Shown here in pieces: positions 1 through 32,583 of a stretch of 32,583 nucleotides of DNA. The notes beneath the pieces were generated by a model. That model saw only the letters and a list, made by a program, of their open reading frames with translations, made no database searches and had not been told where the DNA came from. Source of the DNA: an uncultured Bacteroidales bacterium. Lineage in GTDB: Bacteria > Bacteroidota > Bacteroidia > Bacteroidales > Bacteroidaceae. The DNA lies in assembly GCA_902785075.1 (NCBI GenBank), contig CACZXN010000016.1, forward strand, positions 17,771-50,353, read 5' to 3'. The position numbers were made by a program, and so were the translations under genes. Numbering within the stretch: the first letter of the stretch is position 1; every line of letters starts with the position of its first letter.

Positions 1-421
1 ATATGGTGGTGAAGTTTATGGTGCAAGCCGTGGTATTGATGCCAATAATACCAGCATGGCTACATCTGTATGGACAGAGGTGAACCTGTTGCCAGGTGCA
101 TATGTTCAAGGTAATGTGTTTGGTGGTGGTGATAACGGTATGGTGAAGCAGGATGCAGAAGTGAACGTCGGTACACCTTGGACTGCAACCATAGAAGCAG
201 GAAATATTCCTCTAATGGGTGGTAGCAAAAAAATCACCATAACAACCAAGGATAAATGGACGGTGACAAGCAATGTAGACTGGCTCACGATCAGTCCAAG
301 TAGCGGTGAAGGTGATGGAACCATCACAGTAACCGCACCAACTGCAGCTCAGTCACGTACAGCAACCATTACCATTACAGGTACAGGAAGGAGCCAGACG
401 TTTACAATAACGCAAGAGTAA
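1..421 (+). CDS. Large surface protein, C-terminal fragment with BACON-like domain (5' end outside window)
   Basis: The frame is open from base 2 with no start codon needed, so this is the last ~139 residues of a longer protein. The first part holds glycine-rich text of the 'GNVFGGGDNG' type, which recurs in very large Prevotella/Bacteroides surface proteins. The last ~80 residues look like a BACON-type beta-sandwich: a WTVTSNVDWLTISPSSG core, then GTITVTAPT, then RTATITITG, ending in TFTITQE. BACON domains are usually linked to carbohydrate or mucin binding or act as spacers; the function here is inferred only from the fold. No C-terminal sorting domain follows the BACON repeat. The stop TAA is at 419-421, and a strong hairpin terminator follows. 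The full length and the N-terminal domains cannot be judged from this window. Confidence 0.75.
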   Translation, partial: YGGEVYGASRGIDANNTSMATSVWTEVNLLPGAYVQGNVFGGGDNGMVKQDAEVNVGTPWTATIEAGNIPLMGGSKKITITTKDKWTVTSNVDWLTISPSSGEGDGTITVTAPTAAQSRTATITITGTGRSQTFTITQE

Positions 422-487
422 GTAATTCCCGAAGGGATACGTCCACAAGCGGTACAATCCCCTACACCCCTTCGGGGCTAGAAAAGA

Positions 488-520
488 AAAGCGGCACGTC
501 GAAAGATGTGCCGCTTTCTT
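488..520. terminator. Bidirectional intrinsic terminator
   Basis: A 10-bp perfect stem (488-497 with 508-517) extends by three more pairs, one of them G-T, to a GAAA loop at 501-504. T-rich sequence follows on both strands. It sits between the + strand surface gene ending at 421 and the - strand lipoprotein gene ending at 544, so it can serve both convergent genes. A smaller C/G hairpin with a TTC loop lies just before it, near 466-477. Confidence 0.8.
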
Positions 521-522
521 TG

Positions 523-546
523 AGGGGATGGGGCTTATGGACCCTA
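523..546 (+). repeat. Nonamer repeat relic R0 (2-3 units)
   Basis: ATGGGGCTT followed by ATGGACCCT matches the 9-base unit found at six other places in the window. The final bases overlap the TAG stop (complement of 544-546) of the minus-strand lipoprotein gene. It is short and could be chance on its own; the other arrays make it credible. Confidence 0.4.
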
Positions 547-2115
547 CTTGTGGCCGGCATAGCGGACATTGACGGGATCACCTTTGAGGATATCTGCAAA
601 GGTCTGAGGGGTGATGGTGACAGGACCGCGCATGAACTCGGGGACGTTGTAGCTCTTCATCGAGAGACGATGGGCATCGGGACGGGACATGGGGAGTTCG
701 AAAGGACGGGAAGCATTGCCCTCTTCATCGATATGAGCGATGAATGGACGGGTGAATGAACCATCGTCGCGACGACTGCTGAAGATGACCCAACGTCCGT
801 TGCTTGACCAAGAGTGATAGCTCTCGGTATCGGGAGAATTGAGGGCTTTCATCGGTTCTCCCGATGAAACGCTAGAAGCACTTGCGGTTAGATCAAGCAT
901 CCAAAGGTCGGCATCGTGGTGCCAGATGTGGAAATAGCCAAAGGTACCGATGGTGAAGAGGAGGAAGCGGCCGTCGGGTGACACACGTGGGAGAACCGCA
1001 CTCTTGTCGAGCGCAGCTGCATCGAACACCAGTTCACGTGGACCGAACGCAAAGGTCTCGGGATTGAAACTCTTGCGATAGATATTGTATTTCAGCTCCT
1101 GTACACGACGGAGGGTCTCCAGTTCTTTCGAGATGGTAGAGTCCTGACGGTCGAGATGGGCACTACAATAATAAAGGGTTTTGCCATCGGGTGCCCAGCA
1201 AGGGAAAACCTCGTATTCCGTTGTATCGTTTTCCAAATTGCACACCTCATCGGTCTCAAGGTTATAGGTGATGAGGTCACTCTCAGAGTCGTACACCTCA
1301 ATCTTGTTCGGGTCGGTGGTGTGGAAGCTCTGGGTGGTCTTATCTGTAGAATAGACGATGAAGGGAAGCCATGGATGCCATGCAGGATAGACACCAGCTG
1401 AGAGGATGGAGTCGTTACGCATATTCACCTTCTTGATTTGACCATCGTAAACGATGACAGTACCACCATCCTTCTGACGGGCATGGAACTGCATACGACC
1501 AGGATTGTACTGCTGATAGTTGTGGCAGTTGATACATTGTCCCTGACTGTTCTCGCTACAAAGGGTGTTGTCGTAAATGACCGACTCATCGTAGTTCTCG
1601 AGGCAGCGTTGGTTGATGGTCAGCACCTCGTAAGCCACGAAGGAAGGCGAGATGAGACGATAGCTGATATAAGGATCGATGGAATCGGGAGACACATGAA
1701 TGGTGAAGGGCTGGTAGCGGATCCACTTGCCCCCTCGTTGTGCAAAGACCTCGACCAGAAGGTCGCTACCCTGAGTAGCAGTAAGCAGCTGACGCCATTC
1801 GGAAAGGGATGGGGCCTCACAGGGAGAGGTCGTAAGCATTGGGGATGGTGCCTTGCTGGGGGAACCAGCAAGCATGGTATAGTTGGCAACCATGGCGTCA
1901 ACAGGGGCATCAATCATGAAAGTGAGGGGTGCGATGTTGACAGGAATGGTGACATCAACATAGTCGGGATAAATCTTAGGTAGAGAATCCACCTGGGTGT
2001 ACTCCGTAGGGATGGAAACGCGGGTGCAGGCGGTTATCAGCCAAAGGCAGCCCATGAGGCTTATGAAGCTCATGGGGCGAATGAAGCCAATGAGGTTTAG
2101 TTTAATGCTGCGCAT
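544..2115 (-). CDS. Beta-propeller (PD40/TolB-like) lipoprotein with a CxxCH motif
   Basis: This is a 523-residue predicted lipoprotein. Its signal sequence ends in the lipobox LITAC with the lipidated Cys at residue 30, so it should sit in the periplasm or outer membrane. A CINCH sequence at 194-198 fits the c-type haem attachment motif CxxCH and is followed by a Gly/His-rich stretch. From about residue 220 onward there are repeated TolB/PD40-like blades, for example PCWAPDGKTLYY (305-316), PRVSPDGRFLLF and HSWSSNGRWVIFSS. Several other cysteines are present (99, 171, 186, 292, 306, 317). It starts 4 bases after the stop of the upstream membrane-protein gene, so the two are translationally coupled and probably act together. 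The start used is the first ATG; Met15 would leave a shorter signal peptide. Residues 8-22 are encoded by a nonamer repeat array (see findings). Substrate and real haem content are unknown. Confidence 0.75.
   Translation of the reverse strand: MRSIKLNLIGFIRPMSFISLMGCLWLITACTRVSIPTEYTQVDSLPKIYPDYVDVTIPVNIAPLTFMIDAPVDAMVANYTMLAGSPSKAPSPMLTTSPCEAPSLSEWRQLLTATQGSDLLVEVFAQRGGKWIRYQPFTIHVSPDSIDPYISYRLISPSFVAYEVLTINQRCLENYDESVIYDNTLCSENSQGQCINCHNYQQYNPGRMQFHARQKDGGTVIVYDGQIKKVNMRNDSILSAGVYPAWHPWLPFIVYSTDKTTQSFHTTDPNKIEVYDSESDLITYNLETDEVCNLENDTTEYEVFPCWAPDGKTLYYCSAHLDRQDSTISKELETLRRVQELKYNIYRKSFNPETFAFGPRELVFDAAALDKSAVLPRVSPDGRFLLFTIGTFGYFHIWHHDADLWMLDLTASASSVSSGEPMKALNSPDTESYHSWSSNGRWVIFSSRRDDGSFTRPFIAHIDEEGNASRPFELPMSRPDAHRLSMKSYNVPEFMRGPVTITPQTFADILKGDPVNVRYAGHK
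2051..2095 (+). repeat. Nonamer array R1 inside a signal peptide coding region (5 units)
   Basis: Five exact 9-base units of the form NNN-ATG-(A/G)(A/G)G lie end to end on the + strand. The gene here runs on the minus strand, where the array reads as the tripeptides LIG-FIR-PMS-FIS-LMG, the hydrophobic part of the lipoprotein signal peptide. The phase is kept without any slip over 45 bases. Confidence 0.75.
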
Positions 2116-2119
2116 GGTT

Positions 2120-3955
2120 CTAATATGCTGGAAGGTTGGACATCAGGTAAAAATCGAAATAATAGGTAGTGCCAAAGAGTGGGTAGAGGGCTTCACGTAC
2201 GGGCTCCACATCTTGATCCTCGTACTTCGACGCCACCCCCATGAAGCTGGCAAAGGTATCACGTACTCGCTGATCGAACGGCACGTTGGAGAGGTTTCGA
2301 CCCTCGAGGTTACCAAAGAGGTATGCCGCCTCCTGATAATGGATAGGAATGTCAGCACCCGGATGCAAGTTGAGATAATCGGCAAACTGTACCCAGAACA
2401 CCTTCGGGTCTTTCACCCAAAGGGAAGCCAGCAAGGCCTGCTCTTGGAAATACGGGTCGGACGCATCTGTGCTGTAAGCTAACTGACGCATGATGAACTC
2501 CTCGATCAGTCCCTGGTCGCTCGTCAAGCGATTCTGATAATGGAGCATGTGGGTGATGGGTCCCATACCAGGGTCATTGGCAACCGCCTCAGGATGACCG
2601 ATGAATGCCTCCATCTGCTGCGCCCAGTCATTGAAGAAGAGGGTGTGGTGGAGAATCCCGAGGTACTTACGTGCGACAGGCCAGTCACCTTCGAGGATGG
2701 CACACTTTGCCATGTATTTGAGGTATTCAGGACGCCAGTCGAACTCTACGCCCATCTCCATGCACATGCGGTTGCAATAATTCAGAAGTCCGTACTGGTA
2801 GTACATAAGTGTGCCCCCTATCACTTGCATCATGCTGATATTGAACGGAGCAGCTGCATGTTTGGATCCATTACGGTACTGATACATCAGACTACCCTGC
2901 TTGCCTAAACGCGACAAGGCCAAGTTGCGCATCATGACAATGGCACGCGTCGGTTCGTCCTGTTGACGAGCAGCCTCGTCCATCACCCCACTCCAGTCAG
3001 CACGGTCGATACAACGCTGCATCTTCAACTCGTGGTGGAAGTTCTCGTCCTTATACCAGAAATGGAATACACCATAGGCGATGAGCAGAAAGAGCAGAGT
3101 TTGGGGTGCGAAAGCACGGATGCGAGCAAACTTAGAGGAGGGCGAGTCGGTAAACGACTTCGCCACAACGGTGGGTCGATAGCATACCGTCATTGCGACG
3201 AAGAAGAGCAAAAGGAGGTAGTATGGGATGTAATAGGCATGATACTCATCCATCACACGAAAGAGAGGCAATTCGGTCCAGTAGATATTGATAAGATTGG
3301 TCTCGTGGTACACGAAACGATAATAAAGCAGTGGAACAGCCGCTACAGCACCTAATGCCAAGAGGAAATTGACAGCACTCTCCCCTTTCTTGGTCAGTCG
3401 CCAAGTCCATATACCCATTAACAGAGTTGCAGCCAAGCCATAGATGCCCAACAACGGATAACCTGAAATGCAGGTCAGCACGATGAAAACCGAACGAAGT
3501 CCCCAACGCGAGGGGAGACTGCGGAATGCCCATAACAATGCTACAACCGACGTGACACCCAGTGTTGTCACAAAGAAATGGCCTCGGAGCTTCAGGAGAT
3601 AAACCCAATAGCCCATATCGACAATGGTAATGAGGATGAGTGCTACAGGAATGAGCATCAAGACAGACCAGCGATGGGGAATGCGGAAGGTGCGACGAGT
3701 GAGCCACATCAGCAGGTACCACCACCCACAAAGCATCAGCACACCCAACCAAGGAATCGCCAGAAACTGGGTGAAGAATGTGCCCAGATAGGTGAGCAAG
3801 CCACCAGACACTACCATCTGCTGAGAGAAGAAGTCAGGAGTGGTGAGGAAGAGGTTCAGTTCCTGTGTCTTCCAAAGAAAATCACTTTCGAATAATAATA
3901 AGGTGGCTGCTATCAGTATGAGGGCGAGAAGCCAAGTGAGGAAGGATTTGAGCAT
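2120..3955 (-). CDS. Polytopic inner-membrane protein with helical C-terminal half (DUF6057-like)
   Basis: This is a 611-residue protein. The first ~290 residues contain about eight or nine hydrophobic segments, starting with an N-terminal helix (FLTWLLALILIAATLLLF) and including pairs rich in Trp and Tyr. The C-terminal ~310 residues are soluble and mostly helical, with TPR-like spacing of aromatic and small residues (for example GDWPVARKYLGIL). This matches, from memory, the Bacteroidetes group named DUF6057; no biochemical function is known to me. The stop lies 4 bases before the start of the CxxCH beta-propeller lipoprotein, so an envelope complex of the two is plausible. A nonamer repeat array fills the gap to the upstream kinase gene. 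Confidence 0.7.
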   Translation of the reverse strand: MLKSFLTWLLALILIAATLLLFESDFLWKTQELNLFLTTPDFFSQQMVVSGGLLTYLGTFFTQFLAIPWLGVLMLCGWWYLLMWLTRRTFRIPHRWSVLMLIPVALILITIVDMGYWVYLLKLRGHFFVTTLGVTSVVALLWAFRSLPSRWGLRSVFIVLTCISGYPLLGIYGLAATLLMGIWTWRLTKKGESAVNFLLALGAVAAVPLLYYRFVYHETNLINIYWTELPLFRVMDEYHAYYIPYYLLLLFFVAMTVCYRPTVVAKSFTDSPSSKFARIRAFAPQTLLFLLIAYGVFHFWYKDENFHHELKMQRCIDRADWSGVMDEAARQQDEPTRAIVMMRNLALSRLGKQGSLMYQYRNGSKHAAAPFNISMMQVIGGTLMYYQYGLLNYCNRMCMEMGVEFDWRPEYLKYMAKCAILEGDWPVARKYLGILHHTLFFNDWAQQMEAFIGHPEAVANDPGMGPITHMLHYQNRLTSDQGLIEEFIMRQLAYSTDASDPYFQEQALLASLWVKDPKVFWVQFADYLNLHPGADIPIHYQEAAYLFGNLEGRNLSNVPFDQRVRDTFASFMGVASKYEDQDVEPVREALYPLFGTTYYFDFYLMSNLPAY

Positions 3956-3980
3956 AAGTTGGAGGTTTTGAGGGTTAGGG

Positions 3981-4040
3981 GATGGGGCTAATGGGACTTA
4001 TGGGACCTATGAGACCTATAGGACCTATGGGACCTATGGG
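3981..4040 (+). repeat. Nonamer array R2 (6.5 units)
   Basis: The units, starting at 3982, are ATGGGGCTA, ATGGGACTT, ATGGGACCT, ATGAGACCT, ATAGGACCT, ATGGGACCT and a half unit, with no phase slip. The array fills the space between the kinase and membrane-protein genes on the minus strand and overlaps the 3' end of the kinase: its TAG stop is the complement of 4034-4036. Confidence 0.85.
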
Positions 4041-4870
4041 TTGTGATAGGCAAGGAGCCCTTCGAGGGGTGCCTTGATGATTTTACCAATGGAGAGACCA
4101 AGGGACGAGGAAGCATCACGGAGTTCTGCTTCATAGACAGCTGCGATGGAACCCACGAAATGGATGGGGAGGTCATCGCGGTGGTAGTTCTTCACATTAC
4201 GGACAAAGAACTGGGTAAAGCAGTCGATGAGGAAACGGTGAATCTCCGGGTTGTCACGATGATGCTGGCAAAACTGAGAAGTCTGTCCGAGGAAGCGATT
4301 GGGCATCGGTTCGCGATAGACCTTATTGATAATAGTAGGTCCATCGAGGTGGGTCTCCTGGAAGAAGAGGTCGCATACCTCAGCAGAGAACTGGCACTTG
4401 AGGACATCGCCCACCAATCGCTTACCGATGTAAGCGGCACTCCCCTCATCGCCTAGGATATAACCCAGCGGTGAAACATTGCTGACGATATCGGTTCCAT
4501 CGTAAAGACACGAATTGGCACCTGTGCCCAGAATGCAGGCAATCCCCTCTTCGTGCAGACAAACAGCACGAGCCGCTCCCAGCATATCACTACCAACGAA
4601 CAGATGGGTGGCGGACGGAAAGACTGTCTTCAAAGCCTCGGCAACGATGCCGCTCTTCTCTTTGGTACATCCTGCCCCATAAAAACAAATCTCGTCCACG
4701 ACTGCCTGCGAAGGCAATTGCGGGACGAGTTCGCGAGACAAGATGTCAAGAATCACCACCTCAGACTGATGGAATGGATTGATGCCTTGAGTGGCACAGA
4801 CCTGTGCCTGTCCCCCACCCGCCCAACACCAATCGGTCTTGGTGGATCCACTATCTGCAATCAATCTCAT
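4034..4870 (-). CDS. BadF/BadG-type ATPase, N-acetylglucosamine kinase-like
   Basis: This is a 278-residue sugar kinase of the ASKHA fold, cytoplasmic. The N-terminal phosphate-binding loop is ADSGSTKTDW (residues 5-14). The second phosphate motif is ILGTGANSCLYDG near residues 113-125, followed by the family signature GYILGDEGSAAYIGK near 136-150. The length is normal for the short Bacteroidetes members. Family members phosphorylate GlcNAc or related amino sugars; the substrate here is inferred. The start ATG overlaps the stop of the upstream guanylyltransferase (ATGA at 4867-4870), so the two are translated together and nucleotide-sugar or amino-sugar metabolism is the likely setting. The last codons lie inside nonamer array R2. 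Confidence 0.85.
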   Translation of the reverse strand: MRLIADSGSTKTDWCWAGGGQAQVCATQGINPFHQSEVVILDILSRELVPQLPSQAVVDEICFYGAGCTKEKSGIVAEALKTVFPSATHLFVGSDMLGAARAVCLHEEGIACILGTGANSCLYDGTDIVSNVSPLGYILGDEGSAAYIGKRLVGDVLKCQFSAEVCDLFFQETHLDGPTIINKVYREPMPNRFLGQTSQFCQHHRDNPEIHRFLIDCFTQFFVRNVKNYHRDDLPIHFVGSIAAVYEAELRDASSSLGLSIGKIIKAPLEGLLAYHNP

Positions 4871-5925
4871 TCAGCACTAAACTCTTTGATGCGTTGTTCC
4901 TCAGATAATCGACAGATAAGCAAGGTATCACCTTTCTCTGCAACGATATATCCGTCCAGTCCCTGAATTACCACACGGCGTTCTTCGCTGGTGTGGACGA
5001 TGCAGTTACGGGTTTCATGCAGTTCGATACGTGGTCCGATGGTAGCGTTGCCCTGTGCATCTTTGTCTGCTAAGGTGATGAGGGAACCCCAAGTTCCAAC
5101 ATCGCTCCAACCGAAGTCGGCAGGATAGACGAAGATTTCCTCTGCTTTCTCCATGACAGCATAGTCGATGGAGATACTCTTGCACTGAGGGAACCGCTCA
5201 TTGACCACACGCTGCTCGTCAGGTGTGCCATAGTATGGCAACATACCCTCGAATAAAGCAGATACCTCGGGTTCGTAGTGGCGTAAAGCCTGTACGATGG
5301 TATCCACGTTCCAGATGAAGATGCCAGAATTCCAGAAGAAATCTGCACTTTCGATATATTTCTTTGCAGTAGCCAGGTCAGGTTTCTCACGGAAATGGTC
5401 AACACGATAGATCTCAGAATTACGCATCGATGCATGAGAAAGGTCAGCCTGGATGTAACCATAGCCTGTTTCAGGACGAGTAGGATGCATGCCAAGGGTG
5501 ACAATGGCATCAGTCTGCGACGTAAAGTCGAGTGCTGCACGTATGACACGTCGGAATTCCTCGGTGTTCACTACCATATGGTCGCTCGGTGTGATGACCA
5601 GATTGGCCTGTGGATCTTTCTTCTTAATGCGCCAACTGACATAAGCAATACATGGTGCGGTATTGCGTCTGCAGGGTTCAAGCAAGATGTTCTCCTCGGG
5701 TACCTCGGGCAATTGTTGCTTCACGATGTCAGCATACGCCTGTGAAGTCACTACCCACACATTCTCGGGTGCCACAACACCCTTGAATCGGTCGACTGTC
5801 AGTTGGATAAACGTACGTCCGCAACCCATCACATCGATGAATTGCTTTGGGCACTCAGGGGTACTCATCGGCCAGAAACGACTACCGACACCACCTGCCA
5901 TGATTACGAGATTGTTATGATTCAT
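4867..5925 (-). CDS. manC: Mannose-1-phosphate guanylyltransferase
   Basis: This 352-residue enzyme makes GDP-mannose from mannose 1-phosphate and GTP, feeding surface glycan synthesis. The N-terminal nucleotide-binding signature is AGGVGSRFWPMS (residues 10-21) with the conserved PKQF next to it. Further family motifs are EPCRRNTAP, TPSDHMV, GYIQAD, FREKPD, FWNSGIFIW and SIDYAVMEK. It is a short, single-function form without the fused phosphomannose isomerase domain of the long ManC/AlgA type. It is first in the minus-strand run and overlaps the kinase gene by four bases. No TAnnTTTG promoter is visible upstream; the region from the start codon to the rpsP terminator is mostly nonamer array R3. 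Confidence 0.92.
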   Translation of the reverse strand: MNHNNLVIMAGGVGSRFWPMSTPECPKQFIDVMGCGRTFIQLTVDRFKGVVAPENVWVVTSQAYADIVKQQLPEVPEENILLEPCRRNTAPCIAYVSWRIKKKDPQANLVITPSDHMVVNTEEFRRVIRAALDFTSQTDAIVTLGMHPTRPETGYGYIQADLSHASMRNSEIYRVDHFREKPDLATAKKYIESADFFWNSGIFIWNVDTIVQALRHYEPEVSALFEGMLPYYGTPDEQRVVNERFPQCKSISIDYAVMEKAEEIFVYPADFGWSDVGTWGSLITLADKDAQGNATIGPRIELHETRNCIVHTSEERRVVIQGLDGYIVAEKGDTLLICRLSEEQRIKEFSAE

Positions 5926-5942
5926 TGTTGCAATTGATTATT

Positions 5943-6013
5943 ATGGGACCTATGAGACCTATGAGACCTATGGGCTAATGGGGCTAATGGGGCTAATGGG
6001 TTTTATGGGGCTT
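5943..6013 (+). repeat. Nonamer array R3 (8 units)
   Basis: There are eight units, changing from ATGGGACCT / ATGAGACCT types (5943-5969) to ATGGGGCTA types (5978-5995), with one 8-base unit at 5970-5977. The array occupies the 5' leader region of the minus-strand guanylyltransferase gene. Confidence 0.85.
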
Positions 6014-6054
6014 TCAAAAACAAAAGACAGCTAACTAAAGATAGATTAGTTAGC
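6010..6054 (-). terminator. Intrinsic terminator of rpsP
   Basis: A 9-bp perfect stem (6030-6038 with 6046-6054) encloses a 7-base loop. Read on the minus strand, it is followed by a T-rich run (complement of 6011-6028). It lies 25 bases after the rpsP stop and separates rpsP from the downstream guanylyltransferase operon. Confidence 0.8.
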
Positions 6055-6079
6055 CGTTCTGATGTTTTTGCTTCTTGAA

Positions 6080-6649
6080 TTAAGCCTCTGCAGGAGTTTC
6101 CTCTGCAGCTTCAACTGGAGCCTCAACTGTAGCCTCAGCTGTAGCATCCTCTGCCGTCTCTTCAGGAGCTGGTTCAGCAGCAGCCAATGCAGCAGCCTTC
6201 TTCTCAGCTACTTTCTTTGCAACTGCTTCGTCTGCCTTCTTCTCAGCAGCGATACGAGCCTCGTATGCAGCCTTCCTATCAGCAGCCAACTTGTCTTCTG
6301 TAGCGGCAAGTTTCTTAGCCTTGTCTGCCTTCCAAGCATCAAACTTTGCCTGACAAGCAGCTTCATCAAATGCACCCTTCTTAACTCCACCAAGGAGGTG
6401 CTTCATCATGTACACACCTTCTTTTGAAAGGATGTTACGAACTGTGTCGGTAGGCTGAGCACCGCACTGTACCCAATAGAGTGCACGTTCGAAGTTCAAA
6501 TCAATCGTTGCAGGATTTGTGTTCGGATTGTAAGTTCCAATCTTCTCAACGAAGCGACCATCACGTGGTGCATCTGCATGAGCGATAACGATAGCATAGA
6601 AAGCATAGTTCTTGCGACCGTGACGCTGCAATCTAATTCTAGTTGCCAT
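6080..6649 (-). CDS. rpsP: 30S ribosomal protein S16 with long C-terminal tail
   Basis: The first ~85 residues are a clear S16 core: [14 protein letters not shown] at the start, then [26 protein letters not shown] and [12 protein letters not shown]. The remaining ~100 residues are a Lys/Ala-rich helical stretch (residues ~95-155) followed by an acidic Ala/Glu/Thr tail ending EETPAEA. Extended S16 proteins are usual in Bacteroidetes, while E. coli S16 is about 80 residues. The gene stands alone, with its own terminator downstream and a TAnnTTTG box upstream. The tail could be a disordered ribosome-surface extension; its role is not known to me. Confidence 0.95.
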
Positions 6650-6712
6650 TTAATCTTTTGTTTTTTTGTTTATAAATGATTTGAATATGCTACTATCTCG
6701 TAATAGCGGGTG

Positions 6713-6720
6713 CAAAGTTA
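6713..6720 (-). promoter_or_regulatory. Probable rpsP -7 box
   Basis: The complement reads TAACTTTG, a perfect TAnnTTTG. No TTTG stands at the usual -33 distance, so it rests on the -7 box and on its position 64 bases before the rpsP start. Confidence 0.5.
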
Positions 6721-6820
6721 CAAAATAATTTGCAATTTGGCCTTTTTCTATTTACTATTTTTTACAAAACCGGTAGTTTTTGTGGGATTAAAGAGGGGAA
6801 TTGAGTTTTTTGGTGGGGGA

Positions 6821-6883
6821 ATGGGGCGAATAGGACCAATGGGACCAATGAGGCCTATGAGGCCAATGAGGCGAATGGGGCAA
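6821..6883 (+). repeat. Nonamer array R4 (7 units)
   Basis: Seven in-phase units run ATGGGGCGA, ATAGGACCA, ATGGGACCA, ATGAGGCCT, ATGAGGCCA, ATGAGGCGA, ATGGGGCAA. It sits between the divergent rpsP and iorA promoters, so it is probably outside both transcripts. Confidence 0.85.
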
Positions 6884-7029
6884 AAAAGCAAAATATCACG
6901 AAAAGGGGGATTTGGAAACACAATTACGTGCATTCGCACAAGAAATGGTGACGAATTGGTATTAATCTAGTAATTTTAGCTACAAAGGCGTTAAATATCA
7001 GCTCGGAAGTGAAAATAAACACTTTTTAT

Positions 7030-7060
7030 TTTGCGCTTCGCTCGGTTTTTGCTAACTTTG
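7030..7060 (+). promoter_or_regulatory. Promoter of the iorA operon
   Basis: A -33 TTTG (7030-7033), a 19-base spacer and a -7 TAACTTTG (7053-7060) match the Bacteroidetes promoter exactly. The predicted start of transcription is about 40 bases before the iorA ATG. It is the only clear promoter I found before the 7.1-19.9 kb gene run. Confidence 0.75.
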
Positions 7061-7104
7061 CAATCGCTTATGCAAATTTTGGAAGTAGATAATTGAAAAC
7101 TGAT

Positions 7105-8706
7105 ATGAACAAACAACTGCTTTTAGGTGATGAAGCGATTGCGCTTGGTGCCATAAATGCAGGGTTAAGCGGTGTCTACGCTTACCCTGGAACACCAAGC
7201 ACAGAAATCACCGAATTTATTCAAAACAATCCTGAAGCCAAAGCCAGAGGTATTCACAGCCGCTGGTGTACCAACGAAAAGACAGCGATGGAAGCTGCAT
7301 TGGGCATGTCGTATGCCGGCAAGAGAGCTTTGGTATGTATGAAACATGTAGGAATGAACGTATGCGCAGATGCGTTTGTCAACTCTGCCATCACTGGAGT
7401 GAACGGAGGGCTGGTGGTATTAGCCGCAGACGACCCATCGATGCATTCGAGCCAAAACGAACAAGACAGCCGCTTCTATGGTAAGTTTGCAATGGTTCCT
7501 GTGTTCGAACCAAGCAACCAACAAGAGGCCTATGATATGATGGCAACAGCCTTTGAGTTTTCGGAAACCATCAAAGAACCTATTGTGATGCGTGTTGTGA
7601 CACGTCTAGCTCACAGCCGTGCAGCCGTTGAGGTGAACGAAGCCAAGAAAGAGAATCCGTTGAACATCTGCACAGAACGCTGGGTGTTGCTGCCTGGTAT
7701 TGCACGTAAGCGTTATGTAGATTTGATTGACAAGCAGCCAACGATGGAGCAAGCTGCTGAGGACTCTATATATAATAAGGTGGAGAAAGGCGGCAGTAAG
7801 AAATTAGGTATCATCGCTTGCGGTATTGCTTATAACTATGTGAAAGAAGCTGTTGGTGACGATGCAAATATCCTAAAGGTATCACAATATCCGCTTCCAG
7901 CAAAGAAAGTAAAGCAGCTGGCACAAGAGAACGATGCCATCCTGATTGTCGAAGACGGACAACCCGTGGTAGAAGAGCAGGTGGCAGGAATCCTTGGCGC
8001 AGGCTATCCTATCAAAGGACGTCTGACAGGAGATCTCCCCCGTACGGGAGAGTTGAATCCAGACAACGTTGCCAAAGCACTAGGTAAGGAAACGGGGTCA
8101 GCATTTGACGGAGCGAAGAACTTAGCCGGTCGTCCTCCACAGTTGTGTCAGGGTTGCGGTCATCGTGATGTTTACACCGCACTGAACCAAGTACTTGCAG
8201 AATATCCAGACTACAGAGTGTTTGGTGACATCGGTTGCTATACACTCGGTGCATTACCACCCTTCAAGGCTTTGGCCAGTTGTGTAGATATGGGTGCATC
8301 CATCACAATGGCGAAGGGGGCAGCAGATGCCGGTTTGTTCCCATCGGTTGCCATCATAGGAGACTCAACCTTCACCCACTCAGGTATGACAGGACTGCTT
8401 GATGCTGTAAATGACAAGAGCAATATCACCGTCGTTATATCGGACAACCTCACCACTGGTATGACAGGAGGTCAGGACAGTGCTGGTACCAATAAGTTCG
8501 AAGCTATCTGTCTGGGGCTGGGTGTTGAGCCTGAACATGTACGTGTGGTCGTTCCACTTCCGAAGAACATGCCAGAAATCACCCAAATACTGAAAGAAGA
8601 GATTGAATATAATGGAGTAAGTGTGATTATTCCTCGCCGTGAGTGCATCCAGACAGCAGCACGTCACGCAAGGGAGGCGAAAAGAGCGAAGGAGGCAAAC
8701 AAATGA
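7105..8706 (+). CDS. iorA: Indolepyruvate ferredoxin oxidoreductase, alpha subunit (no ferredoxin domain)
   Basis: With IorB it interconverts arylpyruvate plus CoA and aryl-acetyl-CoA plus CO2, using ferredoxin and thiamine diphosphate. The N-terminal pyrimidine-binding domain contains GVYAYPGTPSTEI and the E...TAMEAALGMSYAG segment. The TPP domain carries CQGCGHRD (GCGH at 350-353), the GDIGCYTLG segment, GDSTFTHSG (419-427) and SDNLTTGMTGGQ. The protein is 533 residues and stops just after IPRREC plus a charged tail, so it lacks the C-terminal two-cluster ferredoxin domain of the well-known archaeal enzyme (about 620-650 residues). I chose ATG 7105 over an in-frame TTG at 7093 because the family N-terminus begins right there. 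The stop overlaps the iorB start (ATGA). Confidence 0.93.
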   Translation: MNKQLLLGDEAIALGAINAGLSGVYAYPGTPSTEITEFIQNNPEAKARGIHSRWCTNEKTAMEAALGMSYAGKRALVCMKHVGMNVCADAFVNSAITGVNGGLVVLAADDPSMHSSQNEQDSRFYGKFAMVPVFEPSNQQEAYDMMATAFEFSETIKEPIVMRVVTRLAHSRAAVEVNEAKKENPLNICTERWVLLPGIARKRYVDLIDKQPTMEQAAEDSIYNKVEKGGSKKLGIIACGIAYNYVKEAVGDDANILKVSQYPLPAKKVKQLAQENDAILIVEDGQPVVEEQVAGILGAGYPIKGRLTGDLPRTGELNPDNVAKALGKETGSAFDGAKNLAGRPPQLCQGCGHRDVYTALNQVLAEYPDYRVFGDIGCYTLGALPPFKALASCVDMGASITMAKGAADAGLFPSVAIIGDSTFTHSGMTGLLDAVNDKSNITVVISDNLTTGMTGGQDSAGTNKFEAICLGLGVEPEHVRVVVPLPKNMPEITQILKEEIEYNGVSVIIPRRECIQTAARHAREAKRAKEANK

Positions 8707-9272
8707 AAAAAGATATTATCCTTTGCGGTGTGGGTGGACAAGGTATCCTCTCCATCGCCACAGTCATCGGTAAGGCAGCTACAGAGGCAGGCATTAACCT
8801 GAAACAAGCAGAAGTACACGGAATGAGTCAGCGAGGTGGTGACGTACAGTCGAACCTACGTCTATCGACCGACAAAATCTATTCAGACTTGATTCCTCAA
8901 GGCGGTGCAGATTTAATTATCAGCATGGAACCGATGGAATCGCTGCGCTACCTACCCTATCTTGCCAAGAACGGTACGATTGTGACTAGCAGCAAACCAT
9001 TTATCAATATCCCCAACTACCCCGACGAAGCTGCCTTGCAAGAAGAACTCGACAGTCTTCCCTCAGTAGTGAAACTTGATATCGAGTCAGTAGCGAAGGA
9101 TGCCGGCAATGCACGCGGTGCCAATATGGTGTTGCTCGGTATGGCGGCCCCATACTTAGAGATTATCACCGTAGATCAGCTCAGGAAAGCAATAACTGCA
9201 ATCTTCGCACGCAAAGGTGAAGCTGTGGTTGAAGCCAACTTGAAGGCATTCGATATGGGAGCGGGGAGGTAA
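8703..9272 (+). CDS. iorB: Indolepyruvate ferredoxin oxidoreductase, beta subunit
   Basis: This 189-residue subunit is the 2-oxoacid oxidoreductase gamma-type domain that partners IorA. It begins with the typical MKKDIILCGVGGQGILS and carries the family motif AEVHGMSQRGGDVQSNLR. The start ATG at 8703 overlaps the iorA stop, the normal arrangement for coupled subunits; an upstream GTG in the same frame lies inside iorA and is unlikely. The length is normal. No cysteine clusters are present, so neither subunit appears able to bind the Fe-S clusters expected for the complex, apart from a separate ferredoxin. Confidence 0.93.
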   Translation: MKKDIILCGVGGQGILSIATVIGKAATEAGINLKQAEVHGMSQRGGDVQSNLRLSTDKIYSDLIPQGGADLIISMEPMESLRYLPYLAKNGTIVTSSKPFINIPNYPDEAALQEELDSLPSVVKLDIESVAKDAGNARGANMVLLGMAAPYLEIITVDQLRKAITAIFARKGEAVVEANLKAFDMGAGR

Positions 9273-9295
9273 GAAAAAAACAGACCCACCCCCTT

Positions 9296-9317
9296 ACCCC
9301 TCCCTCTATGGAGGGGT
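9296..9317 (+). other. Hairpin between iorB and the first ligase gene
   Basis: An 8-bp stem (9296-9303 with 9310-9317) and a 6-base loop lie 23 bases after iorB. No T-run follows on the + strand, so it is more likely an mRNA stability or processing element than a terminator. Confidence 0.45.
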
Positions 9318-9357
9318 GTATCATGATAGAAAACAAATAACATAGTTATCAGATTAT

Positions 9358-10689
9358 ATGGAAAAGAGAATACCTGATGATGCATGCCAGTACTTTAACG
9401 AGGCGATGGAGACGATGACACGTGCAGAGATAGAAGCCCTGCAGTTGAAACGTCTGCAAGCAACAGTGAAGCACTGTATGCAGTCACCTTTTTACAAGAA
9501 ACGCTTCGAGGAAATAGGCTTGAAGCCAGAAGATATCAAAACCTTAGCGGACATCCGCAAGATACCGTTTACAACCAAGCAAGATCTACGAGACACATAT
9601 CCCTTCGGAATTGCAAGTACGCCACTCCGCAATTGTGTGCGCCTGCACTCATCAAGTGGTACTACCGGTAACCCTACAGTGATTCTGCATACTCAGCAGG
9701 ACTTGGATGAATGGGCCAATCAAGTAGCACGTAATCTTTGGATGGTTGGACTGCGTCCTGACGATGTGTTCCAAAACTCTAGCGGTTATGGAATGTTCAC
9801 TGGTGGATTGGGATTCCAATACGGAGCAGAGCGTTTGGGCATGCTCACCGTCCCTGCTGCCGCAGGTAACTCTTTGCGCCAAATTAAGTTCATCACAGAC
9901 TTCGGAACGACAGCCCTCCATGCGGTACCATCATACGTGACCCGTCTGTATGAAGTCATGAAGGACAATGGTGTAGATCCACGTAAAGACACCAAACTCA
10001 AAGTGCTTGCCATTGGAGCAGAACCACACTCAGAAGAACAGCGCAAACGTATTGAGGAGATGATGGGTGTGAAAGCCTACAACTCCTTCGGTATGAGTGA
10101 GATGTGCGGTCCAGGTGTAGGCTTCGAATGTAAGGAGCAAAACGGCCTCCACTTCTGGGAAGACTATTATATCGTAGAGATTGTAGATCCAGAGACCTTG
10201 GAGCCAGTGCCAGACGGAGAAATCGGAGAATTGGTACTAACCACCCTGTGTAGAGAAGCGATGCCTCTGCTACGCTATCGTACACGTGACCTCACGAGAG
10301 TATTGGGCCGCAGTTGTCCATGTGGACGCAACCACGTAAGGATTGACCGTATGCGTGGTCGCAGCGATGACATGATTGTTCTCCGTGGTGTCAACATCTT
10401 CCCAATCCAGATAGAAAAGATCCTGATGCAGTTCCCAGAACTTGCCAACAACTATCTCATCACCCTCACTACCGATGAGGACAATGATAACATGACGGTA
10501 GAAGTTGAGCTTGAAGAACTCTTCACAGATGACTATAGCCGTCTGCTCGACCTTGAAAGTAGAATACGTCGAGCATTGAAGGACGAAATTCTGCTCACAC
10601 CACATATCAAGCTTGTTCCAAAAGGTTCATTGCCTGTATCCGAAGGCAAAGCCGTACGAGTGGTTGACAAGAGAAAAGTTTATCAATAA
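9358..10689 (+). CDS. paaK: Phenylacetate-CoA ligase family protein, paralogue 1
   Basis: This 443-residue AMP-forming enzyme joins an arylacetate (phenylacetate, hydroxyphenylacetate or indoleacetate) to CoA using ATP. The ATP loop is SSSGTTGNP (from Ser98). Further ANL-family motifs are FGMSEMCGPGVG, the LRYRTRDLTR hinge region and the C-terminal GRSDDMIVLRGVNIFPIQIE. A CPCGR segment typical of PaaK precedes the C-terminal domain. The length is normal. It follows iorB by 85 bases and is related to the gene at 12868 (same motifs, clearly different sequence), so the two probably have different substrates. The substrate is inferred from family and context. Confidence 0.9.
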   Translation: MEKRIPDDACQYFNEAMETMTRAEIEALQLKRLQATVKHCMQSPFYKKRFEEIGLKPEDIKTLADIRKIPFTTKQDLRDTYPFGIASTPLRNCVRLHSSSGTTGNPTVILHTQQDLDEWANQVARNLWMVGLRPDDVFQNSSGYGMFTGGLGFQYGAERLGMLTVPAAAGNSLRQIKFITDFGTTALHAVPSYVTRLYEVMKDNGVDPRKDTKLKVLAIGAEPHSEEQRKRIEEMMGVKAYNSFGMSEMCGPGVGFECKEQNGLHFWEDYYIVEIVDPETLEPVPDGEIGELVLTTLCREAMPLLRYRTRDLTRVLGRSCPCGRNHVRIDRMRGRSDDMIVLRGVNIFPIQIEKILMQFPELANNYLITLTTDEDNDNMTVEVELEELFTDDYSRLLDLESRIRRALKDEILLTPHIKLVPKGSLPVSEGKAVRVVDKRKVYQ

Positions 10690-10693
10690 GAAG

Positions 10694-10747
10694 ATGGGAC
10701 TAATGGGACCAATGAGGCCAATGAGGCCAATGAGGCCAATAAGTTAA
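10694..10747 (+). repeat. Nonamer array R5 (5-6 units)
   Basis: The units are ATGGGACTA, ATGGGACCA, then ATGAGGCCA three times, then the degenerate ATAAGTTAA. It lies 4 bases after the ligase stop and 24 bases before the ACT gene. Read in frame it is a closed 17-codon ORF of Met-Gly/Arg-Pro repeats ending in TAA at 10745-10747. Confidence 0.85.
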
Positions 10748-10771
10748 TAGACTACTAAAAACTAGAAGCAT

Positions 10772-11191
10772 ATGACAGTCAAACAACTTTCAATATTCAT
10801 CGAAAACAAAGAAGGAACACTGACCAAGGTTCTCGATCTGTTGAGCAAGGCAGGCATTCAGATTATTGCCTCAACCATTGCTGACACCAAAGACTATGGT
10901 ATCTACCGCGTGCTCTGTGACAAACCGACACAGGCATACCTGATACTCAAAGAGAATGGCATCAACGTACAGTTGGCAGATGTCATTGCACTCAGTATCG
11001 ATGATGTACCAGGTCGTGCAGCAGAAGCCGTAAAGACACTCTCTGCAGCAAATGTCAACATCCTGTACCTCTACTCTTTCCTTTGGAAAGGAAAAGGAGT
11101 TCTGATACTTCGCACAGACAATAGTTCAAAGGCAAACGAGACCATCATCATCAACAAGATGTCATTCCTCACCGAAGCCGACTTTGCGTAG
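10772..11191 (+). CDS. Tandem ACT-domain protein
   Basis: This 139-residue protein consists of two ACT domains and little else: residues ~3-68 (QLSIFIENKEGTLTKVLDLLSKAGI) and ~70-136 (VIALSIDDVPGRAAEAVKTLSAANVNI). ACT domains bind small ligands, most often amino acids, and regulate enzymes or transcription. Stand-alone ACT proteins occur next to ligases of the PaaK family in anaerobes. Here it lies between a ligase and a transporter in an aromatic acid operon, so sensing phenylalanine, tyrosine or tryptophan is a reasonable inference. No catalytic or DNA-binding part is visible. Confidence 0.88.
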   Translation: MTVKQLSIFIENKEGTLTKVLDLLSKAGIQIIASTIADTKDYGIYRVLCDKPTQAYLILKENGINVQLADVIALSIDDVPGRAAEAVKTLSAANVNILYLYSFLWKGKGVLILRTDNSSKANETIIINKMSFLTEADFA

Positions 11192-11272
11192 TAAAAATGG
11201 GAAAATGAAGGATTGACAAATTAAAGAATTGAAATAACAAATACCAATGTAAACAAACACAATTAACACACT

Positions 11273-12838
11273 ATGTTGATCAAAATTTTGCTCACCGTGA
11301 TTTTCCTTTGCGTCACCATCGCAGTAGGAATATACTCACGAAAACAAGCCTCATCGGTTGAGGGCTTCGTTCTAGGTGGCCGTTCTGTCGGTCCTTGGCT
11401 CACTGCATTTGCCTTTGGCACCTCATACTTCTCAGCAGTTGTATTTGTCGGTTATGCAGGTCAGTTCGGTTGGAAATATGGAATGTCGGCATCATGGATT
11501 GGTATCGGGAATGCCGTCATCGGTTCTCTTTTGGCCTGGCTGATATTAGGTCGCAGAACCAAGATGATGACCCAGCATATTCAAAGCCGGACCATGCCAG
11601 ACTTCTTCGGTACTCGTTTTGCAGACGAGAAGTTGAGAGTCGTAGCATCTATTATTGCCTTTGTATTCCTCATCCCTTACACTGCAGGTGTATATATGGG
11701 TATCTCAAAGTTGTTTGAGATGGGATTCGGTATCCCTTACGCATACTGTGCCTTTATCATGGCCTTATTGACTGCCCTTTATGTGATACTTGGAGGTTAT
11801 AAGGCAACAGCAATCAACGACTTTATACAAGGTATTATCATGTTGTTTGGCATCACGACCATCATAGCAGTTGTACTGAACAACCAAGGAGGACTGACAG
11901 AATCATTGCGAAAAATGGGGGAAGCCGTACCAACCACCCATGATATGGAAGACCCATCTGGACTGTTTGCCAACTTCCAACCAGGTGACTTCGCCTCGTG
12001 GTTGGGACCAAACCCACTGAGTCTGCTCGGTGTAGTTGTTCTCACTTCACTCGGTACATGGGGACTACCCCAGATGGTTGGTAAGTTCTATTCAATCACC
12101 GATGAAGCAGCCATCAAACGCGGAACTATTATCTCTACCATCTTTGCTTTCGTTGTAGCAGGCGGCTGTTATTTCCTTGGAGGTTTCGGACGATTGTTCC
12201 CTGAGCCTGCCTTTAACGAGGTAACCCATAAATATGCCTACGACAGCATCGTGCCTTCGATGTTGGAGACATTGCCAGATATCTTGATTGCCTTAGTGGT
12301 GTTGTTAGTATTATCAGCCTCCATGTCCACATTGGCATCATTGGTACTCACCTCTTCATCGACCATGACCCTTGACTTGATTTACAGAGACAAGAAAGCG
12401 AAAGCTGGTGAGGTAGAAGAAGGACAGATCAACGACCAGGTGGCAGAGAAGATTGAACGCAGAAAAGTAATTGTGATGCGTGTGCTGATTGTATTCTTCA
12501 TCGTACTATCACTGATGATCGCCTTGAACCCACCACAGTTCATCGCCCAGCTGATGGGTATCTCATGGGGAGCCCTGGCAGGAGCATTCCTTGCACCATT
12601 CATGCTTGGACTCTATTGGAAGGGCGTGACTAAAGCTGCTGTTTGGGCATGCTTTATCTGGGGTGTAGGCATTACCGTTGTCAACATGCTGATGCATAAT
12701 GCCTTCTTGAACCCAATTGATTGCGGTGCCGTTGCAATGGTAGGAGGATTTATTGTTGTATTCATCGTGAGTCTGGTAACTCCGAAGATGAAGAGAGATA
12801 CTGTCAATCATATCTTTGAATGTTATAAAAAACCATAA
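11273..12838 (+). CDS. Sodium:solute symporter (SSS family)
   Basis: This 521-residue inner-membrane protein has about 13 hydrophobic helices. Features of the SSS family include the N-terminal FVLGGRSVGPWLTAFAFG segment, SRTMPDFFGTRF, and the signature LGGYKATAINDFIQG near residues 174-188, plus a late LVLSASMSTLASL segment. SSS members carry proline, pantothenate, sugars, acetate and, in Pseudomonas, phenylacetate. The two flanking ligase genes make an aromatic acid the most likely cargo here, but this cannot be read from the sequence. It follows the ACT gene by 81 bases with no visible promoter. Confidence 0.88.
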   Translation: MLIKILLTVIFLCVTIAVGIYSRKQASSVEGFVLGGRSVGPWLTAFAFGTSYFSAVVFVGYAGQFGWKYGMSASWIGIGNAVIGSLLAWLILGRRTKMMTQHIQSRTMPDFFGTRFADEKLRVVASIIAFVFLIPYTAGVYMGISKLFEMGFGIPYAYCAFIMALLTALYVILGGYKATAINDFIQGIIMLFGITTIIAVVLNNQGGLTESLRKMGEAVPTTHDMEDPSGLFANFQPGDFASWLGPNPLSLLGVVVLTSLGTWGLPQMVGKFYSITDEAAIKRGTIISTIFAFVVAGGCYFLGGFGRLFPEPAFNEVTHKYAYDSIVPSMLETLPDILIALVVLLVLSASMSTLASLVLTSSSTMTLDLIYRDKKAKAGEVEEGQINDQVAEKIERRKVIVMRVLIVFFIVLSLMIALNPPQFIAQLMGISWGALAGAFLAPFMLGLYWKGVTKAAVWACFIWGVGITVVNMLMHNAFLNPIDCGAVAMVGGFIVVFIVSLVTPKMKRDTVNHIFECYKKP

Positions 12839-12867
12839 AAACACGCAAACATAAAAACAAAAACATT

Positions 12868-14184
12868 ATGATTCACAATCCACAAATGGAATGCATGCCC
12901 CGTGAGGACATGCGCAAATTACAATCAGAGCGTCTGATTAAGACCGTAAAGACTTGTTATGAGAAAGTTCCTTTCTATAAGAAGAAGATGGACCGTATGG
13001 GGGTAAAACCCGAAGATATCCGTAGTATAGACGATATCTACAAGTTACCATTCACTACAAAGCACGACTTGCGCGATGAGTATCCGTTCGGTCTGCAAGC
13101 CGTACCTCACAGTGAAATTCGACGTATCCATGCCTCATCAGGAACAACAGGAAAGCCTGTTGTCGGTACCTATACAGAGAACGACTTGAAGATGTGGGCA
13201 GAGTGTGTGGCACGCGTTTTGGCTGTTGGCGATATAGGACCAGGTGATACGGTGCAGGTAGCATACGGATATGGTCTCTTTACCGGAGGTTTAGGCGCCC
13301 ATGACGGTGTGGCATTTCGTGGAGCAATTCAGTTACCTACTTCAGCAGGCAACTCAGAGAAGCAGATTATGCTGATGAAAGACTTTGGTACAACAGCCTT
13401 ATGCTGTACCCCATCCTATGCACTGCATTTAGCAGAGGTGATTGAAAAGAATCCTGATATCAATGCAGAAGACCTGAAATTACGTGTCGGTTTCTTCGGA
13501 GCAGAACCATGGACATGGGGTATCCGCCGCGAGTTGGAAAAGAAACTGCACATCAAAGCAATCGATATTTACGGACTGACAGAAATGTGTGGTCCTGGTG
13601 TAGGTGGTGAATGTCTGTTCCAGAACGGTACACATGTAGCTGAGGACATGTTCTATCCAGAAATCATCAACCCAGAAACACTGGAGCCAGTAGCACCAGG
13701 CGAAGAGGGCGAGTTGGTATTTACCTCTTTATGTAAAGAGGCCATGCCTATTCTCCGCTATCGTACACGCGACCTGACCCACCTTATCTATGAGCCTTGC
13801 GAATGTGGACGTACAACAGTCCGTTTGGGTAAGATTTTAGGTCGTAGCGATGACATGCTCATCATTCGCGGTGTGAACGTATTCCCATCACAGATAGAGA
13901 CAATACTGACAGAGTTCCCTGTATTCACGCCACAGTATTTCATCACAGTAGACCGCAAGAACAACGAAGACACATTCGACCTCGATGTCGAGTTGCGTTC
14001 GGAGTTCTTCTCTCCTAACCCAGCCAAGCAGATGCCGTTCATCAAACCACTCTACGACCGCATCGTCAGCATGGTTGGCATCAAACCAAATATCCACATT
14101 AAGGAACCGGGTAATATTGAACGTTCGACAGGTAAGGCACAGCATGTGCTCGACAAACGAACCATCCTGACGGATTGGAAATAA
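12868..14184 (+). CDS. paaK: Phenylacetate-CoA ligase family protein, paralogue 2
   Basis: This second 438-residue AMP-forming aryl-CoA ligase has ATP loop SSGTTGKPV (from Ser90), YGLTEMCGPGVGGEC, LRYRTRDLTH, CECGR and GRSDDMLIIRGVNVFPSQIE. It is co-linear with the first ligase from end to end but differs at many positions, including the region before YGLTE, which lines the acyl pocket in this family. The pair therefore looks like an old duplication with divided substrate range rather than a recent copy. It starts 29 bases after the symporter gene. Which arylacetate each enzyme uses is unknown. Confidence 0.9.
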   Translation: MIHNPQMECMPREDMRKLQSERLIKTVKTCYEKVPFYKKKMDRMGVKPEDIRSIDDIYKLPFTTKHDLRDEYPFGLQAVPHSEIRRIHASSGTTGKPVVGTYTENDLKMWAECVARVLAVGDIGPGDTVQVAYGYGLFTGGLGAHDGVAFRGAIQLPTSAGNSEKQIMLMKDFGTTALCCTPSYALHLAEVIEKNPDINAEDLKLRVGFFGAEPWTWGIRRELEKKLHIKAIDIYGLTEMCGPGVGGECLFQNGTHVAEDMFYPEIINPETLEPVAPGEEGELVFTSLCKEAMPILRYRTRDLTHLIYEPCECGRTTVRLGKILGRSDDMLIIRGVNVFPSQIETILTEFPVFTPQYFITVDRKNNEDTFDLDVELRSEFFSPNPAKQMPFIKPLYDRIVSMVGIKPNIHIKEPGNIERSTGKAQHVLDKRTILTDWK

Positions 14185-14220
14185 GAAGTCCCCTGCACCC
14201 TTTAGGAGGAGAGAGGGCCT

Positions 14221-14247
14221 ATGGGGCTAATGAGGCCTATTGGCAAA
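14221..14247 (+). repeat. Nonamer array R6 (2-3 units)
   Basis: ATGGGGCTA, ATGAGGCCT and the degenerate ATTGGCAAA lie between the second ligase and the aminotransferase genes. From the first ATG an ORF of 25 codons runs to 14298 and overlaps the aminotransferase start at 14279 in another frame. Confidence 0.65.
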
Positions 14248-14278
14248 AAGGAGGAGTTCAACAAAAAAATTAAGCGAA

Positions 14279-15592
14279 ATGACAAATACGCCACTTAACT
14301 ATCAGACAGTCACCGAGGCCATAGACAGCATGGCTCTCGGTGATTTCTCACAAGCCACGATACGCGATATTCAGTCGCTATCGAAAATATTAGAAGAAAA
14401 GACAGGTCAGCCCGTCATCCATTTGGAGATGGGTGTACCAGGTTTGCAACCCTCACAGATTGCTCTAAAGGCAGAACAGGAAGCATTGGCCAATGGTTGT
14501 GCAACCATTTACCCTCCTAATGGTGGCATCCCCCGTATCAAGAATGCAGCATCAAAGTTTGTCAAGGCCTTCATCGATGTTGACATTGACCCCTTGTGTT
14601 GCATTCCTACGACAGGCAGTATGCAAGGTACGTTTGCAACGTTTACGGCTTGGCACCACGCCATGCCAGAGAAAGATACGGTTCTGTTCATCCATCCAGG
14701 ATTCCCAGTACAGACCACTCAGTGTGATGTCATCGGGCTGAAACATATCGGGTTAGACATCCACGACTTCCGAGGTGAGGTGCTCATCAGCAAACTAGAT
14801 GAGATTCTTTCTGCAGGCAATATCTGCGGTATCGTCTATTCTAATCCCAACAACCCATCATGGGTTTGTTTCAACGAAGAAGAACTGAAGGGAATTGGCG
14901 GATTAGCAACCAAACATGATGTCATTGTGCTTGAGGACTTAGCCTATTTCGCTATGGACTTCCGCCGCGACCTCTCCCATCCTTTCCAAGCACCATTCCA
15001 AGCAACTGTAGCCCGTTATACAGACAACTATATCCTCGCCATTTCAGGATCGAAAGCTTTCTCGTATGCTGGTCAGCGAATCGGTGTTCTTTGCATCAGT
15101 AACGTGCTCTATCATCGGATTTATCCATCCTTGGAGCAACATTTTGGTGTGGGTGAGTTTGGAAACTTTATCTGTAACAGACTGATGTACACCCTATCGA
15201 GTGGAACCACCCATAGTGTACAACACGCGATGGCCGCATTGATGGAAGCAGCCTGCGACGGTGCATATAACTTTTTGAGTGATGTGCGTGAATATGGACG
15301 TAGAGCCAAGTTCATGAAAGACGTGCTACTTGCTAATGGATTTTATCTTGTATATGACAACGATTTAGGAGCACCTTTAGCAGATGGATTCTACTTCACT
15401 GTACAGTATCCAGGCATGAACGACCTGCAACTCACACGCGAGTTGATGTACTATGGCATCGCAGTATTCCCGCTCGACACAATGGGATCTAACGAGCAAG
15501 GTGTACGCATCTGCACCTCTTTCTTCAGCAAAGAGCAGGAACCGCTTTTCGAGGAACGTATCAAGGCATTCCATGCGAATCACGTATCATGA
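14279..15592 (+). CDS. PLP-dependent aminotransferase, class I/II
   Basis: This is a 437-residue fold-type I aminotransferase. The PLP lysine is Lys259 in SGSKAFSYAGQRIG, and the upstream YSNPNNPS and LEDLAYFAMD segments match the cofactor-binding Asn and Asp/Tyr sites. An Arg near the C-terminus (GVRICTSFF) fits the substrate carboxylate ligand. In this operon it would convert arylpyruvates and aromatic amino acids into each other. I chose ATG 14279 over an in-frame TTG at 14240, which lies in repeat R6 and would add a Lys/Arg-rich leader not expected for the family. The exact amino acid used cannot be read from the sequence. Confidence 0.88.
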   Translation: MTNTPLNYQTVTEAIDSMALGDFSQATIRDIQSLSKILEEKTGQPVIHLEMGVPGLQPSQIALKAEQEALANGCATIYPPNGGIPRIKNAASKFVKAFIDVDIDPLCCIPTTGSMQGTFATFTAWHHAMPEKDTVLFIHPGFPVQTTQCDVIGLKHIGLDIHDFRGEVLISKLDEILSAGNICGIVYSNPNNPSWVCFNEEELKGIGGLATKHDVIVLEDLAYFAMDFRRDLSHPFQAPFQATVARYTDNYILAISGSKAFSYAGQRIGVLCISNVLYHRIYPSLEQHFGVGEFGNFICNRLMYTLSSGTTHSVQHAMAALMEAACDGAYNFLSDVREYGRRAKFMKDVLLANGFYLVYDNDLGAPLADGFYFTVQYPGMNDLQLTRELMYYGIAVFPLDTMGSNEQGVRICTSFFSKEQEPLFEERIKAFHANHVS

Positions 15593-15625
15593 AGTAATGC
15601 TAGCCACCTTTAGTCTCTATAAATC

Positions 15626-16039
15626 ATGACATTACTTGAACGACTTAACAAGACTGACCATTTTGCTGCAAGTATAGGAGCCAGGCTCACAGAAATACGT
15701 GATGGGTATGCCAAGGCAGAGATGACAGTGGGCGACCAACACCTGAATGGAGGCGGTGTCTGCCAAGGAGGAGCTATCTACACCCTTGCCGACCTGAGTT
15801 TTGCGGCAGTATCAAACAGTCATGGACTGCTTACGTTAGGGATTGCCAATAATATCACGTTTCTTAAATCTGCACAATTAGGAGACCATTTGACTGCGGT
15901 GTGTTCCGAGACCTTCAACCACCATAAGCTACCCTATTGCGACATCAAGGTCACCAACCAAGACGGAGCATTGATTGCCGTCATGACAGGCCTTTCGTAT
16001 CGGATGAATAAAGAGATGGAAATAGATGCACTGATGTAA
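15626..16039 (+). CDS. Hotdog-fold thioesterase, PaaI type
   Basis: This 137-residue single hotdog domain has the PaaI/YbgC-like pattern HLNGGGVCQGGAIYTLADLSFA (in two parts, near residues 39-60) containing the Gly-Gly and Asp positions of acyl-CoA hydrolases. PaaI-type enzymes cleave aryl-CoA thioesters and recover CoA in phenylacetate pathways. As the last gene of the aromatic module, it could release arylacetates from aryl-CoA or act as a safety valve against CoA trapping. It follows the aminotransferase by 33 bases. Substrate range is inferred from context. Confidence 0.85.
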   Translation: MTLLERLNKTDHFAASIGARLTEIRDGYAKAEMTVGDQHLNGGGVCQGGAIYTLADLSFAAVSNSHGLLTLGIANNITFLKSAQLGDHLTAVCSETFNHHKLPYCDIKVTNQDGALIAVMTGLSYRMNKEMEIDALM

Positions 16040-16060
16040 GAAAAACTCAAAAACTACATA

Positions 16061-17320
16061 ATGAAAAAACGACTTCTAACTATTCTGTCATGTTGCATTG
16101 CAACTTGTTTGTATGCACAAACCTTTTCGTTTGACGGCACAGACAAAACAGCGATTCAGATAAAACCGTCCGACGTGTATAACACCACGATTGGTTACGG
16201 ATATGACTTAACCCGATTGGCTCCAGTGGAGGCAGGCAAACCTTTCTTTTTCTCCGTCAGTGTACCCGACGGCAACTATAGAGTGACAGTCACTCTCGGT
16301 TCAAAGAAATGTGCAGGAAACACCACCGTACGTGCCGAGTCACGACGTCTGTTCGTTGAAAACCTTATTACCAAGAAGGGAGCGTTGCGTCAAGTCAGTT
16401 TTGTGGTCAACAAACGCAATACGATGATTGGAACGAATGATCGAGTTAGGATTAAAGACAGAGAGAAAACCAAATTGAACTGGGATGATAAACTCACGAT
16501 TGAAATCAACGGTGATGCACCAGCCTGCTCGTCCATCAAAATAGAACCAGCAGATGATGTCACAACGTTATGGCTCTGCGGTAACTCCACGGTTGTAGAT
16601 CAAGACTATGAACCTTGGGCGAGTTGGGGACAGATGATTCCACGTTGGTTTGATGACAAGATAGCCGTTGCAAACTATGCAGAGAGTGGCGAGACAGCAG
16701 CCTCGTTTATCGCAGCCAACCGTCTGAAAAAGATTATGACGCTTGCAAAAGCAGGCGATTACCTTTTTATCGAGTTCGGTCATAATGACCAAAAACAAAA
16801 AACACCAGGCTCAGGAGCCTATTATAATTTTGCTACAAACTTAAAGCAATTTATCGATGAAGCCAAAGCCAAGGGTGTAACCCCCGTCTTCATAACACCT
16901 ACACAACGAAGGACGTTCAATACTGCAGGTAAAATCACGGAAAGTCATGGAGACTATCCCGATGCCATGCGATGGGTGGCACAACATGAAGGAGTGCAGG
17001 TGATAGAGCTGCATGACATGACCCGTACATTCTTTGAGACGTTAGGTGTAGAGGGTAGCAAGCAGTCGTTGGTGCATTATGCAGCCAACACTTTCCCTGG
17101 ACAATTTACTGCCTTAGCTGACAACACCCACTTTAATCCATACGGAGCCTACGAAATTGCAAAGATGGTGCTCCAAGGTATCAAGGATCTAAATATGCCT
17201 TTTGCATCACATATTTCTACAGACTTTACAGGCTTTGACCCTGCACATCCAGACGATGTTAATCTATTCCATTGGAATAACTCACCTTTCTTTGAAGCAC
17301 TTAAACCAGATGGTAATTAG
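16061..17320 (+). CDS. Secreted SGNH esterase, rhamnogalacturonan acetylesterase-like (CE12)
   Basis: This 419-residue protein has a Sec signal peptide (cleavage likely after CLYAQ, ~residue 20). Residues ~22-165 form a beta-rich accessory domain. The SGNH hydrolase domain follows, with Ser176 in LCGNSTVVD, Asn242 in FGHND and the Asp354/His357 pair in DNTHFNPYGA. This pattern is that of rhamnogalacturonan acetylesterases, which remove acetyl groups from pectin backbones, acting in the periplasm or at the surface. It is 3 bases upstream of a GH106-type gene, which supports a pectin role. It starts only 21 bases after the thioesterase gene with no promoter visible between. Confidence 0.87.
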   Translation: MKKRLLTILSCCIATCLYAQTFSFDGTDKTAIQIKPSDVYNTTIGYGYDLTRLAPVEAGKPFFFSVSVPDGNYRVTVTLGSKKCAGNTTVRAESRRLFVENLITKKGALRQVSFVVNKRNTMIGTNDRVRIKDREKTKLNWDDKLTIEINGDAPACSSIKIEPADDVTTLWLCGNSTVVDQDYEPWASWGQMIPRWFDDKIAVANYAESGETAASFIAANRLKKIMTLAKAGDYLFIEFGHNDQKQKTPGSGAYYNFATNLKQFIDEAKAKGVTPVFITPTQRRTFNTAGKITESHGDYPDAMRWVAQHEGVQVIELHDMTRTFFETLGVEGSKQSLVHYAANTFPGQFTALADNTHFNPYGAYEIAKMVLQGIKDLNMPFASHISTDFTGFDPAHPDDVNLFHWNNSPFFEALKPDGN

Positions 17321-17323
17321 ACT

Positions 17324-19891
17324 ATGAAGACAATCCGTTTTTTTCTCTTCGTTTTAGCCCTGTCCTCCCAAGTATTGACAGCAACAGCACAGACGTCAAG
17401 CAAAACACTTGACTGGGCACCCATATTACCAGAATCCCGTCCATATACCCGTTGGTGGTGGTTAGGCAGTGCCGTGAACGAAGAAGGTCTGAAATATAAC
17501 CTAACAGAATATGCCAAGGCTGGAATAGGAGGTGTAGAGATAACCCCTATCTATGGCGTGAAAGGCAACGATGCGAACAACATAGAGTATCTTTCACCAC
17601 AATGGATGAAGATGTTGGGAACCGTTGAACAAATCTCAAAGGAATTAGGACTGGAAGTCAACATGGCAACTGGTACAGGTTGGCCCTTTGGCGGTCCAAA
17701 CGTGCCAGAGCATGAAGCTGCAGCCAAGCTAAAAGTGCAAGACAGGCAACTGCTAACAGACCGCACGCGACAGAAAGTGAAGCGTGCCGCTCCTGGGGGT
17801 GAGGGATTTGTCATTGACCATTTTAACCGTCAGAGTGTTGAGCATTATTTAGCAGTATTTGACAAGGCTTTCGAACAAAGCGGAGTGCCCTACCCCCATA
17901 CTTTCTTCAACGACTCGTATGAGGTCTATAATGCAGACTGGACTCCGAACATGCTTGAGGAATTCAAGGCACGTCGAGGCTATGCCCTTGAAGACCACAT
18001 AGACGACTTCTTAGGTCTGTCGGAAAACAAAGACATCCAACGTCGAGTGATGTCAGACTACCGAGAGACCTTGTCAGACTTGCTTTATGAGAACTTTACA
18101 ACCACTTGGACAGAGTGGGCACATAGACATGGAGCCATCACTCGCAATCAGGCTCATGGCAGTCCTGCAAATCTAATAGACCTCTATGCAGAAGTCGATA
18201 TTCCAGAATGCGAGGGTTTTGGATTATCTGACTTTCACATCAAAGGACTTAGAACGGACCCAGGTTTCACAAAAGCCAATTATTCCGACCTTTCAATGCT
18301 GAAATACGCATCGTCTGGAGCACATATTTCAGGGAAACAGTTTACCTCTTCAGAGACATTCACTTGGCTCACTGAGCATTTCCGCACCTCATTCTCTCAA
18401 TGTAAACCCGATTTTGACCTGATGATGGTAGCAGGAGTGAATCATGTATTCTTTCACGGCAGTTGTTACACCCCAAAAGACGACCCTTGGCCAGGATGGA
18501 AGTTCTATGCATCAATAGACATGTCACCTACCAACAACCTTTGGGAGGATGCACCGGCTTTCTGCAAATACATTGAGCGGACACAGAGTTTCATGCAATA
18601 TGGAGAGCCTGACAACGACATCTTAGTGTACCTACCTTTTTATGATATGATTTATGAGCAACCAGGTCGGTTGGTACAGTTTGACATTCATAGTATGGCA
18701 GAACGTGCACCAAAGTTTATCAGCAGTATCAATGCCATCATTAAAGCAGGATTCGACTGTGATTATATTTCAGACCGGTATTTGATGAAAACCCAAGTAA
18801 CAGGCGGTCAACTCACCACTACAGGCCGCAATCGCTATGTCGCAATTGTGATACCAGACGTTAGGTTTATGCCTATGGCGACCCTGCAGCAATTGATCAC
18901 GCTTGCCCAACAAGGCGCTAAGATTATCTGTATCAGTCACATGCCACAAAGTGCCCCAGGACTAAAAGGATTGAATGTGCAAGAAGCTTATAACCATGCC
19001 CTATCTCAATTGAAGAACTTGGCTATCATTACAGACAACTATGCTGAGATAAACCGATTTGCCAATCCAGAACTAATGCGTACACAACAAGGACTGAGTT
19101 GTATACGGAGAGCTAGTCATGGAGACTATTTTTATTTCATTAGTAATCTACAGGAAAAAGATATCGATGAATGGATAACAATGGGCAAAAAAGCCAAGTT
19201 TGCCACATTCTATCAACCGATGAATGGTGATGTTCGTAAAGCTGGCATCAGACAGAATTCTGATGGGATGTCGGAAGTCAGAATGCAACTTAAATCAGGA
19301 GAATCTATTATTCTCTATTTATCTGATACCGACAATTCCCATCTGATACCTTATTCATATATGAACTATGCAAGTGAGACCATACAAGAATTGAACGGAT
19401 GGACATTGCGATTCACTGCATCTGCCCCAACATCTATCCATAAAACGTATAAGATGGCTGTTCCGACATCATGGACAGAACTAGGCGACAATAATCTTAA
19501 TGAGACGATGGCCACCGGATGCTACACCACATCATTCAACTACAAAGAGAAAAAAGGACGTACCATCATCCTTGACTTAGGAGATGTACGTGAGACGGCA
19601 CGTGTCAGCATAAACGGGAAAGATGTAGCCACCCTATTTGCCGTTCCTTATCAAGTAGACATTACAGACTATGTCCGCAAAGGTCAAAATACATTAGAAA
19701 TCAGTGTGCGTAACCTCGGAGCCAATCGAATTAGCAAACTAGACAAAGAAGGTGTAGAATGGCGAAAGTTCAATGAAATCAACGTCGTTGACCTGAATTA
19801 CAAAAATACCCGTTATGACCAATGGGCACCCATGCCTTCAGGTCTATGTTCATCGGTCAGATTACGCACCTATACACCTCTCAACCTATAA
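17324..19891 (+). CDS. Secreted GH106-family alpha-L-rhamnosidase-like enzyme
   Basis: This is an 855-residue protein with a Sec signal peptide ending around TATAQ (residue 23). The N-terminal text RPYTRWWWLGSAVNEEGL, followed by AKAGIGGVEITPIYG and ATGTGWPFGGPNVP, is typical of GH106, which removes alpha-L-rhamnose from pectic glycans. Acidic residues in NDSYEVYN and TSSETFTWL are candidates for the active site. A C-terminal jelly-roll segment (INGKDVATLFAVPYQVDIT) resembles a galactose-binding-like module. At 855 residues it is shorter than characterised GH106 enzymes of around 1100. It pairs with the acetylesterase in front of it. Its last 11 bases overlap the 3' end of the convergent SulP gene. 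Confidence 0.85.
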   Translation: MKTIRFFLFVLALSSQVLTATAQTSSKTLDWAPILPESRPYTRWWWLGSAVNEEGLKYNLTEYAKAGIGGVEITPIYGVKGNDANNIEYLSPQWMKMLGTVEQISKELGLEVNMATGTGWPFGGPNVPEHEAAAKLKVQDRQLLTDRTRQKVKRAAPGGEGFVIDHFNRQSVEHYLAVFDKAFEQSGVPYPHTFFNDSYEVYNADWTPNMLEEFKARRGYALEDHIDDFLGLSENKDIQRRVMSDYRETLSDLLYENFTTTWTEWAHRHGAITRNQAHGSPANLIDLYAEVDIPECEGFGLSDFHIKGLRTDPGFTKANYSDLSMLKYASSGAHISGKQFTSSETFTWLTEHFRTSFSQCKPDFDLMMVAGVNHVFFHGSCYTPKDDPWPGWKFYASIDMSPTNNLWEDAPAFCKYIERTQSFMQYGEPDNDILVYLPFYDMIYEQPGRLVQFDIHSMAERAPKFISSINAIIKAGFDCDYISDRYLMKTQVTGGQLTTTGRNRYVAIVIPDVRFMPMATLQQLITLAQQGAKIICISHMPQSAPGLKGLNVQEAYNHALSQLKNLAIITDNYAEINRFANPELMRTQQGLSCIRRASHGDYFYFISNLQEKDIDEWITMGKKAKFATFYQPMNGDVRKAGIRQNSDGMSEVRMQLKSGESIILYLSDTDNSHLIPYSYMNYASETIQELNGWTLRFTASAPTSIHKTYKMAVPTSWTELGDNNLNETMATGCYTTSFNYKEKKGRTIILDLGDVRETARVSINGKDVATLFAVPYQVDITDYVRKGQNTLEISVRNLGANRISKLDKEGVEWRKFNEINVVDLNYKNTRYDQWAPMPSGLCSSVRLRTYTPLNL

Positions 19892-21584
19892 TTTCCTTCG
19901 CTCGCTGCAAAGCAGGTGTAATATGTGGTTGAATGCAATCAGGACCAATTAATTGATCTATTCCGTATTTCAATAACGTTTGCTGTACCTTGCCGTTTAC
20001 TCCAGAAAGAATCACTTGAATACCACGATTCTGAGTACGCTCACAAAGGTTGCGAAGGTTATTTATACCCGTTGAATCAATAAACGGAACTTTACGCATC
20101 CGGATAATACGAACCTTGGTATTATTATTGCTGAAGTTATTGAATTCTTCAAACTTACTTGCCAATCCGAAGAAGAACGGCCCATTCACCTCATACACCT
20201 CCACACCTTGAGGAATATCGAGTTGCTCAATATCATCCGGATTCACCACCTCATCACTCTCCGTTGCAAGAATAGAATCTTCCTCAATGACATTAATGGA
20301 CGAAGTCTCCATGACTCGACGCACAAACAAGGCAATAGCTAACAATACACCCACTTCAATAGCAACTGTCAGATCGACAATCACTGTAAGGAAGAAAGTA
20401 ATCAGTAACACAGCAACATCAGACTTATCTCCACGAAGCAAGTATTTGAATGTACGCCATTCGCTCATGTTATATGCAACCATCACCAAAATAGCAGCCA
20501 AGCAAGAAAGAGGAATATAGATGGCATAAGGCATGAGGAACAAGTAAATCAGTAGCAATACAATGGCATGAATAATACCCGTAAGCGGTGACTTACCTCC
20601 ATTGTTGATGCTTGCCATGGTACGAGCAATGGCACCTGTAGCAGGAATACCGCCAAAAAGCGGGGTTACGACATTTGCGATTCCCTGACCTATCAACTCA
20701 GTATTGGAATCATGGCGTTTACCCGTAACTCCATCAGCTACCATAGCTGCTAAAAGAGATTCGATTGCACATAAAATAGCGATTGTAAATGCTGGAGACA
20801 CCAACCCTTTTATGGTTGCATAATCCATCTCTGGTGCTACAGGAGAAGGCATTGGGAGTCCATCTGCTAATTCTGGGAATTTTGTACCGATCGTGGCAAG
20901 GTGAATATCAGCGTACTGTCCTAACAACACAGATACAAGCGTTCCTAGAATCAACGCAATGAGAGAACCTGGTATTTTCTTTACAAATCGTCCCCATATA
21001 ATTATAATCAGAAGACAACCGAAACTCATTGCTGCTTCCACCCAGTTGATATTTGATAAATTTTGAATATAGGCTGTCCACTGTGGAATAAAACCAGATG
21101 GAATGGCGGCTGTTATGCCTAAGAAATCCTTTACTTGTGTAGAGAAAATCGTTACGGCAATACCCGAAGTAAAACCAACCACGATAGGATAAGGTATGAA
21201 TTTGAATATGGCACCCATACGACAGAGTCCCATGATAATGAGAAATACACCTGCCATGATGGTAGCAATCGTAAGTCCTTGTAATCCATATTGCGCAACA
21301 ATACCTGCAACAATTACGATGAAAGCACCTGTGGGACCGCCAATCAAGAACCGGCTTCCTCCAAAGAATGAAACAAGAAAACCTGCAATGATTGCGGTGA
21401 TAAGCCCCTGCTGAGGAGTTACTCCACTAGCGATACCGAAAGCAATCGCCAACGGAAGGGCAATTATTCCCACAATAATACCAGCAATAAGATCAGATGT
21501 AAATTTAGCTTTGTTGTAATAGCCCTTATTGAACAAATGGAAAAATTTGGGCTGAAAAACTTTTCCCAACATAATAGTCTTCAT
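19881..21584 (-). CDS. SulP-family anion transporter with STAS domain
   Basis: This 567-residue inner-membrane protein has about 12-14 helices in the first ~430 residues, including the family patterns FTSDLIAGIIVGIIALP, FGGSRFLIGGPTGAF and VTGKRHDSNTELIGQG...FGGIPATGAIART. A cytoplasmic STAS domain (~450-567) carries the conserved VPFIDSTGINNL loop. Family members carry sulfate, bicarbonate or dicarboxylates; the substrate is not evident here. The start is the first ATG; Met5 is an alternative. A TAACTTTG box lies 67 bases upstream. It overlaps the convergent GH106 gene by 11 bases, with no room for an ordinary terminator. Confidence 0.92.
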   Translation of the reverse strand: MKTIMLGKVFQPKFFHLFNKGYYNKAKFTSDLIAGIIVGIIALPLAIAFGIASGVTPQQGLITAIIAGFLVSFFGGSRFLIGGPTGAFIVIVAGIVAQYGLQGLTIATIMAGVFLIIMGLCRMGAIFKFIPYPIVVGFTSGIAVTIFSTQVKDFLGITAAIPSGFIPQWTAYIQNLSNINWVEAAMSFGCLLIIIIWGRFVKKIPGSLIALILGTLVSVLLGQYADIHLATIGTKFPELADGLPMPSPVAPEMDYATIKGLVSPAFTIAILCAIESLLAAMVADGVTGKRHDSNTELIGQGIANVVTPLFGGIPATGAIARTMASINNGGKSPLTGIIHAIVLLLIYLFLMPYAIYIPLSCLAAILVMVAYNMSEWRTFKYLLRGDKSDVAVLLITFFLTVIVDLTVAIEVGVLLAIALFVRRVMETSSINVIEEDSILATESDEVVNPDDIEQLDIPQGVEVYEVNGPFFFGLASKFEEFNNFSNNNTKVRIIRMRKVPFIDSTGINNLRNLCERTQNRGIQVILSGVNGKVQQTLLKYGIDQLIGPDCIQPHITPALQRAKEIIG

Positions 21585-21650
21585 AACATTTTCGTGTATT
21601 TAGTGTCCCAATTAGACACACATTCTTCATATACTTCCTAAAAACGGGTG

Positions 21651-21658
21651 CAAAGTTA
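21651..21658 (-). promoter_or_regulatory. Probable SulP -7 box
   Basis: The complement is TAACTTTG, matching TAnnTTTG. No convincing -33 TTTG is seen at the expected distance. Confidence 0.45.
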
Positions 21659-21750
21659 GTAATTATTTACCATTTGACCATTTATATTTTATGAATATTA
21701 ATTCCTCTACACCATTTTTAAGCAATCAAGTTCAACGATTCTTGCGCAAA

Positions 21751-22773
21751 CTATGGGTTGGATGAGTAGACAATAAAGAATTTACCATCTTCGATGGCAG
21801 GATAAAAGTAATGCCCACCATAGAGAGAACGTGAAAGGGAGGTCAGACCTTCTTCGTGCAGTTTCATGGCCACCACTCCCATGTTCATTCGCAGATTGAT
21901 TTCCACACAAGGATGAATCAATCCTCCACGAACCACCATCATGTCGATGCCTACAATACCTTGGTACTGACCCAACAAGTGTTCGGATAAGAGTTGTCGA
22001 TGGAGGGAGGTAAGATGGTCAAGCACAGATGTATCATTCACCAACGACGTAACCATCTCACGCAGTTGATGCTGCGAACGAATATAGTTACAAGCATAAC
22101 GACCTTCAAAAGATGCCTCGAATACTGATAAACCTAAATAATGCACATCTTGGTTAGTAACTTCGAACTCCATTGCAAAGTCGAGAAGTTTGTCGTAGAA
22201 AGTATCAATGAACTGAGAGCTATAAGGAATGAGTTGAGTGTTGCGAGAATGAGGATGAAACACCTTGTTCCCTCGTCCACTGCTTGAATATTCCGCCTTT
22301 ACAATAAAAGGAAGTGATCCATGTTTTGACAACCAGACCTCAATGTCTGCTTTGGAGCGCAGGAAACTAACATGATTGGGAACAAACCCATCAACATTAT
22401 TGTTTCGATAGAAAATGTTGCAATAATCAGCAGCCCAAGAACGGCTGGCATAAGAACGCCATCTATCCAATTGCTGTTCAGTAGGCATCGCAGATGGAGA
22501 GACTCCCAAATGGAGGAACCGTTTGTAAACACTCTTGTTCCACCCCCAAGGCACTGGCTTCATATCTTTGGAAATATTTACCCGATTTCCATGCATATCG
22601 ACCAAACCGGTAGGAGTTAATAAACAATCATCTTCCTTCGCCCATAACAATGGAAGACGGCAAAGATCAAACTCCATCTGCTGCACATGCTTTGGAGGAG
22701 TATACTGTGCAGCATTTGAAGCTAAGGCCATCTCATGAGATGGGTTGAATAAGAGGATGCGTCCCACAATCAA
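21751..22773 (-). CDS. Uncharacterised ATP-grasp-like protein
   Basis: This is a ~340-residue cytoplasmic protein without a known function that I recognise. It begins with RILLFNPSHEMALA, and the middle has PFIVKAEYSSSGRGNKV (Lys159 and a Ser/Gly loop 163-170) like the ATP-binding part of ATP-grasp enzymes. Near the end CVEINLRMNMG (Glu291, Asn293, Arg295) resembles the metal-binding ExN motif. ATP-grasp enzymes join a carboxylate to an amine or thiol. No ATG lies at the natural N-terminus: the likely start is TTG at 22773, overlapping the stop of the upstream nucleoside kinase gene, or GTG at 22767. The overlap implies shared expression with that kinase. Confidence 0.75.
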   Translation of the reverse strand: MIVGRILLFNPSHEMALASNAAQYTPPKHVQQMEFDLCRLPLLWAKEDDCLLTPTGLVDMHGNRVNISKDMKPVPWGWNKSVYKRFLHLGVSPSAMPTEQQLDRWRSYASRSWAADYCNIFYRNNNVDGFVPNHVSFLRSKADIEVWLSKHGSLPFIVKAEYSSSGRGNKVFHPHSRNTQLIPYSSQFIDTFYDKLLDFAMEFEVTNQDVHYLGLSVFEASFEGRYACNYIRSQHQLREMVTSLVNDTSVLDHLTSLHRQLLSEHLLGQYQGIVGIDMMVVRGGLIHPCVEINLRMNMGVVAMKLHEEGLTSLSRSLYGGHYFYPAIEDGKFFIVYSSNP

Positions 22774-24443
22774 TATTTAAATGAACTGCCACCCAAGAAC
22801 TCACGCAACAAGCTTGTCGGTGGAATTTCCTTGTCAGGAACGGGGGTAAAATAATGAATAAACTTCAACAGACGATGCGCCTCACCATACTCCGGGCAGT
22901 TTCTCGGAACACTCGCCAAAATCGGTTCAGCATGATTGCGAAGAACTGCGAACTCAATCAACAAGGCAGAATTGAACATCATATCCGCCTCTTCTTGATA
23001 CGGATAAATCCACTTACGTTCTGCCTTACATACATTTGGCCATTGGCGGATGGACTCACGTGCAGAAAAAGCTCCTTTATTATAATCGCGCACAATCCGT
23101 CGCAAAAGACGATTGTCCGATGTCGGAATCCAATTATGATTATCAAGACTGATGCTGGTGAGCGTTGAGATGAAGATTTTGAACTTGTTCTCAGCAGGTA
23201 TCTGGTCCGTCAGTTTGGGATTTAAGGCATGGATTCCTTCCACAATCAGAACAGTCCCTTTGGTAAGCCTCATCTTCTTACCGTTATATTCTCGAATACC
23301 CGTTTTGAAGTTATATTCCGGAACCTCTACCGTCTCTCCATGAAGCATTTTAAGGACATCCTGTTGCAATGCATCATGATCGACAGATTCAAAATTATCA
23401 AAATCGTATTGACCGTTTGGCAATAATGGAGTATCTACCCTATTCACAAAATAGTCATCAGTAGACATTGAAATTGGTCGTAGTCCACATGCTCTCAGCT
23501 GTACACTGATACGTTTACAAAATGTAGTCTTACCACTGGATGAAGGTCCCGAAATGAGCACGATTCTTAAAGGTTGTGCGGGATTATTATATCTGCGTTC
23601 TATTTCCTCAGCAATCTGTACGATTTTCTTTTCCTGTAAAGCCTCCGACACCTGAATCAGTTCACTGGCATACCCATTAAGACAGGCATGATTTACGTCA
23701 CCCACATTGTTCAAACGCATAATGAGATTCCATCGCAGATTTTCAGAGAACATATGAAAAGTCTTAGGTTGATCAACCATCTCTAATAAACGTTCCGGGT
23801 GTTCTTTATCGGGCAAACGGAGCAACATACCAGAATGATACTGCTCAAGTCCCCAAACATCAATATACCCGGCAGAAGGCAAAAGACAACCATAATAAAA
23901 GTCAACAGAATCAGCCAATGTGTAATAGTCCACATATACTTGTCCACTCGTTTCTATCAATTTCACTTTGTCGTCATATCCCCTATCTTTGAAAATACGA
24001 ATCGCTTCATCAGTCTGGACTTCATTACGTCGGAATGGTGTATCTCTATGAATCAGTTCCTGAATACGGACTTTAATCTGTTTGATTTCACGTTTAGATA
24101 TTTTAGCTCCATTAGGTTTCTTGACCGAACAAAATATACCTCCAGAAATAGGATGCTCCATATAGACCCGATAATCTGGAAACAAATCATAGGTTGCTTT
24201 ACATAGTACGAAACTCAGCGAACGACAATAGGCTCGCATTGCACTATCATCACGGATGTCAAGGAATTCAACATCACGATTCTGAAATACCCGAAACTTT
24301 AGCCCTTGGCTTACATTATTTACTTTTGCCGACACAATCCGATACGGCATGTCAAACTCAAATTCAGAGAGTAATTCCAACAATGTCGTTCCTTCAGGAA
24401 CACTCTTCGAAGTCTGCGTATTCTTACAATAGATTTGTAGCAT
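22770..24443 (-). CDS. Nucleoside kinase with N-terminal TGS/ThrRS-like region
   Basis: This 557-residue protein has a C-terminal uridine-kinase-like P-loop domain: GPSSSGKTT at 299-307, the STDDYFVNR segment and GIHALNP. The N-terminal ~60 residues look like a TGS domain (MLQIYCKNTQTSKSVPEGTTLLELL). The next ~200 residues resemble the editing-domain-like region of threonyl-tRNA synthetase, the layout known for the long Bacteroidetes/Firmicutes nucleoside kinases. The expected reaction is phosphorylation of uridine or cytidine, but the role of the N-terminal part is unclear. A TATCTTTG promoter box lies 61 bases upstream. It overlaps the ATP-grasp gene downstream. Confidence 0.88.
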   Translation of the reverse strand: MLQIYCKNTQTSKSVPEGTTLLELLSEFEFDMPYRIVSAKVNNVSQGLKFRVFQNRDVEFLDIRDDSAMRAYCRSLSFVLCKATYDLFPDYRVYMEHPISGGIFCSVKKPNGAKISKREIKQIKVRIQELIHRDTPFRRNEVQTDEAIRIFKDRGYDDKVKLIETSGQVYVDYYTLADSVDFYYGCLLPSAGYIDVWGLEQYHSGMLLRLPDKEHPERLLEMVDQPKTFHMFSENLRWNLIMRLNNVGDVNHACLNGYASELIQVSEALQEKKIVQIAEEIERRYNNPAQPLRIVLISGPSSSGKTTFCKRISVQLRACGLRPISMSTDDYFVNRVDTPLLPNGQYDFDNFESVDHDALQQDVLKMLHGETVEVPEYNFKTGIREYNGKKMRLTKGTVLIVEGIHALNPKLTDQIPAENKFKIFISTLTSISLDNHNWIPTSDNRLLRRIVRDYNKGAFSARESIRQWPNVCKAERKWIYPYQEEADMMFNSALLIEFAVLRNHAEPILASVPRNCPEYGEAHRLLKFIHYFTPVPDKEIPPTSLLREFLGGSSFKY

Positions 24444-24504
24444 CAGAATTTTTATTATTGGTCAATTATCGATTTAACTTCTTCTATTTACTTTAGATTA
24501 TCGG

Positions 24505-24512
24505 CAAAGATA
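24505..24512 (-). promoter_or_regulatory. Probable nucleoside kinase -7 box
   Basis: The complement is TATCTTTG, a TAnnTTTG match placed divergent from the fasciclin gene promoter. The upstream A-rich tract shows no clear -33 TTTG. Confidence 0.45.
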
Positions 24513-24587
24513 ACACTTTTTTAATAAAAAAAAACATTTAAACTGATTTTTTTTGCACTTTTTTATACTTGTATAAAATTTAATGCG

Positions 24588-24595
24588 TATATTTG
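24588..24595 (+). promoter_or_regulatory. Probable fasciclin gene -7 box
   Basis: TATATTTG matches TAnnTTTG. Predicted transcription would begin near 24601, leaving a leader of about 100 bases before the ATG at 24704. The -33 region is poor. Confidence 0.5.
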
Positions 24596-24613
24596 CAGTG
24601 CGAATGAAGTAAT

Positions 24614-24627
24614 ACGAGGCAACTCGT
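24614..24627 (+). promoter_or_regulatory. Leader hairpin with GCAA loop
   Basis: ACGAG and CTCGT pair around a GCAA tetraloop (GNRA type), about 13 bases after the predicted transcription start. A second small inverted repeat, TTCCTT/AAGGAA, lies near 24648-24662. Either could stabilise the mRNA or control translation. Confidence 0.35.
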
Positions 24628-24703
24628 TTCTACATTTTTTGTGTTTCCTTTTGAAGGAATACAATAAACCCACGAGATTAATACAAACAAATACCAAAAC
24701 AAC

Positions 24704-26761
24704 ATGAAAACTTTTACAATTAAAAACGCACTACTTATTGCATGTTCAGCATTGATGCTTGGGCTAATAAGCTGCGATGATGACCCTGGTGTAGAGAACT
24801 ACTACACAGCAAAGGGAGAGATGGCAAGTTCTTACCTACTAAACAATCCTGACAGGTACAGCCAATTTGTAGAAATCATCAACAAGTCAAAACTTGTCAA
24901 TTTGGACTTGCTGGGCACCTACGGCTCATATACCGTATTTGCTCCCACAAACGAAGCTGTTGACGCTTACCTTAAGGGACGCGGAATGACCAGTGTGGCA
25001 GACTTGTCTGTCAAAGACTGTGATACCATCGCAGCTACACACATCATTGAGCAGTCGTTCTACACAACCGACTTCTCTGATGCTACACTGCCAACAGCAA
25101 ACATGCTTGACCGTTATCTCACCATCACATGTGATTCCGATACAATCGGAGGTCAAATTGACATTGCCTATTTCATCAATGTAGATTCAAAGATTATCAT
25201 TCACGACGACTCTGTTGAGAATGGTGTAGTACATACCATGAATCACGTCATTGCAGCAACATCTGAGATGTTACCTGACTTGATGCAAAAAGACTCTACA
25301 ATCACATTGTTCAATGCCGCACTGAAATTGACTCATCTTGCAGACTCAATGCAGGCATATATTGACGAGAGTTACACTTGCGACCCAGACTCGTTCGAAG
25401 AAGGACATGCCTTTCTGGTTGGTGAAGAGTACGATATTGTGTACTATATGGAGAAACATTACTACGGATTCACCGGTTTCATTGAACAAGACGATGTGTT
25501 TGCAGCACATGGCATCAACACCATTGAAGACTTGATTGCCTATGCAAAGGGTATTTATGACGATATGTATCCAGAAGATGCAGGCGTAACAGACTTCACC
25601 GACCGTCGTAATTCGCTCAACCGATTCGTTTCTTACCATTTCCTGCCCTGTCGCATTATTTATAACATGTTGACAGCTGACAACAAGCTTTTGAATTCGA
25701 ACTTCGACCGTAAGCATTGGGATGCATCCGACTGGTACGAGACCATGATGCCTCACTCCATTTTGAAAGTGTCGTTCCCATCTGGTTCAGAAGCAGGTCG
25801 TTACATAAACCGTCGTGGTGTACAAAACCGTAAAGACAGTCGTGGTGTGAAGGTGCCAGGCGCCAAGATTCTCTCACCTACCGAAGCCAAAGCTAACTTG
25901 ATGGCTGTGAATGGAGTATATCATTACATCAAAGATATTATCCATTATGGACGTGAGACTCAGGAGGTTGTAATGAACGAACGTATCCGCGTTGATGCTA
26001 CCGCATTGTCACCAGATTTCATGACAAGTGGTGCACGTGGTCATGCTGTGAACGGAGTCGGTGGTTGCCCACAATACCCAGGAATGTACGGTCAAAAGAG
26101 TTCACAGATGAAACCCGATCCCGCAACTAACAGTAGCTATTGTATAGGTTTCAAAGGAGGAACAGCCAAGAACTTCATCTACTCAGATATCAATTCTCAC
26201 CTGCACCTTCGTAACCGTTACCTCAGTTTCTGGTGTTATTATGGTGATGAGCTGATCATCTGCGGACGCTATGATGTGAAATTCAAGTTACCACCTGTAC
26301 CAGAAGGCGACTACGAATTCCGCTTACAGGCAATCATCAACGGAATGCCTACCCGTGGAATCATCCAGGTTTACTTCGATGACAAACCTTGCGGTATTCC
26401 AATTGACATGCGTAAGAATGGCGATGATGCAAGTATAGGTTGGAGATCAGATTCTGACTTGGGTGACGACGAAGCTATCGTAGCTTATGACAAAGCCCTT
26501 CATAATCGTGGTTGGATGAAGGGATCCAAGGCTTACGGGCCTACCAATGATGACGGTACAGGCTCTAGAAATCCGAACAGAAACACACCAGAAACCATGC
26601 GTCGCATCTATGCTACCTTCCACACGGACGGAAAGACCGACCACTGGGTACGCGTTCAGCAGAAGCTTGAATCTACGAACGGTACATTCCCATTCGACTA
26701 CATCGAACTCTGTCCGCGTAGCATCTACAACAACGAATTGTATCCAGAAGATCAGTGGTAA
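24704..26761 (+). CDS. Fasciclin-domain lipoprotein, probably surface exposed
   Basis: This is a 685-residue lipoprotein with lipobox LISC (Cys24), followed directly by DDD; acidic residues at this place act as a surface-export signal in Bacteroidetes. A first fasciclin (FAS1) domain covers ~residues 45-190, with YTVFAPTNEAVDAYL and a closing GVVHTMNHVIAA. A second, more degenerate one spans ~195-415 and ends VNGVYHYIKDIIHYG. The last ~260 residues form a beta-rich module with many aromatic residues. Such proteins are usually encoded next to SusC/SusD pairs and may bind glycans; here no SusC/D lies within the window. A terminator follows the gene. Confidence 0.85.
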   Translation: MKTFTIKNALLIACSALMLGLISCDDDPGVENYYTAKGEMASSYLLNNPDRYSQFVEIINKSKLVNLDLLGTYGSYTVFAPTNEAVDAYLKGRGMTSVADLSVKDCDTIAATHIIEQSFYTTDFSDATLPTANMLDRYLTITCDSDTIGGQIDIAYFINVDSKIIIHDDSVENGVVHTMNHVIAATSEMLPDLMQKDSTITLFNAALKLTHLADSMQAYIDESYTCDPDSFEEGHAFLVGEEYDIVYYMEKHYYGFTGFIEQDDVFAAHGINTIEDLIAYAKGIYDDMYPEDAGVTDFTDRRNSLNRFVSYHFLPCRIIYNMLTADNKLLNSNFDRKHWDASDWYETMMPHSILKVSFPSGSEAGRYINRRGVQNRKDSRGVKVPGAKILSPTEAKANLMAVNGVYHYIKDIIHYGRETQEVVMNERIRVDATALSPDFMTSGARGHAVNGVGGCPQYPGMYGQKSSQMKPDPATNSSYCIGFKGGTAKNFIYSDINSHLHLRNRYLSFWCYYGDELIICGRYDVKFKLPPVPEGDYEFRLQAIINGMPTRGIIQVYFDDKPCGIPIDMRKNGDDASIGWRSDSDLGDDEAIVAYDKALHNRGWMKGSKAYGPTNDDGTGSRNPNRNTPETMRRIYATFHTDGKTDHWVRVQQKLESTNGTFPFDYIELCPRSIYNNELYPEDQW

Positions 26762-26784
26762 TACTACCACTACTACATAGCCAA

Positions 26785-26822
26785 AGAGGGGCTGCATTTC
26801 ATTCGATTTGCAGCCCTTTTAT
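26785..26822 (+). terminator. Intrinsic terminator of the fasciclin gene
   Basis: An 8-bp stem (26789-26796 with 26809-26816) is followed by TTTTATT on the + strand, 25 bases after the stop codon. Confidence 0.85.
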
Positions 26823-26856
26823 TATTATAATAAGGTATAAGGAAAGGTAGGGACGT

Positions 26857-26881
26857 AAAAAAAGGGGTAACGCCTTACCCC
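26857..26881 (-). terminator. Strong minus-strand intrinsic terminator
   Basis: A 7-bp G/C-rich stem (26864-26870 with 26875-26881), a 4-base loop and then a run of seven T on the minus strand (complement of 26857-26863). It lies about 190 bases beyond the end of the minus-strand lipoprotein gene, so it may end that transcript, the candidate small RNA, or both. Confidence 0.75.
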
Positions 26882-26918
26882 AAAATTGTTAACCTTAAAT
26901 CTAATACTATGAAAAACA
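26857..26918 (-). ncRNA. Candidate ~60-nt small RNA
   Basis: On the minus strand a full promoter (TAACTTTG at the complement of 26924-26931, with CTTG 19 bases upstream) is followed within ~60 bases by a strong intrinsic terminator. There is no ATG and no gene between. The predicted RNA has a ~35-base A/U-rich single-stranded 5' part and a terminator stem-loop, the usual form of a base-pairing small RNA. The other reading is an extended 3' UTR of the lipoprotein gene. Confidence 0.4.
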
Positions 26919-26923
26919 CGTTG

Positions 26924-26954
26924 CAAAGTTAGTACTTTTCCTCAACATTGCAAG
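26924..26954 (-). promoter_or_regulatory. Promoter of candidate small RNA
   Basis: The complement gives -33 CTTG (26951-26954), a 19-base spacer and -7 TAACTTTG (26924-26931). No coding start follows it before the terminator. Confidence 0.5.
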
Positions 26955-27070
26955 CAAATTCCACAAAAAGATGTCAACTTCTTTCTTTTTAGACCAAAAT
27001 CATTGCCATTTGTAATCTATTTGACAATTTAGTCTAATACTTTATTCAATTGAATCTTAAGGGTGCTGGT

Positions 27071-27643
27071 CTAAATTCCGTTCTCACTAACGTAGTATTC
27101 CAACATACTTACATAGCCGCCCTCCTCGTAAACCTCTGGGTCGAGCCAATTGCTTATCTTCCACGTTCCGTCTTCTAACTGAAGCTTTAAGGTCATTCCC
27201 TTTACGTCGTCTTCATCGTCAGAGACAAACCTTATCTGTGCCAAAGCCTCTGTCTCAGATAGAAGTTGAGGAGTAATCTGCTCTACAACCAATGGGAGTG
27301 ACTGGTCAACTAACCAATGATAGCCTTCATCACCCATGAATCGCATATCACCTTGAGCGTTCTCATCGTATTGTTCAATACGATCTTTCAATGCGAGGAA
27401 ATAGTTGGTACAGAACTCTTGCTCCAATTGCCCAAGATCGACCACACCCGATGCATTCATCTCATTGATCCGATCGTAAATCTTTGCAACTTGGGCAGCA
27501 ATAACGTCTTCATTAGTGGGTTTACTCTCTTCTGCCTGAACAGTTGTGGTTGAATCGCTGTCTGAAGACTTCTGGGCAGTATTGCCACATGAAGCCGTAG
27601 TTAAAGCGGTTGCGATGGCAAAGCCATACAAAATCTTTTTCAT
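27071..27643 (-). CDS. Hypothetical lipoprotein
   Basis: This 190-residue protein has a lipoprotein signal ending LTTASC (Cys19), then a Ser/Thr/Asp-rich linker to about residue 43. The remaining ~145 residues look like a small alpha/beta domain of the kind found in periplasmic proteins of unknown function, with EDGTWKISNWLDPEVYEEGGYVSML (in parts) near the C-terminus. I do not recognise a catalytic motif. It follows the flavodoxin-like gene on the same strand after 84 bases, where only a weak promoter-like TACTTTG is present, so shared transcription is possible. Confidence 0.7.
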   Translation of the reverse strand: MKKILYGFAIATALTTASCGNTAQKSSDSDSTTTVQAEESKPTNEDVIAAQVAKIYDRINEMNASGVVDLGQLEQEFCTNYFLALKDRIEQYDENAQGDMRFMGDEGYHWLVDQSLPLVVEQITPQLLSETEALAQIRFVSDDEDDVKGMTLKLQLEDGTWKISNWLDPEVYEEGGYVSMLEYYVSENGI

Positions 27644-27727
27644 GTTTTCTAATTAATAATTGGTAAATACTTAAGTTCTTATTTCGTTTGCAAAGTATGT
27701 CTGTATAACAATCTATTGCTATAGCTA

Positions 27728-28369
27728 TTACTCTTCGTAAGAAACGGTGTAGCCAAGATCACTCAGCCATTTAGCCACCTGCTTCTTTCCTCCACGAACT
27801 TCATGTCCATAGATGGCAAACTCGCCTTTCACTTCAGCATTAGGATAAGCTTTCCGCACATCCTCAGCACAGCGGCCAAGTCCTGACCCTTCATGGGTGG
27901 TAAACGGAATCAAGGTCTTACCCGACAAGTCATATTTCTTAAAGAACGTGAACATGACCTGCGGATAGGTTCCCCACCACACCGGACCTCCGATGAGCAC
28001 AGTCTTGTATTGATCGATGTTCTTAAGCTCGCCCTGAAATTCGGGAAGAACTCCATCCTTCTGCTCCTGCTTCGCCAGCTCGCACAATGGTTCGTAAGCC
28101 ATTCCGTCGTATTTGTCGATGACCAATTCAAACAAATCTGCACCAATCATTTCATGGATGTAGTCTGCAACAATCTTCGTATTTCCTACGGGGACATTAC
28201 CGACGGCATAATTATCTCCCGCATGGGAAAAGAAGACCACCAAAGTTTTCTCGTTCTTTTCCATTACTCCTTGATTATCTGAATTTTGACCCGCAGCCCG
28301 AGGACTGCTGTTACATGAAAATAATGCCAGCAATACTATTACAGCTGCAATCATTTTTTTGATGTTCAT
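27728..28369 (-). CDS. Flavodoxin-like lipoprotein
   Basis: This 213-residue protein has a Sec lipoprotein signal ending LALFSC (Cys19) and a linker, then a flavodoxin fold. TLVVFFSHAGDNYAVG and VPVGNTKIVADYI match the strand-loop-helix that binds the FMN phosphate, with an unusual insertion between them. GGPVWWGTYPQVMFTFF matches the second FMN loop, and PFTTHEGSGLG the third. Flavodoxins carry electrons in the cytoplasm; a lipid-anchored form outside the inner membrane is less usual and suggests an extracytoplasmic redox role. The gene has its own promoter and a hairpin in its leader. Confidence 0.85.
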   Translation of the reverse strand: MNIKKMIAAVIVLLALFSCNSSPRAAGQNSDNQGVMEKNEKTLVVFFSHAGDNYAVGNVPVGNTKIVADYIHEMIGADLFELVIDKYDGMAYEPLCELAKQEQKDGVLPEFQGELKNIDQYKTVLIGGPVWWGTYPQVMFTFFKKYDLSGKTLIPFTTHEGSGLGRCAEDVRKAYPNAEVKGEFAIYGHEVRGGKKQVAKWLSDLGYTVSYEE

Positions 28370-28426
28370 AAGATAATTTTGTTTTAGATTGTTAATGATG
28401 TAATGTTAGTTTATCGTATGTGTTTT

Positions 28427-28444
28427 CGTCGTTCACCAACGACG
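28427..28444 (-). promoter_or_regulatory. Leader hairpin of the flavodoxin-like gene
   Basis: A perfect 7-bp stem (28427-28433 with 28438-28444) with a 4-base loop lies about 8 bases after the predicted transcription start and 58 bases before the ATG. No T-run follows on the minus strand, so it is not a terminator. Confidence 0.45.
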
Positions 28445-28457
28445 AGGTATTTCGTTG

Positions 28458-28488
28458 CAAATATAATGCTTTTTTATGACTCCACAAG
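28458..28488 (-). promoter_or_regulatory. Promoter of the flavodoxin-like gene
   Basis: The complement gives -33 CTTG (28485-28488), a 19-base spacer and -7 TATATTTG (28458-28465). Confidence 0.55.
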
Positions 28489-28557
28489 TTTTTTGGTGTG
28501 GAAAAAGCTCAAACAGCCACAAATTTGGTCATCCTCCCGACAATTGCACTTTGCGGA

Positions 28558-29595
28558 TTATTTCAGCAATTCGATGGTTCGACGGATGGCGTCCTCAATC
28601 TTGTAATGTGGAAGGAATCCGATGCTACGCAGACGCGAACTATCGAGTATGGCTCTTGTCGCGATGCTGAATCCACACGATTCGATGTCTGAAGGAAGGT
28701 CGAAAATAACCTGTCGGCCATTATAGTTAGCACAATATGCAGCAAAGTCACGGAGACGGACATCGCAGTCGGGATTGCTGATATTATAGGGTATGCCTGC
28801 TTCGCCGTGAAGCAGTACGTGTAACATCGCAGCAACGGCATCTGCCACATAGGTATAAGAGAAGTATTGCTCGCCTCGACTTTTCAGAACGATGTCGTCA
28901 CCTGCGATTGCATTTTGTATGAATTGCGATGATGCCTTTGTATCGGACGGAAGCATCGTAGGACCGAACACGCGAGAGAGGCGCACGATCTTCACCTGTA
29001 TTCCGCGTTCCTTCAGGAATGACTGACACAGTGCTTCGCATGTGCGTTTCGACTCTGGATAGCATGAACGGGCATTGGCGAGATTCAGCCTACCAGTGTA
29101 ATCCTCTGTAAAGATATCATCACCATAAGCATTGCCATAAATCTCGACCGTTGAGGGGTAAAGGACAATTGCGCCACACTGCTCGGCCAACTCAAGTGCA
29201 TATTCTGCTCCTTTTATATTAATAAGGAGTGTCTCAATGGGATACTGCGAATACGCCATCGGATGGGTATAGCTGGCAAGGGGGATGATGTAATCGAGCG
29301 AAGAGATGCTTGGGAGGATTTGTAGGAGTGGTAACGTCACATCGTGTTCAAGGAATTGGAAACGGGGACTATCGAAGTACTCGCCCAAACGCTCCTGCGC
29401 TTTCGTCTTACTTCTTCCCACAGCAACAACGTTCACGTCGCCCATTGCCATCAGCGCGTCAATCAGTTGCATACCCAGAAGTCCGGTTGCACCAGTAATC
29501 AAGAAACATTTATGATGGAGTTGCTCTATTCCCTTGACGGACAGGATGTTTGTCAAGTCCTCCTGATATAGTTTATGCTGTTTGATGAGAGCCAT
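28558..29595 (-). CDS. NAD-dependent epimerase/dehydratase (extended SDR)
   Basis: This 345-residue Rossmann-fold enzyme acts on nucleotide sugars or related polyol phosphates. The NAD loop is GATGLLG (35-41), the active site has STVEIYG (148-154) and Tyr179/Lys183 in YPESK. RLSRVFGPTM follows, as in UDP-sugar epimerases and decarboxylases. The gene starts 12 bases after the cytidylyltransferase-like gene and is transcribed with it. Together with the divergent LicD gene this suggests a phospho-alditol or phospho-sugar decoration of a surface glycan. The substrate is inferred only from neighbours. Confidence 0.87.
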   Translation of the reverse strand: MALIKQHKLYQEDLTNILSVKGIEQLHHKCFLITGATGLLGMQLIDALMAMGDVNVVAVGRSKTKAQERLGEYFDSPRFQFLEHDVTLPLLQILPSISSLDYIIPLASYTHPMAYSQYPIETLLINIKGAEYALELAEQCGAIVLYPSTVEIYGNAYGDDIFTEDYTGRLNLANARSCYPESKRTCEALCQSFLKERGIQVKIVRLSRVFGPTMLPSDTKASSQFIQNAIAGDDIVLKSRGEQYFSYTYVADAVAAMLHVLLHGEAGIPYNISNPDCDVRLRDFAAYCANYNGRQVIFDLPSDIESCGFSIATRAILDSSRLRSIGFLPHYKIEDAIRRTIELLK

Positions 29596-29607
29596 AGGTG
29601 TAAGTGT

Positions 29608-30318
29608 CTATATTCTGTCTTTTGCTAAGTATCCCTTAAATATCTCCAGATCGTCAGGGGTGGTCAGCTTGATGTTCTTATCGCTGCCCGCAGCGAAATG
29701 CAAGGTCACACCCAGCTCCACCATCATCGTGTTGGTGTAATGCGAGCCATGAATGCCTATCTGGCGGTCGAAGGCTTCGTGATATTTCTCATCGAGCAGA
29801 CTAAATTGATAGGCTTGAGGCGTACAGACCCGACGGATGGTCTCACGAGGAATAAAAGCCTTGGTTGTGGTGTCATCATCGGGGTTGACAAGGAATATTT
29901 GCTCATTATAGGGCATAGACGAGACAGCATTGCCGTATTGCTGAGCCTTTCGGATGACATCGGTCAGCACCTCTGCATCTACGAGGGGACGTATGCCGTC
30001 ATGAATGATGATGACATCGTCCGCCGAGCATTTGTCCTCAAGGCTGAACACCCCATTGCGTATCGATTCCTGCACCATTGCTCCGCCTGTAACAATCCAT
30101 TTCAGTTTAGAGATGTTGTAATGCTGGGCATACGACCACACCGTATCTTCCCATCCCTCAATACACACCACTTCAATGGCATCGACCATCGGATGACGCT
30201 CGAAGCCCTCAAGCGTGTAGAGCAATATGGGTTTATCATACACATTGATGAATTGTTTGGGAATACTCTGCCCCATTCTGTTGCCGACACCTCCGGCTAC
30301 AATCACTGCAATTGTCAT
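29608..30318 (-). CDS. IspD/TarI-family cytidylyltransferase
   Basis: This 236-residue enzyme transfers CMP to a phosphorylated alcohol. The nucleotide loop is VAGGVGNRMGQSIPKQF (7-23), the metal site IHDGIRPLV, followed by TPQAYQFSLL and KLTTPDDLEIF. Both IspD (isoprenoid synthesis) and TarI/Bcs1-type ribitol-5-phosphate enzymes share this fold. HDGIRP instead of the HDA(A/V)RP common in IspD, and the SDR and LicD neighbours, favour a CDP-alditol role in surface glycans. Housekeeping IspD cannot be excluded. It has a clear promoter. Confidence 0.85.
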   Translation of the reverse strand: MTIAVIVAGGVGNRMGQSIPKQFINVYDKPILLYTLEGFERHPMVDAIEVVCIEGWEDTVWSYAQHYNISKLKWIVTGGAMVQESIRNGVFSLEDKCSADDVIIIHDGIRPLVDAEVLTDVIRKAQQYGNAVSSMPYNEQIFLVNPDDDTTTKAFIPRETIRRVCTPQAYQFSLLDEKYHEAFDRQIGIHGSHYTNTMMVELGVTLHFAAGSDKNIKLTTPDDLEIFKGYLAKDRI

Positions 30319-30347
30319 ATCTAAGCTGATTATCTATTATTTTATGA

Positions 30348-30379
30348 CAAAGATATGGATTCCTTTTCGTTCTGGCAAA
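30348..30379 (-). promoter_or_regulatory. Promoter of the cytidylyltransferase/SDR operon
   Basis: The complement gives -33 TTTG (30376-30379), a 20-base spacer and -7 TATCTTTG (30348-30355), divergent from the licD-like promoter. Confidence 0.65.
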
Positions 30380-30405
30380 TAAAACGGCTCAAAAACGCAA
30401 AAGTG

Positions 30406-30437
30406 TTTCATCAGATAGAAAATAATTGCTATATTTG
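30406..30437 (+). promoter_or_regulatory. Promoter of the licD-like gene
   Basis: TTTC (30406-30409), a 20-base spacer and TATATTTG (30430-30437). The ATG follows 20 bases later, so the leader is very short. It overlaps the divergent promoter region. Confidence 0.6.
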
Positions 30438-30457
30438 CAATCGAAAACAGCAAAACG

Positions 30458-31261
30458 ATGAACGAAAATCTGAAACAGTATACTGCCGAGAACCTCAGGA
30501 AATGCCAGCTCAAGGAGTTGAGCATTCTGGAAGAAGTGGACAGGATTTGTAAGCAACACGGCATTGATTATTGGCTCGATGGTGGAACCCTTCTCGGGGC
30601 GGTGCGCCATAAAGGATTCATCCCTTGGGACGATGACATAGATATCGGGATGACGCTTTCAGATATGAAACGGTTTTGCAGTGTGGCTCCGTCCGAGTTG
30701 CCCCGTCATTTGTTTCTACAGACGCCCGAAACCGATGCGAAACTGAAAGAGCCTATCGTTAAGATTCGCGACCTCAATTCGCTGTTCATCGAAGGGAGTG
30801 ATACGTTTAACGTGGATTATGAGAAAGGTATCTTCATCGACATCTTCCCGTTCGTTCCCTGTCCCGACATGCCCAAGGGGCTGTTGAAGAAGATTGGAAA
30901 GGGCATTTGCCATTCATACAGCATCCTACATCGTCAGCATTACTACAGTTTGCGCTCGTTTGCCGAGTATTTCTGGTTCACGGGCAAGTATCTGTGCTGT
31001 TCAGCCATTCTGAAACTCTACAGCCTGTTCGGCAACACGAGTCAGCACATGAGCAACTTGCCAGTGAGCAACGGATATGGCATCAATCATCGTCGCGACT
31101 CTATCTTCCCGCTTGGACAAATCGAATTTGAAGGGAAAATGTTCCCCTCGCCTCATAATGCCGATGCATATCTCACCGATTTGTTCAAGAATTATATGGA
31201 AATACCTCCTGTCGAGAAGCGACAGGTTCACGCTGTAGTCATCGTGCCCGAGTTGAAGTAA
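30458..31261 (+). CDS. LicD-family phosphotransferase
   Basis: This 267-residue protein has the full LicD core: YWLDGGTLLGAVRHKGFIPW then DDDIDIGM (residues ~38-65), with the metal-binding Asp cluster of the nucleotidyltransferase fold, and a later GIFIDIFPF. LicD proteins move phosphocholine or other phospho-alcohols from CDP-activated donors to glycans. The divergent CMP-transferase-like gene could supply the donor. The gene ends 7 bases from the expected original stop of the convergent rmuC gene. Confidence 0.88.
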   Translation: MNENLKQYTAENLRKCQLKELSILEEVDRICKQHGIDYWLDGGTLLGAVRHKGFIPWDDDIDIGMTLSDMKRFCSVAPSELPRHLFLQTPETDAKLKEPIVKIRDLNSLFIEGSDTFNVDYEKGIFIDIFPFVPCPDMPKGLLKKIGKGICHSYSILHRQHYYSLRSFAEYFWFTGKYLCCSAILKLYSLFGNTSQHMSNLPVSNGYGINHRRDSIFPLGQIEFEGKMFPSPHNADAYLTDLFKNYMEIPPVEKRQVHAVVIVPELK

Positions 31262-31268
31262 ACAGAAC

Positions 31269-31349
31269 TTACTCAATCTCAGGCTCTTCCTCCGTTCCCT
31301 CAATCGATTTCAGCTCGTCAGGAATCTGCTTGGTGGTCGTCACACCATA
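31269..31349 (-). pseudogene. rmuC: Out-of-frame remnant of the rmuC 3' end
   Basis: On the minus strand these 27 codons (including a TAA stop) read YGVTTTKQIPDELKSI, followed by an acidic tail ending EPEIE. This matches the normal C-terminal end of RmuC proteins, which have an L-G-V-x-x-x-K/R-x-(L/I)-P-x-E-L pattern here. The segment is in a different frame from the upstream rmuC ORF, and a TAA precedes it in its own frame. Confidence 0.75.
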
Positions 31350-32553
31350 TTACAGATCGAAGCTGATTGCCTAGGGTGACATAGCCCTCGGCAAATATGG
31401 AGTACTTCTCGTAAATCTTAGCTGCTGCCAACAAGATGTCGCGGTTGTTTTTTTCCTGGCGCGTGTTCTGCCATGTGAGGAACATCAGCCTCAACACCAC
31501 CATGAGGTTCGTTGGATTGATGATGAGCACACCTTTCTTATATGCCTTGGTGCCCAGTTGCGGGTCTTTGTTCATCGCAAGAATGTAGCTACCCTCGTTG
31601 GGCACGAACATCAGGACGATTGGCATTGCTTTATCCACTTTCTTGTAGTACTGCTTATCGGACAGTTCGCACACATGCTGCCAGATGGAGTCGTGATTGG
31701 CCTTGATTGCTACCTTCCGCTCCTCGTCGTTCTCAGCCCCCACATACTCGGTGTAAGCGGTTAACGATACTTTCGAGTCGATAATGATGCAGTTACCGTC
31801 AGCACTATAGACAACCACGTCGGGACGTTCGTTGCTACCATCATCACCCTTCACGTTCACCTGCTTCACATATTCCTCGCCCTCTCTCAGTCCACTATCC
31901 ATCAAGATATTCTCCAGCACCTGCTCGCCCCAGTCGCCCTGAACCTTTCCGCGATTCTTCAGCGCGTCGGCAAGGCTCTGAGTCGTCTTGTCGCGCTCCT
32001 TGTCGTGCTCAAATACCGCCTTGATTGAAGCCTCCAAAGCCGAGGTATTCTTCAACTGCTCAGCCTTGCTGTCGTTCACCAAGGTGCGCAGCAATTCCAG
32101 TTCTTTTTGCAACGGAGCCACCACCTGCGCCATCTGCTCGGCGTTGAGTTGTTTGAAGTTTTCCGAACGTTCCTGCAACTCTTTCTCAAACTGACTGCGC
32201 ATTTGTTCGCGTGCCAGCTTCAGTTCAGTACTGAAGCGTTCCTGTCTTAACTGCTCATCCTTCTTCGCCTGACGTTCATTCAACTCAATCGTATACTGGG
32301 CATTCTGATTTTTTATAATGAGGTTGACGTTCTCGCTTTTCAGCTTCTCTATTTCGTCCTTCAAGTTCCGAATGGCATCATCATACTTATCAATCAACGA
32401 AGCCTTCTCCATAATGGAGTCCTGTAATTTTTTTTCGCTCTCATCCAAAATATTCGAGAATTGGCGATCGCTGCGCCACGAGTGATAACACAAAAGGCCT
32501 ATCAATGCCACAAGAATCACTATAGCAATAACCAACATAGTATCCATAACCAT
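31318..32553 (-). CDS. rmuC: RmuC-family DNA recombination protein, C-terminus frameshifted
   Basis: This is a 411-residue protein. It has an N-terminal membrane helix (~residues 4-23) and a long coiled coil (~30-185). The nuclease-like domain follows, with GKVQGDWGEQVLENIL (202-217) and RPDVVVY...CIIIDSKVSL (243-264), where Asp259 and Lys261 fit a PD-(D/E)xK site. RmuC limits DNA inversion rearrangements between short repeats. After FAEGYVTLGNQL the protein ends in LRSVIWCDDHQADS-type text unlike the family, while the expected end lies just downstream in another frame. A piece of about 25-30 codons seems lost. The catalytic core remains, so partial function is possible. The TATCTTTG promoter box is at the window edge. 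Confidence 0.85.
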   Translation of the reverse strand: MVMDTMLVIAIVILVALIGLLCYHSWRSDRQFSNILDESEKKLQDSIMEKASLIDKYDDAIRNLKDEIEKLKSENVNLIIKNQNAQYTIELNERQAKKDEQLRQERFSTELKLAREQMRSQFEKELQERSENFKQLNAEQMAQVVAPLQKELELLRTLVNDSKAEQLKNTSALEASIKAVFEHDKERDKTTQSLADALKNRGKVQGDWGEQVLENILMDSGLREGEEYVKQVNVKGDDGSNERPDVVVYSADGNCIIIDSKVSLTAYTEYVGAENDEERKVAIKANHDSIWQHVCELSDKQYYKKVDKAMPIVLMFVPNEGSYILAMNKDPQLGTKAYKKGVLIINPTNLMVVLRLMFLTWQNTRQEKNNRDILLAAAKIYEKYSIFAEGYVTLGNQLRSVIWCDDHQADS

Positions 32554-32568
32554 TCATTTATCCGAATG

Positions 32569-32576
32569 CAAAGATA
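32569..32576 (-). promoter_or_regulatory. Probable rmuC -7 box
   Basis: The complement is TATCTTTG, 15 bases before the rmuC ATG. The -33 position would lie beyond the window. Confidence 0.5.
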
Positions 32577-32583
32577 AAGAAAA

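Follow-up and report, generated by a model that had tools for sequence, protein, structure and literature searches.

A 32,583-nt stretch of DNA from an uncultured Bacteroidales bacterium (GCA_902785075.1, contig CACZXN010000016.1; hereafter the window) carries a gene set that is probably a reversible, mainly assimilatory arylacetate module. ORF and profile searches of the window placed eight genes on the + strand in the order iorA-iorB-paaK-ACT_8-SSS-paaK-aminotransferase-PaaI-like thioesterase, an array that an earlier note on this DNA had described at approximately the same coordinates. The locus contains the following features:

7030–7060, + strand: promoter-like site TTTG-N19-TAACTTTG 5′ of iorA, a Bacteroidetes-type consensus match
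7105–8706, + strand: iorA, indolepyruvate/arylpyruvate:ferredoxin oxidoreductase (IOR) alpha subunit, without C-terminal 2[4Fe-4S] domain (TIGR03336, 527 bits)
8703–9272, + strand: iorB, beta subunit (NF005324, 300.9 bits, cut-off 222), with a 4-base overlap with iorA
9358–10689, + strand: paaK-1, predicted arylacetate-CoA ligase, first class (TIGR02155, 476 bits; 4r1l, E 4.9e-196)
10772–11191, + strand: ACT_8, stand-alone tandem ACT protein (PF19571, 193.8 bits; 2f06, E 9.9e-25)
11273–12838, + strand: SSS, sodium:solute symporter (PF00474; TIGR02121, 199.8 bits, under cut-off)
12868–14184, + strand: paaK-2, predicted arylacetate-CoA ligase, second class (TIGR02155, 519.9 bits)
14279–15592, + strand: PLP aminotransferase, 3g0t family (ATG start; PF00155; 3g0t, E 7.3e-135)
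15626–16039, + strand: PaaI-like hotdog thioesterase (TIGR00369, 66.3 bits, above cut-off; 1psu)
16061–17320, + strand: GDSL esterase (PF13472), 21 bp after the thioesterase gene
17324–19891, + strand: GH106 alpha-L-rhamnosidase (PF17132; NF049897, 1228 bits, under the cut-off of 1300), after a gap of 3 bp

The intergenic gaps from iorA through the thioesterase gene are, in order, −4, 85, 82, 81, 29, 94 and 33 bp; the earlier description of the gaps as short is thus only partly accurate. One clear promoter had also been proposed. A match to TTTG-N19-TAACTTTG, which we take to be the Bacteroidetes promoter consensus, does lie 5′ of iorA, but since the window holds 3 such matches against 0.74 expected from shuffled sequence, the site is suggestive of an operon promoter rather than proof of one. 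Matches within 400 bp upstream of iorA were found in 13 of 78 relatives. A 9-bp repeat was rejected as an operon signal, since no relative among the 80 had more than 4 units of it. The same-strand run extends beyond position 16039 into the GDSL and GH106 genes, making ten same-strand genes in all; the earlier note's operon omitted these last two.

IorA has POR_N and TPP_enzyme_C domains above cut-off and is encoded adjacent to iorB, consistent with an IorAB enzyme. Against the full-length TIGR03336 equivalog it falls short (527 bits; cut-off 650.9), with a match spanning profile positions 2 to 544–546 of 595, and the missing C-terminal part presumably corresponds to the 2[4Fe-4S] domain. Cysteines in the protein include 348, 351, 378 and 514. 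In a profile search of 246 Bacteroidales genomes none reached the TIGR03336 cut-off, and among the matches listed only three (G083 C117, G078 C51 and G165 C9) extend to position 594–595. There is no ferredoxin gene in the operon, and a YafV-like omega-amidase gene of this genome (G000:C16:61355-62116) is ∼36 kb from iorA. The module was earlier called self-contained, which fails because IorA is without the ferredoxin domain.

The two PaaK proteins share 46.5% identity. An AMP-binding domain with AMP-binding_C_2, a P-loop and a C-terminal lysine are present, PaaK-1 having an SSGTTGNP loop and a GKA...DKR C-terminal end. Both score below the TIGR02155 equivalog cut-off of 646 (476 and 520 bits), which was passed in none of the 246 sampled Bacteroidales genomes, and both are predicted to be arylacetate ligases; an assay of a Bacteroides ligase is reported in PMC13285125.

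For the aminotransferase, a longer frame is possible from a TTG at 14240. The protein carries SGSK, and its structure model (pLDDT 91.5) matched 3g0t first (TM 0.96) and a prephenate aminotransferase next. After 3g0t, the best 50 fold matches include aminotransferases for prephenate, aspartate, aromatic substrates, glutamine and kynurenine at a query TM of 0.70–0.75, so the fold comparison does not single out one amino donor. The protein is predicted to act on aromatic 2-oxoacids. The gene is not module-specific: it occurs in 214 of 246 Bacteroidales genomes, and tracks IOR (201 of 209 IOR-positive genomes). In P. distasonis and B. finegoldii, related aminotransferases are encoded apart from IOR genes.

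Of the remaining proteins, ACT_8 is likely an amino-acid sensor and SSS is a candidate aryl acid importer. The earlier assignment of SSS as the arylacetate importer is unproven, because its best NCBIfam models are PutP and general SSS, both under cut-off, and it was near iorA in only 9 of 58 relatives. The thioesterase scored below the PaaI equivalog TIGR02286 (95.7 bits; cut-off 118.9), and the HGG of E. coli PaaI is QGG in this protein; among 11 thioesterases found in relatives by motif search, 10 have QGG and one MGG.

Gene content, gene order, conservation and co-occurrence are observed; the substrates, direction, amino donor, regulation and transport of the module are inferred. The two PaaKs would use ATP, releasing AMP, to convert phenyl-, hydroxyphenyl- or indoleacetate to the arylacetyl-CoA, which IorAB would carboxylate to the arylpyruvate with reduced ferredoxin (or flavodoxin). 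The aminotransferase would then form phenylalanine, tyrosine or tryptophan, with glutamine perhaps as the donor, and the omega-amidase encoded elsewhere in the genome could remove 2-oxoglutaramate and so make transamination one-way. ACT_8 may throttle the ligases when aromatic amino acid supply is high, while the thioesterase may free CoA tied up as arylacetyl-CoA. The previously proposed order of activation, reductive carboxylation and transamination is supported. Ligase, IOR and aminotransferase genes occur together in the operon.

The same enzymes could run oxidatively. In that case the aminotransferase and IorAB would convert phenylalanine, tyrosine and tryptophan to arylacetyl-CoA, reducing ferredoxin; the arylacetate would be released by the thioesterase, or by PaaK in reverse, and SSS would handle the acid or the amino acid. 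We regard this as rather unlikely. The thioesterase gene within the operon is in its favour, as are two reports: an IOR of B. thetaiotaomicron is involved in phenylalanine conversion to phenylacetate (PMC13285125, citing Zhu 2023), and B. fragilis releases phenylacetate (PMC11304471). Against it, AMP-forming ligases favour acyl-CoA synthesis, whereas many IOR- or VOR-type sequences in the survey of PMC13285125 (2026) lie near kinases or ADP-forming ligases; the paper proposes that a Bacteroides IOR with an AMP-forming ligase may be biosynthetic. None of the ten same-strand genes in the window encodes an ATP-yielding acyl-CoA step (kinase plus phosphate acyltransferase, or ADP-forming ligase). 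The earlier argument that AMP-forming ligases indicate assimilation is supported and agrees with part of the comparative data, but in view of the B. thetaiotaomicron report, salvage over fermentation is biochemically a tentative reading.

Gene neighbourhoods in relatives were conserved. All 80 relatives had iorB near iorA and 62 had PaaK. In 58 relatives the sequence continued for at least 8 kb downstream, and of these 52 had the aminotransferase near iorA, 44 PaaK and 40 ACT_8 (one neighbourhood comparison took in 50 of the 80 relatives). So regular a grouping far exceeds what chance would give. In contrast to PaaK, a GDSL gene accompanied iorA in a single one of the 80 relatives and GH106 in none. 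These two genes, which follow the thioesterase gene at 21 and 3 bp, are possibly cotranscribed with the module and probably functionally unrelated to it. Their proximity is what would favour a different reading, in which the esterase and rhamnosidase liberate plant aryl acids as substrates for the ligases and the role of IorAB is unrelated; given the counts in relatives, and the resemblance of GH106 to an alpha-rhamnosidase family that points to polysaccharide work, we consider this very improbable.

To place the module in the context of amino acid synthesis, gene presence was scored across the 246 Bacteroidales genomes at E-value thresholds of 1e-40 (IOR), 1e-90 (PaaK), 1e-15 (prephenate dehydratase, PDT), 1e-55 (YafV) and 1e-60 (aminotransferase), with weaker matches counted as absent. 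PDT was the biosynthetic marker used, and its absence was read as absence of de novo phenylalanine synthesis. IOR was present in 209 genomes and PaaK in 56. PDT occurred in 54 of 56 PaaK-positive genomes compared with 63 of 190 PaaK-negative genomes (p 7e-19) and, among the 209 IOR-positive genomes, in 51 of 52 with PaaK compared with 39 of 157 without (p 1e-22). The PaaK–PDT association held by family (p 3.6e-11; 241 genomes in 96 families, with the 5 of 246 without a family label excluded). PaaK therefore accompanies de novo phenylalanine synthesis rather than replacing it, although general prototrophy or habitat could underlie this association. PaaK and IOR were not significantly linked at genome level (IOR in 52/56 PaaK-positive and 157/190 PaaK-negative genomes, p 0.09), and four PaaK-positive genomes had no IOR match.

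The genome that holds the window (85.5% complete) has one IOR and two PaaKs, all inside the operon, the remaining matches being weak or partial. It also encodes PDT above cut-off, an aroA match under cut-off (259.5 against 287.25 bits), another aminotransferase and, judged by eye, DAHP synthase and TyrA. Salvage in the sense of a substitute for a lost phenylalanine pathway is accordingly not borne out, either here or in the 54 PaaK-positive genomes with PDT. Given this parallel de novo route to phenylalanine, the module would serve to save carbon and energy and not to fill a gap.

Other counts bear on oxidative use. IOR is commoner in genomes without PDT (119/129) than in those with it (90/117; p 0.001), and of these 119 IOR-positive, PDT-negative genomes, 117 have the aminotransferase and one has PaaK; the IOR–aminotransferase pair must serve another, perhaps oxidative, use there. 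PaaK, in contrast, goes with PDT and adjoins it in two genomes. In one (L130), PaaK, PDT, flavodoxin, an operon-type aminotransferase and a VOR-like oxidoreductase are clustered; the other (L129) has a like set with two PaaKs, its oxidoreductase genes recognised by similarity only and its PDT by position. L129–L131 were chosen for PaaK and not IOR, and belong to 20 PaaK-positive loci selected partly for a ligase listed nearby; a further 20 PaaK-negative loci were hand-picked, one per family, several of them truncated by contig ends, and counts from neither set are frequencies.

The omega-amidase genes of relatives favour amination. Of 80 relatives, 28 have a YafV-like gene within or next to the operon, on the same strand in 27 and immediately ahead of iorA in 24; the two of these proteins that were scanned (from L051 and L061) exceeded the NF007757 cut-off. 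It is linked likewise in L138–L140 and Phocaeicola massiliensis (L143), and in L137 it accompanies the aminotransferase with no IOR or PaaK match nearby. The operon in the window has no yafV. Across whole genomes, the use of YafV to mark the module is not supported: it was rarer in genomes with PaaK (40/56 compared with 165/190 without, p 0.013) and with PDT (91/117 compared with 114/129 without, p 0.04), weak links that run the opposite way, and showed no link to the aminotransferase across the 246 genomes (p 0.8).

IOR chemistry is reversible. The module might consequently be a two-way valve with no preferred direction, oxidising aromatic amino acids when plentiful and assimilating arylacetates when scarce, with the ACT protein as the switch. 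The presence of ACT_8, and of a ligase and a thioesterase that oppose each other in one operon, would fit. The evidence favouring assimilation counts here too, and ACT_8 binding to a ligase or amino acid is hypothetical; we judge a valve to be less likely even than oxidative use.

A closely related system is the aryl acid pathway of methanogens, including Methanococcus maripaludis, which coexists with a de novo route and uses an ADP-forming ligase. Both systems would convert an aryl acid to aryl-CoA, followed by reductive carboxylation by IOR and transamination; the window differs in its AMP-forming PaaKs and in an IorA without the C-terminal ferredoxin domain. A Methanobacterium IOR is mentioned in PMC13285125. 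According to the same paper, the oxidative Stickland branch (HpdDEFG; C. difficile) shares an aminotransferase and an aromatic 2-oxoacid:ferredoxin oxidoreductase with our operon, but many such loci hold an ATP-making kinase with phosphate acyltransferase, or an ADP-forming ligase, in place of AMP-forming ligases. The ketoglutaramate ratchet of methionine salvage, in which glutamine transaminase is coupled to omega-amidase (PMC6302742), resembles the relatives' loci in clustering a YafV-family amidase with an aminotransferase. It differs in that the relatives' amidase adjoins IOR and PaaK, a glutamine donor is hypothetical, the amidase is outside the window operon and there is no positive genome-level link. 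We found no published report of a module–omega-amidase link within the open-licence literature.

Closest is the Bacteroides IOR with an AMP-forming arylacetate-CoA ligase in PMC13285125, which shares the order, an IOR beside the same ligase type and a proposed biosynthetic role; the window operon joins two ligases, ACT_8, SSS, a thioesterase and an aminotransferase. Compared with the available portions of PMC13290082, PMC11304471, PMC7356843, PMC3223725, PMC6302742 and PMC7311316, PMC13285125 alone makes a direct statement on this IOR and ligase, and the main text of GapMind (PMC7311316) does not mention aryl, indolepyruvate, phenylpyruvate, reductive carboxylation or ferredoxin. The genome-wide PaaK–PDT link and the omega-amidase neighbour have no counterpart in the part of PMC13285125 at hand. 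The gene kit is common in Bacteroidales and PMC13285125 already gives the idea in outline; the addition here is comparative evidence on direction.

A broader proposal, which we offer tentatively and with more doubt than confidence, is that the order contains two forms: the aminotransferase–IOR pair without PaaK in PDT-negative genomes would mark arylacetate producers, and the pair with PaaK and ACT_8, omega-amidase-linked in some lineages, would mark consumers among phenylalanine prototrophs. Arylacetates would be cross-fed within the order, with PaaK telling consumer from producer. Phenylacetylglutamine derives from phenylacetate made by gut bacteria. A link between phenylacetylglutamine and cardiovascular disease is reported, going by the title of Zhu 2023 as cited in PMC13285125. 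If PaaK-bearing Bacteroidales consume arylacetates, the presence of IOR alone would mispredict arylacetate makers. The PaaK–PDT pattern provides a simple genomic rule, testable in laboratory strains.

The window covers positions 17771-50353 on contig 16 of a genome that measures 2.9 Mb and is 85.5% complete, and its plus strand carries a run of ten genes at 7105-19891, assigned by profile scans. The main features are:

7105-16039, plus strand: genes 1-8, the operon of the earlier note, encoding IorA, IorB, a PaaK ligase (arylacetate-CoA ligase), an ACT_8 tandem ACT protein, an SSS symporter, a second PaaK ligase, a class I/II aminotransferase and a PaaI-like thioesterase
16061-19891, plus strand: a GDSL esterase gene starting after a 21-bp gap from the operon, then a GH106 rhamnosidase gene after a gap of 3 bp
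6836-6880, 10700-10744 and 14218-14235, all plus strand: intergenic tandem copies of a 9-bp unit (CCAATGAGG or variants of it), before or inside the operon
26854-26919, minus strand: FopS-family sRNA (Bacteroidetes; 69.7 bits), the sole Rfam match at the gathering threshold

The iorA and iorB genes overlap by four bases and three operon gaps measure 81-85 bp. All eight genes of the proposed operon were upheld, and the transcription unit may extend beyond its proposed end. The esterase and rhamnosidase have the look of a pair for polysaccharide work that came to lie behind the operon; near iorA in 80 related loci (L numbers, found by IorA), GDSL occurs in one and GH106 in none. The 9-bp unit has 11 matches in the window compared with 0.02 expected, including singles at 2078 (plus) and 12327 (minus). 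Each of the 80 related loci holds at most four units, and three of them hold more than two.

The operon is real and well conserved, and its kind is already known. IorB was encoded near iorA in 80/80 related loci. In the 58 loci that extend 8 kb or more past iorA, the gene was accompanied by the aminotransferase (52), PaaK (44, with two PaaKs in 27), ACT_8 (40), the thioesterase (15) and SSS (9), and five relatives have the whole gene set (L009, L016, L019, L020 and L021). Best matches of IorA among named genomes were Bacteroidales, several with rumen, reticulum or omasum titles. Whole-genome searches of 50 of the 80 relatives found PaaK in 45, two PaaKs in 37 of those, and prephenate dehydratase (PDT) in 44. 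Genomes of L072, L073, L076 and L079 (2.6-3.8 Mb) have iorAB and the aminotransferase with no PaaK match, and all except the L072 genome hold PDT; these are possibly producers, or else incomplete genomes.

Several loci differ in their surroundings. In L021 (14123-15217) and L009, the two relatives inspected, a signal-peptide protein lies directly 5′ of the SSS gene and by eye looks like an outer-membrane porin; its family occurs in 11/80 loci and is absent between ACT_8 and SSS in the window. L131:2805-13976 has PaaK-ACT_8-PaaK with a distant SSS gene, adjoining genes that by eye resemble leucine biosynthesis, and in L098, L101 and L111 (PaaK-negative genomes) iorAB lies near genes that by eye resemble isocitrate dehydrogenase and citrate synthase. 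NZ_OY725823.1 and NZ_OY725969.1 are filed as plasmids, yet uvrA, recR or further genes of chromosomal appearance occur on them, and they are probably chromosome fragments.

The two operon PaaKs are 46.5% identical; the first has a very close match in the solved 4r1l family, and the second matches 2y4o and 2y27 best. The pair probably represents two predicted substrate classes. The aminotransferase probably starts at ATG 14279, because its L021 relative begins at the corresponding place; our queries began at 14282, without the start methionine. Its structure model (18 sequences; mean pLDDT 91.5) retrieved Porphyromonas gingivalis 3g0t first in Foldseek (TM 0.96), then plant prephenate aminotransferase (0.70-0.74), with aspartate, glutamine and kynurenine aminotransferases at similar scores. 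This fits, but does not prove, a predicted role in aromatic metabolism.

The IOR (IorAB) alpha model aligned with IorA only up to position 544-546 of 595, the C-terminal part being absent. A separate 57-residue protein in the same genome, with two CxxCxxC motifs, matches model positions 538-595, the part that IorA lacks. The curated alpha cut-off was passed in 0/246 Bacteroidales genomes, and only three among the matches listed reach the profile end. IorA measured 525-570 residues in the 45/80 relatives where a motif search recovered the gene. The short form is therefore usual in Bacteroidales. Cysteines 348, 351, 378 and 514 of the window's IorA, judging from OFOR structures, could presumably be inner-cluster ligands. 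As the operon has no ferredoxin gene, electrons for IorA must be supplied from elsewhere, and the module is not self-contained, contrary to the earlier note.

A nitrilase-family gene lies immediately 5′ of iorA in 24/80 relatives (23 on the same strand; divergent in L062) and further along the operon in four more (L009, L022, L030 and L034). Similarity to the L114 gene identified these, and a weak 24% match (L066_0) was excluded. Four scanned proteins (L114, L051, L061 and that of our genome) passed NCBIfam NF007757, which we take to be the YafV family. The order yafV-iorA-iorB-aminotransferase-PaaK-ACT_8 occurs in L138, L139, L140 and L143 (Phocaeicola massiliensis), and in L137 yafV is accompanied by the aminotransferase alone. 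In our genome, yafV is outside the operon (contig 16, 61355-62116). Excerpts of published work tie YafV to omega-amidase (PMC3223725) and state that 2-oxoglutaramate removal makes glutamine transamination irreversible (PMC6302742). Genome-wide, yafV (205/246) was rarer with PaaK (40/56 versus 165/190; P = 0.013) and with PDT (91/117 versus 114/129; P = 0.04), and showed no link with the aminotransferase (P = 0.8; 246 genomes). As these counts run against an association, adjacency is the only link between yafV and the operon.

Our genome has its own PDT, on the contig of iorA and ∼57 kb from it. PDT is followed by another aminotransferase (23% identical to that of the operon) and then by two genes resembling DAHP synthase and prephenate dehydrogenase (first residues only). 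An aroA-like match fell under its curated cut-off. Across 246 Bacteroidales genomes (our own and 245 others with a completeness of 95% or more), we found IOR in 209, PaaK in 56 and PDT in 117. PDT was present in 54/56 PaaK-positive versus 63/190 PaaK-negative genomes, which speaks against salvage that replaces a lost pathway. The link held when tested by family (P = 3.6e-11) and when a single genome was drawn from each family (median P = 7e-9, largest 2e-5; 500 draws), although it may reflect general prototrophy. Among IOR-positive genomes, PaaK occurred in 1/119 without PDT versus 51/90 with it.

Counter to assimilation, IOR was commoner without PDT (119/129 versus 90/117; P = 0.001), and the PaaK-IOR link was not significant (52/56 versus 157/190; P = 0.09), with no IOR match in four PaaK-positive genomes (G085, G141, G170 and G280). 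In genomes lacking both ligase and PDT, the likeliest role of IOR is oxidative. Two PaaKs occurred in 33/56 PaaK-positive genomes.

By position, PaaK adjoins PDT and an operon-type aminotransferase in G109 and G243, two genomes that belong to the same family. Locus L130 (G243) holds, in order, genes for PaaK, PDT, a flavodoxin, the aminotransferase (51% identity) and the alpha, beta and gamma subunits of an oxidoreductase, the alpha exceeding the VorB model cut-off (541.6 versus 399 bits). L129 (G109) is similar in content but carries two PaaKs, and its oxidoreductase genes were assigned solely from similarity and their first residues. Genes for activating arylacetate, for a 2-oxoacid oxidoreductase and for making phenylalanine thus share one site in one family of 96.

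Citing earlier work, PMC13285125 has the Bacteroides thetaiotaomicron IOR take part in conversion of phenylalanine to phenylacetate. In PMC13290082, 0/66 Bacteroidota strains gave quantifiable indoleacetate, a result that lends no support to a strong oxidative route for tryptophan in these strains. Older work cited in PMC7356843 has rumen cultures making phenylalanine from phenylacetate. On these statements, the scavenging idea of the earlier note is already in print in outline. Comparative support for assimilation is now greater than at first reading, although part of it is contradicted at genome level. The aminotransferase (214/246 genomes) tracks IOR (201/209). The aminotransferase-IOR pair is thus widespread in the order, and PaaK marks a subset in which PDT occurs as well, a pattern that fits an added assimilation route.
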